DNA from: Microbacterium sp. LWH3-1.2
GTDB taxonomy: Bacteria; Actinomycetota; Actinomycetes; Actinomycetales; Microbacteriaceae
DNA: 64,000 nt
Direction: 5' to 3'
Assembly: GCF_040675855.1 (NCBI RefSeq)
Contig: NZ_JBEGIK010000001.1
Coordinates: 3,534,001-3,598,000, forward strand
In this document: piece by piece, positions 1 through 64,000 of the stretch
How the letters are laid out: every line of letters begins with the position of its first letter
How positions within the stretch are numbered: the first letter of the stretch is position 1
Translations under genes and position numbers: made by a program
The notes under the pieces: generated by a model
Databases searched by the model: none
Seen by the model: only the letters and a program-made list of their open reading frames with translations
What the model was told of the DNA's origin: nothing

Positions 1-113
1 ACGAGGAGCTCCTCGGCTGGCTCTACGTCGGCGGCAAGCCGAAGCGCTCGCGTCCGACGCGCCGTAAGGGGGTCGACGCGACGCGCTTCGTCGGCCGCAT
101 GCCGAAGGGCTGA
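1..113 (+). CDS. C-terminal fragment of an unidentified protein (possibly nitroreductase family)
   Basis: The last 36 codons of a gene entering from the left edge; codons begin at base 3 and the TGA is at 111-113. The residues LLGWLYVGGKP followed by a basic tail (KRSRPTRRKG) resemble the last strand and tail of some nitroreductase-family proteins, but this is too short to assign. It converges on the uricase gene, whose stop is only 21 bases away. Confidence 0.5.
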   Translation, partial: EELLGWLYVGGKPKRSRPTRRKGVDATRFVGRMPKG

Positions 114-134
114 CACGCCGGCCGCGACCCGGCC

Positions 135-1034
135 TCAGCAGAAGCCGGAGATCCCGTTCCACGCGGGGTGGTCCCCGGCGACGCCCTCGCGCAGCACCGT
201 GGCCTCGATCAGACCGTACGGGCGATCGGCGGCGTAGAAGACCTCATTGGGGTTGTCGAGTCCGAACGGCGTGAGGTCCACCGCGAAATGGTGCAGGTTG
301 GGCATCGAGAACCGGATCTCGTCGATCTCGGTGCGCTCCTCGAGCACGCGCCGGCCCATCTCGTACAGGGTCTGCTGCAGGGCCAGCGAGTGGGTCTCGG
401 CGAACGCCACGAGCATCAGCCGCCGCACGTCGGCGAACGCCTCGTCGAAGTCGACATCGAGTCTGCGGTAGCGCCATCGTGCGGTGACCGAGGTCGCGAG
501 GATGCGGTCGTCCGTCTCGGCGAGCGTCGTGTAGCGGTCGCGGACGAATCCGTGGAACTCGGAGCCCGCGGACTTGAGAACCGCCAGGTCGCGCAGCCCC
601 GAGATGACGGTGGCCTCGGCTCCGAAGAACGTGACCACGGCCGTGCGGATCTCGGTTCCGCCGCGGACGAAAGAGTGGTCGTGCCCTTCGCCGTCGACGG
701 GGATGCGGTTCCAGGTGTACTGGTCGGCCTCCCAGCGTCCGCCCGTGACCCACGCGAACTCGCCGGTGAAATGCCGCCCCAGCCGTAGCAGGAAGTCCTC
801 CGGCGTGCCGACCCCGTCGCGCGCGAAGGCGAACACCGTGTTCTTCTGGGTGTCGGTCGCGACGATGCGGGCGTTGTCGCCCTCGGTGTGGGCCGCCGTG
901 AAATCCCCGCGCAGCTGCGAGGTCACGTCGAGGTCGGTGACCCTGTGCCTCGAACCGTCCCGGTCGATCCGGACGAGCCGCACCTCGGCCTTGCCGTACT
1001 GGTTCGCGCCGAGCACGATGCCGGGCTCGGTCAT
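135..1034 (-). CDS. pucL: factor-independent urate oxidase (uricase)
   Basis: A 299-residue cofactor-free urate oxidase, which converts urate and O2 to 5-hydroxyisourate and H2O2. The family signature NLHHFAVDLTPFGLDN lies near the C-terminus. The N-terminal half has YGKAEVRL (Lys15) and ATDTQKNT (Thr62), positions of the Lys-Thr pair that activates O2 and substrate in this family. Length is usual for the family. The ATG at 1032-1034 was chosen because it sits 1 base after the HIU hydrolase stop (1036-1038), so the two are probably translationally coupled. The product feeds UraH. The next enzyme in the pathway (UraD) is broken here. Confidence 0.95.
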   Translation of the reverse strand: MTEPGIVLGANQYGKAEVRLVRIDRDGSRHRVTDLDVTSQLRGDFTAAHTEGDNARIVATDTQKNTVFAFARDGVGTPEDFLLRLGRHFTGEFAWVTGGRWEADQYTWNRIPVDGEGHDHSFVRGGTEIRTAVVTFFGAEATVISGLRDLAVLKSAGSEFHGFVRDRYTTLAETDDRILATSVTARWRYRRLDVDFDEAFADVRRLMLVAFAETHSLALQQTLYEMGRRVLEERTEIDEIRFSMPNLHHFAVDLTPFGLDNPNEVFYAADRPYGLIEATVLREGVAGDHPAWNGISGFC

Positions 1035-1035
1035 G

Positions 1036-1362
1036 TCAGTTGCCCCGGTAGGTGGAGTACGAGAACGGACTGAGCAGCAGCGGCACGTGGTGGTGCTCCC
1101 CGCCGTCGGCGACCGCGAAAACGATCGACACCACCGGGTAGAACGTGTCCCGTCCCGTGGCGGCGAAGTACTCGCCGGTCGCGAACGTGAGCCGGAACGT
1201 TCCGGCGTCGAGCCGCTCGGGGCCGAGATCGGCGATCCGGCCCGCCTCGTCGGTGACACCGGACGCCACCTCGACGCCGGCCGCCGTGGCGAGCACCACG
1301 CCGACGCCACGCGCAGGGCCTCCGAGCGCAGCATCCAGCACGTGCGTCGTGATCTGGCTCAT
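1036..1362 (-). CDS. uraH: 5-hydroxyisourate hydrolase (transthyretin-like)
   Basis: A 108-residue HIU hydrolase, which opens 5-hydroxyisourate to OHCU. It starts MSQITTHVLDA and ends with HHHVPLLLSPFSYSTYRGN. The N-terminal His, the HHHVP histidines and the C-terminal YRG tetrapeptide are the catalytic signature; the usual final Ser of YRGS is Asn here, and I do not know whether that matters. The start ATG overlaps a TGA (1359-1361) ending the decayed uraD reading frame, a relic of ATGA coupling. It lies directly upstream of uricase. Confidence 0.93.
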   Translation of the reverse strand: MSQITTHVLDAALGGPARGVGVVLATAAGVEVASGVTDEAGRIADLGPERLDAGTFRLTFATGEYFAATGRDTFYPVVSIVFAVADGGEHHHVPLLLSPFSYSTYRGN

Positions 1363-1502
1363 GAACCGATGTTCCCTTCCCGTCGGAGGAGGGCGATCCG
1401 GCGCAGCTGCTCCGCACGACCGGGATCTCCTGCTCCCCAGTGTGGGCCAGACGGGCGTTCAGCGCATCGAGGATCTCGTCGGCGCTGCACGCGCCGGCGG
1501 AC
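1359..1502 (-). pseudogene. uraD: remnant of OHCU decarboxylase gene (uraD), 3' end only
   Basis: Reading leftward from the bcp stop, one frame gives SADEILDALNARLA and a second frame gives AGDPGRAEQLRRIALLRREG before a TGA that overlaps the uraH start. Together these match the last roughly 45 residues expected of 2-oxo-4-hydroxy-4-carboxy-5-ureidoimidazoline decarboxylase, split by a frameshift. The other three quarters of the gene is missing: the bcp stop (1503-1505) abuts the remnant. The homology is recognised by eye, so a protein-profile search should confirm it. If right, OHCU must decay spontaneously or be handled elsewhere. Confidence 0.7.
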
Positions 1503-1976
1503 TCAGGCGGCGAGCTGGGCGCGGAGGCGATCGACGTGGCCGCGGGGATCCACCCGATACTCGGCGGACTGCACCGTGCCGTCGGGATCCAGCACGAAGG
1601 TCGAACGGATGAGGCCCACGCGCTCCTCGCCGTTCACCGCCTTCGTGCCCCACGCGCCCCAGGCTTCGGCGACGGCATGGTCCTCGTCCGAGAGGAGCGG
1701 GAATCGCAGCTGCTCGGCCTCGGCCCATTCTGCAAGGCGCTCGACCGGGTCGGGTGAGATGCCGACCACGGCGACCCCCGCCGCCTGCAGCGACGCGAGG
1801 TTGTCCCGGAAGTCGCAGGCCTCGGTCGTGCAGCCGGGCGTGAACGCGGCCGGGTAGAAGTAGACGACGAGGCGGCGGCCGGCGAAATCCTCGGGCCGCA
1901 CGACCGCCCCGGTGGAGTCGGGAAGCGCGAAGCCGGGGTTCGCGTCGCCCTTGTTCAGCCGTGTCTCGTCCGCCAT
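1503..1976 (-). CDS. bcp: peroxiredoxin, Bcp/PrxQ type
   Basis: A 157-residue thioredoxin-dependent peroxidase. YFYPAAFTPGCTTEACDF holds the peroxidatic Cys in the TPGC context, with a second Cys five residues on (CTTEAC), the resolving position of the PrxQ subclass. The ATG at 1976 (MADETRLNKGD) fits the family N-terminus better than an in-frame start at 2018. It sits inside the urate cluster, just upstream of the uraD remnant. Uricase makes H2O2, so a peroxidase here is sensible, though it may simply have arrived with the deletion that removed most of uraD. Confidence 0.92.
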   Translation of the reverse strand: MADETRLNKGDANPGFALPDSTGAVVRPEDFAGRRLVVYFYPAAFTPGCTTEACDFRDNLASLQAAGVAVVGISPDPVERLAEWAEAEQLRFPLLSDEDHAVAEAWGAWGTKAVNGEERVGLIRSTFVLDPDGTVQSAEYRVDPRGHVDRLRAQLAA

Positions 1977-2014
1977 GTCGTGCGTCCCTTCGATGGCTCC
2001 TCGTGAGGCGCCGG

Positions 2015-2929
2015 TCACGAGGTCGGGTGAACGCCGAACGCGAGAGCCAGCTTCTCGATCTTCTGCGCCCGGCCGAGCCGTGGCAAGTCGCTGCCGTCAC
2101 GGACAACGCGCCCGCGACCCTCGAAATCTGCCAGGAAGTCGAGCGCCCACAGAACCTCGCTCGGCGTGGGGCAGATGACCTCGTTGATGACGGGCGCCTG
2201 CTCGGCGGCGAGGCACAGCTTTCCGGTCATGCCCATCGACACCGTGATCGCGGAGTGGTCACGCAGTGTCGGCATGCTGTTGCCCACGGTCGGGCCGTCG
2301 ATCGGTCCGGGCAGGTTGCCCACGCGACTGGCGACGACGAGTCGGGCACGCGGGTAGGCCATCGCCTCGGCGTCCGCGCTCATGCCGGTGTCGCGACGGA
2401 AGTCGCCGCTGCCGAACGCGAGGCGGAACGCACCGCGGGCGCGGGCGATGTGGGCGGCGTCCTCCATGCCCAGCGCCGACTCGACGAGCGCGACGACCGG
2501 CACGTTCCCGCCGAGGCGGTCGAACGAGCTCGTGACCTGGTCGGGTGATTCGGTCTTCGCGAGCATGATGCCCTCGAGCGAGGCGATACCGGCCAGGGCG
2601 GCGAGGTCGTCGGCCCAGAACGGGCTCAGCGCGTCGTTGACGCGGACCCACGCGCGGCCGCCGCCGCGGAGCCACTCCGCGACGTCCTGGCGCGCCCGCG
2701 GCTTGTTGCTGGGGTCGACCGCGTCCTCGATGTCGAGCACGACGGCGTCGGCACGCGACGCCGCCATGTCGTCGAACGACTCAGGGCGGGTTCCCGGCAC
2801 GAGAAGCCACGAACGCGCGATGGACGGGTCCACCGCGCGGTGGCGCGCGGGGCGCGACGGGATCAGCGACCGCAGGTCGTCCTCCGTGTCGAGGACCTCT
2901 GCGCCGCTGCCATAGGGATCTACCGTCAT
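2015..2929 (-). CDS. HpcH/HpaI-type aldolase / CitE-like lyase
   Basis: A 304-residue TIM-barrel protein of the citrate lyase beta/HpcH-HpaI family. SWLLVPGTRPESFD and ADAVVLDIEDAVDP near the N-terminus carry the substrate and metal acidic residues, and VALVESALGMEDA follows mid-protein. These enzymes cleave or form C-C bonds of acyl-CoA or oxo-acid substrates; the substrate here is unknown. The ATG at 2929 has a GGAAGAAG ribosome site 5-7 bases upstream, whereas the GTG at 2953 has none. It lies between the decayed allB and bcp, so a link to glyoxylate or ureide carbon disposal is only inferred from position. Confidence 0.85.
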   Translation of the reverse strand: MTVDPYGSGAEVLDTEDDLRSLIPSRPARHRAVDPSIARSWLLVPGTRPESFDDMAASRADAVVLDIEDAVDPSNKPRARQDVAEWLRGGGRAWVRVNDALSPFWADDLAALAGIASLEGIMLAKTESPDQVTSSFDRLGGNVPVVALVESALGMEDAAHIARARGAFRLAFGSGDFRRDTGMSADAEAMAYPRARLVVASRVGNLPGPIDGPTVGNSMPTLRDHSAITVSMGMTGKLCLAAEQAPVINEVICPTPSEVLWALDFLADFEGRGRVVRDGSDLPRLGRAQKIEKLALAFGVHPTS

Positions 2930-2985
2930 CTCACTCTTCTTCCGTATCGTCACGTCTACCCGGCCGGGGGCGGCCGGTGTCGGCG

Positions 2986-3525
2986 TCAGGCCGCGTCGCG
3001 GCGCAGCAGGCGACCGCGGGGCTCGGCGAAGTCGACCCGTTCAGCCCGCAGGAAGGTCTCGCGGACGACGCCCGTCAGGACGCGGCCGTCGTACGGCGAG
3101 AGGGGATTCTTGTGGTGCAGGCGGGCGACGTCGACGACGAACCCTGCCTCGGGTGCGAACACCGACAAGGTCGGCGTCGAAGCCGAGCGCAATCCTGCCC
3201 TTGCGGGCGAGACCCGCCAGGGCCGCCGGACGCGCCGACATCCATTCCACCACCTTCTCGAGCGAGATGCCTCGTCGCCTGGCATCGGTCCGGACGACGG
3301 GCAGCCCCAGCTGGAGAGACGAAACCCCTCCCCACGCGGCGCCGAAGTCGCCGTGGTCCAGCTCTTGAGGTCGAGCGCGGCGGGCGAATGGTCGCTGACG
3401 ACGCTCTCGATCGTGCCGTCGAGGAGCCGCATCGGTGATGCCGACGTCGCGCGGCCGGAGACCGCCCCCGGTCAGCACCCGCCCGCCGCGCACGACGAGG
3501 CCGTGCCGTGGGATCGCTCGCTCAT
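2986..3525 (-). pseudogene. allB: decayed allantoinase gene (internal deletion plus frameshifts)
   Basis: Pieces of one allantoinase can be read across several frames. The N-terminal strand is RHGLVVRGGRVLTGGGLRP. It joins abruptly to late-domain segments LLDGTIESVVSDHSPAALD, FGAAWGGVSSLQLGLPVV, SLEKVVEWMSARPAALAGL and VARLHHKNPLSPYDGRVLTG. The family is about 450 residues, so some 270-290 central residues, including most metal ligands, are missing. Frame changes occur after the start ATG (3525), at the deletion junction, after LDLKSW and before FAPEAGFVVD. It cannot give a working enzyme. The order allE-allB fits a former allantoin operon. Confidence 0.85.
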
Positions 3526-3538
3526 GTGGTCACCGGCG

Positions 3539-4351
3539 TCAGGTGAGACGGACCTGACGGTTGACGTCCTTGTAGAGCAGGTACCGGAACGGCTCGGGGC
3601 CGCCGGCGTAGCAGGCCTGCGGGCAGAAGGCCCGGAGCAGCATGTAGTCTCCGGCCTCGCACTCGACCCAGTCGTCGTTGAGCCGGTACACCGCCTTGCC
3701 TTGCAAGACGTAGAGGCCGTGCTCCATGACGTGGGTCTCGGCGAACGGGATCGACCCCCCGGGCTGGAACGTGAGGATGTTGACGTGCATGTCGTGGGCG
3801 AGGTCGTCGGGATCGACGAAGCGGGTGGTCGCCCATGCGCCGTCGGTGTCGGACATGGCGTGCGGTTCGACGTCCTGCTCGCGCGTGACGAACGACGTGG
3901 GCACCGGTATGCCGTCGACCCGTTCGTAGGCCTTGCGGATCCAGTGGAACGTCGTCGGCTCACCGCGTTCGTTGGCGAGCGACCAGTGCGCACCCGGCGC
4001 GAGGAACGCGTACCCACCCGCCTCGAGCGCGTGCCGCTCGCCCTCGAGGGTGAGCGCGAGCACGCCCGCCGTGACGAAGACGACACCCTCGACGCTTTTC
4101 TCGAGCTCGGGCGCCTCGGCTCCCCCGCCCGGGGCGATCTCGACGATCAGCTGTGCGAAGGTCGTCGCCGACCCCGCGACCGGGCGCGCGAGAATCCAGG
4201 ACCGCGTGTTCGTGAAGCCGGGCAGGTTGCTCGTCACGATGTCGCGCAGCACTCCCTTCGGGATGAACGTGTACGCCTGCTTCACGACGGCCCGGTCCGT
4301 GAGGAGTGCGGTCTGCGGCGGCAGTCCGCCTCGCGGCGTGTAGTAGCTCAT
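3539..4351 (-). CDS. allE: (S)-ureidoglycine aminohydrolase, bicupin
   Basis: A 270-residue bicupin that releases ammonia from (S)-ureidoglycine to give ureidoglycolate, late in allantoin breakdown. The first cupin covers roughly residues 60-110 (VEGVVFVTAGVLALTLEGE), the second roughly 185-255, with HVNILTFQPGGSIPF, ETHVMEHGLYVLQGKAVYRL and ECEAGDYMLLRAFCPQ supplying the Mn-binding His and Glu residues. The N-terminal YYTPRGGLPPQT is typical. Its ATG overlaps the upstream stop by 4 bases (ATGA). Because the neighbouring allantoinase is broken and no allantoicase or AllC is visible, its substrate supply in this strain is uncertain. Confidence 0.93.
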   Translation of the reverse strand: MSYYTPRGGLPPQTALLTDRAVVKQAYTFIPKGVLRDIVTSNLPGFTNTRSWILARPVAGSATTFAQLIVEIAPGGGAEAPELEKSVEGVVFVTAGVLALTLEGERHALEAGGYAFLAPGAHWSLANERGEPTTFHWIRKAYERVDGIPVPTSFVTREQDVEPHAMSDTDGAWATTRFVDPDDLAHDMHVNILTFQPGGSIPFAETHVMEHGLYVLQGKAVYRLNDDWVECEAGDYMLLRAFCPQACYAGGPEPFRYLLYKDVNRQVRLT

Positions 4352-5628
4352 GCGTGATCCTCGGTCGTGACCGGCGTCGGATGCGCGAGCGCGACGAGGG
4401 CCGCGAGGTCGAGGCCCGCGGCATCCGTCAGCTCGGCCGCGGTGATGGCACCGCAGGCGGCACCGCGGACCAGGAACGCCGAGAGCGCACGGGCGGTCGC
4501 GGGCTCGTCGAGCACCGCGCCGCCCCCGGCTCGGCCGACGTAGGCGCGCACCCGCATGGCGGCATCGGCGAACCCCTCCCGGTAGAACCGGGCGTTGGTG
4601 ACGAAGCGGGGCACGAGCTGCGCCGGATGCAGGTCCCACCCCTGGAAGAAGCCGCGCTCCAGCGACCGCCGCGTGAGCCGGGCGCTGAGGCGCCATGCCG
4701 CGCGCACGGCGTCGGCATCGCCGACCGGGAGGATATTCGTCGAGCCGTCGGACAGCCGCACGCCGGTCTGCGCCGCGGCCACCTGCATGACGTTCTTGGC
4801 GTGGTCGGCCGCCGGGTGGTCCAGCGACTGATATCCCGGGGCGATGCCCAACGCCGCGCTGTAGTCGTAGGTGCCGTAGTGGAGCCCGCTCACCCGTCCG
4901 CCGGCCGCGTGGATCGCCCTCGCCAGGGGGGAGGTCCCGTCGGCGCCCAGCACGATCTGCGGCGTCTCGACCTGCATCTCGAACCGCAGCCGCCCGGCCG
5001 GGAGCCCGTGATGCTGCTCGAGGCGGTCGCAGAGCCGCGCCATCGCCTCGACCTGCGCGACCGCGGTCACCTTCGGGAGGGTGAGCCGGAGGCCGTCGGG
5101 CAGGTCGCCCGCTCGCAGCAGCGTCGCCAGGAACAGATCGAGAGAGCGGATGCCGCGTCCTCGCGTCGCACGCTCGGGCCCCTTGATGCGAATCCCGAAG
5201 AAGGCGGGCGCCTCGCTGCTCGCGAGGGCCTCCAGAAGCATTCCCGCCGCGCGGCGCACGTCGGCGTCCTCCGTCTCGTCGCCGCGGTCGCCATAGCCGT
5301 CCTCCAGGTCGAGGCGGAGGTCCTCGATCGGCTCGGACGCGAGCTTCCCCGCGACGAGGGCCGAGACATCGCCGGCGAACTCTTCGGGCACGCCCAGGTC
5401 CAGGACGACAGCGTCCATACCGCCCTGGACGGCGACAGCTGCGAGCGCCGCAGCGCCCCACTCGCGCGCGAGGGCCGGGGAGTACCGGTCGGCGGGCACG
5501 TAGACCGTGTGCACGGGCTGCCGGGCGCCGTCGTCGCCCGGATAGCCGTCGGCGAGGAGCCGGTCGGTGGGTGCCAGGAGGCGGTCGATGCCCGCGAGGT
5601 CGTCCGGCGTCAGCGCCGGTCCCGTCAC
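4348..5628 (-). CDS. DUF6986-type aldolase-like protein
   Basis: A 426-residue protein distantly related to HpcH/HpaI aldolases and malate synthase-like TIM barrels. VHTVYVPADRYSP is near the N-terminus, LRLDLEDGYGDRGDE carries an acidic metal-type motif, LTLPKV and FEMQVETPQIVLG follow, and YGTYDYSAALGI is in the second half. Proteins of this type often sit in actinobacterial urate/allantoin clusters, as here; the reaction is unknown to me. A GTG at 5628 was chosen because GGAAGAG lies about 7 bases upstream; a GTG at 5703 lacks a ribosome site. The stop overlaps the allE start, so it heads the operon. Confidence 0.8.
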   Translation of the reverse strand: MTGPALTPDDLAGIDRLLAPTDRLLADGYPGDDGARQPVHTVYVPADRYSPALAREWGAAALAAVAVQGGMDAVVLDLGVPEEFAGDVSALVAGKLASEPIEDLRLDLEDGYGDRGDETEDADVRRAAGMLLEALASSEAPAFFGIRIKGPERATRGRGIRSLDLFLATLLRAGDLPDGLRLTLPKVTAVAQVEAMARLCDRLEQHHGLPAGRLRFEMQVETPQIVLGADGTSPLARAIHAAGGRVSGLHYGTYDYSAALGIAPGYQSLDHPAADHAKNVMQVAAAQTGVRLSDGSTNILPVGDADAVRAAWRLSARLTRRSLERGFFQGWDLHPAQLVPRFVTNARFYREGFADAAMRVRAYVGRAGGGAVLDEPATARALSAFLVRGAACGAITAAELTDAAGLDLAALVALAHPTPVTTEDHA

Positions 5629-5760
5629 CGCACGCTCTTCCGGTCGGGCGCCGTGGTCGGCGCGCGACGGGAGGGTGCGGTGCGGCTGCGACCCCTTCGG
5701 CACGGTCTCAGCATGCCACCCCGCAGCGCGACGCGGGGTGCGAAATCGCGGGGTCCGGCG

Positions 5761-6717
5761 TCAGCGGCCGCGGCGCGGGATCCATCCCCACGGCATGGCC
5801 GCCACGACCACCGACAGGATCGCGAGCGCCGACATGAGGAGGGAGGCGCCGAGCGTCGGCGCGGCGTCGGTCGGCCAGATCGCGTCGATCAGCACCGAGG
5901 TGACGACCTGGCCCACGACCGTGCCGAGGCCGAGGAGGAGGACGCCGGTGTAGGGCACGAGCGCCGCCGCCAGGAAGATGTACGTCACCCCGATCACGCC
6001 GCCGAGGTACAGCCAGGGGTCGGAGGGAAGGGAGGTCGCCGGCCCGGCGATCGCGGTGTGGATGAGTTCGGCGACGCCGAGCACCGCCGTACCGCCGATG
6101 AAGTTCACGAAGGTCGCCGTCAGCGGCGTGCCGACGCGCTGACGCAGCCGGCCGTTGACCGCCGACTGCCACGCGATGCCCGCGCCGACGAGGAACGGCA
6201 GCACGAGGAGAACGGGCGGGGCATGGACGCCTCCGGCGAGCGACACCCCCGCGGCGAGCACCGCGAGCGCACCGCCGACGAGGCGCGCAGGGGTCACCGC
6301 GACGATCCCCGCCGGACCGATCCCGGCACGATCCAGCAGCAGGCCGCTCACCGCCTGGCCGGCGACGACGCCCACCGTGAACAATGCGACGCCGATGATT
6401 CCGACCGCGAGCGACTGGGTGGCGACGGAGAGCGCGCCGGCGACGCCGCCGCACAGCATCCAGATCGGGATGCTGCGCGTGCGCAGCCCCGAGACCAGTG
6501 CGCCGAATCCACGGCGCCCCTGTGGCAGCGCCGCCGAGAGCACGACGAGGACGACCAGTCCCGAGCCGAACGAGATCACGGCCGCGGCGAACCCGTCGCC
6601 GATGCGGACGCCGAGCTCACCGTTGATGCGCGCCTGCACGGCCGTGAGGACGCCGATGAGTGCGGCGCCGCCGAGACCGATCCAGACGGGCAGGCGGCGT
6701 GGGGTCACCCGATCCAT
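5761..6717 (-). CDS. DMT-superfamily transporter, YdcZ (DUF606) type
   Basis: About 318 residues with ten predicted membrane segments in two internally similar halves (PVWIGLGGAALIGVLTAVQA in the first; LPFLVGAGIAWQSAVNGRL in the second), each carrying the A-x-N-x-x-L/G motif typical of the YdcZ family. Function is a presumed inner-membrane exporter of unknown substrate. The start is uncertain: the ATG at 6717 directly abuts an AGGAGG, while an in-frame GTG at 6708 lies an ideal distance from it, so translation may begin there. It follows tRNA-Thr on the same strand and precedes the urate operon by about 130 bases. Confidence 0.85.
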   Translation of the reverse strand: MDRVTPRRLPVWIGLGGAALIGVLTAVQARINGELGVRIGDGFAAAVISFGSGLVVLVVLSAALPQGRRGFGALVSGLRTRSIPIWMLCGGVAGALSVATQSLAVGIIGVALFTVGVVAGQAVSGLLLDRAGIGPAGIVAVTPARLVGGALAVLAAGVSLAGGVHAPPVLLVLPFLVGAGIAWQSAVNGRLRQRVGTPLTATFVNFIGGTAVLGVAELIHTAIAGPATSLPSDPWLYLGGVIGVTYIFLAAALVPYTGVLLLGLGTVVGQVVTSVLIDAIWPTDAAPTLGASLLMSALAILSVVVAAMPWGWIPRRGR

Positions 6718-6782
6718 CCCTCCTGCCCGAGGGCTGGAGCCGATCGCGTGGCGCGGACCGGTGGCGGCGAGTCCCGGGAACC

Positions 6783-6858
6783 TGGAGCCGACTACGGGAC
6801 TTGAACCCGTAACCCCCGTATTACAAGTACGGTGCGCTACCAATTGCGCCAAGTCGGC
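6783..6858 (-). tRNA. tRNA-Thr (anticodon UGU)
   Basis: On the minus strand the gene starts GCCGACTTGGCGC and folds to a 7-bp acceptor stem, with an anticodon stem CCGTA/TACGG around the loop CTTGTAA (anticodon UGU). The T arm contains GGGTTCAAGTCCC. Discriminator U at 6786 is followed by a gene-encoded CCA (6785-6783). Confidence 0.96.
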
Positions 6859-6896
6859 AGAGCGCCCAGTCTAGCGGCGCCCGCGCGAGCATCCGG

Positions 6897-7838
6897 TCAC
6901 GGGGCCGTCGGAGTCGGCGTGGGGGTCGGCGTCGCCTTGTAGTATGCGTCGCTCGCGATCGTCAGCACGAACTGCGCGAACTCCTTGGGGTCGCCCAGCT
7001 CGCCGACGTACTGCGTGCCGTTCACCAGCACCATCGGCGTGCCGGTGAGGGCGGCGCCGTCGGTGCCGGGGAGCTCCTTGAGCGCCTGCTCGGTCGCTGA
7101 CTTCGCCCACGACGCGTACGACTGCTCCTCGATGCACGCGCGGACGACCTTCGGGCCGTCGAGCCCCGTCGCCTGCGCCACGTCCGCAAGCTGAGCGTCG
7201 GTGAGACCGTCGGAGTCGACCTCCGGCTGCTGGCGCAGGAGCGCGTCGTTGAAGGCGAAGAAGTAGTCCGGCGCGTGCTGCGCGACGCAGGCGGCGGCAC
7301 CGGCGGCACGCAGCGAGTACTTCGTGCCGTTCGACTTCGCCGTGAGCATGGCCACCGGGTAGTACGTCAGCGTCGCTGCGCCGTCGTCGACCCACTCCGA
7401 GAGCTGCTTCATGTTCGCGAGCTGGAAATCGCGCGAACCCGTCGAGAGGTAGTCCACATAGACCCGGATGTCGACCGCCGGCGCCTGGGTCGGGGTCGCG
7501 GTGGGAGTCGGCTCGGTCTCGGGAGTCGTCGACGCCTCGCCCTCGACGAGGCCGCCGGCGCCGGGGTCGGCCGCGACTCCTGCTCCGGCGACGTCGGTCA
7601 CGACGAACCCGCCGTCGACGCCCTTCGCGGGACTCATGGTCGGCTTCGAGGCGCTCGACGAGACTGTCCAGGTCACCACGACGGCGATGACCGCCACAAA
7701 CGCGATCGCGACGGCGACGAGCGACGTGCGCCGGATCAGGCGCGCTCGGGACTGGCGCGCCTTCACCTGCTGCGCCTTCTCACGCACGGCGTCGCGGCGC
7801 TCGCTGGGCGCGGAGTTCTGTGACTCGTCGCTCGACAT
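6897..7838 (-). CDS. membrane-anchored DsbA/thioredoxin-fold protein lacking the CxxC
   Basis: A 313-residue protein: a charged cytosolic N-terminus rich in Arg/Lys, one transmembrane helix (SLVAVAIAFVAVIAVVVTW), a Pro/Thr-rich linker, then a DsbA-like domain (VDIRVYVDYL to TGTPMVLVNGTQYVGEL). The cis-Pro loop GTPMVLVNG is present, but the place of the active CxxC reads DYLSTGSRDF, with Ser and Ser instead of Cys. Two other cysteines (AAACVAQH, VRACIEEQ) lie in the helical insert. It is therefore unlikely to be a classical disulfide oxidase. ATG 7838 has GAGAGG 5 bases upstream. The C-terminus ends in PTPTPTPTAP. Confidence 0.85.
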   Translation of the reverse strand: MSSDESQNSAPSERRDAVREKAQQVKARQSRARLIRRTSLVAVAIAFVAVIAVVVTWTVSSSASKPTMSPAKGVDGGFVVTDVAGAGVAADPGAGGLVEGEASTTPETEPTPTATPTQAPAVDIRVYVDYLSTGSRDFQLANMKQLSEWVDDGAATLTYYPVAMLTAKSNGTKYSLRAAGAAACVAQHAPDYFFAFNDALLRQQPEVDSDGLTDAQLADVAQATGLDGPKVVRACIEEQSYASWAKSATEQALKELPGTDGAALTGTPMVLVNGTQYVGELGDPKEFAQFVLTIASDAYYKATPTPTPTPTAP

Positions 7839-8062
7839 GGAACCTCTCGGGGCGGAAAGTGGGCCGGTGATCCGGCGGGGCCAGACGGGAAAGCGGCCGT
7901 CCACGATGCTAGTCAGCCACCCTGGGAAATGCCCAGACGCAAGCTCCGCGCGCGCCGTGTCATACTGTTCCTTGCGCCCGATGGCGGGCGTGCGGGTAAG
8001 CCCCCGCTCATTCCTCACTACGGATCGTCCGGCACGTACCTGCCGGTGAAGGAGAAGAGAAC

Positions 8063-9166
<1,104 letters not shown>

Positions 9167-9179
9167 CGCTGATTCGTTC

Positions 9180-9227
9180 GCGACGGCGCGGGTGGGAGAC
9201 TGTTCCCCCCGCGCCGTCGCTCGTTTT
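9180..9227 (+). terminator. intrinsic terminator after the ABC ATPase gene
   Basis: The arms GCGACGGCGCGGG and CCCGCGCCGTCGC (13 bp), plus three more G-C pairs beyond a bulge, enclose an 8-base loop and are followed by TCGTTTTCTC. It lies between the ATPase stop and the DUF4032 ribosome site, so the downstream gene is probably read from its own promoter or by readthrough. Confidence 0.75.
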
Positions 9228-9242
9228 CTCCTGGAGGGGATC

Positions 9243-10553
9243 GTGCCTGACGCCCTGAGCATCACCGCCTCGAGCGTCGATCCGGGACTGCTGACGCTGC
9301 CGTGGTCGACGCCGCTGGGCGAGTGGCCCTCGAGCCACATCGTGTTCCTGCCGAAGGGCATCTCTCGTCATCTGGTGCGATTCGCAAACCTCTCGGGCCG
9401 GGTGGTCGCCATCAAGGAGACCACGCAGGCGATGGCGCAGCGCGAGTACGACATGCTCGGCAACCTCGCCCGCCTGGATGTGCCGTGCGTGGAGCGCGTC
9501 GCGGTGATCGCCGGCCGAACGGATGCTGCGGGCGAACCTCTCCCGGCAGCTCTGGTCACCGCGCACCTGAAGTTCTCGCTCCCCTACCGCGCGCTGTTCA
9601 CGCAGGTGCTGCGCCCCGACACCGCCACGCGCCTCGTGGACGCGCTCGCGCTGCTGCTCGTGCGCCTCCACAACGTCGGGTTCTTCTGGGGTGACGTGTC
9701 GCTGTCGAACACGCTGTTCCGTCGGGATGCGGGCGCCTTCGCCGCCTACCTCGTCGACGCCGAGACCGGCGAGCTGCACGAGAGCGGCCTGACGCCGGGC
9801 CAGCGTGCGCACGACCTCGACGTGGCCCGCACCAACATCGCCGGCGAGATCATGGACCTCGAAGCCGGCGGACGCCTCGAGGGCGGCGTCGACGCCATCG
9901 CGATCGCCGACGGCATCGTGTCGTCGTACCACTCGCTGTGGGCAGCGCTCACCGACGAGGAGACGTTCCGCGCCGACGAGGCGTATCGGCTCACCGAGCG
10001 CGTGCAGCGGCTGAACGACCTCGGGTTCGACATCGGGGAGATGTCGATCCAGGCCACCTCCGACGGCACGCGCGTGTCGATCCAGCCGAAGGTCGTCGAC
10101 GCCGGCCACCACCAGCGACGCCTGCTGCGCCTCACGGGCCTCGACGTCGAGGAGAACCAGGCGCGGCGCCTGCTCAACGACCTCGACGAGTTCCGCGTGC
10201 GCATCTCGCGCCTGGGCGACGACGAGGAGATGGTCGCGCACGAGTGGCTCACCCGGGTGTTCGAGCCGGTCGTCAAGGCGATCCCGTGGGACCTGCGCTC
10301 GAAGCTCGAGCCGGCTGAGGTGTTCCACCAGCTGCTCGAGCACCGCTGGTACCTGTCGCAGGCCAAGGGCAAGTCGGTGCCCCTCGCCGAGGCGCTGACG
10401 AGCTACATCGACAACGTGCTGCGCCACCGCCGCGACGAGGCGACCCTGATGGGACCGCCGACCGAGACCGTGTCGCTCTCGATCATCACGTCGTCCAACC
10501 CCGTGATCGACGATGACGACGAGGACGACATCGACTGGCGCGACCTGGTCTGA
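9243..10553 (+). CDS. DUF4032 protein with kinase-like N-terminal domain
   Basis: 436 residues. The N-terminal 200 residues look like a lipopolysaccharide/aminoglycoside kinase-like fold: VVAIKETTQAMAQREY resembles the ATP-lysine strand, and HNVGFFWGDVSLSNTLF resembles the catalytic loop with Asp and Asn, with VDAETGE as the metal motif. The remainder is the DUF4032 region (VVDAGHHQRRLLRLTGLDVE). It ends in an acidic tail, DDDDEDDIDW. The GTG start follows TGGAGGGG. Substrate and function are not known to me; the kinase activity is inference from motifs. Confidence 0.85.
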   Translation: MPDALSITASSVDPGLLTLPWSTPLGEWPSSHIVFLPKGISRHLVRFANLSGRVVAIKETTQAMAQREYDMLGNLARLDVPCVERVAVIAGRTDAAGEPLPAALVTAHLKFSLPYRALFTQVLRPDTATRLVDALALLLVRLHNVGFFWGDVSLSNTLFRRDAGAFAAYLVDAETGELHESGLTPGQRAHDLDVARTNIAGEIMDLEAGGRLEGGVDAIAIADGIVSSYHSLWAALTDEETFRADEAYRLTERVQRLNDLGFDIGEMSIQATSDGTRVSIQPKVVDAGHHQRRLLRLTGLDVEENQARRLLNDLDEFRVRISRLGDDEEMVAHEWLTRVFEPVVKAIPWDLRSKLEPAEVFHQLLEHRWYLSQAKGKSVPLAEALTSYIDNVLRHRRDEATLMGPPTETVSLSIITSSNPVIDDDDEDDIDWRDLV

Positions 10554-10562
10554 CCTCGCTCG

Positions 10563-11204
10563 TCAGTAGCCGACGGTGAACCTCTTGCGGGGGTGCTGCG
10601 GGTTCTCGATCTCGTCGACGATCGCCACCGCGAGGTCCTCGCCCGAGATGTACGACTCGCCCTCGGCGTCGGTGACGATCACGTCGCCCCCGGTGCGGTA
10701 CTCGCCGGTCCGCTCCCCCGGGTTGTACGCTCCGAAGCCGCCGGCCGGGTGGATGTAGAACCAGTCCAGCGACTCCGGCGCCTGCTTGAGGTCGTCCAGG
10801 ACGCCGATCGCCTCGAGCGCCTCCGCCTTGTAGTCCTCGGAGAAGGAGGGAAGGTCGACGACCCGCTCGCCGCCCTCGGTGACGAGGCTGCCGCCGGCGC
10901 CGCCGATCACGCCCAGGCGAACGCCCTCCGGAAGGAGGGAGGCGAGCGCAGCGATGTTCGGGCGCACGAGGCCCTGCATCTCGCCACGCGGTGCGACCGC
11001 CGAGACGACGACGTCGACGCCCACGATCTGCGAGAGCAGGTCGGGGACGTCGGTCAGCGAGCCTTCGATGTACATCGCCCCTGCGTGACGCTCGGCGGGG
11101 ATGCGGCGAGCGATCGACAGCACGTTGTGCCCCCGACTCACCGCCTCCGCGACGATGTGACGGCCGGCGTACCCCGAGCCTCCGATGACGGCGATGCGTG
11201 CCAT
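10563..11204 (-). CDS. NAD(P)-binding atypical SDR-family protein
   Basis: 213 residues with the dinucleotide-binding loop IAVIGGSGYAGRHI at the extreme N-terminus and the VVVSAVAP strand around residue 65. It resembles the NAD(P)H-binding SDR-a proteins (PF13460 type) that include flavin reductases and NmrA-like sensors. No Tyr-x-x-x-Lys catalytic pair is evident in the usual place. It is convergent with DUF4032 (9 bases apart). Substrate unknown. Confidence 0.85.
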   Translation of the reverse strand: MARIAVIGGSGYAGRHIVAEAVSRGHNVLSIARRIPAERHAGAMYIEGSLTDVPDLLSQIVGVDVVVSAVAPRGEMQGLVRPNIAALASLLPEGVRLGVIGGAGGSLVTEGGERVVDLPSFSEDYKAEALEAIGVLDDLKQAPESLDWFYIHPAGGFGAYNPGERTGEYRTGGDVIVTDAEGESYISGEDLAVAIVDEIENPQHPRKRFTVGY

Positions 11205-11307
11205 GCGCTGGTGCCTTTCGACGTGTGGTTTCGCCGGCTCGTGCCGGCTCTGCAGAAGGGATCGTGCGATGCGGGCGGAGTTCGTCCCGCGCCCGTCGGG
11301 CGGGGAC

Positions 11308-12300
11308 TCAGGCGGGACGGGCGCCTCGGAGGGTCGACACCTGGTACAGGGCGACGGATGCCGCGATCCCGGCGTTGAGCGACTCCGTGGCCGACGAGAT
11401 CGGGATCGACACGATCTGGTCGCACGTCTCCGTCACCAGGCGCGAGAGGCCCTTGCCCTCGGAGCCGACGACGATCACGACGGGGCGGTCGGCCAGTTGA
11501 AGCTCCGGAAGGGAGACGTCGCCGCCGCCGTCCAGGCCGAGGACGAACACGCCCTGCTTCTTGAAGTCCTTGAGCATCGCCGTGAGGTTCGAGGCGAGGG
11601 CGACGGGCACGCGTGCCGCCGCGCCCGCACTCGTCTTCCACGCGGCCGAGTTGACGCTGGCCGAGCGGCGCTGCGGCACGATGACGGCCTGCCCGCCGAA
11701 GGCCGCGGTCGAGCGGAGGATCGCACCCAGGTTGCGCGGGTCGGTGATGCCGTCGAGCGCGACGAACAGCGGGGTCTGACCCGACTCGATCACCTGCTCG
11801 AGCAGGTCCTGCGGGTGGCCGTACTCGTACGGCGGCACCTTGAGCGCGACGCCCTGGTGCACTCCGTCGAAGCCGGCCATGCGGTCGAGCTCGGGACGCG
11901 TCACCTCGAGCACCGGGATGTCACGGTGCGTGGCGATCGCCAGCATCTCCTTGACCCGGTCATCCATCTCGACCCGCTGCGCGATGTAGAACGCGGTCGC
12001 GGGGATCTTGGCGCGCAGCGCCTCGAGCACCGAATTGCGGCCGGTGACCGTCTCGGTGTCGTCGTCCTTCTTCGCGGGGCGGGAGCTGCGGGGCGCGGGC
12101 TGCCCGGGCTTGCCCTTGCCGCCGGCCGCCGCGTACCGCTCGGCGGCGGCCTTGCGCTTGCCGGCCGGGTGCCACGCGCGGTCCTCCGCCTTGGGCGTCG
12201 GCCCGCGCCCCTCGAGGGACCGCTTGTTCTTGCCGCCGGTGCCCTTGGTGGGGCCCTTCTTGCTGCTCTTGCTGGCGCCGGGGCGTCCTGGCTTTGCCAT
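11308..12300 (-). CDS. rlmB: 23S rRNA (guanosine-2'-O)-methyltransferase RlmB
   Basis: 330 residues. A basic Gly/Lys-rich extension of about 80 residues precedes a SpoU-class SPOUT methyltransferase: substrate-binding domain GRNSVLEALRAKIPA, then the knot motifs DGITDPRNLGAILRST, VVIVVGSEGKGLSR and IPISSATESLNAGIAASV. It methylates G2251 (E. coli numbering) of 23S rRNA. The ATG at 12300 shares one base with the cysS stop (TGATG), so the two form an operon, a common actinobacterial arrangement. Confidence 0.95.
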   Translation of the reverse strand: MAKPGRPGASKSSKKGPTKGTGGKNKRSLEGRGPTPKAEDRAWHPAGKRKAAAERYAAAGGKGKPGQPAPRSSRPAKKDDDTETVTGRNSVLEALRAKIPATAFYIAQRVEMDDRVKEMLAIATHRDIPVLEVTRPELDRMAGFDGVHQGVALKVPPYEYGHPQDLLEQVIESGQTPLFVALDGITDPRNLGAILRSTAAFGGQAVIVPQRRSASVNSAAWKTSAGAAARVPVALASNLTAMLKDFKKQGVFVLGLDGGGDVSLPELQLADRPVVIVVGSEGKGLSRLVTETCDQIVSIPISSATESLNAGIAASVALYQVSTLRGARPA

Positions 12301-13775
12301 CAGTTCTCCTTCGTGCGGGCCGCGGCCCGTCGGTTGCTCTCCACCGGACGAGGAGCATCGGCCACACTCCAGTGCGTCCCGTCGGGACCGTCTTCGAGGG
12401 CGATGCCGGCCGCCGCGATCGCGTCGCGGATGCGGTCGGCGGCCGCCCAGTCCTTGGCCGCGCGCGCGTCGGCGCGCTGGGCGATCATGGTCTGCACCAG
12501 TACATCGAGAGCGGATGCCTCGGCCGAGGCGTCCGTCGACCGCCAGTGCGGATCCAGAGGGTCGATGCCGAGCACGCCCGCCATCACGGCGACGTCCGCG
12601 AATGCGCGGAGCCCACCGGCACGGTCGCCTGCGTCGAGCGCGGTGTTGCCGTCGCGTACGGTCTCGTGCAGCACCGCGAGCGCCTGGGGCACGCCGAGGT
12701 CGTCGTCCAGTGCCGCGGCGAACGCGGCCGGGACCGTGGCATCCACCCTCACATCCTCGGCTCCGCGCAACATGCGGATCGCGCGCTCGAGGAAGGTGCG
12801 GATGCGCTCGAGCGCCGCTTCGGCCTCGTCGAACGTCGACGTGGTGATGTCGAGACTGGACCGGTAGTGCGCCGCGGCGAGCGCGTAGCGCACCACGAGG
12901 GCGTCGCGCTCGCGGAGCAGGTCCTCGGCGAGGACGAAGTTGAACAGCGACTTCGACATCTTCTGCGCGCCGACCGTCACGAGGCCGTTGTGCACCCAGT
13001 ACCGCGCGAAGCCGTCGCCGGCCGCCGTGGACTGCGCGAGCTCGTTCTCGTGATGGGGGAAGCGCAGGTCGAGCCCGCCGCCGTGGATGTCGAAGTCGGC
13101 ACCGAGGTAGCGCCGCGCCATCGCAGAGCACTCGATGTGCCAGCCGGGGCGCCCGGCGCCCCACGGCGAGGTCCACGTGGCGGATGCCGGCTCGTCGGGC
13201 TTGGCGCCCTTCCAGAGCGCGAAGTCGCGAGGGTCACGCTTGCCGCGCGGGTCGGCGTCGGCGGCCGGCTCCATCGCGTCGATCGACTGGTTCGTGAGCG
13301 ACCCGTAGTCCGCCCAGGACCGGACATCGAAGTAGACGTCGCCCGCGGCATCCGTTCCCTCCGGCGCGGCATATGCGTGACCCGCCTCGATGAGCCGCTG
13401 GATGAGCTCCTGCATCTGCGGGATCGACGCCGTCGCGCGCGGCTCGTACGTCGGCGGGAGAATGCCGATCGCGGTGTAGGCGCGGGTGAACTCGAGCTCC
13501 ATGCGGTATGCGAGCGCCCACCACGGCTCGCCGTCGGTCGCGTTCGCGAGCACCTTGTCGTCGATGTCGGTGACGTTGCGCACGAAGGTGACGCGGCCGT
13601 ACCGATGCGTGAGCCAGCGTCGGAGGATGTCGAAGCTGAGCGCGCCCCGCAGGTGCCCGATGTGGGGGCCGGACTGGACTGTCGGGCCGCACACGTAGAT
13701 CGTGACGTTTCCGGGGTCGAGGGGCACGAAATCGCGCAGGGTCTGCGCCTTGGTGTCGTACAGCTGAACCGTCAC
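12300..13775 (-). CDS. cysS: cysteinyl-tRNA synthetase
   Basis: 491 residues, class I synthetase. The Zn/Cys site YVCGPTVQSGPHIGHLRG includes the HIGH motif; GWHIECSAMA and the KMSKS loop (QKMSKSLFNF) follow, and the DALR-type C-terminal domain is present. The length fits CysS rather than the shorter mycothiol ligase MshC. It heads the cysS-rlmB operon and is divergent from the EamA transporter gene with an 88-base gap. Confidence 0.96.
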   Translation of the reverse strand: MTVQLYDTKAQTLRDFVPLDPGNVTIYVCGPTVQSGPHIGHLRGALSFDILRRWLTHRYGRVTFVRNVTDIDDKVLANATDGEPWWALAYRMELEFTRAYTAIGILPPTYEPRATASIPQMQELIQRLIEAGHAYAAPEGTDAAGDVYFDVRSWADYGSLTNQSIDAMEPAADADPRGKRDPRDFALWKGAKPDEPASATWTSPWGAGRPGWHIECSAMARRYLGADFDIHGGGLDLRFPHHENELAQSTAAGDGFARYWVHNGLVTVGAQKMSKSLFNFVLAEDLLRERDALVVRYALAAAHYRSSLDITTSTFDEAEAALERIRTFLERAIRMLRGAEDVRVDATVPAAFAAALDDDLGVPQALAVLHETVRDGNTALDAGDRAGGLRAFADVAVMAGVLGIDPLDPHWRSTDASAEASALDVLVQTMIAQRADARAAKDWAAADRIRDAIAAAGIALEDGPDGTHWSVADAPRPVESNRRAAARTKEN

Positions 13776-13863
13776 CGCACCAGCCTACCGGCGGGCGCCG
13801 TGGCGACCCCTGAGAGACCCGGGGCGCACAGGCCCCGGCGCCGAATCGGGATAGAACAGTAAG

Positions 13864-14793
13864 GTGCATGTGCTCGCCGTCCTCGCCGCCGCGCTGCTGT
13901 TCGGCACGACCGGAACCTCGCAGGCGCTCGGGCCCGAGGGCACCACTCCCCTCTCGATCGGCGTGATGCGCATGGTGATCGGCGGCACCGGGCTCGCCAT
14001 CATCGCGTTCTCGCTTGCCGCGCGCCACCGGGCGCGGCTCCCCACCGGTACGGTGCGTCCGCGGTGGGGCCCGCGTCCCGCCCTGCTCATGGTGCTCACG
14101 GGCGCGTGTCTCGCGCTGTACCAGCCGCTGTTCTTCCTCGGCACGTCGCGCAACGGCGTCGCGGTCGGCACGGTCGTCGCCCTCGGCTCCGCACCGATCC
14201 TCGCGGGCCTGCTGGAATGGGCGCTGACGCGACGGATGCCGACACTCGCGTGGATGGGCGCGACCGCCCTCGCGACGATCGGCGTCGTGCTGCTCGGCTT
14301 CGGCGGCGCGGCGGGCACGGGCGGCGGGACGGATCCCCTGGGCCTCGCCGGATCGGTGGGCGCGGGTGCGTCGTTCGCCGTCATCGCCAACGCGCAGCGG
14401 CGTCTCCTCGACGACGGCTGGGATCCCTTCACCGTCGTCGGAGCCATGGGCGCGAGCTCCGCGGCGATCTGCGCGTTCGCGCTCCCCTTCGTCGACCTGG
14501 CGTGGCTCGGCACGACACCCGGCGTGGTGATGGCGCTCTGGCTGGGCCTGGCCACCATCTCGATCGCCTACGTGCTGTTCACGTGGGGACTCAGCGGGCT
14601 CACGGCGGCCACCGCCGCGACGCTCACCCTCGGCGAGCCGCTGACCGCGAGCGTGCTCGGTATCGTGGTGCTCGGCGAGCGCCTGTCGGCGCTCGCCGTC
14701 GTCGGACTCGTGGTCCTCGCCGCGGGGCTGGCACTCCTTGCGTGGGGATCCCGCGCGCCACGCGACGCCGCTCCCTACGCCGTCGAGGCGTGA
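13864..14793 (+). CDS. EamA/DMT-family exporter
   Basis: 309 residues, about ten membrane segments in two EamA repeats (ALLFGTTGTSQALGPEGTTP in the first, LTLGEPLTASVLGIVVLGE in the second). Likely an exporter of metabolites or drugs; substrate unknown. It begins with GTG (13864) and has no convincing ribosome site upstream (ACAGTAAG), so the exact start or a leaderless transcript is open. It is divergent from cysS. Confidence 0.88.
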   Translation: MHVLAVLAAALLFGTTGTSQALGPEGTTPLSIGVMRMVIGGTGLAIIAFSLAARHRARLPTGTVRPRWGPRPALLMVLTGACLALYQPLFFLGTSRNGVAVGTVVALGSAPILAGLLEWALTRRMPTLAWMGATALATIGVVLLGFGGAAGTGGGTDPLGLAGSVGAGASFAVIANAQRRLLDDGWDPFTVVGAMGASSAAICAFALPFVDLAWLGTTPGVVMALWLGLATISIAYVLFTWGLSGLTAATAATLTLGEPLTASVLGIVVLGERLSALAVVGLVVLAAGLALLAWGSRAPRDAAPYAVEA

Positions 14794-14852
14794 AGCCCGG
14801 CCCCACGGCCGGAAACACGGCCGAAACCGGCTCGTGGCACACTGGGCGCGAC

Positions 14853-15320
14853 ATGCAGCGCACCATCGAGATCCGCACCGACGACCTCACCGGCGAAGCC
14901 ACCCGCCGCCTCATCGCCCTGCACCTCGCGGCGATGCACGACAGCTCTCCCCCCGAGAGCGTGCACGCGCTCGACATCGATGGGCTGCGGGACCCGTCCC
15001 TCTCGGTCTGGACCGCGTGGGTCGACGGAGAGCTCGCGGGCGTCGGCGCCCTGAAGGCACTCGACCCCGACCGAGGCGAGATCAAGTCGATGCGCGCGGA
15101 CGACCGGTTCCGGGGCGCCGGCATCGGCCGCGCGCTGCTGCGCCACATCATGGAGCACGCGCGGCAGCGCGGGATGTCGAGCCTGTGGCTCGAGACGGGC
15201 GCCACCGAGGACTTCGTCCCCGCGCAGCGCCTGTACGAGAGCGAGGGCTTCGTCGTCTGCGGTCCGTTCGGAGACTACGTGCTCGACCCGTTCTCGGTGT
15301 TCATGACCCGCGCACTCTGA
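14853..15320 (+). CDS. GNAT-family N-acetyltransferase
   Basis: 155 residues. GEIKSMRADDRFRGAGIGRA is the acetyl-CoA pyrophosphate-binding motif, followed by LWLETGATEDFVPAQRLYES and the final FVVCGPFGDY strand, the pattern of the YjgM/PhnO-like GNATs acting on small amines or amino acids. ATG 14853 lies 60 bases after the EamA stop on the same strand. It converges with ispDF. Confidence 0.88.
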   Translation: MQRTIEIRTDDLTGEATRRLIALHLAAMHDSSPPESVHALDIDGLRDPSLSVWTAWVDGELAGVGALKALDPDRGEIKSMRADDRFRGAGIGRALLRHIMEHARQRGMSSLWLETGATEDFVPAQRLYESEGFVVCGPFGDYVLDPFSVFMTRAL

Positions 15321-15341
15321 CGCCCGCCGCTCCGGTGCTTC

Positions 15342-16544
15342 TCAGGCCGGCACGACGAGGGCGACGGCGAATGCCGAAACGCCTTCGCCCTGCCCGGTGA
15401 ACCCGAGGCCGTCGGTGGTCGTCGCCGACACCGACACCGGTGCACCGCCGAGTGCGTCCGACAGGGCGCGTTCGGCCTCGATGCGGCGTGCGGACAGGCG
15501 CGGGCGATTGGCCTGTACCTGCACCGAGACATTGCCGACGCGCCAGCCCGCTTCCCCGAGGAGCGCGACCGTGCGCGTGAGGAACGCGTCGGCGTGCGCC
15601 CCGGCGTACTCGGTATGATCCGTGCCGAAGTGCGTGCCGATGTCGCCGAGCCCCGCGGCGGCGAGAAGTGCGTCGACGATCGCATGGGCGACGGCATCCC
15701 CGTCGGAGTGTCCTGACAGCGGCGCCTCGCCGGGCCACTCGAGCCCCGCCAGCCACAGCGTGCCCTCACCGCCGAACGCGTGAACGTCGGTGCCGACGCC
15801 GACCCGCGGGAGCGCCGGCGCACGGCCGAGGTGGGCGGCGACGTGCGGTGCGGGCTCGGCGATCAGGTGGCGGGCGCGTTCGAGGTCCGTGGCGGTGGTG
15901 ATCTTGAAGGCGAGCGGATGCCCCGGCACGGCGGCGACCGCATGCCCGGCCTCGGCCACCAGTGCGGCGTCGTCGGTGAAGTCCGCGAGGGCGGCGTCGT
16001 ATGCCTCGTCGAGCACGTCTCGCCGGAAGCCCTGGGGCGTCTGCGCGGCAGCGAGTTCCGCACGGTCGACCGCGGCGACGATCTCGTCGCCCGCGACACG
16101 CTTGATCGTGTCGATCACGGGGAGCACCGGGATGGCGCCCGCCGCACCCCCGTCGATCGCGCCGATCACGCGCTCGAAGACCTCTGCGGGGGTGAGGGCG
16201 CGCGCCGCGTCGTGCACCAGCACGACCTCGACGTCCGCCCAGAGCGCCGCGAGCCCCGCGGCGACGGAGGCCTGCCGGGTCTCCCCGCCCGCGACGACCG
16301 ATACGAGGTCTCGTCGGTCCCCCGCGGTGGCCAGCGCCTCGCTGATCGCGTCGCCCTCGCGTCCGGCGGGGGCGACGACCACGACCTGCGCGAGCGGAGC
16401 GGCGAACACTCCCTCGAGCGCATGCCGCAGGATGCTGCTCCCGTCGATGCCGACGAACGCCTTCGGCGCTCCGGCGCCCAGACGGGTGCCTGATCCGGCG
16501 GCCACGACGATGACGCCGACGCGCGGCACGGGAGTGATGCTCAC
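15342..16544 (-). CDS. ispDF: bifunctional MEP-pathway enzyme IspD-IspF
   Basis: A 400-residue fusion. Residues about 1-235 are IspD (MEP cytidylyltransferase): [20 protein letters not shown] and [14 protein letters not shown]. Residues about 245-400 are IspF (MEcPP synthase): [11 protein letters not shown] with the Zn ligands, [15 protein letters not shown], and [14 protein letters not shown] at the end. It makes the isoprenoid precursor MEcPP from MEP in two of three steps; IspE is elsewhere. It lies downstream of carD on the same strand, separated by a terminator. Confidence 0.96.
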
Positions 16545-16620
16545 CCGTTCACGCTATCGCGATCGACGGCCGGCGCCGTGCGGGGACGGCCTCTGCAGAA
16601 CCGGGCGCACACAGCAGAAC

Positions 16621-16641
16621 GGCGCCCCCGCAGGGGGCGCC
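16621..16641 (-). terminator. hairpin terminator after carD
   Basis: A perfect 9-bp stem GGCGCCCCC/GGGGGCGCC with a 3-base loop lies 13 bases beyond the carD stop on the minus strand and is followed by GTTCTGCTG. The U-tract is poor, so termination may be partial and ispDF may be co-transcribed. Confidence 0.6.
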
Positions 16642-16654
16642 GTTCCCAGGAGTC

Positions 16655-17137
16655 TCAGCTCGCGAGGACCTCGTCGAGAAGAACGCTGGCCTTCTCTTCG
16701 TCGGTCTTCTCGGCCAGAGCGAGCTCGGAGATCAGAATCTGCTTCGCTTTGGCGAGCATGCGCTTCTCCCCGGCCGACAGGCCGCGGTCCTGATCGCGGC
16801 GCCACAGGTCGCGCACGACCTCGCTGACCTTGATGACGTCACCGGAGGCGAGCTTCTCGAGGTTCGCCTTGTAGCGGCGCGACCAGTTGGTCGGCTCCTC
16901 GGTGAAGGGAGCGCGCAGAACCTCGAAGACCTTGTCGAGGCCCTCCTTGCCGATGACGTCTCGGACGCCGACCAGGTCGACGTTCTCTGCGGGGACTTCG
17001 ATGATGAGATCACCCTGCGTGACGTTCAGCTTCAGGTACTTCTTCGTCTCGCCCTTGATGATCCGGTCTTTGACCTCGATGATCGTTGCCGCCCCGTGAT
17101 GGGGGTAGACGACCGTCTCGCCAACCTCAAAAAGCAT
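16655..17137 (-). CDS. carD: CarD-family RNA polymerase-binding transcription factor
   Basis: 160 residues. The N-terminal RNA polymerase-interacting Tudor-like domain begins [19 protein letters not shown]; the helical C-terminal domain contains [17 protein letters not shown] and [19 protein letters not shown]. It stabilises RNA polymerase open complexes at stable-RNA and housekeeping promoters. ATG 17137 was preferred over 17173 because the family begins MxFxVGExVVYPHHG and AAAGGA lies 9 bases upstream. It precedes ispDF, the usual actinobacterial neighbourhood. Confidence 0.96.
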
Positions 17138-17281
17138 GGAGTTATGTCCTTTCGGCAACCTCCAGGATACCACAGGCGAAATACGCTAAGGTTCTCCGTC
17201 CCCGGGCCGGGCGGTGCTCCGCGCGGTCGATCACGAGCCCCTAGAATGCTGGAGAACCGTCATCCGTCATATGGAGGATCC

Positions 17282-17749
17282 GTGAACCGCCGCCTCATCG
17301 CGTCGCTGGCCATCGGGGGCGCACTCGTCCTCACGACGACCGGGTGCAGCATGATCTCGCCGCAGGCGACCACGATCACCTATTCGGCGGCGGAGGGCAC
17401 GAACGTCCACGATGCCGGCCCCGTCGAGGTGCGCAACGCGCAGATCGTCGCGAACGAGGACGGCTCGGAGGGCAACTTCGTGGCCGCGCTGGTCAACCAG
17501 ACTGAGGACTCGCACACCCTCAACGTCGAGTTCGGCGAGGGCGGCCCCACGCTCACCGTGCGCGTGCCGGCCAACACGACGGTGAGCCTCGGCTCCGACG
17601 AGGACGAACCGCTGCTCGTCGAAGACCTCGACGCCCTCCCCGGCACCGACGTCACCACCTTCTTCCAGTCCGGCGACTCCGAAGGCGCGATCGTCTCCGT
17701 GCCTGTGCTGGACGGCACTCTCGACTACCTCGCGCCGCTCGCTCCGTGA
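17282..17749 (+). CDS. small secreted lipoprotein, unknown function
   Basis: 155 residues with a lipoprotein signal: NRR, a hydrophobic stretch (LIASLAIGGALVLTT) and lipobox TTGC. The mature part has repeated beta-strand patterns (VEVRNAQIVANEDG, ALVNQTEDSHTLNVEF, LTVRVPANTTVSLG), like the small immunoglobulin-like lipoproteins often found next to senX3-regX3 or carD in actinobacteria. GTG 17282 follows ATGGAGG. It is divergent from carD and convergent with regX3. A cell-surface location is predicted; function is unknown. Confidence 0.85.
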   Translation: MNRRLIASLAIGGALVLTTTGCSMISPQATTITYSAAEGTNVHDAGPVEVRNAQIVANEDGSEGNFVAALVNQTEDSHTLNVEFGEGGPTLTVRVPANTTVSLGSDEDEPLLVEDLDALPGTDVTTFFQSGDSEGAIVSVPVLDGTLDYLAPLAP

Positions 17750-17756
17750 GCGCGGT

Positions 17757-17810
17757 CGCGAAGACACGAAGAGGGTGCCCCGCGAGGGGCACCCTCTTCG
17801 TGTCTTCGCG
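17757..17810. terminator. bidirectional terminator, perfect 25-bp inverted repeat
   Basis: A perfect inverted repeat (arms 17757-17781 and 17786-17810, loop GCGA) sits between the convergent lipoprotein and regX3 genes. Each arm reads CGCGAAGACACGAAGAGGG onward. It can stop transcription from either side. Confidence 0.85.
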
Positions 17811-17815
17811 GTGCG

Positions 17816-18499
17816 TCAGCCCTCGAAGCGGTAGCCGAGCCCGCGCACGGTGACCAGCATCTCCGGCGAGCCCGGGTTCTTCTCGATGCGGGAGCGGATG
17901 CGCTTGATGTGGACGTCGAGCGTCTTCGTGTCGCCGAAGTAGTCGCTCCCCCACACCCGGTCGATGAGCTGGCCGCGCGTCAGCACGCGTCCGGCGTTGC
18001 GCATGAGAACCTCGAGCAGCTCGAATTCCTTGAGCGGCATGTTGATCTCGCCGCCCTCGACTGCGACGGTGTGGCGGTCGATATCGAGCACGACGCGACC
18101 GCCGTCCAGCACGCGATCCTCGAGGTCGGCGTCGATCTGCGAGAACCGCCTCATCACCGCACGCATGCGCGCGAGCAGCTCGCGTGCGGAGTACGGCTTG
18201 GTGACGTAGTCGTCGGCGCCGAGCTCGAGGCCCACCACGATGTCGACCTCGGAATCCTTGGCGGTGAGCATGATGATCGGCACCGCGGAGCTGATCCGGA
18301 TCTGGCGGCACACCTCGGTGCCCGGCATTCCGGGCAGCATCAGGTCGAGCAGCACGATGTCGGCGCCGCGCTCGCGGAACGCGGTCAGCGCGGTCGGGCC
18401 GTCCTCGGCGATCTCGACCTCGTAGCCCTCACGGCGAAGGAGATAGGCGAGCGGGTCGGCGAGGTCTGGCTCGTCCTCGACGATCAGGACGCGGGTCAT
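17816..18499 (-). CDS. regX3: response regulator RegX3/PhoP type
   Basis: 227 residues, OmpR family. The receiver has VLIVEDEPDLADPL (acidic pocket), IVLLDLMLPGM (phosphoacceptor Asp about residue 52), MLTAKD and KPYSARELLARM (Lys switch). The winged-helix domain contains LKEFELLEVLMRNAGRVLTR and TLDVHIKRIRSRIE. It is the partner of the overlapping kinase gene and should bind GTTCACC-type PHO boxes; such repeats are seen upstream of phoU, ppk and pstS in this window. Confidence 0.95.
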   Translation of the reverse strand: MTRVLIVEDEPDLADPLAYLLRREGYEVEIAEDGPTALTAFRERGADIVLLDLMLPGMPGTEVCRQIRISSAVPIIMLTAKDSEVDIVVGLELGADDYVTKPYSARELLARMRAVMRRFSQIDADLEDRVLDGGRVVLDIDRHTVAVEGGEINMPLKEFELLEVLMRNAGRVLTRGQLIDRVWGSDYFGDTKTLDVHIKRIRSRIEKNPGSPEMLVTVRGLGYRFEG

Positions 18500-19935
18500 G
18501 CGGGGTCTCCATTCGCGACGGAAGCGGGGTTCTTGCCGCCGGCGGGACCGACGGACGACTGGGCTGCGGCGGACTCGGCAGTGGCGGACTCGGCAGTGGC
18601 GGACTCGGCAGCGGCGGGTTCGACGGCGGCGGGCCTGGTCGCACCCGCGGGCCGGCGCTTCGCCGCCCGATCGGCGTCGGCCGGGGGCGCCGGAGCGGCG
18701 GGCGCCTCGACCCGAGCGGCGGGCGCCTCGACCGTGCCGCCTTCGGCCGCTGCGGGCCGCTTCTTCTTGCGCCCACGCTTGGGTGCCGGCTCGAGCGCGG
18801 GTGCGTCGATCTGCGGCAGGCGGATCGTGAAGGTGGATCCGCGGCCCGGGCGCGACCAGAGACGCACCTCGCCGCCGTGCCGCTGCACCGCGTGCTTGAC
18901 GATCGACAGGCCCAGACCGCTGCCGCCGGTGCGGCGTGCGCGTGCGGGGTCGGATCGGTAGAAGCGCTCGAAGACCCGGTCCTGCTCTCCCTCGGCGATG
19001 CCGATGCCGCGATCGGTCACGGCGATCTCGACGATCCGGTCCGCTGCCTTGATGCCGACGCCTACGCTGGAGCCTCGCGGCGAGTACGCGATGGCGTTCG
19101 CGATGAGGTTGCCGACGGCTTCGCTCAGCACCTGCGCGTCGCCGTGCACGTAGAGGCCGCGTGCACCGCCGCGCACCACCTCGACACCGGCGGAGTCGGC
19201 CTGGATCGCATGCGCGTCGAGGGCCGATGCCACGACCTCGTCGATCGAGACGTCCTGCTGCGGAAGCTCGTCAGCGGCCTGCAGCCGCGAAAGGTTCATG
19301 ATGCGCGAGGTCAGCAGCGCGAGCCGGTTCGCCTCGCCCTGCAGCCGCGTCGCGAAGATGCGCACCTGAGGCGGGTCGTCGGCCGCCGACTCGATCGCCT
19401 CCGCCAGCAGGCTCACCGCACCGACGGGGGTCTTCAGCTCGTGGCTCGTGTTCGCCACGAAGTCGCGCCGCATCTCCTCCACGCGCTCGCGCTCGGAGAT
19501 GTCGCGCAGCACGAGGAGGGTGAGCCTGGGCGAGATGCGCGATGCGCGCACCGCCACGAGACGAGGCTCGGCCGGCGGAGCACCGCGGCGCAACCGCATC
19601 GTCTCGGTCGCGTTCGTCTCGGCGACCGCCGCGTCGCCGGTACGCACGCGGCGTGCGAGGGTGCGCAGCTCGTCGGTCGGCAGCGCACCGCCCTCGAGCA
19701 GATCGAACGCCGCCGCCGCCGAGGACGCCGCGAGGACCGTGAACGATGCGTCGACCACGACTGCCGGATCGTCCATCCCGTGAAGCACGCCGCGTACCCC
19801 ATCGGGGATCTCGACCGACGTCTGCGCGTGTGCGCGGTCGCGCGCCCGCATCGACGCGACGACGACGACGGAGATCGAACCGCCGATGATGATCCCCGCG
19901 AGGAGGGCGAGCAGCGCGAGCTGCGTCGTGTCCAT
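18496..19935 (-). CDS. senX3: phosphate-sensing histidine kinase SenX3 type
   Basis: 479 residues. One N-terminal membrane segment (LLALLAGIIIGGSISVVVVA), a PAS-like domain, the H-box ANTSHELKTPVGAVSLLAEA, and an ATPase domain (NLIANAIAYSPRGSSVGVG, DRGIGIAEGEQDRVFERF, GGSGLGLSIVKH). An unusual Ala/Pro/Lys-rich tail of about 90 residues follows, containing repeats AESATAESATAES encoded by three 15-base tandem copies. It overlaps regX3 by 4 bases and is divergent from phoU, which acts as its inhibitor in the known system. Confidence 0.95.
   Translation of the reverse strand: MDTTQLALLALLAGIIIGGSISVVVVASMRARDRAHAQTSVEIPDGVRGVLHGMDDPAVVVDASFTVLAASSAAAAFDLLEGGALPTDELRTLARRVRTGDAAVAETNATETMRLRRGAPPAEPRLVAVRASRISPRLTLLVLRDISERERVEEMRRDFVANTSHELKTPVGAVSLLAEAIESAADDPPQVRIFATRLQGEANRLALLTSRIMNLSRLQAADELPQQDVSIDEVVASALDAHAIQADSAGVEVVRGGARGLYVHGDAQVLSEAVGNLIANAIAYSPRGSSVGVGIKAADRIVEIAVTDRGIGIAEGEQDRVFERFYRSDPARARRTGGSGLGLSIVKHAVQRHGGEVRLWSRPGRGSTFTIRLPQIDAPALEPAPKRGRKKKRPAAAEGGTVEAPAARVEAPAAPAPPADADRAAKRRPAGATRPAAVEPAAAESATAESATAESAAAQSSVGPAGGKNPASVANGDPA
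18568..18612. repeat. senX3: three tandem copies of a 15-bp unit within senX3
   Basis: GGCGGACTCGGCAGT is repeated at 18568-18582, 18583-18597 and 18598-18612 (the last differs in its final base). On the minus strand it encodes repeated Ala/Glu/Ser/Thr residues in the C-terminal tail of SenX3. Copy number could vary between strains. Confidence 0.9.
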
Positions 19936-20007
19936 GCCTCAAGCGTAGGTGCACGCCGCACGCGAGAACGGACGCTGACCCCGCTGCGGGCGTCCACGCC
20001 CCGTACT

Positions 20008-20040
20008 GTTCACCGTGGGAGCACCATCCGTTAACCTTCC
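20008..20040 (+). promoter_or_regulatory. phoU: PHO box upstream of phoU (three 11-bp direct repeats)
   Basis: Three adjoining 11-base units, GTTCACCGTGG, GAGCACCATCC and GTTAACCTTCC, lie in register, 60 bases before the phoU start and 73 bases before senX3. This is the layout of PhoP/RegX3-type operators (direct repeats of a GTTCACC core). It may control both phoU and senX3-regX3. Confidence 0.75.
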
Positions 20041-20099
20041 CTGACGACAATCGACCGGGCGCGGGCGAAAGCTCCGCCATCCATGAAAGGTGCGTCGGA

Positions 20100-20777
20100 A
20101 TGCGCGAAGTCTTCCACCAGTCTCTCGAGGACGTGCAGGGGCGTCTCGTCGAGATCGCCGAGCTCGTCACGGTCGCCATCGACAAGGCGACGCGCGCGTT
20201 CGGCACGAGTGACGTGGCACTGGCGGAAGAGGTCATCGAGGCCGACGCGGTCATCGACGAGAAGGCCGTCGAGCTCGACGAGCTCGCCATCGAGATCCTC
20301 GCCCGTCAGCAGCCGGTCGCCCGCGACCTGCGCATCGTCGTCAGTGCGCTGCGCATGAGCGCGTCGCTCGAGCGCATGGGCGACATCGCCGAGCACATCG
20401 CCCAGCTCACACGCATGCGCTTTCCCGAGCGGGCCATCCCCAAGGGCCTCAAGTCCACGTTCCTCAAGATGGGCGAACTCGACGTCGAAGCCGCTCGCCA
20501 ACTCACCGAGCTGCTGCGCACGCAGGACGGCGACCTCATCGACGAGATCCGCAACGCCGACGACAAGCTCGACGAGCTGCACGTCTCGGTGTTCGAGAAG
20601 GTGCTCAGCGACAGCTGGCAGGGCGACCCGTCCGCCACCGTCGACGCCACGCTCGCGAGCCGCTACCACGAGCGCTTCGGCGACCATGCGGTGTCGGTCG
20701 CGAAGAAGGTCGCCTACCTCTCCACCGGGGACTGGACGTCGAGCACCGACTCGATCGACGTCGCTCCGTCTCTGTAG
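20100..20777 (+). CDS. phoU: phosphate signalling protein PhoU
   Basis: 225 residues forming two PhoU three-helix repeats; each carries the metal-cluster motif E-R-x-G-D: SLERMGDIAEHIAQ and YHERFGDHAVSVAKKV. It connects the Pst transporter to the histidine kinase and represses Pho signalling when phosphate is plentiful. The PHO box just upstream suggests feedback by RegX3. It is divergent from senX3-regX3. Confidence 0.95.
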   Translation: MREVFHQSLEDVQGRLVEIAELVTVAIDKATRAFGTSDVALAEEVIEADAVIDEKAVELDELAIEILARQQPVARDLRIVVSALRMSASLERMGDIAEHIAQLTRMRFPERAIPKGLKSTFLKMGELDVEAARQLTELLRTQDGDLIDEIRNADDKLDELHVSVFEKVLSDSWQGDPSATVDATLASRYHERFGDHAVSVAKKVAYLSTGDWTSSTDSIDVAPSL

Positions 20778-20828
20778 AGCCCGTCACGCGGCCGCAGCTG
20801 GGGCCTGCCGCTGCGAAGGCGAAGAAAA

Positions 20829-20867
20829 GGAAGAGCGGATGCCTCGTGGGGAGGCATCCGCTCTTCC
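20829..20867. terminator. terminator between phoU and gpmA
   Basis: A perfect 17-bp stem (arms 20829-20845 and 20851-20867, GGAAGAGCGGATGCCTC and its complement) with a 5-base loop lies between the two convergent genes, serving both. Confidence 0.85.
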
Positions 20868-20880
20868 GGCGCTCGTGACG

Positions 20881-21630
20881 TCAGGCCTTGCCCTGGTTCG
20901 CGACCGCGGCGGCACCGGCGGCGGCGGCCTCCGGGTCGAGGTACTCGCCGGGGGCGACGGGCTCGAGGTTCTCATCGAGGCGGTACACCAGCGGGATCCC
21001 GGTGGGGATGTTGAGCTCCGAGATATCGGCGTCGCTGATGCCGTCGAGGTGCTTCACGAGGCCACGCAGCGAGTTGCCGTGCGCCGTCACGAGCACGGTC
21101 TTGCCGGCCTTCAGGTCGGGGACGATGTCGCTGTGCCAGTACGGCAGCATGCGGTCGATGACGATCTTGAGCGACTCGGTGTCGGGAACGGCGCCGTCGA
21201 TGCCCGCGTAGCGCGGGTCGCCGACCTGGCTGTACTGGTCGTCCGCCGGAAGCGGTGGCGGCGGGACGTCGAACGAGCGGCGCCACAGCATGAACTGCTC
21301 GTCGCCGAACTCTGCGAGCGTCTGTGCCTTGTCCTTGCCCTGCAGGGCGCCGTAGTGGCGCTCGTTGAGGCGCCACGAGCGCTTGACGGGGATCCAGAGG
21401 CGATCGGCCGCATCCAGTGCGATGTCGGCGGTCTGGATGGCGCGGCTGAGCACGGAGGTGTGCAGCACATCGGGGAGGATGCCGGACTCGGCGAGCAGCT
21501 CGCCGCCGCGCTGGGCTTCGGCCTTGCCCTGGTCGGTGAGGCGGACGTCGACCCAGCCCGTGAACTGGTTGGTCTTGTTCCACTCGCTCTGGCCGTGTCG
21601 GAGGAGGATCAGCGTGTAGGGCGCGGTCAT
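20881..21630 (-). CDS. gpmA: 2,3-bisphosphoglycerate-dependent phosphoglycerate mutase
   Basis: 249 residues. [20 protein letters not shown] holds the phosphohistidine motif [15 protein letters not shown] the substrate loop, and [18 protein letters not shown] the second catalytic His. It interconverts 3- and 2-phosphoglycerate in glycolysis. ATG 21630 (MTAPYTLIL) was chosen over 21639 because a G-rich site is placed a few bases upstream and the family begins just before the first strand. Confidence 0.95.
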
Positions 21631-21700
21631 GCGCCCCATGATATCCGCGCCGGGGGCCGCGTCCGGATGCTGTGACGGGCACGGCTGGCATCATGGAGGC

Positions 21701-22519
21701 ATGGCGCGGGGACCGGTCGGGCAGATCACGCGCGGGACCACCGGCACCAACCGGCTGCGGCGCGTGGACCGGTGGATCGCGCGACACCCAGCCCTCCGAC
21801 GAGCGGCGGATCCACTCGTCATCGACCTCGGCTACGGCGCGAGCGGCGTCACGGCCCTCGAGCTGTACTCGCGGCTGGTCCGTGCACGGCCGGACGTCGA
21901 AGTGCTCGGCCTCGAGATCGATCCCGCGCGGGTCGCGCGGGCGCTCGTCCAGCTCGAGCTCGTGCGCGCGGGCGGCACCTCCTTCGCACCCGAGGCCCGC
22001 GTCTCGTTCGCGCGCGGCGGCTTCGAGGTGCCCGTGCCGGGCGGACGCCGGCCGGCGGTCGTGCGGGCGTTCAACGTGCTGCGGCAGTACGACGAGTCGG
22101 AGGTCGCGGCGGCGTGGGCGACGATGTGCGGGCGTCTCGCACCGGACGGCCTCCTCGTCGAGGGCACGTGCGACGAGATCGGGCGCGTCGCGACATGGGC
22201 GGCGATCGGCCCCGATGCTGCGCCGCGGACGCTGACCGTGTCGCTGCGACTGGCGGGGCTGCAGCATCCGTCCATCGCCGCGGAGCGGCTCCCCAAGGCG
22301 CTGATCCACCGCAACGTCCCCGGGGAACGTGTGCACGCGTTCCTCGCCGCCCTCGACACCGAGTGGGAGCGCGCGGCGAGCGTGTCGCCCTTCGGTCCCG
22401 TGCATCGCTGGCGCACGGCGCTGTCGGCCTTGACCGACGGTGGCTGGCCGATCCTCGAACGGTCGCGGTGGCGTCTCGGCGAGGTCACCGTGCCGTGGGA
22501 TGCCGTGGCCCCGAGCTGA
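21701..22519 (+). CDS. class I SAM-dependent methyltransferase-like protein
   Basis: 272 residues. LVIDLGYGASGVTALELY is a motif-I glycine-rich SAM loop, VEVLGLEIDPARV the acidic ribose-binding strand, and VVRAFNVLRQYDESEV replaces the usual catalytic strand. Conserved in actinobacteria next to gpmA or phoU; the substrate is unknown. The ATG follows ATGGAGG very closely, so the exact start is uncertain. Convergent with the FUSC gene. Confidence 0.82.
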   Translation: MARGPVGQITRGTTGTNRLRRVDRWIARHPALRRAADPLVIDLGYGASGVTALELYSRLVRARPDVEVLGLEIDPARVARALVQLELVRAGGTSFAPEARVSFARGGFEVPVPGGRRPAVVRAFNVLRQYDESEVAAAWATMCGRLAPDGLLVEGTCDEIGRVATWAAIGPDAAPRTLTVSLRLAGLQHPSIAAERLPKALIHRNVPGERVHAFLAALDTEWERAASVSPFGPVHRWRTALSALTDGGWPILERSRWRLGEVTVPWDAVAPS

Positions 22520-22538
22520 GCGTGCCCTGCTCCGTTCG

Positions 22539-23651
22539 TCACACGCGAGGCAGCACGGCGCGCGCCTCGGCGGAGGACATGCCGGTCGCGGTGAGGAGGT
22601 CGACCGCGAACGGCCGCATGGCCGTGATCAGGTTCTGCTCGCCCTGCGAACCGTCCGGGAGGATCTGCTCCGGGTCGAGGCGCACGGCGACCGCACGCAC
22701 CGCCTCGCGGGCCGCCGGCTGCAGCGAGATGTCGTCGAGGCTTTCGCCCAGCAGCCCGGCGGCGCGCATGAGCTCGGCCAGCACGTCCGCCGGCACCGGT
22801 CGGCGCTGGCCGTCGTCGCACAGGTACACCGCGCGGCGGGCGACCACGCGGAGGTTGCGGGTGGCGAAGTCCATCGCCTGCAGCACCGCATGGTGCCGAC
22901 GAAGCTCGGCACGCTGCGGGCGCAGCCACGGCGAGAAGCGGGCGACGGCGAGCCCGGAGTCCAGCGAGGCGCGCCACTCGTCGATGCGCGGGGCGATCGC
23001 CCGCGCTTTCTCGAGGCCGCGGGCGGCGCGGATCGCGTCGCCCCGGCGCAGCGCCTGTACGATCGTGCGCGCCGCGGCGTCCGCCGCTGCGAAGACCGCG
23101 TGCCCGTCGCGGGCCTCCTCCCGTCGGGGATTGCGCGGGATGAGCGCGGTCACCGCGAGGGCGGCGACACCGCCCACCGCGCCGTCGATGAGCCGGGAGA
23201 ACGGCTCTGCCGCCGGCAAGGACATCACGATGCATGCCTGGACGCCCGCCATGATCGCGAACGGCGGGTACGGCGAGAGGAACCGGGCGACCAGTAGCGT
23301 CACGCCGAGGGCGAGAGCGAGCTGCCACCAGCCGGGTCCGACGACCACGACGAAGCCCTCCGCGACGAGGATGCCGACCAGCATCCCGACGACGGTCTCC
23401 AGCACGCGCCGCGGGCGCGCGTCGCGCACGAGGCCGAGGCTGGTGATCGTCACGGTCGCCGCGAGCAGCGGCGCAGCATGCCCGAGCACGTAGTGCGCGA
23501 ACGCCCACGCGGCGGTCGCCGCCACCGTGATCTGCACGATCGCGAGCGCCGATCCCCGGACGCGCGACAGCTGCGGGCGCAGGTCCAGCCGGGCGCGCCA
23601 GCCCGTGGGGACGACCTGCGTGATCCCGGCGGTCTCGCCGTCGCCGGTCAC
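22539..23651 (-). CDS. FUSC-family membrane protein (aromatic acid exporter-like)
   Basis: 370 residues. About six membrane segments in the first half (SALAIVQITVAATAAWAFAH, LVGILVAEGFVVVVGPGW, AVGGVAALAVTALIP), then a cytosolic helical domain. This is the half-size FUSC arrangement of AaeB/YccS relatives, which export aromatic acids. GTG 23651 follows AGGAGAG. Substrate unknown. It lies 11 bases downstream of the ygfZ stop, so it is probably in the same transcript. Confidence 0.85.
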   Translation of the reverse strand: MTGDGETAGITQVVPTGWRARLDLRPQLSRVRGSALAIVQITVAATAAWAFAHYVLGHAAPLLAATVTITSLGLVRDARPRRVLETVVGMLVGILVAEGFVVVVGPGWWQLALALGVTLLVARFLSPYPPFAIMAGVQACIVMSLPAAEPFSRLIDGAVGGVAALAVTALIPRNPRREEARDGHAVFAAADAAARTIVQALRRGDAIRAARGLEKARAIAPRIDEWRASLDSGLAVARFSPWLRPQRAELRRHHAVLQAMDFATRNLRVVARRAVYLCDDGQRRPVPADVLAELMRAAGLLGESLDDISLQPAAREAVRAVAVRLDPEQILPDGSQGEQNLITAMRPFAVDLLTATGMSSAEARAVLPRV

Positions 23652-23662
23652 CGCCGGCTCTC

Positions 23663-24772
23663 CTACTGGGCGGCCGCGCGGCGCGACAGCCGGGTGATCC
23701 GCGGCACGTTCGCCGTGGCCCCGGCATCCGGCGGCACGACCATCTCCTGGGCCGCTGCGACTGGGCCGTCGGTGGTGTCGACCGTCAGCGCGGCGTCGAC
23801 CGGCGTGGTGCGGCGGACGACCGCGAGCGCGATCGGGCCCTCTTCGTAGTGCAGCGCCGCCGAGGTCACGATGCCCACCTCAGTGTCGCCGAGGTGTACT
23901 GCCGCGCCGTGTGCGGGGAGCACGCTGCCCGAGCCGTCCAGCTGCAGCGAGACGAGGCGACGCGGCGGGTGACCGAGGTTGTGGACCTTCGCGATGGTCT
24001 CCTGCCCGCGGTAGCAGCCTTTGTCGAGGTGCACTGCGGTGCGCAGCCAGTCCAGCTCGTGGGGCAGCGCTCGCTCGTCGACATCGGTGGTCCACCGCGG
24101 ACGCCACGCGGCGACGCGCAGCGCGTCGGCAGCCGCGAGACCGGCGAGTTCGAGCTCACCGCGGGCCGCCGCATCCGCGATCCTCTGCTCCTCGTCGCGC
24201 GTGACGATCGCCTCGGCCCAATCGCGATCGGCACCCGGGTGCGGGTCCACCGGCGCGTACGCGTGGCCGCCGGGCGCGACCGAAGGCCATGGGTCGCGCC
24301 ACACCAGGGGCACCCCGCCCGGCGTCGCGGGCGAGATGCGCTCGAGCGCGGCGGCCGTGCCGCCGATCACCGCGTACTCGTCGTCGGCGACGCGCGGGTC
24401 GACGCGCAGGCGGAACCGCATCTTGCGGAGCCAGTCGTACAGCCCCTCGGCGTCGGCGCGATCGGCGATGAGCCAGGTGGTCTCACCGTCGTCGACGACG
24501 GATGCCGCGTGCTCGACATGTCCTTGCGGGTCGAGGATCAGCAGCTCCGTGCCGACGCCGGGCGCGAGCCGGGTCAGCGCCTGCGACGACAGCGAGTCGA
24601 GCCAGGACAGGCGGTCCTCACCGGGGACGGCGATGACGACGCGGTCGGCGCGGGGGGCGAGAGCCGCGCCCGCGGCGAGCCGGCGCTGCTCGACGAGAGG
24701 GCTTCCGACGTGCTGCAGGCCGGCGTCGTCGACGACGGCCCCCGGAACAGCGGCGAACGGGCTCGTCATCAT
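23663..24772 (-). CDS. ygfZ: YgfZ/GcvT-like folate-binding protein
   Basis: 369 residues. The family signature KGCYRGQETIAKVHNLG, with the essential Cys, is in the second half; LSWLDSLSSQALTRLAPG is in the first. YgfZ helps assemble or repair Fe-S enzymes such as MiaB using tetrahydrofolate. Its start ATG overlaps the preceding stop (ATGATGA, 24769-24772), so it is translationally coupled to the FABP-like gene. Confidence 0.92.
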   Translation of the reverse strand: MMTSPFAAVPGAVVDDAGLQHVGSPLVEQRRLAAGAALAPRADRVVIAVPGEDRLSWLDSLSSQALTRLAPGVGTELLILDPQGHVEHAASVVDDGETTWLIADRADAEGLYDWLRKMRFRLRVDPRVADDEYAVIGGTAAALERISPATPGGVPLVWRDPWPSVAPGGHAYAPVDPHPGADRDWAEAIVTRDEEQRIADAAARGELELAGLAAADALRVAAWRPRWTTDVDERALPHELDWLRTAVHLDKGCYRGQETIAKVHNLGHPPRRLVSLQLDGSGSVLPAHGAAVHLGDTEVGIVTSAALHYEEGPIALAVVRRTTPVDAALTVDTTDGPVAAAQEMVVPPDAGATANVPRITRLSRRAAAQ

Positions 24773-25371
24773 TCCGCCCGGGCGAGCCGTGCCGAGGCGT
24801 GGGCGCCGAGCTCGAAGCCGAGTGCGGCGATGTCCCACGCCCACAGCAGGTGGCCGTCGACCAGCCCGTACATGCGGGTCGCTGCCGCATAGGCCTTAGC
24901 CCCGGCAGGACGCACCACCGCGTCGGTGGCGATGTCGATGCGGGGGCCCTTGATCTGACCGAGATAGAGCTCGCTCACGCCGTCGGCGTGCACGAGGGCA
25001 GCCTCGAGATCGAAGCCTCCGTCGCCGTTGCGCAGCCGCTCGATGTCGTCGGCCGTGCGGGCGACCGGAGCAGTGAGCGCCGGAAGAAGACCGGGGCCCG
25101 CATCGGCGTCGGTAGCGGTGAGGGCGAGACGCCAGTACCCGAGCTCGGCCACCAGGCGGGACCGCTTCTCGGGATCCTCCGCGTCGTGCAGCCAGGCGTC
25201 GGCCGAATAGTTCAGGTAGTCGCCGCCGTCATGGCTGAAGCTGACGCGGTGCGTGAACTCGCCGGTGTACGTGTGGTCGCCGTAGTCGATGACGCCGGTG
25301 CCCTCCCACACTCCGATGAGCCACGACAGCGGGACGAGCTCCGCGGGAAGGTCGGTCGGGATCTCGAGCAC
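24769..25371 (-). CDS. FABP/nitrobindin-like heme-binding protein
   Basis: 200 residues, a 10-stranded beta-barrel family (DUF1794/THAP4-like). The signature G-x-W-x-G-x-G is present as LIGVWEGTGVIDY, and the C-terminal GHLLWAWDIAALG supplies the His expected as heme ligand. Nitrobindins bind ferric heme and isomerise peroxynitrite. GTG 25371 begins VLEIPTDLPAELVPLSWL. Coupled to ygfZ by overlap; its link to Fe-S repair is suggestive but unproven. Confidence 0.88.
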   Translation of the reverse strand: MLEIPTDLPAELVPLSWLIGVWEGTGVIDYGDHTYTGEFTHRVSFSHDGGDYLNYSADAWLHDAEDPEKRSRLVAELGYWRLALTATDADAGPGLLPALTAPVARTADDIERLRNGDGGFDLEAALVHADGVSELYLGQIKGPRIDIATDAVVRPAGAKAYAAATRMYGLVDGHLLWAWDIAALGFELGAHASARLARAE

Positions 25372-25382
25372 GACCGAGCCCG

Positions 25383-25496
25383 TCAGCGCTGGCCGCGGTA
25401 GAGGTTCTTGACGACCACCGCGGAGACGAAGACGATCGCCAGAGACGCCAGACCGAGCAGGCCCACGAAGAACAGTTCGAGCGCGACGGTATCCAT
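25383..25496 (-). CDS. 37-residue single-pass membrane peptide
   Basis: A short ORF, MDTVALELFFVGLLGLASLA then IVFVSAVVVKNLYRGQR. One hydrophobic helix is followed by a basic end, giving N-out/C-in topology. It ends 11 bases before the nitrobindin-like gene and begins 10 bases after the next gene, so it lies in the same operon. I recall similar tiny proteins in related actinobacteria but know no function. No clear ribosome site is seen, so expression is inferred from its coding look and placement. Confidence 0.6.
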   Translation of the reverse strand: MDTVALELFFVGLLGLASLAIVFVSAVVVKNLYRGQR

Positions 25497-25506
25497 ACGG
25501 GGAAGT

Positions 25507-25806
25507 CTAGCCGGGAACGAGGGCCGCCAGACCGAACCCCAGGCTGATGACGCCCATCACGAGCGCGGCCCCCAGAACACTCGCCGCCACGCGCTCGGTG
25601 AACCCCTGGGACCGGCCAGACCAGAGCTGGACCGCGAACGCGGCGATGAGGCATCCGCCCAATCCGACGCCCAGCCACGCGGCGCGCCAGTCTGGCGTCG
25701 CGAAGACACCGACCGCGATGGCGATCAGCGCCGCGAGCACCCAGACGGCGACGATGCCGCCGATGGTACGGCGGGGGGCGAGTTCAGGCACGGCCACGCG
25801 TCCCAT
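25507..25806 (-). CDS. small three-helix membrane protein
   Basis: 99 residues with three hydrophobic segments ([40 protein letters not shown] and [20 protein letters not shown]). Either of two adjacent ATGs (25809, 25806) could start it. It heads the string of minus-strand genes ending in FUSC. Function unknown. Confidence 0.75.
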
Positions 25807-25948
25807 CATCGCGCATAGGTCCGCGCGGCGCACCGGTCGCGACACGGGTCCAGGGCGTGTCGGCAGACGAAATGCGCACGGAAAGGCCCTCCCCCACGCC
25901 CTACACTGGGGTTCGCGGCGCACCCCCCTGCGCCGGGAAGGCGATCCA

Positions 25949-26647
25949 TTGGCACAGCTCCTGGTTCTCAGTTCCACGCACGGAGGCGGCCCCGTCCTGC
26001 CCTCGCTCGAACTGCTGAGCCACCGCGTGCGCCTGATCCCCGCCGAGCCCGCCCAACTCGTCAACGCCCCCAGCGCCGACATCATCTTCGTCGACGCGCG
26101 CGTCGACCTCGTCGGCGCGAAGTCGTTGTGCAAGATCCTCAACACCACCGGGCTCGACGCGCCGTTGCTGCTGATCGTGACCGAGGGTGGTCTGACGGCG
26201 GTCTCGCCCGACTGGGGCGTCGACGACGTCATCCTCTTCACCGCCGGCCCGGCCGAGGTCGACGCCCGCATCCGCCTGGCCGTCGGGCGCCAGTCGGCCG
26301 AGCAGGTGTCGACGCGCATCCAGACCTCGGGCATCACGATCGACGAGTCGTCGTACTCGGCCAAGGTGCACGGGCGTCCGCTCGACCTCACGTACAAGGA
26401 GTTCCAGCTCCTCCACTTCTTCGCCACGCACCCCTCGCGCGTCTTCACCCGGGAGCAGCTGCTGAGCGAGGTGTGGGGCTACGACTACTTCGGCGGCACC
26501 CGCACGGTCGACGTGCACGTACGGCGCCTGCGCGCCAAGCTGGGCGACATGGAGCAGCTCATCGGCACCGTGCGCAACGTCGGGTACCGCTTCAACGTGT
26601 ACGAAGACGAGCCCGAGCCCGCCTCACGCGAACGCACCGACGCCTGA
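25949..26647 (+). CDS. glnR: GlnR-type orphan response regulator
   Basis: 232 residues, OmpR-like, starting at TTG 25949 after GGGAAGG. The receiver-like domain has [20 protein letters not shown] and [20 protein letters not shown], matching the pattern of mycobacterial/streptomycete GlnR. The phosphorylation-site Asp (FVDAR) is kept, but the N-terminal acidic pair and the conserved Lys are lost ([18 protein letters not shown]), so phosphorylation is unlikely. The winged helix is intact ([33 protein letters not shown]). GlnR controls nitrogen assimilation. A TACACT -10-like element is about 45 bases upstream. Confidence 0.8.
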
Positions 26648-26665
26648 CCCGGGCGGAGCGCCGCC

Positions 26666-26696
26666 GTTCACCTGCGCGACAGATCGTTCACACTCT
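26666..26696 (+). promoter_or_regulatory. ppk1: possible PHO box upstream of ppk
   Basis: GTTCACCTGCG (26666-26676) and GTTCACACTCT (26686-26696), followed by CGTCACGTCAC, lie within 60 bases of the ppk start. The units are 20 rather than 22 bases apart, so the register is imperfect compared with the phoU and pstS boxes. Pho control of ppk is known in Streptomyces. Confidence 0.5.
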
Positions 26697-26724
26697 CGTC
26701 ACGTCACCCTGCAATGATGAGGGG

Positions 26725-28890
26725 ATGATCGAACCCGAGGTGCTCGACGCCGGCCTGGGCGACGCGGACGACGACGACTTCGACCTCTCGGAGGTCTTCG
26801 ACTCGCAGCTTCCCGACCACCGCTATCTCGATCGCGAACTGAGCTGGCTCGCGTTCAACCAGCGTGTGCTGGAGCTCGCCGAGGACCCGAACCTCCCGAC
26901 GCTCGAACGTGCGAACTTCCTCGCGATCTTCGCGAGCAACCTCGACGAGTTCTTCATGGTGCGCGTCGCCGGCCTCAAGCGCCGCATCGTGACCGGCCTC
27001 GCCCTTCCCACCAACGTGGGCCGTTCCCCTGCAGACGTGCTCGCCGACATCTCGGCGGAGGCGCACAATCTGCAGCTGCGCCACGCCGAGGCGTGGACCT
27101 CGCTCGTGAAGCCCGCGATGGCGGAGGCCGGCATCCAGGTCGTCTCGTACGAGTCGCTCGACCAGGCCGAGCGCGAGGCGCTCTACGACTACTTCCAGGC
27201 GCAGGTCTTCCCGGTCCTCATGCCGCTCGCCGTCGACCCGGCCCACCCTTTCCCGTACATCTCGGGGCTGTCGCTCAACCTCGCGATCCGCATCCGCAGC
27301 GCCCGCACCGGGCGTCAGGAGTTCGCACGCCTCAAGGTGCCGCCGATGCTGCCCCGCTTCGTCGAGCTGCCTCCCGTCGACGGCACCGTGCGCTACCTGC
27401 CCCTCGAGGACCTCATCTCGAACCACCTCGACGACCTCTTCCCCGGCATGGAGGTGCTCGACCACCACGCGTTCCGCCTCACGCGGAACGAGGACGTCGC
27501 GATCGAGGAGGACGAGACCGAGAACCTGATCCAGGCGCTCGAGGCCGAGCTGCTGCGTCGCCGGTTCGGTCCGCCGATCCGCCTCGAGATCACCGACGAC
27601 ATGGACGACGTGACGCTCGACCTCCTCATCAAGGAGCTCGACATCACCGCGCAGGAGGTCTATCGCCTCCCCGGCCCGCTCGACCTGCGGGGTCTGTTCG
27701 ATCTGGCCCGCATCGACCGGCCGGATCTGCACTACAAGCCGCACCTGCCGACAACCGCGCTGGCGTTCCAGCCCGGCGACAACAACGAGCGGCCCGACAT
27801 CTTCGCGGCGATCCGCAAGGGCGACGTGCTCGTGCACCACCCGTACGAGTCGTTCGCGACGAGCGTGCAGGCGTTCCTCGAGCAGGCTGCGAAGGACCCG
27901 CACGTCCTCGCGATCAAGCAGACCCTGTACCGCACATCAGGTGACAGCCCTATCGTCGAGGCGCTGATCGACGCGGCCGAGGCCGGCAAGCAGGTGCTGG
28001 CACTCGTCGAGATCAAGGCCCGTTTCGACGAGGCCAACAACATCCTCTGGGCGCGCAAGCTCGAGAAGGCGGGCGTGCACGTCGTATACGGCCTGGTGGG
28101 CTTGAAGACCCACTGCAAGCTCGCCCTCGTGATCCGCGAGGAGAACGGCGTGCTGCGCAGCTACAGCCACGTCGGCACGGGTAACTACAACCCCAAGACG
28201 AGCCGCATCTACGAGGACTTCGGCCTGTTCACGGCCGACGACCAGGTCGGCCGTGACCTCACCCGCCTGTTCAACGAGTTGAGCGGCTATGCGATCGAGA
28301 AGAAGTTCAAGCGGATCCTCGTCGCGCCCCTGCATCTGCGCAAGGGACTGCTGCGACTCATCGACAAAGAGCGGCGCAACGCCCTGGCCGGCAAGCCGGC
28401 GAGTGTGCGCATCAAGGTCAACTCGATCGTCGACGAGCAGATCATCGACGCGCTCTACCGCGCCAGCCAGGCCGGAGTGACGGTCGAGGTGTGCGTGCGG
28501 GGGATCTGCTCGCTGAAGCCCGGAGTCGAGGGCATGAGCGAGAACATCACGGTCCGCTCGGTCCTCGGGCGCTACCTCGAGCACTCGCGCATCTTCGCGT
28601 TCCACAACGACGGCGACCCGATCGTGTACATCGGCAGCGCCGACATGATGCACCGCAACCTCGACCGCCGCGTCGAGGCGCTCGTGAGGGTCTCGACCCC
28701 GGCCCACGTCAAGGAGGTCAACGACCTCTTCACGCTCTCGATGAGCGACTCGACGAGCTCGTGGCACCTGCAGCCCGACGGCGAATGGACGAGGCGCAGC
28801 CGGGACGACGAGGACAAGCCGCTCGTCGACCTCCAGGACCGGACGATGACCAACGTGCAGCGGCGCCGGCGGGCGCGGGCGGTGCGATGA
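26725..28890 (+). CDS. ppk1: polyphosphate kinase 1
   Basis: 721 residues; reversibly transfers the gamma-phosphate of ATP to polyphosphate. [19 protein letters not shown] is the N-terminal signature. The autophosphorylated His lies in [20 protein letters not shown] and the second essential His in [14 protein letters not shown], both in the phospholipase D-like catalytic domains. It starts with an acidic extension of about 30 residues. The stop overlaps the Nudix gene start (ATGA). A GTTCACC repeat precedes it. Confidence 0.96.
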
Positions 28891-29825
28891 CCGAGACGGC
28901 CGTCTACGCGGCCGGGGGCGTCGTCTGGCGTGTCGTCGACGGCAAGCTGCGCGTGCTCCTGATCCACCGCACGAAGTACCGCGACGTCACGCTTCCCAAG
29001 GGCAAGGTCGACCCCGGCGAGATGCTCGCCGAGACGGCGGTGCGCGAGATCCACGAAGAGACCGGCATCCGTGTCTCCCTCGGCGTACCCGTCGGGGTAT
29101 CGAGGTACCGGCTGCCCAGCAAGCGCACCAAGATCGTGCATTACTGGGCCGCGGAGGCGACGGATGCCGCGATCCGCGCGTCTGCGTTCGTGCCGAACAA
29201 GGAGATCGCGGCGATCGAATGGGTCTCGCCTAAGAAGGCGCTGAAGCGGCTCAGCTACCCAGTCGACGCCGAGATCATGGAGCACTTCCACCGGCTCATC
29301 GACGAGGGCGTGTTGAGAACCTTCCCGATCGTCGCCCTCCGGCACGCCAAGGCGGTCGCCCGCGAGGAATGGCAGGGGAAGGATGCCGCGCGGCCGCTCG
29401 CCACGCGCGGCCGCCGGCAGGCGGCCTCCATCGTCGGACCTCTCCTGGCCTTCGGCGTCCGGCGGATCGTGTCGAGCCCCGCGGTGCGCTGCGTCAAGAC
29501 CGTCGCACCGCTGTCGGCCGCGATCGGCCGCGAGATCGACACGACCAAGCTGATCAGCCAGGACGCGTGGGAGGACGGCAAGTCCGATGCGCGCGCAGTG
29601 ATCGGCGAGCGGGTGCGCTCGCGCAAGCCCGCTGTACTGTGCACCCACGGGCCTGTGCTCCCCGACATCCTGAGCGAACTCGCCCTCGCGACCGGCACGC
29701 TGCGGGGCTCGTACCTCGGCAGCGCCTCGGCCCTGGAGCCCGCCGCGTTCTCGGTCGTGCACCTGTCTGTCGAGAACCCGGGCTCGGGAATCGTCACGAT
29801 CGAGACGCACGAGCCGAAGGTGTGA
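28887..29825 (+). CDS. mutT1: Nudix hydrolase fused to phosphohistidine-phosphatase domain (MutT1-like)
   Basis: 312 residues. Residues 1-140 are a Nudix domain with the full box [20 protein letters not shown]; residues about 150-312 are a SixA/phosphoglycerate mutase-like domain beginning [15 protein letters not shown] with the RHx motif, and [11 protein letters not shown] later. This is the layout of mycobacterial MutT1, which removes 8-oxo-dGTP and diadenosine polyphosphates. Overlaps both ppk and the downstream gene, so it is co-transcribed with ppk. Confidence 0.92.
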
Positions 29826-30367
29826 TGACGCCCGCGAGGTCGATCGTCGACGTCGCGTGGGTCGAGGTGCCGCCCCACTCGCCCCGACGCGAGCACGCGT
29901 GGCGGCTGCTGACGGGGATGCTGCCCGCCGGCGCCGAGCTGAGCAATGCGTGCCCCCGCTGCGGCGGACCGCACGGTCCGGTGGTCGTCTCCCGGGCCCC
30001 TTTCATCGCGAGCGTCACGTACGCCGGCGGGTACGCGATCGCGGCTGTGGCGGGCACGCGGGACGCGGCGGCCCTCGGCCTCGACGCGGAGCCCGAGCAC
30101 GACGCGCGCCGCGACGCGGCCAGCATGGCGGGCGTGCTCGGAGACGGCGTGGCCACCGTCCGCGACTGGGTCCGCGTCGAGGCGGCGGTGAAGGCTGACG
30201 GCCGCGGATTGCGCGTCGAGCCCGCGACGGTGGTGGTCTCGGCGACGGCGGACGGCTGGACGGCGGCCGTTCCCGATGGCCGGGTCTATATCGGGTGGGA
30301 TGCGCTCGGGCCGCCCGGCATCCTCGTGAGCGTCGCGGTGCTCAGTCCCGAGAGCCCGGCAGCCTGA
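29825..30367 (+). CDS. 4'-phosphopantetheinyl transferase-like protein
   Basis: 180 residues. ALGLDAEPEHDARRD gives the metal-binding Asp/Glu pair, and VRDWVRVEAAVKADGRGLRV resembles the W-x-x-K-E-A-x-x-K helix of Sfp-type transferases (here W-V-R-V-E-A-A-V-K). It has lost part of the usual N-terminal domain. Such enzymes load the phosphopantetheine arm on carrier proteins. It overlaps the MutT1 stop (TGATG) and runs tail-to-tail into the M1 peptidase gene; the only carrier domain in the window, in the Pls-like synthetase, is under 2 kb away. Confidence 0.75.
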   Translation: MTPARSIVDVAWVEVPPHSPRREHAWRLLTGMLPAGAELSNACPRCGGPHGPVVVSRAPFIASVTYAGGYAIAAVAGTRDAAALGLDAEPEHDARRDAASMAGVLGDGVATVRDWVRVEAAVKADGRGLRVEPATVVVSATADGWTAAVPDGRVYIGWDALGPPGILVSVAVLSPESPAA

Positions 30368-31676
30368 CCCACCGCCTGACCGCGGGTGCCGGCAGCCTGG
30401 CGGGCAGTGGCGGGAGCGCCGCGGTGTCGAGCCAATCCCCGAGCAGATCCGCCGCCGCCGCACCCGCGACCCGCGCGACGCAGTCGCGGAAGGCATCGGT
30501 GGTGGCCAGCGCGTGCCGATGCTCACGCACCCACGTGTGGAGCAGGTCGGCGAACACCTCGGCGCCGACCGTGCGGCGCAGGGCCTCGAGCGTCAGGGCG
30601 CCGCGTTTGTAGACGCGGTCGTCGAACATGAGCGCGGGACCGGGATCGGAGATCACGAGGTCCTGGGGCAGCGCCCGCAGGCGCGCGTGGTGCTCGTCGG
30701 CGAGCGTCGCGATGTCGGCCCCGCCGGAGGCCTCCGACCACAGCCACTCCGCATAGCAGGCGAACCCCTCGTTCAGCCAGATGTCCCGCCACCGCTCGAC
30801 GCCTACGCTGTTGCCGAACCACTGGTGGGCGATCTCGTGCGGAACCAGGCGCGCCGCCTCGGGCTCGAAGTGGTTCGCACCGAACACCACGAGTCCCTGC
30901 GCCTCCAGGGGGATCTCCAGCGGGTCGGCGGTGACGACGACCGTGCAGCCTTCCTGCGGGTACGGGCCGAATGCCTCCTCGAAGCAGTCCACGATGCGCG
31001 GCGCGTCCGAGAACCATCGCCGCGCAGCGGTCACGAGCGGCGCGGGTGCCATCAACCGCAAGGGTCCGATCGCGCTCTCGCGGTACGCGCCGATGTGCAC
31101 GGCGGCGAGGTACGTCGCCGTCGGCACCTCCGACGCGAACTCCCAGCGCGTGAGCGCGCCGCTGCGCACCGGCGGCCGGGGCACCCCTGTCGCCGCGACC
31201 GTGTACTCGGCGTCCGTCGTGACCGTGATGCGGTACCGGGCCCTGTCATCAGGGCGGTCGTTGCACGGGAACCACGTCGGCGCGCCCACCGGCTGCGAGG
31301 CGACGAGCGCCCCGTCCTCGAGCTCCTCCCACCCGATCGTGCCCCACCGTGAGCGACGGGGCCGCGGCGCCCCCGCGTAGCGCACCTCGATGGAGAACTC
31401 CTCGCCCACCTCGAGCGCCTGGGGCGGCGTGACACGCAGGCCCGCAGCATCCTGTGCGAACTTCGTCCGCGGGTCGCCGTCCACGCGCACCCGCGACGCG
31501 CGCAGGCCGATCAGGTCGAGGCGCACCGAGCGGGTCCGCTGGGTCGCGACGGCGTTGACGAGCGCCGTCCCCTCGAGCCGGTTCGTGGGGACGCGGTAGC
31601 GCAGATCGAGGTCGTACGAGACGACGTCGAACGAGGCGTCGCCGCTGCGCGGCGTGTACGGATCGGGCCCGATCAC
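30342..31676 (-). CDS. M1-family zinc aminopeptidase
   Basis: 444 residues. HEIAHQWFGNSVGVERWRD then IWLNEGFACY gives the HExxH-18-E zinc site (His280, Glu281, His284, Glu303). The upstream exopeptidase loop reads EAQGLVVFG instead of the classical GAMEN. It lacks the large C-terminal domain of PepN. GTG 31676 overlaps the Pls-like gene's TGA (GTGA), so the two are probably coupled. Zinc aminopeptidases degrade epsilon-poly-lysine in producers of that polymer, hence a degradation or tolerance role is plausible but unproven. The 3' end overlaps the convergent PPTase gene by 26 bases. Confidence 0.88.
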   Translation of the reverse strand: MIGPDPYTPRSGDASFDVVSYDLDLRYRVPTNRLEGTALVNAVATQRTRSVRLDLIGLRASRVRVDGDPRTKFAQDAAGLRVTPPQALEVGEEFSIEVRYAGAPRPRRSRWGTIGWEELEDGALVASQPVGAPTWFPCNDRPDDRARYRITVTTDAEYTVAATGVPRPPVRSGALTRWEFASEVPTATYLAAVHIGAYRESAIGPLRLMAPAPLVTAARRWFSDAPRIVDCFEEAFGPYPQEGCTVVVTADPLEIPLEAQGLVVFGANHFEPEAARLVPHEIAHQWFGNSVGVERWRDIWLNEGFACYAEWLWSEASGGADIATLADEHHARLRALPQDLVISDPGPALMFDDRVYKRGALTLEALRRTVGAEVFADLLHTWVREHRHALATTDAFRDCVARVAGAAAADLLGDWLDTAALPPLPARLPAPAVRRWVRLPGSRD

Positions 31677-34600
31677 GACGTCGACTGATACGCCCGGACG
31701 GTGACCGCGCGCCACGGCCCGATCGGGTTGCCGCTCCAGCGGGAGCCGACGGGCACGCTCTCGCCGCGCATCACGAGGGAGGCGGGGCCGACGGTGGCGT
31801 GGGCGCCGATGGAGGCGGCCGGGAGGATCACGCTGTGCGGCCCGAGCGTCGCACCGGTTTCGAGTTCGACGGTGTCCATGCTCATGATTCGATCATGGAA
31901 CAGGTGCGTCTGCACGACACACCCCCGGTTCACCGTGGATGCCTCGCCGAGCGTCACGAGGTCGGGCTCGGGCAGCCAGTAGCTCTCGCACCACACGCCG
32001 CGCCCGATGCGGGCGCCGAGGCTCCTGAGCCACACCGCGAGCGCCGGCGTGCCGGCGGCCGCTCGCGCGAACCACGGGGCCGCGAGCATCTCGGTGAAGG
32101 TGTCCGACACCTCGGTACGCCACACGAAGCTCGACCACAGCGGCTGCTCACCCGCCCGGATCGTGCCGACGAACAGCCACTTCGCGGCGGTCGAGATGCC
32201 CGCGGCGACCGCGCCAGCCGTGAGGAGCACGAAACCCGACAGGAGAAGCGTGATCCAGGGGCCCACCGTGTCGACGAGCGCGGCGAGCGCGAACAGCACG
32301 AGCAGCCCGAGGCCGCAGGTGACGACCACGGGGATGAAGCGGCAGATCTCCCACAGCGACCGTGCCACGCGCAGAGACGCCGGCGGGTTGTAGGTGCGGC
32401 TCGCGTCGCTCTCGTTCGGCTGCCGGCGCAGGCGCGTGGCCGGCGAGCCGAGCCACGACGAGCCCGCCTTCGCCTTGACCGGCGCGGCCGAGAGCACCGC
32501 GACGAGACCGTCCTTCGGCACGGTGTGCCCAGGCGACGCCATGCCGGAGTTGCCGAGGAACGCGCGCTTGCCGATGCGCACCTCGCCGAGCCGCAGCCAT
32601 CCGCCCCGCATCTCGTAGGACGCGACCATCGTGTCGTCCGCGAGGAACGCGCCGTCTTCGATGCGCGTCATCGCCGGGATGAGGAGGACGGTGGATGCCT
32701 CGACGTCGTGTCCGACTCGCGCCCCGAGCAGGCGCAGCCACACCGGGGTGAACAGGCTCGAGTAGAGCGGGAACAGGACCGTGCGGGCGGAGTCGAGCAG
32801 GCGCTCCGTGGTCCACGCCTGCCACCCGACGCGACTGCGCACGGCGTGGGTGCCCTCGTGGAGCCCGATGGCGGCGAGACGGACGCCCAGCACCACGGCG
32901 CCGGCGTAGACGAGGCCGGTCACGAGCACCGCGGGCACGAGCCAGACGAGCGCCGCGCCGAGGGCGCTCGCGAGGTCGGGGGTGCCGCGCATGCCGATCG
33001 CGAGCACCACTCCTCCGGCCGCGAAGCTCACGATGGGGAGGAGACCGAGGGCCACGGCCGAGGTGGCGTACGCCCACAGCCACCGGCGTGCGGCGCGCGG
33101 GCGCTCGGCCGGCCACCCCTCGGTCGTGCCGCCGACGCGCACGGCGGGCGAGCCCGCCCACGACTGATTCGCCCGCACGCGGCCGAAGACCGCCGAGCCG
33201 GGCGCGATCTCGGCCCGCTGGCCGATCCGCGTGCCGGGCGCGAGAGTGCTGCGCGTGCCGACGGTCGCGTCGGCGCCGATGCGCACCTCGCCGATCCGCA
33301 CGAGGTCGCCGTCGATCCAGAAGCCGCTGAGGTCGACCTCGGGCTCGATCGACGCGCGATCGCCGACCCTCAGCATCCCGGTGATCGGCGGAAGGGTGTG
33401 CATGTCGACATCCGTGCCGATGCGGGCGCCGAGGGCGCGCGCGTAGTACGAGACCCACGGCGCGCCGGCGAGACCGACGGCGTCGACCTGATCGGAGATC
33501 TGCTCGGCGAGCCAGAGCCTCAGGTGCACCGAGCCGCCGCGCGGGTAGTCGCCGGGACGCAGTCCCGCCAGGAGCAGTCGAGCGGACGCCGCGGCGATGG
33601 CCATGCGGCCGAACGGCGTCGCGAAGAGCACGAGACCGACGATGAGCAGCCACCAGGGCGCCGAGGGCAGCGCCTCGAATCCCGGGAACTGGTTCAGGAT
33701 CGCCCCGGCGGTCAGCAGATACAGGAGCCACCGGACGCCGGAGAGGATGAACAGCGGCGCGCCGAGGAGCGACTGCACCCACTGCGTGGCGCGGGGCGTG
33801 GGCTCCGGCATCCGGAAGTCCCCCGCCTCTTCGCGCGACAGGAACGGCTGCAGCGCCTTCGCCATCGCGCCGAGGCGCGGCACGTCGTAGATGTCGGCGA
33901 CCGAGAACTCGGGCACGCGGGTGCGGATGCGCGAGACGAGCTGGGCCGCGGCGAGCGAGCCGCCGCCGAGGTCGAAGAAGTCGGCCTTGCGGTCGGGGAC
34001 CGGGATTCCCAGCACCGCCTGCCACTGGTCGGCGAGCCACTCCTCGTCGGGGCTCAGGCCGGCCCGCGGGATGTCGAGGTCGGGCAGCGGCCACGGCAGC
34101 GCGGCGCGATCGACCTTGCCCGAGGTGCGCACCGGCAGGTCGGGCACGACGGCGAGAAGAGGCATGACGCCGGCGGCCAGCCGCTCGGCGAGATGGGCGC
34201 GAGCGGCCGCGCGGTCGAGTTCGCCGTCGACGACGAGGTAGCCCACGAGGACGGGCACACCGGCATCGCTCATGCGGACGGCGGCGCTCGCGGCGGTTAC
34301 CCCTGGAAGCTCCTGCAACGCGTTCTCGACCTCGCCGAGCTCGATGCGACGCCCACCGACCTTGACCTGGTCGTCGGCACGGCCCTGGAAGAGGAGTCCT
34401 TCCGGCTCGTAGCGGACGAGGTCGCCGGATCGGTAGGCGCGCTCCCAGCCGAGGGTCGGCATCGAGGCGTACTTCTCGAGGTCCTTGACCGGATCGAGGT
34501 AGCGGGCCAGGCCCACGCCACCGATGATGAGCTCGCCCAGACCGCCGGGCTCGACCTGCCGGTCGTCGCCGTCGACGACGGCCAGCGCCCAGCCGTCGAG

Positions 34601-35620
34601 CGGGAGGCCTATGCGCACCGGCCCTTCGCCGTCGAGGAGCGCCGCGCAGGCGACGACGGTGGCCTCGGTGGGGCCGTACGTGTTCCAGACCTCGCGGCCG
34701 TCGGCGACGAGTCGCGCGACGAGTTCGGGCGGGCACGCCTCGCCGCCGAAGATGAGCAGGCGCACGTTCTCGATCGCGTCAGCAGGCCACATGGCGGCGA
34801 GCGTCGGCACGGTCGAGACGACGGTGATCGCCTGGCGGATGAGCCACGGCGCCAGGTCCTCGCCCGATCGCACCAGCGAGCGCGGCGCGGGCACGAGACA
34901 CGCCCCGTGCCGCCACGCGAGCCACATCTCCTCGCACGAGGCATCGAAGGCGACGGAGAGACCCGCCAGCACGCGGTCGCCCGGGCCGAGCGGCGCGCCT
35001 TGCAGGAAAAGGCGCGCCTCGGCGTCGACGAAGGCGGCGGCGGAGCGATGCGAGACCGCCACACCCTTGGGCACCCCCGTCGACCCCGAGGTGAAGATGA
35101 TCCACGCGTCGTCGTCGATCGTCGGCGGCGGCACCGTGACGATCGCGTGCGTGCTCGGGTGCGGCGCCGCGCCGCCGAACAGCGCGGCGGGCTCCTGGCC
35201 GTCCGGGGCGGCCGCGGGGACGTACGCCCCGCCCTCGCCGATCACACCGCGCACGTGCGCCTCGCCGAACACGAGCCGTGCCCGCTCGTCGGAGTCGTCG
35301 GCGTCGACCGGGACGTACGCCGCGCCCGCGGCGATGATCCCGAGGATCGAGATGTACAGCTCCTTCGACCCCGAGGGCATCCGCACCCCGACACGGTCGC
35401 CGCGGCGGACGCCCGCCTCGTGCAGCAGGGCGGCGGTGCGTGCGACGCGCGCCATGAGCTCGCGATAGCTGAGCGCTCCCGAACCGTCGTCGAGAGCAGA
35501 TGCCTCGGGTGTACGCTCCACGGTCGCGCGGAGGATGTCGAGCAGCGTGCGCGGCGCCGGTGCCGCGTCGATGCGATCCAGCGGTGCCGGCACGGCCGGA
35601 GGCGAATCGATCGAGATCAC
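31673..35620 (-). CDS. Pls/PosA-like membrane nonribosomal peptide synthetase
   Basis: 1315 residues. Adenylation domain, residues about 20-510 (core FTSGSTGVPKG 176-186, NTYGPTEATVVA about 314-325, Lys502 in TSGKVDR). Carrier domain about 525-595 with DLGGGSLAAAQL (Ser555 modified). Then six membrane helices interleaved with three left-handed beta-helix acyltransferase-like regions (about 700-830, 950-1065, 1200-1305; for example RIGADATVGTRSTLAPGTRIG). This is the layout of epsilon-poly-lysine synthetase Pls. By hand alignment the specificity positions read D-A-E-S-I-G-T-V-V-K; Glu at 239 would suit a cationic amino acid. GTG 35620 is one base after the preceding stop. Confidence 0.9.
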   Translation of the reverse strand: MISIDSPPAVPAPLDRIDAAPAPRTLLDILRATVERTPEASALDDGSGALSYRELMARVARTAALLHEAGVRRGDRVGVRMPSGSKELYISILGIIAAGAAYVPVDADDSDERARLVFGEAHVRGVIGEGGAYVPAAAPDGQEPAALFGGAAPHPSTHAIVTVPPPTIDDDAWIIFTSGSTGVPKGVAVSHRSAAAFVDAEARLFLQGAPLGPGDRVLAGLSVAFDASCEEMWLAWRHGACLVPAPRSLVRSGEDLAPWLIRQAITVVSTVPTLAAMWPADAIENVRLLIFGGEACPPELVARLVADGREVWNTYGPTEATVVACAALLDGEGPVRIGLPLDGWALAVVDGDDRQVEPGGLGELIIGGVGLARYLDPVKDLEKYASMPTLGWERAYRSGDLVRYEPEGLLFQGRADDQVKVGGRRIELGEVENALQELPGVTAASAAVRMSDAGVPVLVGYLVVDGELDRAAARAHLAERLAAGVMPLLAVVPDLPVRTSGKVDRAALPWPLPDLDIPRAGLSPDEEWLADQWQAVLGIPVPDRKADFFDLGGGSLAAAQLVSRIRTRVPEFSVADIYDVPRLGAMAKALQPFLSREEAGDFRMPEPTPRATQWVQSLLGAPLFILSGVRWLLYLLTAGAILNQFPGFEALPSAPWWLLIVGLVLFATPFGRMAIAAASARLLLAGLRPGDYPRGGSVHLRLWLAEQISDQVDAVGLAGAPWVSYYARALGARIGTDVDMHTLPPITGMLRVGDRASIEPEVDLSGFWIDGDLVRIGEVRIGADATVGTRSTLAPGTRIGQRAEIAPGSAVFGRVRANQSWAGSPAVRVGGTTEGWPAERPRAARRWLWAYATSAVALGLLPIVSFAAGGVVLAIGMRGTPDLASALGAALVWLVPAVLVTGLVYAGAVVLGVRLAAIGLHEGTHAVRSRVGWQAWTTERLLDSARTVLFPLYSSLFTPVWLRLLGARVGHDVEASTVLLIPAMTRIEDGAFLADDTMVASYEMRGGWLRLGEVRIGKRAFLGNSGMASPGHTVPKDGLVAVLSAAPVKAKAGSSWLGSPATRLRRQPNESDASRTYNPPASLRVARSLWEICRFIPVVVTCGLGLLVLFALAALVDTVGPWITLLLSGFVLLTAGAVAAGISTAAKWLFVGTIRAGEQPLWSSFVWRTEVSDTFTEMLAAPWFARAAAGTPALAVWLRSLGARIGRGVWCESYWLPEPDLVTLGEASTVNRGCVVQTHLFHDRIMSMDTVELETGATLGPHSVILPAASIGAHATVGPASLVMRGESVPVGSRWSGNPIGPWRAVTVRAYQSTS

Positions 35621-35621
35621 G

Positions 35622-36416
35622 TCAGGACAGCAGGGTGATCAGCTCGGCCTTGGTGAGCCGCGAGTAGCCGGTCCGGCCGCCGGCACGCGCGCGCTCGCGC
35701 AGCTGCGCGACGGTCAGCGTGTGCAGATCGGAGGAAACGGATGCTGCGGCAGCAGCCCTCGGCATGCTCGCAGGCTTCTTCGCACGCGGCGCGCGGGCCG
35801 GCGTCGTGGTGCGGGGTGCGCGGGCCTTGGGCGCCGGAGCGGCGGGGGCCCCTTCTGCTGCCGACGCCTCTTCTACGGCGGGAGCTTCCTCTACGGCGGG
35901 TGCCTCGGTTGCCGGAGTCTCATCGACGACGCCGGCGGCAGCATCCGTCTCCGGCTCCCCGGAGGTGAGCTCGGCCTCGAGCACGCGATCGGCATCGAGT
36001 GCCTCCTGCTCGGCCTGGGCGGCGGCCCGCTCGGCCTTGGCGACCGCCTTCTTCAGCGCCTTCGCCTCGGCGGCACGCGCCTTCGCCTCTGCAGCGGCCT
36101 TCGCGGCCTCGGCGGCGGCGCGCTCGGCCTGCGCGCGCAGACGCGCCTTCTTCTCCGCCTTCGCGACGGCGACGCGCGTCGCCTTGCGCACCCGCTCTTC
36201 GGCGCGATGCGCCTTCTCCACGACCTTGCGCGGGTTCTTGCGGACGGCCTTCTTCGAGACGTCGACGTCGTCGACGGTCTCGGCCGCGACCTCGCGCAGC
36301 TTCTTGGCGCTCTTGCCCGGCAGGGTCTTCGCGACGCGTCGGGCCTTCTTCGCCGCCGACTGCGCGTCATCGATCGCGTCGAGCGCCTTGCGCTGGGCCT
36401 TCGTGGTCTTGCTCAT
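35622..36416 (-). CDS. Lys/Ala-rich coiled-coil protein with C-terminal SAP/Rho-N-like motif
   Basis: 264 residues. The first 150 are highly charged and helical (KAQRKALDAIDDAQSAAKKA, then many A-E-A-K-A-R repeats). A Pro/Glu/Ala-rich stretch with repeats APAVEEAPAVEEAS follows. The end, LTVAQLRERARAGGRTGYSR, is like the Rho N-terminal/SAP nucleic-acid fold. It is probably a nucleoid- or RNA-associated protein. Its stop is one base from the start of the Pls-like gene, giving tight coupling. Low-complexity composition makes homology hard to judge. Confidence 0.75.
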   Translation of the reverse strand: MSKTTKAQRKALDAIDDAQSAAKKARRVAKTLPGKSAKKLREVAAETVDDVDVSKKAVRKNPRKVVEKAHRAEERVRKATRVAVAKAEKKARLRAQAERAAAEAAKAAAEAKARAAEAKALKKAVAKAERAAAQAEQEALDADRVLEAELTSGEPETDAAAGVVDETPATEAPAVEEAPAVEEASAAEGAPAAPAPKARAPRTTTPARAPRAKKPASMPRAAAAASVSSDLHTLTVAQLRERARAGGRTGYSRLTKAELITLLS

Positions 36417-36523
36417 GCCAGGCACCTTAGCGGGCCGGAGTGAACGGCCGGCGTTCCGCGAGGCGGAATTCCAGGGCCGCGCCGGTCCGCGTGTCAATGC
36501 CGATGCATGGATGTCGGCATCCC

Positions 36524-36545
36524 GTTCACCTTCCGTTCACCCGCA
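36524..36545 (+). promoter_or_regulatory. pstS: PHO box upstream of pstS (two 11-bp repeats)
   Basis: GTTCACCTTCC and GTTCACCCGCA lie head-to-tail with exact 11-base spacing, 111-132 bases before the pstS start. This is the clearest PhoP/RegX3-type site in the window and predicts phosphate-starvation induction of pstSCAB. Confidence 0.85.
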
Positions 36546-36552
36546 CAGCCCA

Positions 36553-36566
36553 GACTCTTAAGAGTC
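36553..36566. promoter_or_regulatory. 14-bp perfect palindrome in the pstS promoter
   Basis: GACTCTTAAGAGTC begins 7 bases after the PHO box, where the -10 region or start site would be expected. It could be a site for a second regulator or simply part of the core promoter. No protein can be assigned from sequence alone. Confidence 0.4.
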
Positions 36567-36596
36567 CGAGCCTACGTTTCAGAGCGAACCCCGCAC

Positions 36597-36630
36597 CGGG
36601 TTCGAACCCGAAGGCCGTTTCGGCCTGTTT
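36597..36630 (+). promoter_or_regulatory. two leader hairpins before pstS (attenuator-like)
   Basis: A 14-bp perfect palindrome CGGGTTCGAACCCG (36597-36610) is followed by hairpin AGGCCG-TTT-CGGCCT (36612-36626) and GTTT. The second looks like a weak intrinsic terminator inside the pstS leader, about 25 bases upstream of the start codon. Confidence 0.45.
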
Positions 36631-36655
36631 CCCTGACACGTGAAGGATTCACACA

Positions 36656-37765
36656 GTGAAGATCTCTCGCATCGCCCAGGTGGGCGCTGTCGCCGCAGTC
36701 GCGGCTCTCGCTCTCGCCGGCTGCGCCTCGAACGAGACCCCCGCCGGCGACACCACCGACGCGCCCGAGTCGACCCTGTCCGGCGAGATCGCGGGCGGCG
36801 GCTCGTCGGCGCAGGAGGTCGCGGTTCAGGCCTGGACCTCCGGCTTCCAGACGGCGAACCCCGACGTCACCATCAACTACGACCCGTCCGGCTCGGGCGC
36901 GGGCCGCGAGTCCTTCCAGGCGGGCGCCTTCCCGTTCGCGGGCTCCGACCGCGCGTTCAAGGTGGAGGAGATCGAGGCCGGCCCGTTCGACGCGTGCGTC
37001 GACGGCTCGGGCATCATCGAGCTCCCCACCTACATCTCGCCGATCGCGATCATCTTCAACGTCGAGGGCGTGGACTCGCTCAACCTGGACGCCGCGACCG
37101 CCGCGGGCCTGTTCGCCGGCACCATCACGAACTGGAACGACCCGGCGATCGCCGCGCTCAACCCCGACGCGACACTCCCTGACCTGGCCGTGACGCCCGT
37201 GCACCGCGCCGACGACTCGGGTACCACCGAGAACTTCACCGACTACCTCTTCCAGGCTGCCGGCGACGTCTGGACCAACGAGCCCGACGGCGTGTGGCCG
37301 CTCTCCAGCGGCGAGGCCGCCCAGGGCACCTCGGGTGTCGTCTCGGCCGTCGCGGGCGGCAACGGCACCATCGGCTACGCCGACGCGTCGCGCGCCGCAG
37401 AGGAGGGCCTGTCGACCGCTGCCATCCAGGTCGGTGACGAGTTCGTCGAGTACTCGCCCGAGGCCGCCGCCGCGATCGTCGACGAGTCGCCGTTCGAGGA
37501 GGGCCGTGGCGAGGGCGACCTCGCGATCGAGCTCGACCGCACCTCGGACGCCGCGGGCGTGTACCCGATCGTCCTCGTGAGCTACATGATCGCGTGCCAG
37601 GAGTACGCCGACACGGCCGTCGCGCCGATCGTCAAGGGCTACCTCCAGTACGTGGCCAGCGCCGAGGGCCAGGACGCGGCCGCCGCCGCGGCCGGCAACG
37701 CGCCGATCTCCGACGCGCTCCGCGAGCAGGTCAACGCCGCGATCGACCTGATCGTCGTCGAGTAG
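36656..37765 (+). CDS. pstS: phosphate ABC transporter substrate-binding lipoprotein PstS
   Basis: 369 residues. A lipoprotein signal ends LALAGC. The phosphate-binding loops are EIAGGGSSAQEVAVQAW, DPSGSGAGRESFQAG, FAGSDRAFKVEE and RADDSGTTENFTDYL. It captures phosphate outside the membrane for PstCA. GTG 36656 has GAAGGA 9 bases upstream. First gene of pstSCAB, under a PHO box. Confidence 0.96.
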   Translation: MKISRIAQVGAVAAVAALALAGCASNETPAGDTTDAPESTLSGEIAGGGSSAQEVAVQAWTSGFQTANPDVTINYDPSGSGAGRESFQAGAFPFAGSDRAFKVEEIEAGPFDACVDGSGIIELPTYISPIAIIFNVEGVDSLNLDAATAAGLFAGTITNWNDPAIAALNPDATLPDLAVTPVHRADDSGTTENFTDYLFQAAGDVWTNEPDGVWPLSSGEAAQGTSGVVSAVAGGNGTIGYADASRAAEEGLSTAAIQVGDEFVEYSPEAAAAIVDESPFEEGRGEGDLAIELDRTSDAAGVYPIVLVSYMIACQEYADTAVAPIVKGYLQYVASAEGQDAAAAAAGNAPISDALREQVNAAIDLIVVE

Positions 37766-37770
37766 GACCC

Positions 37771-37809
37771 GATTCCCGGCCCGGTCGTCGCACGACCGGG
37801 CCGGGAATC
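37771..37809 (+). terminator. perfect 18-bp hairpin between pstS and pstC
   Basis: Arms GATTCCCGGCCCGGTCGT and its exact complement enclose CGC, starting 5 bases after the pstS stop. There is no U-tract. In pst operons such intergenic hairpins protect the pstS mRNA 3' end and reduce readthrough, giving an excess of binding protein over permease. Confidence 0.75.
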
Positions 37810-37838
37810 ACCCCGAGACCCGAATTCAGAAGGACACC

Positions 37839-38783
37839 ATGACCACGACGACCGCCCCCGAGAGGGGCAAGGTCACGCAGCGGCCAGGCGACCGCTGGTT
37901 CTCGGGAACCGCGCTCGGCGCCGGCGTGATGATCCTCGTCACGCTCGCCGCCGTCGCGATCTTCCTCATCGTCCAGTCGATCCCGGGCCTCACCGCCACC
38001 AGCGAAGACGCCAGCCTGCTCAGCGGGAACTTCTGGGAGTACGTCTGGCCGCTCGCTTTCGGCACCGTCTGGGCGTCGTTCCTTGCGCTCCTGATGGCGG
38101 TGCCGCTCGCGGTGTCGGTCGCCCTCTTCATCTCGCACTACGCGCCGCGCCGCCTCGCGCAGAGTCTCGGCTACATCGTCGACCTGCTGGCTGCGGTGCC
38201 GTCCGTCGTCTTCGGCCTGTGGGGCATCATCGTGCTGGCGCCCGCCGTCCAACCCGTCTACGCGTGGCTCAACGCCAACATGGGCTGGTTCCCCCTCTTC
38301 GGCGGCACGGTCTCCAGCACCGGCCGCACCATCTTCACCGCCGCGATCGTGCTGGCGGTGATGATCGTCCCCATCATCACCGCGATCTGCCGCGAGATCT
38401 TCCTGCAGACCCCGGTCCTCCACGAGGAGGCCGCTCTCGCACTCGGAGCCACCCGATGGGAGATGATCCGCATGGCGGTCTTCCCCTTCGGTCGTAGCGG
38501 CATCGTCTCCGCATCCATGCTGGGGCTCGGCCGTGCGCTCGGCGAGACGATGGCGGTTGCCATGGTGCTGTCCGCCACGGGCGTCGTCACCTTTCAGCTC
38601 TTCACGTCGGAGAACCCGAGCACGATTCCCGCGAACATCGCGCTGACGTTCCCCGAGGCGTACGGCACCAACATCAACGTGCTGATCGCGACCGGCCTCA
38701 TCCTCTTCATCGTCACCTTCGCGGTCAACGCCATCGCCCGATGGATCGTCAGCCGCCGCAAGGAATTCTCGGGAGCGAACTGA
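37839..38783 (+). CDS. pstC: phosphate ABC transporter permease PstC
   Basis: 314 residues, six membrane segments. The inner-membrane EAA loop reads HEEAALALGATRWEMIRMAV, and GLGRALGETMAVAMVL is typical of PstC. With PstA it forms the phosphate channel. ATG 37839 follows AGAAGGA. One base separates it from pstA. Confidence 0.95.
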   Translation: MTTTTAPERGKVTQRPGDRWFSGTALGAGVMILVTLAAVAIFLIVQSIPGLTATSEDASLLSGNFWEYVWPLAFGTVWASFLALLMAVPLAVSVALFISHYAPRRLAQSLGYIVDLLAAVPSVVFGLWGIIVLAPAVQPVYAWLNANMGWFPLFGGTVSSTGRTIFTAAIVLAVMIVPIITAICREIFLQTPVLHEEAALALGATRWEMIRMAVFPFGRSGIVSASMLGLGRALGETMAVAMVLSATGVVTFQLFTSENPSTIPANIALTFPEAYGTNINVLIATGLILFIVTFAVNAIARWIVSRRKEFSGAN

Positions 38784-38784
38784 C

Positions 38785-39894
38785 ATGACCGTGACGACCG
38801 CTCCCCCTCAGCCTCCCCAGACGGCGGCTCCGGTGCGCGAGACGCGCCGGCTCACCAGCGGACACCTGCCCGCGTGGGCGCCCTGGGCCATCCTCGTCGG
38901 CAGCCTCGCCGTGAGCGCCCTGCTGTTCGGCGTGCTCGCGATGGGCTCGGGCGAAGCCTTCAGCCTCGCCGGCTGGGCCGTCGTGGCGGGGCTGGCGTAT
39001 CTCGTGCTCATCACGACCGCGTCCTCCATCGTCGAGGGCCGCCGCAAGGGCGTCGACCGCCTCGTGACCGGTCTGGTGACGATCGCGTTCCTGATCGCGA
39101 TGGTCCCGCTCGTCTCCGTCGCTTTCACCGTCGTCGTCAACGGCGTCGCGGGCTTGTCCGCCGAGTTCTTCACCTCCTCGATGCGCAACGTCGTCGGCGA
39201 GGGCGGCGGTGCGCTCCACGCGATCGTCGGCACCCTCCTCATCACGCTTGCCGCCGCGATCATCTCGATCCCGATCGGCATCTTCACCGCGATCTACCTG
39301 ATCGAGTACGGCGCCGGCAACCGGCTCGCGCGCGGCATCACCTTCCTCGTGGACGTCATGACCGGCATCCCGTCGATCGTCGCGGGTCTGTTCGCCTACG
39401 CCGTCTTCGCGCTGTTCTTCGGTCCGGGGATCCGCATGGGCATCATGGGATCGATCGCGCTGTCGGTGCTGATGATCCCGGTCGTCGTGCGCTCCACCGA
39501 AGAGATGCTGCGACTCGTGCCGAACGAGCTGCGGGAGGCGTCGTATGCGCTCGGCGTGCCGAAATGGCGCACGATCGCGAAGGTCGTGCTGCCCACATCG
39601 GTAGCCGGCATCACCACCGGGGTCATGCTCTCGATCTCGCGCGTGATCGGCGAGACCGCGCCACTGCTGCTGACAGCCGGCGTCGCAACCTCCATGAACT
39701 ACAACCTCTTCGAGGGCCGCATGATGACGCTCCCCGTCTTCGTCTATACGCAGTACATGAACGCGGGCATCCCGGTCGAGGCTTACCACAACCGCGCTTG
39801 GGCGGCGGCCCTCGTCCTCATCGTCATCGTGATGCTCCTCAACCTGATCGCGCGCATCGTCGCGAAGGTCTTCTCGCCGAAGCTCGGCCGCTGA
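38785..39894 (+). CDS. pstA: phosphate ABC transporter permease PstA
   Basis: 369 residues with an N-terminal extension holding two or three extra membrane segments before the core six. [20 protein letters not shown] is the ATPase-contact EAA loop and [17 protein letters not shown] the following conserved helix. The gene begins one base after the pstC stop. Confidence 0.95.
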
Positions 39895-39925
39895 GCGGCC
39901 TCCCCCGAAAGAATTGACAGGAACC

Positions 39926-40705
<780 letters not shown>

Positions 40706-40727
40706 TCCTGCACGCGCGGTGACCCGG

Positions 40728-40753
40728 AGCCCCTCGCCTCGCGCCGAGGGGCT
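40728..40753 (+). terminator. intrinsic terminator after pstB
   Basis: AGCCCCTCG (40728-40736) pairs with CGAGGGGCT (40745-40753) around an 8-base loop, followed by TCGTCGTTCCTG. It closes the pst operon ahead of the convergent aminotransferase gene. Confidence 0.75.
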
Positions 40754-40770
40754 TCGTCGTTCCTGTCGCC

Positions 40771-41658
40771 TCAGTCGCGAGGGCTCAGCAGATACCGGTT
40801 GAAGGATGCTGTGAGCTCGGCATCCACAGGAACCTCGGCGCCGTCGATCGCCGTGATCGGAGCGGCGAGCCGCACGCTGGACACCAGCCACGCGGCATCC
40901 GCTTCCCCCAGCGCGCTCGTCGGGACGACCTCGTAGCCGGTCTCGTGCCCGTGCTCTTCGAGGTGGGCGAACAGGCTCAGCTGCGTCGTGCCGTGGAGGA
41001 TGCCGCCGTTGGGCGCCGGCGTGACGAACCGCCCGCCGATGCGGAGGATGAGCGATGCCGTCGGGGCCTCGAGCACGAAGCCATCGGAGGTGACGAAGAT
41101 CGCGTCGTCGGCGCCGCGACCTTTCGCCTCACGGATCGCGGCCATGTTGACGGCGTACGACAGGGTCTTGGCCCCCAGAAGCAGCCACGGTGCGCGCGGC
41201 GGGGTGTCGATGCCGTAGCCGCGGTCGAGGGTGACGACCCGGACGCCACGCTCGCGTGCGGTCGAGTTGTCCGGGGCAGCCGTCGCCGTCACCCATGCGG
41301 TGGGCGCAGGGCCGTGCTCGACGCCTCGGCTCAGAATGAGCTTGATCACTCCCTCGCCCTCGCTCGGCGAATGCTGGGCGGCGATCGCGACGGCCTGGCG
41401 CCATTGCTCGAGGTTCGGGGCGGGGAGATCGCAGATCCGCGCCGAGTGGGCGAGTCGCTCGAGGTGGGCCTCGGTCTCCTGCGCGTGCCCGTCGACGACG
41501 CCGATCGATTCGAAGATGCCGTCGCCTCGCTGCGTGCTCAGCTCGCCGACGCTCAGCGCCGGTGCGGACGGGTCGATCACGCGGAACGAGTCGGAGAAGA
41601 TCGGACCGGGATCATCGGATGCCGCGGGATCGATCACGAGCGCGAAACGCAAGGCCAT
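40771..41658 (-). CDS. pabC: class IV aminotransferase / aminodeoxychorismate lyase
   Basis: 295 residues, fold-type IV PLP enzyme. The PLP lysine lies in LLGAKTLSYAVNMAA and the cofactor phosphate region in FVLEAPTASLILR; STQRGDGIFESIGV starts the first domain. Most likely 4-amino-4-deoxychorismate lyase of folate synthesis, but branched-chain or D-amino-acid aminotransferases share these motifs, and there is no pabA/pabB neighbour to decide. Confidence 0.8.
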   Translation of the reverse strand: MALRFALVIDPAASDDPGPIFSDSFRVIDPSAPALSVGELSTQRGDGIFESIGVVDGHAQETEAHLERLAHSARICDLPAPNLEQWRQAVAIAAQHSPSEGEGVIKLILSRGVEHGPAPTAWVTATAAPDNSTARERGVRVVTLDRGYGIDTPPRAPWLLLGAKTLSYAVNMAAIREAKGRGADDAIFVTSDGFVLEAPTASLILRIGGRFVTPAPNGGILHGTTQLSLFAHLEEHGHETGYEVVPTSALGEADAAWLVSSVRLAAPITAIDGAEVPVDAELTASFNRYLLSPRD

Positions 41659-41703
41659 GACCCGAGCCTAAGCGTTCGGGAATGCCACACCCCCGGACTC
41701 GGT

Positions 41704-41709
41704 TACACT
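41704..41709 (+). promoter_or_regulatory. -10-like element TACACT before the structured region
   Basis: TTACACT (41703-41709) resembles an actinobacterial -10 hexamer. A start site 5-7 bases on would fall at the first base of the 12-bp stem that follows. No convincing -35 is seen, and no plus-strand gene lies downstream. Confidence 0.4.
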
Positions 41710-41713
41710 GGAT

Positions 41714-41816
41714 CGGCCGGGCCGCAGTAACCCCGGGCTCCAAAATTTGCCGCTTCGAGCGGCACCGCGCCGAGAGGCGTTCTGCGGCCCGGCACTTTCA
41801 TGCCCGGACGGGTTTT
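41714..41816 (+). ncRNA. candidate structured small RNA (function unknown)
   Basis: A closing stem of 12 perfect pairs, GCCGGGCCGCAG (41716-41727) with CTGCGGCCCGGC (41782-41793), encloses two hairpins: TGCCGCT-TCG-AGCGGCA (41748-41764) and CGCC-GAGA-GGCG (41768-41779). A short CCCG/CGGG hairpin and TTTT (41803-41816) follow. It could be a 100-nt plus-strand RNA from the TACACT promoter, or, on the other strand, a leader structure for pabC. It has no coding potential I can see and matches no RNA family I recognise. Confidence 0.45.
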
Positions 41817-41866
41817 GGCGAGTCGCCAGAGAACCGAGCGATCGCCGCGCATTCTGGCGAGTCGCC
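41813..41866. repeat. 54-bp direct repeat, copy 1 (contains two GGCGAGTCGCC palindromes)
   Basis: Identical over all 54 bases to 41912-41965. Each copy has the near-palindrome TGGCGAGTCGCC at both ends, giving four in the region (41816, 41855, 41915, 41954). It resembles REP-type intergenic elements. Between 41867 and 41911 is a 45-base spacer holding the sequence GGAAACTGCGC twice in degenerate form. Confidence 0.9.
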
Positions 41867-41911
41867 AGAAACTGCGCTCCTCGGAAACTGCGCGCCCGGG
41901 GCGAAACCACA

Positions 41912-41965
41912 TTTTGGCGAGTCGCCAGAGAACCGAGCGATCGCCGCGCATTCTGGCGAGTCGCC
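41912..41965. repeat. 54-bp direct repeat, copy 2
   Basis: Second exact copy, 99 bases downstream of copy 1. It ends 42 bases before the stop of the next minus-strand gene, whose transcript would pass through both copies. Confidence 0.9.
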
Positions 41966-42007
41966 GAAATCGCCGCTGGGGTCGGAGGGCTCGGGCCGCG
42001 AGGTATG

Positions 42008-42646
42008 TCAGGTGAGGGCGTCGCGGCGCCAGAGCGCCGCGCACGCCGTGAGGTCGGCGGCGTAGTCCGAGAGGCGCAGGGCGCGAGTCGTGAACGCCGA
42101 CGCACGCTCGGGCTCGGTCGCCTCGTAGTCGTCGGCGACATGCGTCGCACCGGATGCCTGCACGCGGCAGAACGCAGCCGCACGGTCGAGAGCCACGGCG
42201 AAGTCGCCCTCGAAGAGCCCCCGCAGGATGGTGTCGACCAGCGTGACGAGCTCCTCCGGCCCGGCCGGCGACGGCGCACCGGCCACCGCGTCGTCGGCGG
42301 AGGCGAGTTCGGCCCGCCCGCGCTCGTAGAGCAGCGCGGCCGTGCGCGGGTCGTCGTGGATCATGAGCTGCACCAGGTACAGCCGCCACAGGGCGCCCGG
42401 AAGCGTCTTCGCGGGAGACCGCGACCACAGCTCTGCGAGGTCGTCGATGCCGTGCTCGTCGGTGAAGGTCACGAGCCGGTCCACGACGGTGCCGTCGGGG
42501 TCGGCCCGCACGCGGGCGAGCAGGGCGTGCGCAGTCGTGTGCGCGACGCGAGAGACCTCGGCCGGGTCCTCCGCAGGGAAGACCCGGTCGAAGAGCTCGG
42601 TTGGTCGGCGCACGGGCTTGTGGAACTCCCTGGACGAGTCGCTCAT
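42008..42646 (-). CDS. conserved hypothetical protein
   Basis: 212 residues, apparently all-helical and soluble: EFHKPVRRPTELFDRVFPAE at the start, then TTAHALLARVRADPDGTVV, LYLVQLMIHDDPRTAALLYE and VTLVDTILRGLFEGDFAVAL. It looks like the actinobacterial family sometimes mislabelled as an RNA polymerase subunit; I see no catalytic motif. ATG 42646 (MSDSSREF) fits the family-like start. Followed by the repeat region. Confidence 0.75.
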   Translation of the reverse strand: MSDSSREFHKPVRRPTELFDRVFPAEDPAEVSRVAHTTAHALLARVRADPDGTVVDRLVTFTDEHGIDDLAELWSRSPAKTLPGALWRLYLVQLMIHDDPRTAALLYERGRAELASADDAVAGAPSPAGPEELVTLVDTILRGLFEGDFAVALDRAAAFCRVQASGATHVADDYEATEPERASAFTTRALRLSDYAADLTACAALWRRDALT

Positions 42647-42728
42647 TCCAACCAGGCTACTCGCCGCCACGAGCACGGGCTCGCGCTGCATGGCGGCGAC
42701 CCACGGCAGGCACACGATCGCGCCCGTG

Positions 42729-43136
42729 TCAGACCTGGTTGATGCGGATGTGGTTGCCCGCCGGGTCACGGAAGGCGGCGTCGCGCGGACCCCAGCCCTG
42801 CTCCTTGGGCTCCTGGAGCACCTCGGCGCCGAACTCGCGCAGCTTCTCGAACGTGGCGTCGAGATCGGAGGTGGTGAAGACATAGGGTCCGGGGCCGGAT
42901 CCCTTGACCACCAGGCGCTGCAGCGCGTCTCCGTCCTCCGGCGAGCGGCCCGCGGTCGGGTCCGACACGACGAGCGAGAGGCCGGGCTGGCCGGGGAAGC
43001 CGAAGCTCACCCAGCGGTGTCCGTCGTACGCGACGTCGTTCACGACCTCGAGGCCGAGTCCGTCGCGGTAGAAGGGGATGGCGGCGTCGACGTCGTCGAC
43101 GGTGATGGGGCTGTACGCCAGGGCGATGTTCGTCAT
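42729..43136 (-). CDS. VOC-family (glyoxalase/bleomycin-resistance-like) protein
   Basis: 135 residues forming the paired beta-alpha-beta-beta-beta VOC fold: ITVDDVDAAIPFYRDGLGLE in the first half, TSDLDATFEKLREFGAEVL and FRDPAGNHIRINQ in the second. The final AFRDPAGN motif is typical. It could be a glyoxalase-like enzyme or an antibiotic-binding protein. It lies 59 bases downstream of an AraC regulator on the same strand, so the pair may be an operon. Confidence 0.88.
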   Translation of the reverse strand: MTNIALAYSPITVDDVDAAIPFYRDGLGLEVVNDVAYDGHRWVSFGFPGQPGLSLVVSDPTAGRSPEDGDALQRLVVKGSGPGPYVFTTSDLDATFEKLREFGAEVLQEPKEQGWGPRDAAFRDPAGNHIRINQV

Positions 43137-43195
43137 GGCTGCCACGCTACGACGGCCGCGACCCGCGCGCTTCTCCGATCCTGCTCGGTTGCGGA

Positions 43196-43621
43196 TCAGG
43201 CGTAGCGCGTCGGGCGCGTGAGGATCTTCGCGACGCACAGCGGCATCGCCTCGGCAGCGTCGTGTGGGCGCGAACGGTACGAGCTGGGGGTCTCGCCGAC
43301 GATCTCCGTGAACGTCGAGCTGAACGACCCCAGGGAGGTCGCGCCGACCGCGGTGCAGGCATCCGTCACCGACATGCCCTCCCGCAGCAACGCCATGGCG
43401 CGCTCGATGCGGCGGGTCATCAGATACGCGTACGGCGTCTCGCCGTACGCGGCCTTGAACTCTCGCGAGAAGTGCGCGGGCGACATGAGGGCCTTCGTCG
43501 CCATCGTGGGCACGTCGAGCGGCTGCGCGTAGTCGCGGTCCATGAGGTCGCGCGCGCGGCGCAGGTGCGCGAGCGTCTGGGTCGTCTGTGCCGTCTGTGT
43601 TCTTTGGGGGACGGATGCCAC
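43196..43621 (-). CDS. AraC-family transcriptional regulator (DNA-binding domain only)
   Basis: 141 residues, little more than the two-HTH AraC/XylS domain: YAQPLDVPTMATKALMSPAHF is the first helix-turn-helix and VTDACTAVGATSLGSFSSTF the second. There is no sensor domain. GTG 43621 follows GTGAGG. It probably regulates the downstream VOC gene. Stand-alone domains of this type are usual beside VOC genes in actinobacteria. Confidence 0.88.
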   Translation of the reverse strand: MASVPQRTQTAQTTQTLAHLRRARDLMDRDYAQPLDVPTMATKALMSPAHFSREFKAAYGETPYAYLMTRRIERAMALLREGMSVTDACTAVGATSLGSFSSTFTEIVGETPSSYRSRPHDAAEAMPLCVAKILTRPTRYA

Positions 43622-43659
43622 GGCCTCACGCTACCCGGATCGGCGGCGCCGCGTCGGCG

Positions 43660-44496
43660 TCAGGCGGTCGGGATCTCCACGATCGGGTCGGACGACGGCT
43701 CGCCCGTGGGCGAGCCGCCCTGGGGCTCGACCGTGACCGCGATCACGTCGCCGGGCTCCATGGCTCCCTCGAGCAGCGCCGTGGTCGTCCCGTCGGGCGC
43801 CTCGAACACCCCAGCGGGCACGGCCGCGCCGTCGCGCACGAACCAGAGCTCGAAGCTCTCGTCGTCCGCGATCTGCGGCAGTCCCTGCGAGACCACCACG
43901 ACCTTGCCGATCGACTCCGACCAGTGCGCCGTCGCTGTGCCGCCCTCGGTGACCTCGGCCGTCGCCGACTGCGCGTCGGGGGCGTCCTCGATCTGCTGCA
44001 GTGCGACGACCTCCGCCGGGCGGTTCATGTACTCGTTGATCTGCACGGCCCCGAGGCCGAGTGCGACGAGCAGCACCATCGAGGCGGCGAGCGTCAGGAT
44101 GCCGCGGGTCCACCGGCGCCGGGACACCGCCTGGATCACCGCCGTCGGCGGCGGCGGCTCGGCCGCCGGCCGGTCACCGGATGGCTCGGGAGCAGGCGGC
44201 GGAGGGGCGGGCGTCCAGCGGTCGACAGGCTCGGCGGTGGCGGCCACTGCGGCGTCCATCGCCGGCAGCTGCGGGGTCGTCGCAACGCGCGAGAGCAGTG
44301 TGGAGCGGAGCGTCAGCGGAGGCAGGGCATCGGAGACGGTGTCGGCGAGCGCCGCGGCGGTGGCGGCATCCGTCTCGATCCAGTGCTCCCATTCGGGGTG
44401 CTCCCGGCGGGCCGCGTCGAAGGTCGCGCGGTCGGCGGGCGAGAGCGCGTTCAGGGCAGCACCGGCGGCGAGCTCGGCGAACTCCTGCTCGTCCAT
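43660..44496 (-). CDS. rskA: anti-sigma-K factor RskA-like
   Basis: 278 residues. A cytosolic anti-sigma domain of about 65 residues (EQEFAELAAGAALNALSPAD), a Pro-rich linker, one membrane helix (LTLAASMVLLVALGLGAV) and an extracytoplasmic RskA domain (SFELWFVRDGAAVPAGVFE, VTVEPQGGSPTG). It would hold SigK until proteolysis. Its ATG overlaps the sigK stop (ATGA). Known partner relation in mycobacteria. Confidence 0.92.
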   Translation of the reverse strand: MDEQEFAELAAGAALNALSPADRATFDAARREHPEWEHWIETDAATAAALADTVSDALPPLTLRSTLLSRVATTPQLPAMDAAVAATAEPVDRWTPAPPPPAPEPSGDRPAAEPPPPTAVIQAVSRRRWTRGILTLAASMVLLVALGLGAVQINEYMNRPAEVVALQQIEDAPDAQSATAEVTEGGTATAHWSESIGKVVVVSQGLPQIADDESFELWFVRDGAAVPAGVFEAPDGTTTALLEGAMEPGDVIAVTVEPQGGSPTGEPSSDPIVEIPTA

Positions 44497-45098
44497 CACG
44501 CGTTCACCCCCATCTCGGCCCGCAGGCGCGAAAGGCCGTCCCGCATCCTCGTCTTGATCGTCCCCAGCGGCGCTCCCACCAGGGCGGCGATCTCGCTCTG
44601 ACTGTAACCCCCGTAGTACGCGAGGGTCAGCGCCTCCCGCTGGGCGTCGGGAAGCCCAGACAGCGCCGCTGCCACCTTCTGTCCCTCGATGCGCAGCTCG
44701 ACCTGCTCCGAGACCCCGTCGTGGGCGACGTCGAGGTCGCGGAACCCGGCGCGGGCGTCCCGATCGCTCGACGCCTGCGACGACCTCACGCGGTCGACGG
44801 CCCGGCGGTGCGCGATCGTGAGCACCCACGATCTTCCCTGACCTCTGTTCGGAGCGAACCGCGCGGCGGATTGCCAGACCTCGAGGAAGACCTCCTGCAG
44901 CACCTCCTCGCTCTGCGCGCGGTCGACGAGCACGCGGAGGATGAGCCCGAAGACCCGGGGCGAGAGCATGTCGTAGACGCGGGCGAACGCGGTCTGATCG
45001 CCGCCGGCCACACGCTGCAGCAGCTCTCCGATGTGGTCGACGGGCTCGGTGCCGTCCTCCGGCACGTCGATCCCGTCGATCACCATGTCCACCAGCAT
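44496..45098 (-). CDS. sigK: ECF sigma factor SigK-like
   Basis: 200 residues. Region 2 is FARVYDMLSPRVFGLILRVL and VLQEVFLEVWQSAARF; region 4 is LTLAYYGGYSQSEIAALVG followed by LGTIKTRMRDGL. SigK controls its own operon and secreted redox-related antigens in mycobacteria. It lies 33 bases downstream of dipZ on the same strand, suggesting a dipZ-sigK-rskA operon. The exact start is one of two in-frame ATGs (45098 or 45086). Confidence 0.92.
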   Translation of the reverse strand: MLVDMVIDGIDVPEDGTEPVDHIGELLQRVAGGDQTAFARVYDMLSPRVFGLILRVLVDRAQSEEVLQEVFLEVWQSAARFAPNRGQGRSWVLTIAHRRAVDRVRSSQASSDRDARAGFRDLDVAHDGVSEQVELRIEGQKVAAALSGLPDAQREALTLAYYGGYSQSEIAALVGAPLGTIKTRMRDGLSRLRAEMGVNA

Positions 45099-45131
45099 GC
45101 CTTACGCACCTCCGACCGATCTCCCGTCGCC

Positions 45132-46853
45132 TCACCCGAACGTGAACGAGTACACTTCCACGCCCGGCGAGACCGCGACGTCGAGGACGTGGACGTCTCC
45201 GTCACCGGTGCCGTCCGCGACTGCGTACGAGCGGGGTGTGCCGGAGACGGCCACGATCTGCTCCTCGCCGTCGTCGAGGCGCACGCGCACCTCGCCCGCA
45301 CCCGCCAGCACCATGCGCACCTGGGCGGCATGGAACCGCAGACGGATGCTGCCACCGCCGGCAACCGAGGGCGTGGCGTACTGCGTCTCGATCCGCCATG
45401 TGCCCTCGAGCGCGAACGAGTCGCCGCGCTGCGAGGCAGGCAGCGAGTAGTCGCCTTCGCCCGCTCGATAGGCGCCGTCGCCGCCGTAGTTCACGTCCTT
45501 CGCCGCGCCGAGGAACGTCTCGCGCGTGTGCGTTCCCTCCTCCGGAGTGTCGTCGGCGACATCGGTCGGATCGGGGAGCGCGGTTCCGGGTCGGGCGTCC
45601 GTCAGGAGTTCGCGGATGAGCTTCTCGGTCGCCGCGTAATTGCCCTCGCCGAAGGCGATGTGGCGCACGGTGCCCTCGGCGTCGATCAGGTAGTGGGCCG
45701 GCCAGTAGCGGTTGCGGTAGTTCGTCCACGTCGAGAGCGAGTTGTCGAGCGCGATCGGATACATGATCCCGAAGTCGCGGGCGCCGGCCGCGACGTTGCC
45801 GGCATCCTTCTCGAAGGCGTACTCAGGCGAGTGGATGCCGATCACCCGCAGCCCTGCGTCGCGGTAGGCCTGGTCCCAGGCGACCACGTGCGGAATGCTC
45901 CGTTGGCAGTTGATGCACGAGTAGGCCCAGAAGTCGATGAGCACCACCTCGCCGCGCAGATCGGCGAGGTCGATCGCCTGACCATCCGGCACGTTGAGCC
46001 ACGACTCGATGCCGCGGATGCGGGGCGCAGTTCCGCAGGATTCGAGCACAGGGGCACCGTTCGTGCACTCATCGAGCTCCTCATTCTCGTCGGTGACGAG
46101 ACCACCGAGGTCCAGAGCCCGGCGCGCACCGGGGTTGTCGGTGAGATCGCGCTGGATGCCGGCCGTGTAGTCGGGCACAAGCCGCTGCAGCAGCTGCGGC
46201 ACGTTGAACACGAGACCTACCGCGAGCGCGAGCATGGCGACGCCGGCGGCGATGCGCAGGCCGCGCTCACGGGTGCGGAACGCACGGATGCGCTCGATGA
46301 GACCTCGCCCGGCGAGGGCGAAGAACAGCAGCGGAACCGCGACTCCGATCGCGAACGAGACGGTGAGCACGATGGTGCCGGCGTCGATGCGCCCGGTGGA
46401 GCCGGCGACGATGATCGCGGCCAGAACCGGGCCGGCGCACGGCACGAACACCGTGCCGAGTGCGAGCCCGACGCCGTACCCGCTCCCCCGGTTCTGCACC
46501 TCCGTGCGCCGCGCCAGCTTCTGGAACGGCTTCTCGAGCAGCTGCTCGAAGCGCGGCACGAGCAATCCGATGCCGATGAGCACGAGTACCGCGATCCCCG
46601 CCCACCGCAGCACATCCTGGGGCAGGCCCAGTGCGCCGAGCAGCAGCGAGCCGAGCAGCGTCACGAGCGTGAAACTCGTGATCAGTCCCGCGATCACCAG
46701 AAACGGGCGCCCGCGCGAGACCGGGGGGCCGTCCCCGTCGAGGCGGGCGGACTGCGCGCCGCCGGTGAGGAAGATGACCGGCAGCACCGGCAGGATGCAC
46801 GGCGAGATCCCGGTGACGAGCCCACCGAGCAGACCGATGATGACGAGCTCCAT
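45132..46853 (-). CDS. dipZ: DipZ: CcdA-type transporter fused to thioredoxin-like and beta-sandwich domains
   Basis: 573 residues. Residues 1-240 are a DsbD/CcdA membrane domain ([20 protein letters not shown] segment with Cys, and [19 protein letters not shown] with the partner Cys). A TlpA-like domain follows, with [16 protein letters not shown] (CINC active site). The last 130 residues form a beta-rich carbohydrate-binding-like domain. It moves reducing power across the membrane to extracytoplasmic thiols. Its mycobacterial namesake lies with the SigK-controlled fasciclin genes, as here. Confidence 0.93.
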
Positions 46854-46950
46854 GGATCCCCCTCGTGTCGTGTGTAGTTCGCGCCGGGCGCCGGTTCGGA
46901 TTGGGTGCGACGGATGCCGGTACCTCCGCGGAGGTTCCGTGCAGGCATCT

Positions 46951-46978
46951 CCAATCCGATCTCGGGCCCTTTCCGAAC
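46951..46978 (+). promoter_or_regulatory. possible SigK-type promoter for the fasciclin gene
   Basis: CCAATCC (46951-46957), 15 bases, then CCGAAC (46973-46978). This resembles the mycobacterial SigK consensus (CCATCC and CCGAAT), 85 bases before the lipoprotein start. On the opposite strand, CCGAAC (46899-46894) with CATCC upstream (46916-46912) faces dipZ, at a shorter spacing. Confidence 0.45.
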
Positions 46979-47062
46979 AGTCCGTGTAGCCGCTCCTGCG
47001 GCACGCTCCCCGCACCGGGGCTCACCAGACCGCGGTCGTCCGACCGCATGAAGGAGGAAGAC

Positions 47063-47713
47063 ATGTCACGCATCACCAGGAAGCGGCTCCCGGCCGGGCT
47101 GGCTCTCGCCGTGGCCGCAACCTTCGCGCTGTCCGCGTGCTCGATGGGCGGATCGGGCGCCGAGCCCTCGACGCCGTCGATGGAAGCCACCGAGGACGCC
47201 ATGACCGCCGACCCGGCTGCGAACCTCGTCGGCCCGGGCTGCGCCGCGTACGCCGAGGCCGTGCCCGACGGCGATGGCTCGATCGAGGGAATGTCGGGCG
47301 ACCCCGTTGCGGTCGCAGCATCCAACAATCCGATGCTGACGACGCTCACCGCAGCCGTCAGCGGTCAGCTCAACCCCGAGGTGGACCTCGTCGACACCCT
47401 CAACGGCGACGAGTTCACGGTGTTCGCACCGGTGGACGACGCCTTCGCGAAGCTCGACCCCGCGACGATCGAGTCGCTGAAGACGGATACCGCCACGCTG
47501 ACGTCGATCCTCACTTACCATGTGGTGCCCGGCCAGGTCGAGCCCGCTGACATCGCGGGCACGCACACCACGGTGCAGGGCGCCGACCTCGAGGTCACCG
47601 GTGAAGGCGACACGTGGATGGTCAACGACGCCAACGTCATCTGCGGCGGCGTGCAGACCGCCAACGCCACCGTGTACCTCATCGACGCGGTCCTGATGCC
47701 TCCGGCTCAGTGA
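47063..47713 (+). CDS. fasciclin-domain lipoprotein, MPT83/MPT70-like
   Basis: 216 residues. The lipoprotein signal ends FALSACS. After an acidic linker, [18 protein letters not shown] is the MPT83-like start of the mature domain, and the fasciclin core is [31 protein letters not shown] and [17 protein letters not shown]. It is a surface adhesin-like protein. ATG 47063 follows AAGGAGGAAG. Divergent from dipZ-sigK-rskA; in mycobacteria this gene class is a SigK target. Confidence 0.93.
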
Positions 47714-47748
47714 CCGGCGCCGGCAGCATGCCGGCATCCGGGGTGCGG

Positions 47749-47787
47749 CGAGGCCGCGGCGCCTGCGAGGTGGCGCCGGCGGCCTCG
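47749..47787 (+). terminator. hairpin after the fasciclin gene
   Basis: CGAGGCCGCGGCGCC pairs with GGCGCCGGCGGCCTCG around 8 bases with one bulge, 36 bases past the stop. No U-run follows, so termination is likely but not certain. Confidence 0.55.
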
Positions 47788-47909
47788 TCGTGTGCGTTGC
47801 ACGTCGGCGAAGCCTCGTCAACCCCTCGGTTCGCGAGGGGCGCATTCCGTACGGTTGATGCGGGCCCGGTGCGGTGCCGGAGGGGTGCGAGCATCGGGCG
47901 GGAGGACAC

Positions 47910-49349
47910 GTGACTGACCTGCTCGCGTCGGGAGAGCTCTCCACCGGCGAGCTCCTCGATGAGCGATACCTGCTGCGCGAACGCATCGGCGAGGGCGGCA
48001 TGGCACGCGTGTACCGCGCTGACGACACCCACCTGCAGCGGTCGGTCGCCGTGAAGGTGTTCCGTGAGCCGACGGACGGCATCGGCTCCGTCGAACGCGC
48101 GCTGTCGGAGACGACACTTCTCGCGTCTCTCAGTCATCACTCTCTGGTCACGGTGTTCGATGCCCGGGTCGGCACGGATGAGGTCAGCTACCTGGTGATG
48201 GAGCACGTCGACGGCATCACCCTGCGCGACCTGATCGCGCGCGGGCCGGTCGACCCGCGAGTCGTCGCGTCGATCGCGATCGACATCGCCGAAGGGCTGC
48301 ACGTCGCGCACGACCACGGGGTCGTCCACCGTGACATCAAGCCCTCGAACGTCCTGCTGTGGTCCTCGCCTCGGCCCGGCTGGGAGTGGCGCGCGAAGCT
48401 GGCGGACTTCGGCATCGCGTACCTCATGGACTCCGCCCGCGCCCGCGTGACGACGCCGGGTGTCATCGTCGGCACCATGGCGTACGTTGCGCCCGAGCAG
48501 GCGCGCGGCGTCGCCCCGGCACCGCCGGCGGACGTCTACGCCTTCGGTCTCCTCCTGATCGAGGCGCTTACGGGCGAGCGGCCGTTCGGCGAGGCCGAGG
48601 GCATCGGAACCGTCATGGCACGGCTGGCGTCTCCGCCCGAGATCCCCGAGTCGCTGCATCCGTCCTGGCAGGGCCTCCTGCGCGGCATGACGGCGATCCG
48701 CCCCGACGACCGGCCGACCGCGCTCGAGGTGGTGACGGCGGCGTCGCGCCTGGCAGCGATGGAGAACACTATCGCGCGCGAGAAGGCCGACCCCTCGACG
48801 GCTCCGGTGGCGACGCCGGTCGCGACGCCGGTCACCGCGCCCACCCAGGTCTTCTCCCCGGCCCTGCCGACGCCGGTCCCACAGGGCGAGCGCGCAGCCC
48901 TCCGCCGCGATGCCCGTAGGGCCACCCTCGCTGAGGGAGCCTCTGCGTCGACGGACCCCGAGGCTCCCTTTGCGCCGTGGGAACCGGACGAGCGGGTTCG
49001 CCCCTCCCGTCGTGCGCTGATGATCGGGCTCGTCGTGGCGGCGTTCCTCGCCGTCGGGCTTGCTCTCGCGACACTGTGGCTCTCCAACGTCTCGGCCGCG
49101 GAACCGGACCCTGCGCCGACACCACTGGTGGTGGAGGAGCAGGATTCGCCGGCACCGTCGGACGAGGCGCCGGCCGAGGAGGCGCCGGCGGTGACGGTCC
49201 CCGCCGAGCGGGCCCCTTCGGACGACGCGCCGCCGGCTGACACCGGCACGGGCGGGAGCGAGAACAGCGGCCCTGGCAACAACAACGGCAACGGCAACGG
49301 CCCCGGCGGCAACAGCGGCAACAGCGGCAAGGGCAACGGCAACCGCTGA
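47910..49349 (+). CDS. membrane serine/threonine protein kinase
   Basis: 479 residues. Kinase domain about 20-285: IGEGGMARVYRA loop, SVAVKVF lysine, HRDIKPSNVLL catalytic loop, ADFGIAY metal loop and GTMAYVAPEQARG activation segment. A Pro/Thr/Ala-rich juxtamembrane region, one membrane helix (LMIGLVVAAFLAVGLALATL) and an extracellular Pro/Glu/Ala then Gly/Asn/Ser tail (GPGNNNGNGNGPGGNSGNSG) follow. There are no PASTA domains, so it is not a PknB-type muropeptide sensor. GTG 47910 has GGGAGGA 4-5 bases upstream. Confidence 0.93.
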   Translation: MTDLLASGELSTGELLDERYLLRERIGEGGMARVYRADDTHLQRSVAVKVFREPTDGIGSVERALSETTLLASLSHHSLVTVFDARVGTDEVSYLVMEHVDGITLRDLIARGPVDPRVVASIAIDIAEGLHVAHDHGVVHRDIKPSNVLLWSSPRPGWEWRAKLADFGIAYLMDSARARVTTPGVIVGTMAYVAPEQARGVAPAPPADVYAFGLLLIEALTGERPFGEAEGIGTVMARLASPPEIPESLHPSWQGLLRGMTAIRPDDRPTALEVVTAASRLAAMENTIAREKADPSTAPVATPVATPVTAPTQVFSPALPTPVPQGERAALRRDARRATLAEGASASTDPEAPFAPWEPDERVRPSRRALMIGLVVAAFLAVGLALATLWLSNVSAAEPDPAPTPLVVEEQDSPAPSDEAPAEEAPAVTVPAERAPSDDAPPADTGTGGSENSGPGNNNGNGNGPGGNSGNSGKGNGNR

Positions 49350-49628
49350 ACCGCCTACTCGCCCGTCGCCGGCGCATCGCTTCGGCACGCCAGTTCGTCC
49401 CACCGCGCTCGAGCGTCACGATCGCGTCAGCGATCTCTCCTGCGGGCCGTCGGCAGGAACCGACTTTCGATCTGACTCGCCGAGTCGTGTGAGCCGAAAC
49501 CCGCGTCCCGCATCGTGTGAGCATGGCGTTCGGCCTCCTCGCGAGGATCGTCGAGCCTCGATGGAGATGATCCTGGAGTTCGGCACCGACGCTCCGAGCT
49601 GCTCTCGGGGATTGCTAGGGTTGGACAC
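49350..49628. other. intergenic stretch, no gene seen
   Basis: 279 bases between the kinase gene and the split tRNA. I see no coding frame with family features. TAGGGT at 49616-49621 looks like a -10 element placed 7-8 bases before the tRNA 5' end. Confidence 0.5.
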
Positions 49629-49955
49629 GCCCCTATAGCTCAGTTGGTTAGAGCAACGGACTTCAAGACAATTAAATGGAGCGCCGGCGCAGAAATGCGT
49701 CGGATGACCGCCGCTATATGCTGGGACGCCCTGAGAGCCCGAGGTACTCGCCGGAGACGGCAGTGACAATCCGAGGGATTGGGTAATCAGCAGGTAACCG
49801 CAAGGGAACCTCAGAGACTACACGCGGCGCACCTGACCGGTCCGGCCGAAGGTGAAGATATAGTCCAGACTGCAAGCCGGCGACGGTGGCTGGGGAAAGC
49901 CCAGTGCAGCAGGTTAATCCGTGGGTCCAGGGTTCGAGTCCCTGTGGGGGCACCA
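49629..49955 (+). tRNA. tRNA-Lys (anticodon UUU) interrupted by a group I intron
   Basis: Exon 1 is 49629-49663 and exon 2 is 49914-49955, with gene-encoded CCA at 49953-49955. Joined, they give a full cloverleaf: acceptor GCCCCTA/TGGGGGC, D arm GCTCAGTTGGTTAGAGC, anticodon stem ACGGA/TCCGT, loop CUUUUAA and T arm CAGGG-TTCGAGT-CCCTG. The loop gives UUU, lysine. The intron splits the gene after U34, the first anticodon base. Read without splicing, no tRNA can form. Confidence 0.93.
49664..49913 (+). ncRNA. group I self-splicing intron (IC3-like), 250 nt, no ORF
   Basis: Exon 1 ends in U49663 and the intron ends in G49913, as the chemistry requires. P1: exon CUU (49661-49663) pairs with guide GAG (49679-49681), with the U-G wobble at the cut. 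P2 hairpin CCGGCGCA-GAAA-TGCGTCGG (49684-49703). P7: GACTA (49816-49820) with TAGTC (49861-49865). P8: CACCT with AGGTG (49830-49854). P9: CTGCA with TGCAG (49870-49909). CAGAGACTACACG and GAAGATATAGTCC are the conserved R and S elements. No homing endonuclease is encoded. Confidence 0.93.
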
Positions 49956-50131
49956 CACCGCTCGCCTCGGCCGATGGCCGCGCCAACACCCGGAAAGGGC
50001 CCGCCGCGCCCTCTGGTGCACGCCGCTGACCTTTCGCCAGGGTCCGAGACATCACCCCCGGATCGGTGTGGACGGTGCGACTTCCGATGCTCTGCCGGCT
50101 GTGGGGCGGTCTTCACGAGGTGGAACGAGAC

Positions 50132-50153
50132 CGCCGAGGCTCCGCTCGGCGGC
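50132..50153 (-). terminator. hairpin after the GNAT gene
   Basis: CCGCCGAG pairs with CTCGGCGG around 6 bases, 13 bases beyond the GNAT stop on the minus strand. The U-tract is poor. The rest of 49956-50165 shows nothing recognisable. Confidence 0.5.
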
Positions 50154-50165
50154 GGCCGCGGTTGG

Positions 50166-50615
50166 TCACGAGCCGAGGCCGATCTCGTAGTGCACGAACC
50201 CGGTGTGGTTCGCTACCCGGTCGTACAGCGCCCGCGCGGTGGCGTTCGTCTCCTGCGTGAGCCAGTACACCTTCGCTGCGTCGTGCTCGCGCGCCCAGCC
50301 GCTCACATGGGCGATGAGGGCGCGCCCCGCGCCGGTGCCTCGGGCGCCGGGAGCCACGAAGAGGTCCTCGAGGTAGACATAGGGCGTCGCGGACCACGTG
50401 GCGGCGTGCGTCAGCCAGTGCACGAAGCCGACCGCGCGGCCGGTGTCGTCGACCGCGACCGCCCCGTGGATCGGGACCTGCGGGTCGAGGAGGCGGTTCC
50501 ACGTGAGTCCGGTCTGCTCGTCCGGGACCTCGGACTCGTAGAACTCGACGTAGCCGTGCCAGAGCGCAAGCCAGGCGTCGCGGTCGGCAGGGGCGAGGGG
50601 TCGGATCTCGGTCAC
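50166..50615 (-). CDS. GNAT-family N-acetyltransferase
   Basis: 149 residues. LEDLFVAPGARGTGAGRALI is the acetyl-CoA motif, and YWLTQETNATARALYDRV the following helix typical of this family. Substrate unknown. GTG 50615 begins VTEIRPLAPADRDAW. It directly abuts the alkD remnant upstream, so the junction may mark a past deletion. Confidence 0.88.
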   Translation of the reverse strand: MTEIRPLAPADRDAWLALWHGYVEFYESEVPDEQTGLTWNRLLDPQVPIHGAVAVDDTGRAVGFVHWLTHAATWSATPYVYLEDLFVAPGARGTGAGRALIAHVSGWAREHDAAKVYWLTQETNATARALYDRVANHTGFVHYEIGLGS

Positions 50616-50959
50616 GAGCCCGAGGGTAGTCCCACGTGTCGATGCGGTCGAGCCGCCGCATCCACAGCTCGTACAGCGCGGCGCGGTCGACGCCCCTCGT
50701 CCGGGCCTGGGAAGTCGAGGATCGACACCGCCACCATCCGCATCTCGTACGCGTCCGAGTCGAGCAGCCGGTCGACCTCGCTGAGCAGCATCCGTTCGTT
50801 TGCCTTCGCGATGTCGAATACGGTGCCCGTGCGCACGCCGATCACCTCGGTGCGCTGGTGGGTCATGCGGCGCCGGATCTTGACCGCTTCGTCGACGGAT
50901 GCTGCGCTCTCGAGTGTGCGGACGCCCTCGACGGTCGGTGCCCCGCGGGGCTCAGTCAC
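50616..50959 (-). pseudogene. truncated, frameshifted AlkD-like DNA glycosylase gene
   Basis: GTG 50959 opens a frame with VDEAVKIRRRMTHQRTEVIG, RTGTVFDIAKANERMLLSEV and YEMRMVAVSILDF, the N-terminal HEAT-like helices of AlkD-type alkylpurine glycosylases. After about 85 residues the frame is lost; a second frame continues with DRAALYELWMRRLDRIDTWD and then runs into the GNAT gene. About two thirds of the usual protein is absent. The start overlaps the pncA stop by 8 bases, so it was once part of that operon. Confidence 0.65.
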
Positions 50960-51542
50960 CGCCCTCGAGCCCCGAGGGCCGCAGCTCGGCTCCGGCGTGC
51001 GCGAGCTCTGCCAGGGCCGCATCGCTGGATTCGGCCGCGACGCCGGCGATCAGGTCGGTGAGGATGCGGACGTGTCGGCCGTGCTCGATCGCGTCCAGGC
51101 CCGACGCCCGGACGCAGTAATCGGTCGCGATGCCGGCGATGTCGACATCCACGACCCCGTGCTCCTCGAGCAGGTGCGCCACGGTCACGCCGTCGTCCGT
51201 GGTTCCCTCGAACAGCGAGTAGGCGGGCCTCCCCTGCCCCTTCTTGACGTGGTGGGTCACCGCCGATGTGTCGAATCCGGGGTCGTACTCCGCCCCCTCG
51301 GTACCGCTCACGCAGTGCACCGGCCAGGTGTCGATGAAGTCCGGCTCCGGGTGGAAATGCCCGCCGTTGTCGCCCTCGCCGTGGTGCCAGTCGCGCGAGG
51401 CCACGATGACGGTGTACTCCTCGGCGTGGGTCACGAGGAACTCGGAGATGCGGTGGGCGACGGCGTCGCCGCCCTCGACGCCGAGCGCTCCGCCCTCGGT
51501 GAAGTCGTTCTGGACGTCGACGATGAACAGCGCCTTGCTCAT
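50952..51542 (-). CDS. pncA: nicotinamidase / pyrazinamidase
   Basis: 196 residues, isochorismatase fold. Catalytic triad: Asp in ALFIVDVQNDF, Lys in HHVKKGQGRPAYS, Cys in ATDYCVRAS. Metal ligands lie in SRDWHHGEGDNGGHFHPE. It converts nicotinamide to nicotinate for NAD salvage. ATG 51542 overlaps the mmpL stop by 4 bases (ATGA). Confidence 0.95.
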   Translation of the reverse strand: MSKALFIVDVQNDFTEGGALGVEGGDAVAHRISEFLVTHAEEYTVIVASRDWHHGEGDNGGHFHPEPDFIDTWPVHCVSGTEGAEYDPGFDTSAVTHHVKKGQGRPAYSLFEGTTDDGVTVAHLLEEHGVVDVDIAGIATDYCVRASGLDAIEHGRHVRILTDLIAGVAAESSDAALAELAHAGAELRPSGLEGGD

Positions 51543-53911
51543 GGTTCGAGGGTACGCCTGTACTCCTCGCGGGTGAGAGGGTGCCCGTCGCCGGCGACGA
51601 GCTGGGGGTCGGTCTCGGCCGGCACCGGTGCGTCGTGAGCCGCGGCTCCCCCTGGCTCGGCAGGGCGCCACGTATCCGGGCCGGGTGCTTCGAACGAAGC
51701 GGAGTCGCTGACCGCCGACACGGCACCGATGTCCTTCCGCCAGAGCTTCGACGGCCACCAGATCGCCTTGCCGATGTCGTACGAGAGCGCCGGCACCAGG
51801 AGAGACCGCACGATGAACGTGTCGAGCAGCACGCCGAAGGCGACGATGAACGCGATCTGCGCGAGGAACAGGATCGGGATGACGCCGAGCGCCGCGAAGG
51901 TCGCCGCGAGCACGAGTCCAGCCGACGTGATCACCCCGCCCGTGGCGACGAGTCCGCGAAGGATGCCGGGCCTCGTCCCATGGACGAGCGACTCCTCGCG
52001 CACGCGCGACATCAGGAAGATGTTGTAGTCGACGCCGAGCGCCACGAGGAACACGAAGCCGTAGAGGGGCACCGCCGGATCCGCGCCGGGGAAGCCGAAC
52101 ACCTCGTCGAACACGAGCGCGCTCACCCCGAGCGCCGTCGCGAACGACAGGATCACCGTGCCGATGAGCAGAACCGGGGCCAGAAGCGAGCGCAGCAGCA
52201 GCATCAGGATCACGAGGATCACCGCGAGGATCACGGGGATGATCACCGTGCGGTCGCGCGTCGACGTGTCGTTGGTGTCGATGTCGGTCGCGGTCTCGCC
52301 ACCGACGAGCACGGTTCCGGCACCGAGCGTCTCGTCGAGGTCGGCACGGAGCTCGCGCACGGTGTCTTCCGCGGCGACGGAGTCGGCAGCATCCGTCAGC
52401 GTCCCGATCACGAGCACGTCGCCCTCGGCGACCGTCGGCTCGGGCGCCGGAGTCCCGGGCGGCCCGACCGCGGTGAACACCGGCTCCCCGTTCTCCATCC
52501 CGACCCGCGCCTGCCCCGTGGGAGAGTCCTCGGAGGCGACCGAAACCGATTCCACTCCTTCGGATTCGTCGAGCACGGCGACCGTGTCGGCGATGTCCTC
52601 CTCGGGCACGATCACATACACGGGCGATCCGGAGCCGGCCGGGAAATGCTCGGCGAGCACCTCCTGGCCGTCGCGTGCTTCAGAGGAGCCGAGCACGAGG
52701 TCGCTCGTCGGCACGCCGTCGGCCTCGAGCTGCGTGATTCCCACGGCACCGGCGAGCAGCACGATCGTGCAGGCGATCCACACGATCCGCGCGTGACGCG
52801 CGACGAAGCGGGCCTGCCGTGGCCAGAGGCCCTTGACCGGCTGAGTGCGGTCGTCGGGGAACAACGCGATCGGCGCCTTCGGGATGAAGGGCCAGAAGGC
52901 CGCGCGTCCGCACAGCGCGAGGAGCGCCGGCAGGAAGGTCAGGGCCGACAGCATCGAGAACACGATCCCGATGGAGGCGATCGGACCGAGGGCGCGGTTG
53001 GTCGCGAGGTCCGAGAGCAGCAGGCACATCAGGCCCGCGGTCACCGTGCCGCCCGAGGCCAGGATCGGCTCGAACGCTCCGCTCCACGCCGAGAGCGCAG
53101 CATCCCATCTGTTCATCCCCGTCGCGAGGGATTCGCGGAAGCGGGCGACGTACAACAGGGCGTAATCGGTCGCCGCGCCGATCACGAGGATGAAGAGGAT
53201 GCCCTGCACCTGGCCGTTCAGCACGACGATCCCCGCATACGCGAGCCACCACACGGTCAGAAGCGCGGCGCACAGCGCGAACATCGACGTCAGCAGCACG
53301 AGGACGGGCAGAAGCGGCGAGCGGTAGACGATCACGAGGATCAGGAACACAGCGAGCAGCGCGACGCCGAGGAGGAGCCCGTCGATCCCGAGGAAGCCAT
53401 CGACGAGATCGGCGGTGAAGCCGGCGGGGCCGGTGACCCAGCCCTCGAGATCGGACGGGAGGTCCTCGGCGACGAGCGAGCGGATCTCCTCCACGGTCGG
53501 CCCCACCTCGCCTGACGCGTCGATGGGCACGAAGATCTGCACGGCCTCGCCGTCGTCCGACAGGATCGGCGGAGACGCGTCCGACTGCACGCCGTCGACG
53601 CCGACGATGTCGTCGGCGAGGTTCTGCACATCGGCGAGCTCGTCGTCGGAGAGCTCGCCGTCGCCTGTGACCACGACGAGCGCGGGGATGCTGTCACCGC
53701 CGAGGAACTCCGCGAGCCTCTCGTTCACCTGCGTCGCATCCGCGCTCTCCGGCAGGAACGAGGAGCGGTCATTGCTCGACACTTCGTCGACCTTGCCGAA
53801 GCACGGTCCGCCGATCGATCCGGCCGCGAGCCAGATGAGGACGAGGAGTGCGGGGATGCCGATCCGGAGCCATCCCGAAGGGCGACGGTTCGCATGAGGG
53901 GGCCAGGTCAT
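51539..53911 (-). CDS. MmpL-family RND transporter
   Basis: 790 residues with about twelve membrane helices in two halves, each with a large extracytoplasmic loop after its first helix. FVLVIGAATDYALLYVARFRE-like segment (helix 4-5; Asp and Tyr for proton relay) recurs as LVALGVDYNIFLMSRVREES in the second half. Probably exports a lipid or drug. ATG 53911 lies inside an inverted repeat that may be an operator. Coupled to pncA. Confidence 0.93.
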   Translation of the reverse strand: MTWPPHANRRPSGWLRIGIPALLVLIWLAAGSIGGPCFGKVDEVSSNDRSSFLPESADATQVNERLAEFLGGDSIPALVVVTGDGELSDDELADVQNLADDIVGVDGVQSDASPPILSDDGEAVQIFVPIDASGEVGPTVEEIRSLVAEDLPSDLEGWVTGPAGFTADLVDGFLGIDGLLLGVALLAVFLILVIVYRSPLLPVLVLLTSMFALCAALLTVWWLAYAGIVVLNGQVQGILFILVIGAATDYALLYVARFRESLATGMNRWDAALSAWSGAFEPILASGGTVTAGLMCLLLSDLATNRALGPIASIGIVFSMLSALTFLPALLALCGRAAFWPFIPKAPIALFPDDRTQPVKGLWPRQARFVARHARIVWIACTIVLLAGAVGITQLEADGVPTSDLVLGSSEARDGQEVLAEHFPAGSGSPVYVIVPEEDIADTVAVLDESEGVESVSVASEDSPTGQARVGMENGEPVFTAVGPPGTPAPEPTVAEGDVLVIGTLTDAADSVAAEDTVRELRADLDETLGAGTVLVGGETATDIDTNDTSTRDRTVIIPVILAVILVILMLLLRSLLAPVLLIGTVILSFATALGVSALVFDEVFGFPGADPAVPLYGFVFLVALGVDYNIFLMSRVREESLVHGTRPGILRGLVATGGVITSAGLVLAATFAALGVIPILFLAQIAFIVAFGVLLDTFIVRSLLVPALSYDIGKAIWWPSKLWRKDIGAVSAVSDSASFEAPGPDTWRPAEPGGAAAHDAPVPAETDPQLVAGDGHPLTREEYRRTLEP

Positions 53912-53912
53912 A

Positions 53913-53931
53913 TCGCTAGCTTATCTAGCGA
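53913..53931. promoter_or_regulatory. inverted repeat at the mmpL start (operator candidate)
   Basis: TCGCTAG (53913-53919) and CTAGCGA (53925-53931) flank CTTAT, immediately upstream of the mmpL ATG. The form suits a TetR- or MarR-class repressor. The repressor gene is not adjacent; none lies between it and the divergent EamA gene. Confidence 0.55.
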
Positions 53932-54005
53932 GTTGGGGCCGTGCGACCACTCGGGCTCATTCCTGGCGATCGAGGTCTCTCTGGGCGCTCCTATGCTGGG
54001 TCGCG

Positions 54006-54962
54006 ATGCTCTCCGCCGCCATCGCCCTCGTGGGCGCCATCGTGTACGGCTCTGCGGACTTCCTGGGCGGCCTCGCGGCCCGGCGCCTGCGCTCGATCGT
54101 GGTGACGGCCGTCGCCGCGGTCTCGGGACTCGGTGCCCTGCTCGTCACTCAGCCGCTTTTCGGCGGCGTCTGGTCGGCGTCCGACGTGGCGTGGGGCGTG
54201 CTCGGCGGCATCTTCAGCGTGGTCGCGATCGCGTTGCTGTACGCGTGCCTTGCGATCGGCCCGATGAGCATCCTGTCGCCGCTGACCGCCGTCGTGTCGG
54301 CCATCGCACCGATGCTCTGGGGGCTGCTTGTGAACAACGATGCGCTGGCGCCGATCGGCTACGCAGGACTCGGTGTGGCGCTCGTCGCTGTCGTGCTCGT
54401 GGGCTTCATCCCCGGCGAGAGGATCGTCCGGCCGAGCACCCAAGGCCTCGCGATGGCCGTCGGGGCGGGCCTTGCGATCGGCGCGTTCCTCATCGTGCTC
54501 GATCGGACCTCCGCCGCCAGCGGCCTCGTGCCGCTGGTGACGAGCCGCGCGACCAGCGGTGTCGTGACGCTCGCCATCGTGGGCGTGCTGGCCTTCGCGG
54601 CCCTCCGGCGCGGCGATCGCGCGCGGTCGGTGCTCGAAGTCGCAGGACTCCCGCTCGGCGCCGCACCCAGCGGGCACGCCGACCTCGAGCATGCCACGAC
54701 GGGGGTCGGGCGCGTCATCGCGACGACTCGTCAGGCCTGGTGGCTGGCGATCGCGTGCGGGATCGCGGATGCCGCCGCCAACGCCCTCGCCCTCTTCGCG
54801 CTGCGGACGGGCGACCTGGCCGTGGTGTCGGCGCTCACCGCGCTCTACCCCGCCGGCACGATCCTGCTCGCGGCGATCGTGCTGCGGGAGCGGGTCGCGG
54901 CGGTGCAGTGGGTGGGCCTCGGCCTCGCCCTGGTCGCCGGCGGCATGCTGGCCCTCGCATAA
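54006..54962 (+). CDS. EamA/DMT-family transporter
   Basis: 318 residues, about ten membrane segments. First repeat: AIVYGSADFLGGLAARRL and MSILSPLTAVVSAIAPMLWG; second: VVSALTALYPAGTILLAAIV and LRERVAAVQWVGLGLALVAG. The two EamA signatures are intact. Substrate unknown. ATG 54006. Divergent from mmpL, so one regulator could serve both. Confidence 0.88.
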   Translation: MLSAAIALVGAIVYGSADFLGGLAARRLRSIVVTAVAAVSGLGALLVTQPLFGGVWSASDVAWGVLGGIFSVVAIALLYACLAIGPMSILSPLTAVVSAIAPMLWGLLVNNDALAPIGYAGLGVALVAVVLVGFIPGERIVRPSTQGLAMAVGAGLAIGAFLIVLDRTSAASGLVPLVTSRATSGVVTLAIVGVLAFAALRRGDRARSVLEVAGLPLGAAPSGHADLEHATTGVGRVIATTRQAWWLAIACGIADAAANALALFALRTGDLAVVSALTALYPAGTILLAAIVLRERVAAVQWVGLGLALVAGGMLALA

Positions 54963-54992
54963 AGCCGAAGGCCCCGCCAGCGAGTCAGCGGA

Positions 54993-55388
54993 TCAGCCGC
55001 GCACGAACAGCATCACGAGCGACGTGACGAGCGCCACCACGCCGAGCGCGAGCATCCCGATCGCCAGGCGGGCGACGGCGCGCACCGCCGGGGAGCCCTG
55101 GGTCAGCCGCATCCGATTCCGCGATCCGCGGCGCACGAAGATGTCGGCCATGTCCGCGTCGCCGATGTGGTGATCCTGCTCGTGGGTGAGGTGCGCTTCG
55201 CCGACGCCGCCGTCCTCGTCGAACCAGCGGACGAGCCGGCCGTTCGGGCCGCTCTCGACGACCGCGCGCACCGGCAGCCAGGTGCCGTCGAAGAGGTACA
55301 TGATGAGCGCGATCCCCGCGAGGAGGGCCCCCACACCGAATCCGATCCACGAGAAGATCTCGGCGAGGGCGTCGATCGCCTGAGACAC
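54993..55388 (-). CDS. two-helix membrane protein, unknown function
   Basis: 131 residues. A hydrophobic helix at each end (SWIGFGVGALLAGIALIMYL and LAIGMLALGVVALVTSLVML) flanks an SH3-like middle region (GTWLPVRAVVESGPNGRLVR, WFDEDGGVGEAHL). GTG 55388 has AAGGA upstream. Found in related actinobacteria; no function known. Confidence 0.78.
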   Translation of the reverse strand: MSQAIDALAEIFSWIGFGVGALLAGIALIMYLFDGTWLPVRAVVESGPNGRLVRWFDEDGGVGEAHLTHEQDHHIGDADMADIFVRRGSRNRMRLTQGSPAVRAVARLAIGMLALGVVALVTSLVMLFVRG

Positions 55389-55446
55389 CGCATCACCGTC
55401 CTTCGGATACGGAAAACGGCCGCTGTCCGCGGCCGTTCCGGTTCTG

Positions 55447-55519
55447 AGCCACCTAAGGGAATCGAACCCTTGACCTAATCATTACGAGTGATTCGCTCTG
55501 CCGACTGAGCTAAGGTGGC
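55447..55519 (-). tRNA. tRNA-Thr (anticodon CGU)
   Basis: On the minus strand it starts GCCACCTTAGCTCAG, with acceptor GCCACCT/AGGTGGC, anticodon stem AATCA/TGATT around CTCGTAA (anticodon CGU), and T arm AAGGGTTCGATTCCCTT. Discriminator U; CCA is not encoded. Confidence 0.96.
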
Positions 55520-55568
55520 CGGCCTCGCTTGCGCGACGCACAAGCAACGATCTTACAGGGTCACGGCG

Positions 55569-55806
55569 GTGCTCGCGAACCACGGCGGCCGAGGCCCCGT
55601 CGAGATCGACGGCCGCGACATCACGCACCTGCGCTAGCGCGAACTGCTCGGCGACATCGGCATGATCTTCCAGCCGTTTCGGCCTCGTCGACTCCCCGAC
55701 GATCGCGAAGAACATCGCGTACCCGCTCGAGGTCGCGCGTCGTCCGCGGGCCGAGACCTGCGCGCGTCGAAGAGCTCCCACGGGCCGAGGCATCCGCTCT
55801 CCTCAT
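55569..55806 (+). pseudogene. fragment of a MetN-like ABC ATPase gene
   Basis: Three frames read in turn give GPVEIDGRDITHLR, a TAG stop (55635-55637), RELLGDIGMIFQPF, then FGLVDSPTIAKNIAYPLEVA, then ARVEELPRAEASALL. These match the middle of methionine-importer ATPases, between Walker A and the signature motif. Both ends are absent. It lies between tRNA-Thr(CGU) and a hydrolase gene, a typical place for decayed insertions. Confidence 0.65.
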
Positions 55807-55814
55807 GTCGCGGG

Positions 55815-57374
55815 TCACTCGCAGCGGAGGCCGTCCTGCGGGGGCGTGCCGTCGAGCAGATAGGTCTCGACGGCGGAGTCGACGCACGCGTTGCCCTTGT
55901 TGTAACCGGTGTGACCCTCGCCGACCCGCGTCACCAGCACGCCGGAGGAGAGCTGCTCGGCCAGCGACACCGACCACTCGTACGGTGTGGCCGGGTCGTT
56001 CGTCGTACCCACGACGACGATGGGCGCTGCGCCGTCGGCGGTGATGCGCGCGCGCACGCCGGTGGGCGGGTGGGGCCAGACCTCGCACGGATCGGGGCCC
56101 TGCCAGTAGGGGGCCACGGTCGGGGCCTCCGCCTCGAGGAGAGCCGTCGCGTCTGCCTGCTCCTGTTCGGTCGCATCGACCGGGTAGTCCATGCAGTTGT
56201 AGGCGCGGAACGCCTCGGTCTGGTTGTCGAGGTAGATGCCGTCCTGGCGGTTGTTGTAGAAGTCGGCGAGCTGGAAGGCGATCTCGGCGTTGCCCTGCAG
56301 GACGTCGGCGAGCGCCGTCGTGAGGTAGCTCCAGCTGTCCTGCGAGTAGAGGGCGGCGACGATGGCGGTCATCAGAGAGTCCGCGCCCAGCGTGCGGCCG
56401 TCCGCGTTCGGGATGGGGTCGCGGTCGACGCTGGCCAGAAGTGCACCCAGGTCGGCCATCGCCTCATCGACAGTGCCGCGGAAGGGGCACTCGTCGTCGG
56501 TCAGGCAGTCAGCCATGTACGCGCGCAGTGCCGACTCGAAGCCGACGCCCTGGGTGATCCCGACATCCAGCCCGGAGACGGACGGGTCGATCGCACCGTC
56601 GAGCACGAGTCGTCCCACCTTCTGGGGGAACAGTTTCGCGTAGGTCGCGCCGAGGAACGTGCCGTACGAGTAGCCGAGGTAGTTCAGCTCGGTGTCGCCG
56701 AGCACCGCACGCAACAGGTCCATGTCGCGGGCGGCGTTCTCTGTCGTGATGTACGGAAGGATGCCGTCGCTGTTCTCGCCGCAGGCTTCGCCGAACTCCC
56801 TGTGTCGTTCGAGGAGCTCGTCCGTCCACGCATCGGTTCCCCGAGCGTTCGCGGGAATGTCGTAGAGGTAGGCGTCCATGTCGGCCGCGTCGTAGCACGT
56901 CACCGAGGTCGACTCACCGACACCGCGCGGATCGAAGCCGATGACATCGAACTGTTGACGCACCGGCTCGCTCACCGCGAACGAGACCGAGTCTCGGATC
57001 AGCGCCACACCGCTCGCGCCCGGACCGCCCGGGTTGGTCAGCAGAGATCCGAGGGGATCGTCGGTGCCCTCGGCGCGGCTGCGGATGACGGACAGCTCGA
57101 TGTCGCCCTTCGTCGGGTCGGCCCAGTCCAGCGGCGCCGTCACCGTCGTGCAGTCGAAGGTCTCGTTGCAGCCCGACCAGTCGAGCTTCTGCTCGTAGTA
57201 CGGCAGCAGGTTCTCGGCGACGCCGTCCGTATCCGCCGCCTTGCTCGAGGACGGCCGGGGCGACGCGTCCGGGATCATCGCCGACAGGCAGCCGCTGAGG
57301 ATGACGGATGCGGCGACGAGGCCTGCGACGACGGCTGCCGCGCGACTCCGTCGGCGGGGGCGGGTCGGGTTCAC
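55815..57374 (-). CDS. secreted alpha/beta-hydrolase lipoprotein, tripeptidyl aminopeptidase-like
   Basis: 519 residues. The lipoprotein signal ends VILSGC. The hydrolase core has LLTNPGGPGASGVALI (oxyanion strand), FDPRGVGESTSV, and nucleophile elbow LGYSYGTFLGATYA; Asp lies in TTNDPATPYEW and His in GEGHTGYN in the C-terminal TAP-like domain. Resembles Streptomyces tripeptidyl aminopeptidases and SlpD/E. GTG 57374 overlaps the holB stop (GTGA). Confidence 0.92.
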   Translation of the reverse strand: MNPTRPRRRSRAAAVVAGLVAASVILSGCLSAMIPDASPRPSSSKAADTDGVAENLLPYYEQKLDWSGCNETFDCTTVTAPLDWADPTKGDIELSVIRSRAEGTDDPLGSLLTNPGGPGASGVALIRDSVSFAVSEPVRQQFDVIGFDPRGVGESTSVTCYDAADMDAYLYDIPANARGTDAWTDELLERHREFGEACGENSDGILPYITTENAARDMDLLRAVLGDTELNYLGYSYGTFLGATYAKLFPQKVGRLVLDGAIDPSVSGLDVGITQGVGFESALRAYMADCLTDDECPFRGTVDEAMADLGALLASVDRDPIPNADGRTLGADSLMTAIVAALYSQDSWSYLTTALADVLQGNAEIAFQLADFYNNRQDGIYLDNQTEAFRAYNCMDYPVDATEQEQADATALLEAEAPTVAPYWQGPDPCEVWPHPPTGVRARITADGAAPIVVVGTTNDPATPYEWSVSLAEQLSSGVLVTRVGEGHTGYNKGNACVDSAVETYLLDGTPPQDGLRCE

Positions 57375-58555
57375 GGGATCCTTCCGCTCGCGACGGTGAC
57401 GAGCATGCTCTCGAGCGCCAGAGCGGGCGCGGCGTTCAATTCGAGGTTCTCGCGCGTGACGCCGATGCGGTCGACGACCGTCAGCGTGCGCTCGGGCGTC
57501 CACGCGGCCGCGAGGGCGCGCAGGTCGGGCTCGAGCTCGCGATTGATGAGGTCGGTGTCGCGGCCGAACTGCAGCAGCAGCACGTCGCGGAACATCGACT
57601 CGAGGTCGGTGAGCACGCGGTCGATGCCGTCGCGCAGGCTGCGCGTGGCGCGACGCTTCTGCTCGTCCTCGAGGGCCGAGAGCTGCGAGCGCACGGCGGG
57701 CGGGATCGCGCCGCCCTCGGCGATGCCGAGCGTGCGCAGGAGACCGGCGCGCTCCGCTTCGTCGCGCTCCGCGGTGAGCGCCTTCGCGTCGTCGGTGGCG
57801 GCGGCGACGATCGCGCCGGCGACCTCCACCGCGTCGCCCACGCCGCGTACCGCGAGCACGCCGCGCAGCGTGGCGTCGCGACGTGCGCGGGCCGCAGCAT
57901 CCGTCGCGAGCCGCTGCGCCATGCCGATGTGGCGCTGCGCGTGGCGAGCGGACTGCTCGGCGATCGCCGGATCGACGCCGCTTCGCCGCACGATGAGCTC
58001 GGCGACGTCGGCGACGTCGGGCTCGCGAAGGCGCAGCGTGCGCACGCGAGAACGGATCGTCGGCAGGAGGTCGGCCTCACTCGGCGCGCACAGCACCCAG
58101 ACGGTGCGCTCGGGCGGCTCTTCGAGCGCCTTCAGCAGCACGTTCGACGTGCGCTCGGCCATGCGGTCGGCGTCTTCCATGACGATGACGCGGTAGCGCC
58201 CGAGCGACGGCGCGAAATACGACCGCTCGACGAGGGCGCGGGCGTCCTTGATGGAGATGATGACGCCCTCGGTGCGCAGCGCCGTCAGGTCGGGGTGGGT
58301 GCCGGCGAGCACCTGGTGCATCGTGCGCTCGTCACCGGGCTCGGCGATGAGAGCTGCCGCGAAGGCGTGGGCGAGCGTGGACCGACCGGAGCCGGGAGGG
58401 CCGGTGATGAGCCACGCATGGGTCATCGACGCGGGATCGGATGCTGCTTGCGTGAGCGCGGCCACGGCGTCGGGCTGTCCCCACACGTCGCCCCAGGGGA
58501 ATGCCTTGTCGTCCGTCACGGGAGACGCCCCAGCGACAGCGGCGACCGGCTCCAT
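57371..58555 (-). CDS. holB: DNA polymerase III delta' subunit
   Basis: 394 residues. VWGQPDAVAALTQAASDP starts the AAA+ domain; the Walker A is LITGPPGSGRSTLAHAFA, the Walker B region reads YRVIVMEDADRM, and NVLLKALEEPPERTVWVL with TIRSRVRTLRL follows the sensor/SRC pattern. It opens and loads the sliding clamp with DnaX and HolA. ATG 58555 (MEPVAAVAGA) is the likely start; 57 bases separate it from tmk. Confidence 0.94.
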   Translation of the reverse strand: MEPVAAVAGASPVTDDKAFPWGDVWGQPDAVAALTQAASDPASMTHAWLITGPPGSGRSTLAHAFAAALIAEPGDERTMHQVLAGTHPDLTALRTEGVIISIKDARALVERSYFAPSLGRYRVIVMEDADRMAERTSNVLLKALEEPPERTVWVLCAPSEADLLPTIRSRVRTLRLREPDVADVAELIVRRSGVDPAIAEQSARHAQRHIGMAQRLATDAAARARRDATLRGVLAVRGVGDAVEVAGAIVAAATDDAKALTAERDEAERAGLLRTLGIAEGGAIPPAVRSQLSALEDEQKRRATRSLRDGIDRVLTDLESMFRDVLLLQFGRDTDLINRELEPDLRALAAAWTPERTLTVVDRIGVTRENLELNAAPALALESMLVTVASGRIP

Positions 58556-58612
58556 GCCGACCAGCCTAACCGTGGCGCCGGACACCCGCTGTGCGTACGC
58601 CGAGCGTTCGCT

Positions 58613-59250
58613 TCATGCGAGCAGCCGCTCCACACGCGCCCGCACGGCCGCGGCGAGATCGGCGGGCGGCAACGCCGCGTCGAGGACGAGGAAGCGCCCG
58701 GGCTCGGCGGCGGCGAGCGCCAGGAACTCCTCCCGCACCCGGGCGTGGAAGTGCTCCTTCTCGGCCTCGAGACGGTCGAACGGCTTGTCGTCGGCGTCGA
58801 GACGCTCGCGGGCCGATGCGGGGTCGAGGTCGAGGAGCACCGTCACATCGGGGAGGAGTCCCCCCGTCGCCCACAGCGACAGTTCGCGCACCTCGTCGCG
58901 CCCGAGGACGCGCCCGGCGCCCTGATACGCGACGGAAGAGTCGAGGTAGCGATCCTGGATCACGACCTCGCCGCGCGCCAGGGCGGGGCGAACGAGCGTC
59001 TCGACGTGGTGCGCCCGGTCGGCGGCGTACAGGAGGGCCTCGGCCCGCGGGGCGACCTCGCCGCGATGATGCAGGACGATGTCGCGGATGAGCACGCCGA
59101 CTTCGGTGCCGCCGGGCTCGCGCGTGCGCACGACGGTGCGTCCGGCATCCGTCAGCCAGGCGTCGAGGAGCGCAGCCTGCGTCGTCTTGCCGACACCGTC
59201 GCCGCCCTCGAACGTGACGAACAGCCCCCTCGCGGTGTCGCCGGGGCCTG

Positions 59251-59254
<4 letters not shown>
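58613..59254 (-). CDS. tmk: thymidylate kinase
   Basis: 213 residues. P-loop FEGGDGVGKTTQAALLDAWL, REPGGTEVG, the DR(Y) motif IQDRYLDSSVAYQGAGR, and a short LID region near KPFDRLEAEKEHFH. It phosphorylates dTMP. GTG 59254 overlaps the topA stop (GTGA), making topA-tmk-holB a coupled set, usual in Actinobacteria. Confidence 0.95.
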
Positions 59255-61968
<2,714 letters not shown>

Positions 61969-62035
61969 CGGGGGCGTCCTTTCTTCGACGCAAACCATAC
62001 ACGCCAGTTCCCGGTGCGGGCGCTGTGAGACGGGA

Positions 62036-62407
62036 TCAGGGCGGCGGACCTGCCCGAGCCGATGCCCGTGCGGCGACCGGTCCGAGGCGCATCGAGACGG
62101 TGACCGTCGCGATCAGCTCGTCGAGCTCGCACGCCTCGACGACGGCGCCGAACGTGCCCGCGACCTCGGCCGCCCGATCGCACGGGACACCGGGAATCGC
62201 CCCCGATGCCGCGTCCGCCGCGGCGAGCGCCCCGGCGTCCGCCGCCGAGGCCAATCGCTGGCTCGCGGCCGCGGCCGCGCCGGCGCCGGCGAGCCCCACC
62301 GCGAGCAGCGCTGCGGCGGAGATGATCCCGACGGCCGCCATCGTCCCCGCCATCAGCAGCGTCCGCTCGCCGGCGGGGCGAAGGCACGCGGCAGGATCAC
62401 AGGCCAC
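62036..62407 (-). CDS. TadE-like secreted/pilus-associated small protein (Rv3654c-like)
   Basis: About 123 residues. A hydrophobic segment (TMAAVGIISAAALLAVGLAG) is followed by ASQRLASAADAGALAAADAA, the pattern of flp-pilus-assembly TadE/helicase-neighbourhood proteins. The start is uncertain: GTG 62407 overlaps the preceding gene by 11 bases, and ATG 62353 is also possible. Last gene of the Tad-like row before topA. Confidence 0.7.
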   Translation of the reverse strand: MACDPAACLRPAGERTLLMAGTMAAVGIISAAALLAVGLAGAGAAAAASQRLASAADAGALAAADAASGAIPGVPCDRAAEVAGTFGAVVEACELDELIATVTVSMRLGPVAARASARAGPPP

Positions 62408-62729
62408 CTGCCAATGCGCACCCGGCGGCCGTGACACGCACCCCGAACAGCGCGGACGCGGTTGCCGACACGCACACGAGATCACCTCGAGGGGTGATCT
62501 CGACGGATGCCTCGCCCACCGTCGCCGCGACGGCATCGCGGACGCGCTGGTCGGATTCGCCGCGAGCGCTCAGGCGCGCGGCATCCGCCACCGCGTCTTG
62601 AAGCCGCACCTGCCGGGACGCCCCGGCGAGCGCGCCCACACCGAGGACCAGCACGAGGACGACCGCCGGGAGGGCGACCGCGAACTCGGCGACGACCGCG
62701 CCGCGGTCGTCGCCCAGCCGCGGGCGCAT
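62397..62729 (-). CDS. TadE-family pseudopilin-like protein
   Basis: 110 residues. GAVVAEFAVALPAVVLVLVL is the TadE-type Glu-containing N-terminal helix, followed by VRLQDAVADAARLSARG. It is expected at the membrane as a minor pilin. ATG 62729 overlaps the DUF4244 stop (62729-62731); a GTG directly before it (62732) is an alternative start. Confidence 0.8.
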   Translation of the reverse strand: MRPRLGDDRGAVVAEFAVALPAVVLVLVLGVGALAGASRQVRLQDAVADAARLSARGESDQRVRDAVAATVGEASVEITPRGDLVCVSATASALFGVRVTAAGCALAGGL

Positions 62730-62971
62730 CACGCCACCGTGAGCGCGCGTCGTACGAGGTCGGTGAGGATTGTGCGCACCTCGTCGGACCGCATGATCAC
62801 GACCAGCAGTCCGGCGAAGGCGACGGCTGCCATCGTCGCGATGGCGTACTCGGCCGTCGCGGCTCCGGTCTCGTCGGCCCACGTGCGTTCGGCCTCGGGC
62901 GGTGCGAACAGGCGTTCGGCACGGCGGCGTGTGAGAGGGGGCACGACTCGGTCGGCTCGGGACAGGGACAT
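62729..62971 (-). CDS. DUF4244 small membrane protein (Flp pilin-like)
   Basis: 80 residues. ETGAATAEYAIATMAAVAF resembles the Flp prepilin cleavage region (Gly before a hydrophobic helix with Glu at +5 or nearby), continuing AGLLVVIMRSDEVRTILTDL. Likely the major Flp-type pilin. ATG 62971 has GGAGAA 8 bases upstream. The 88 bases upstream hold no gene. Confidence 0.85.
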   Translation of the reverse strand: MSLSRADRVVPPLTRRRAERLFAPPEAERTWADETGAATAEYAIATMAAVAFAGLLVVIMRSDEVRTILTDLVRRALTVA

Positions 62972-63059
62972 GGGGGTTCTCCGTTCGATGGATTCGTGGT
63001 TCGGGCACGGTCTGGGGCGACGGCCAGTCGCGGGTCGGCGCGGCTCGCGAGCCGGTCCG

Positions 63060-63980
63060 TCACAGCGAGACCGACATCGTCGACATGACGCTGAGCAGCA
63101 TGGGCGCGACTCCGAGAAGGAGGAAGGCCGGCAGCGTGCACACGCCCAGCGGAATGAGCAGCCGAGACGAGAGCCGCGCAGCACGCAGACGGGCTTCGAC
63201 GCGCGCACGATGCCGGGCGTGGGCGGCCGAAGCGCGCAGCAGCTCGACGGCGGGCACGCCGGCCGTCCGCGACAGCGCCAGCACGGCATCCACATCGTCC
63301 GATCTGCCGGAATCCTCCTCCACGTGGGCTGTTTCATGCGCGGAGCGGTCCTCCGAAACGGAGCTCCCGCCCGGGTTTCCTCGTCGGCGCGCCTCCCGTA
63401 CGACCGCCCGCGCCCGATCGATGGAGACCCCGCCGCTCAGGGCGATCGCGATCAGCTCCGCATCGAGGCCGGGCGCGCCCTCGGACGTCGCGGCTGCGCG
63501 CACGAGCCGCGTCGTCCAGCGGCGAGCAGCGAGGATCAGCACGGCGCCGCCGGCGAGACAGGCCACCCCGAGCGGATTCGCGAACAGGGTGCCGAACGTA
63601 TCGAACCCGAGTGCAGCGCCCAGTCCCACCGCAACGAGCGGGAGCCAGCTCATGAGTCGAGCCGTTCCCGCGGGCTCGGCGAGGGCCACCCGCACGTCGT
63701 CGGCCGCCTCCTGCCCGTCGCGCAGCGCCGCGGCCAGTCCACGCAGGCACTCGGCGAGCGGTGCACCCACGACCAGCGCGACCTGAGAGGCGACGCCGAC
63801 CTCGCGCCACGCGCCGGACCCCGCGGTGGCGATCGCCTCGGGCAGCGGCACCCCTCGTCCGATCGCCGATGCGACGTTCAGAGCCGCCGGGTCGCCGGCG
63901 CGAGCGAGATGCTCCCACGCGCGGGCAGGCGCCACTCCCGCCTGCAGCAGCACCGCCAGCCTCAGGACAGTCTCCGCCAC
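63060..63980 (-). CDS. type II secretion F / TadC-like membrane protein (may extend past the edge)
   Basis: 306 residues from GTG 63980; the frame stays open to the window end (PASSAD before VAETV), so the true start may lie outside. LAVLLQAGVAPARAWEHLA and a second DAELIAIALSGGVSIDRARA are the paired T2SSF-like repeats; three or four membrane segments (MSWLPLVAVGLGAALGFDTF, GVACLAGGAVLILAARR, and LLIPLGVCTLPAFLLLGVAP). It would be the membrane platform of a Tad-like pilus, with DUF4244 and TadE genes downstream. Confidence 0.85.
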   Translation of the reverse strand: MAETVLRLAVLLQAGVAPARAWEHLARAGDPAALNVASAIGRGVPLPEAIATAGSGAWREVGVASQVALVVGAPLAECLRGLAAALRDGQEAADDVRVALAEPAGTARLMSWLPLVAVGLGAALGFDTFGTLFANPLGVACLAGGAVLILAARRWTTRLVRAAATSEGAPGLDAELIAIALSGGVSIDRARAVVREARRRGNPGGSSVSEDRSAHETAHVEEDSGRSDDVDAVLALSRTAGVPAVELLRASAAHARHRARVEARLRAARLSSRLLIPLGVCTLPAFLLLGVAPMLLSVMSTMSVSL

Positions 63981-64000
63981 GTCGGCTGATGACGCCGGGC

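Follow-up and report, generated by a model that had tools for sequence, protein, structure and literature searches.

A group I intron in the tRNA-Lys(UUU) gene of a Microbacterium, one of two intron lineages found at the same bond

The window, a 64,000 nucleotide stretch of the Microbacterium sp. LWH3-1.2 genome, contains a tRNA-Lys gene that is broken within its anticodon, which raises the questions of what interrupts the gene, whether the cell depends on it and how the interruption was acquired. The original prediction was a group I intron in a tRNA-Lys(UUU) gene of an actinobacterium, and the source of the DNA, the genus Microbacterium, agrees with the last of these points. Relevant passages of earlier publications assign the group I introns of bacterial tRNAs to cyanobacteria and to alpha- and beta-proteobacteria (PMC4033280), mention group I introns in fMet and Ile2 tRNAs in the account of tRNAscan-SE 2.0 (PMC8450103) and, in a 2014 review, state that every phage intron known by then lay in a protein-coding gene, although phage tRNAs are numerous (PMC3984707). 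One article (PMC5733544) claims "group I introns" of 22-49 nt in tRNAs of cyanobacteria, a Lys(CTT) gene among them; these were set aside because, in our judgement, they are too short for group I. Among the matches listed in the open-licence literature, none described a plausibly sized group I intron in a tRNA-Lys of Actinomycetota or of other bacteria, an absence that is not proof.

The Rfam group I model, RF00028, matched positions 49654-49879 of the forward strand over model positions 1-253, which covers the whole group I core, with a score of 54.7 bits (E 1.6e-12; gathering score 50). When the two flanking exons were joined, ARAGORN recognized a tRNA-Lys(ttt) of 77 nt with a clean cloverleaf and the anticodon UUU. 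Thus, both the intron and the host tRNA of the original prediction were confirmed: the tRNA-Lys(UUU) gene at 49629-49955 (+) is interrupted by a group I intron between U34 and U35 (Table 1). The cut after U34, the exon-terminal U (49663), the CUU/GAG guide pairing and the terminal G (49913) were likewise as described. The 5' exons of the related introns designated type A below were closely similar to that of the window. The interrupted gene was absent from the ARAGORN output at default settings.

Table 1. Parts of the interrupted tRNA-Lys(UUU) gene, in positions of the window
Feature	Position	Strand	Evidence
5' exon of tRNA-Lys(UUU), positions 1-34, ending C32 U33 U34	49629..49663	+	ARAGORN, joined exons
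P1 5' strand (exon CUU and intron CA), paired with 49677-49681, U-G at the splice site	49661..49665	+	4 of 5 pairs in 23/23 rows, the fifth in 18
Group I intron, 250 nt, final base G (49913)	49664..49913	+	RF00028; alignment of 23 sequences and pair counts
Internal guide sequence UGGAG, the P1 3' strand	49677..49681	+	P1-P9 model
P2 hairpin	49684..49703	+	4 of 7 pairs changed on both sides
P3 5' strand, paired with 49824-49828	49710..49714	+	23/23 rows, invariant
P4-P5 arm with long P5 extension (P4 49720-49724/49787-49791; P5 49729-49731/49781-49783)	49720..49791	+	P4 and P5 invariant; two-sided changes in 4 extension pairs
P6	49792..49811	+	23/23 rows, invariant
P7 5' strand GACUA (guanosine-binding helix), pseudoknot with 49861-49865 UAGUC	49816..49820	+	23/23 rows, invariant
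P8	49830..49854	+	Invariant at the base; two-sided changes in two distal pairs
P7 3' strand UAGUC	49861..49865	+	RF00028 match and P1-P9 model
P9 region (P9, P9a, P9b), directly before the terminal G	49870..49912	+	Three P9b pairs changed on both sides
3' exon of tRNA-Lys(UUU), from U35, CCA encoded	49914..49955	+	ARAGORN, joined exons

The exact position of the break was examined in an alignment of type A introns, in which all 23 rows have a U-G pair at the 5' cut and a final G, and the column preceding the terminal G was nearly, but not fully, invariant. When introns were allowed, ARAGORN reported the same 250-nt insert with the junction one base off and named the product tRNA-Asn(gtt). An intron so placed, one base earlier, would still end in G in the window, but the U-G pair at the cut would be lost, the intron of one relative (L045) would end in A, and the genome, which already has a tRNA-Asn(GUU), would be left without any tRNA-Lys(UUU). 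The shifted junction, whose probability we put close to nil, was rejected given the missing U-G pair, the final G that is invariant in all 23 rows and the A-ending intron of L045; since it forfeits the pair and, in L045, the terminal G, the break is read between U34 and U35. It is hardly conceivable, either, that the insert is excised by a protein enzyme in the manner of archaeal- or eukaryal-type tRNA introns. Its position in the anticodon loop is the one feature that fits such removal, and against it stand the full group I fold, the Rfam match, the exon-terminal U, the intron-terminal G and an insertion after position 34 rather than 37.

A P1-P9 model that includes the P7 pseudoknot was paired in 99.2% of cells in 23 distinct type A introns. 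Thirteen pairs had changed on both sides, compared with 0-1 in controls in which the partners were slid by 1-3 columns. P3, P4, P5, P6 and P7 were invariant in these 23 introns, so that covariation was limited to the outer helices and does not test P3-P7. RNAalifold, which does not model pseudoknots, found two-sided changes in 13 of 69 pairs for type A and in 36 of 58 pairs for 34 B-like and viral introns; in both sets it paired the exon sequence GGACU with the 3' strand of P7, replacing P1 and P7. No ORF of at least 80 amino acids lies wholly inside 49664-49913, which could hold at most 83 codons, and no endonuclease family was detected by Pfam in seven neighbouring ORFs of the window. The intron therefore lacks the internal homing endonuclease gene by which homing group I introns are defined.

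Judging from this anatomy, splicing would follow the two-step group I pathway. The gene would be transcribed as a precursor whose intron folds so that the guide UGGAG pairs with the exon CUU and the intron CA; exogenous guanosine, bound in P7, would attack after U34, and the freed 3'-OH of U34 would then attack after the terminal G, joining U34 to U35 and producing the anticodon UUU.

RF00005 detected 45 uninterrupted tRNAs in the genome (3.94 Mb, 2 contigs, 99.99% complete), 43 elsewhere in the genome and two tRNA-Thr genes in the window. The sole lysine tRNA among them has the anticodon CUU (L013), and a search of these 45 for a further tRNA-Lys(UUU), proposed with the original prediction, found no intact copy. 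Because the only uninterrupted lysine tRNA is CUU, AAA decoding should rest on the interrupted gene, and hence should need its splicing. In six neighbouring ORFs, lysine was encoded by AAG 23 times and never by AAA; although the sample is small, it suggests a low demand for AAA. A broad pattern for any intact tRNA-Lys(UUU) found no second UUU gene in 39 of 40 carriers of the intron; the match in the remaining one, an Agromyces, was a different gene. In Nesterenkonia alkaliphila F10, two tRNA-Lys(UUU) genes (L104, L114) are interrupted by an intron. The only tRNA-Leu(UAA) listed for the Microbacterium sp. LWH3-1.2 genome (L030, C1:3246820-3246970) is 74 nt long, is without the usual long variable arm and by eye resembles short intron-bearing tRNA-Leu(UAA) genes of viruses.

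The distribution of the intron is patchy. RF00028 detected it in 16 of 99 sampled Microbacterium genomes, in 2 of 398 genomes of a family sample and in 3 of 396 of an order sample, all of them Microbacterium and including the genome under study. Both the genus and all genomes (84,980 species) were scanned with a DNA pattern that extends across P7 and the 3' exon. Within the genus, 29 of 198 genomes were carriers, 13 of type A (this genome included) and 16 of type B, and the survey of related Microbacteriaceae proposed with the original prediction found the type A intron in Agromyces too. The scan of all genomes gave 75 loci, 62 of which splice to tRNA-Lys(ttt) at the same bond; the other 13 gave no tRNA on splicing. 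The 62 loci are in Microbacterium, Agromyces and one other member of the Microbacteriaceae, in Nesterenkonia, Tsukamurella, Prauserella, Phytoactinopolyspora and Actinomyces oricola, in Frankiales and Actinomycetota MAGs, and in the planctomycete Tautonia sociabilis and a Gemmatimonadetes MAG. RF00028 missed 4 of 23 pattern-found carriers outside the genus; with these misses and that of ARAGORN at default settings, carrier genomes can appear to be without tRNA-Lys(UUU).

An uninterrupted tRNA-Lys(UUU), not of the A type, was found in 72 of the 99 genus genomes by one pattern, a 73rd match (G401) having been discarded as a 3-mismatch decoy. Eleven genomes initially had neither feature: four proved to have another intact tRNA-Lys(UUU), recognized by a different pattern, three are incomplete assemblies, and four of high completeness (G408, G409, G410 and G296) had neither an intact tRNA-Lys(UUU) nor the intron in the pattern and intron scans. 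The A gene without its intron was found in 0 of the 99 genomes within 3 mismatches. RF00028 also matched 60 of 396 genomes sampled across the phylum, the present one included; 22 of 30 loci examined gave no tRNA host, and others were apparent interruptions of tRNA-Asn(GUU) after position 35 (L066, L067, L069, L074, L076, L089), with several alternative host readings for L074, or of a CAU tRNA after position 36 (L077, L082).

The 62 loci fell into two main groups. Type A, to which the window belongs, comprises 19 loci (8 Microbacterium, 10 Agromyces, 1 other) with introns of 247-265 nt in tRNAs that start with GCCCC, and type B comprises 40, two of them (L108, L110) assigned by hand, with introns of 214-222 nt in tRNAs that start with GGGCC and hosts that include Nesterenkonia, Tsukamurella and Prauserella. 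The Tautonia, Actinomyces and Gemmatimonadetes MAG loci are neither. The mean identity of A to B was 55%, and B was closer to the viral tRNA-Leu introns (64%) than was A (51%). Lineage A was closest to the Tautonia intron (L105; 65-68%), the nearest relative found outside the Microbacteriaceae, which occupies the same bond but is 310 nt long, has other tRNA exons and belongs to another phylum. In a tree of 61 introns and 202 columns, A and Tautonia were set off by a long branch with supports of 99-100, and supports within the B and viral part were mostly low. The long P5 extension is present in A only. A and B are most probably two unrelated intron lineages at the same bond of actinobacterial tRNA-Lys(UUU).

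Both resemble known systems in part. The cyanobacterial and plastid tRNA-Leu(UAA) intron is also inserted after U34; its 5' exon likewise contains CUU, and a U-G pair is formed at the splice site. The host here is Lys(UUU) instead, and lineage A has the long P5 extension. The Azoarcus pre-tRNA-Ile(CAU) intron, of subgroup IC3, is like the present one in being small, in lying in the anticodon loop and in having no protein gene, and differs in its tRNA and in its position after 36. The core motifs of lineage B appear to resemble those of the Azoarcus intron, and B may belong to IC3; these motifs were not seen in lineage A. The original prediction had suggested that the intron might have moved between tRNAs that share GGACUU. 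Movement between tRNAs with a common CUU suits lineage B, whose viral counterparts are found in Leu, Lys, Arg, Glu and Ser tRNAs, but is not supported for the lineage in the window, given its identities of 51% to viral Leu introns and 55% to B, its long branch and its P5 extension. A derivation of lineage A from the cyanobacterial Leu intron in particular was unsupported, as judged on the viral Leu introns (51%), and a remote link between the two may exist.

Two further explanations bear on function and history. The interrupted gene might be a dead relic, AAA being read by another tRNA or by a misreading tRNA-Lys(CUU). AAA is indeed rare nearby (0 AAA and 23 AAG in six ORFs), and the four highly complete genomes with neither an intact gene nor the intron suggest that loss might be tolerated, unless their genes are too diverged for the patterns. 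We nevertheless give a relic very little chance of being correct: the exons and the intron core are nearly invariant across two genera, as selection for splicing predicts, the helices contain compensating changes, and by pattern 39 of 40 carriers show no other UUU gene. Quite improbable, if less extreme, is that A and B are one intron that diverged in place from a common ancestor at the site with no replacement. The two share the bond, the guide pairing and, in Microbacterium, the neighbourhood; their mean identity of 55%, the long branch with its support of 99-100, the confinement of the P5 extension to A and the affinity of A to a planctomycete intron and of B to phage introns all argue for separate lineages.

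The proteins encoded next to the gene in the window are fasciclin, thioredoxin/DsbD-like and pncA-like by Pfam. Among the Microbacterium loci examined (3-8 kb), such fasciclin, pncA-like or thioredoxin-like genes were present at all 8 of type A, at 16 of the 22 of type B and at 9 of the 12 that are intact; in Agromyces, the neighbours of the gene in the window were found at only 1 of 10 loci. As A, B and intact genes mostly share one neighbourhood, A and B look like alternatives at a single Microbacterium locus. A weak Guanidine-III riboswitch-like match on the reverse strand of the window, at 50675-50725 (21.3 bits, gathering 36, E 0.14), may be due to chance.

The A tRNA was 78-84% identical to seven intact tRNA-Lys(UUU) genes of the genus, 93% to a tRNA carried by an Arthrobacter plasmid and 87% to the tRNA-Lys of Gordonia phage BrutonGaster, an intact gene close to the integrase. 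A derivation from tRNA-Lys(CUU) was not supported, since the CUU gene of the same genome is only 80% identical. Matches as good as that of BrutonGaster were found on bacterial replicons, of Nocardia farcinica (88.3%) and Ruegeria (87.0%), and GCCCC acceptors also occur in an intact gene of one genus genome (G482), in BrutonGaster and in the Arthrobacter plasmid. Given the Nocardia and Ruegeria matches and the G482 gene, a phage source of the A exons is not required. With up to 3 mismatches allowed, 14 of 199 family genomes have an intact copy of the central part of this tRNA; the four of these that were checked have GGGCC acceptors. These comparisons point to an imported A gene.

The intron of an Agromyces locus (L115) is 90-93% identical to the Microbacterium A introns, and its neighbour proteins only 63-68%, a contrast that strong conservation could also explain. 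Among the Microbacterium A loci except L096, pairwise identities were 76-97% for proteins and 92-100% for introns; most carriers, again excepting L096, are alike in the neighbouring proteins, consistent with a single acquisition and vertical descent since then. Two core patterns detected no A-type intron in viral contigs, blastn of the intron detected none in named phages, and none was seen in plasmids, where only the Arthrobacter exon match was seen, and phage delivery of lineage A is for this reason unproven. Four viral contigs with an A-like 5' exon have an intact tRNA-Lys.

Introns like those of lineage B are found in phages. The first pattern matched 16 viral contigs, of which 11 (8 distinct introns of 183-204 nt) splice credibly to tRNA-Lys(ttt); four gave no tRNA on splicing, and L177, at 791 nt, was dropped as doubtful. 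A core motif matched at least 132 viral loci, at least 56 of them with an interrupted tRNA and one of these with two, numbers that are not dereplicated and are no census. The hosts among the matches listed were Leu(UAA) (38), Arg(UCU) (9), Lys(UUU) (4), CAU tRNAs (two) and one each of Glu(UUC), Ser(UGA), Lys(CUU) and Arg(CCU), each call being the first acceptable junction per candidate, taken without a shuffled control. Most readings place the B-like viral introns after U34, and some place them after U33; in one viral contig (L208), an apparent tRNA-Lys(CUU) is broken after position 35. Near an integrase gene, the isolated Gordonia phage Daredevil has an unannotated tRNA-Lys(ttt) with a 238-nt B-like intron (L363 1499-1736). 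Its host tRNA and bond are those of the window, but its mean identity is 79% to B and 53% to A.

PHROGs assigned endonuclease or resolvase labels to some proteins near viral tRNA introns, and Daredevil has an annotated HNH gene; a role of such proteins as endonuclease helpers was set aside, as a Pfam endonuclease family was found in 0 of 7 proteins tested, and the "HNH" protein of L171 looks like a metallopeptidase/VWA protein. The type B intron query matched 1270 plasmid records, 1258 of them over at least 80% of its length. The one examined, pCTX-M3 (NC_004464.2), has at L365 ~2465-2765 a group I intron that is missing from the annotation and scores 36.8 bits with RF00028, less than the gathering score of 50; its flanks read as halves of tRNA-Leu(UAA), and aac(3)-IId lies nearby.

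Taken jointly, it is highly probable that self-splicing restores the UUU anticodon, that the intron is one of two lineages and that it probably arrived with its exons by replacement of the locus. Splicing itself is inferred from the anatomy, and locus replacement, its route and mobility from these comparisons. Most likely, an intron-bearing tRNA gene was imported into the tRNA-Lys locus and then passively inherited in Microbacterium, the intron probably arriving together with the tRNA exons; having no protein gene, it would persist passively, helped by the rarity of AAA codons. A bolder account appears unlikely as a whole, though it deserves some weight: phages would maintain a pool of introns in tRNAs with U34 (Leu UAA, Lys UUU, Arg UCU, Glu UUC and Ser UGA) that move by means of CUU and the guide, temperate actinophages such as Daredevil would deliver whole interrupted tRNA-Lys genes, and a split anticodon may pay. 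What counts against it is that the Nocardia and Ruegeria replicons equal the phage in their match to the A tRNA. If it were true, a bacterial tRNA-Lys would have been replaced by a phage-borne interrupted gene, making essential decoding dependent on a ribozyme, and the unspliced precursor should escape defence nucleases that cut the tRNA-Lys anticodon loop, so that splitting may pay.

Import by locus replacement followed by passive inheritance remains the preferred history; the group I intron itself is real and well supported, and its host gene is unusual. Compared with the earlier summaries, the findings add several actinobacterial genera, a tRNA-Lys host and phage tRNA genes, including one of an isolated phage. 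The larger interest lies in two lineages that occupy one bond and in the tRNA introns of phages. As the genus has members with and without the intron, its cost, its spread and the replacement of a tRNA locus are directly testable in Microbacterium.
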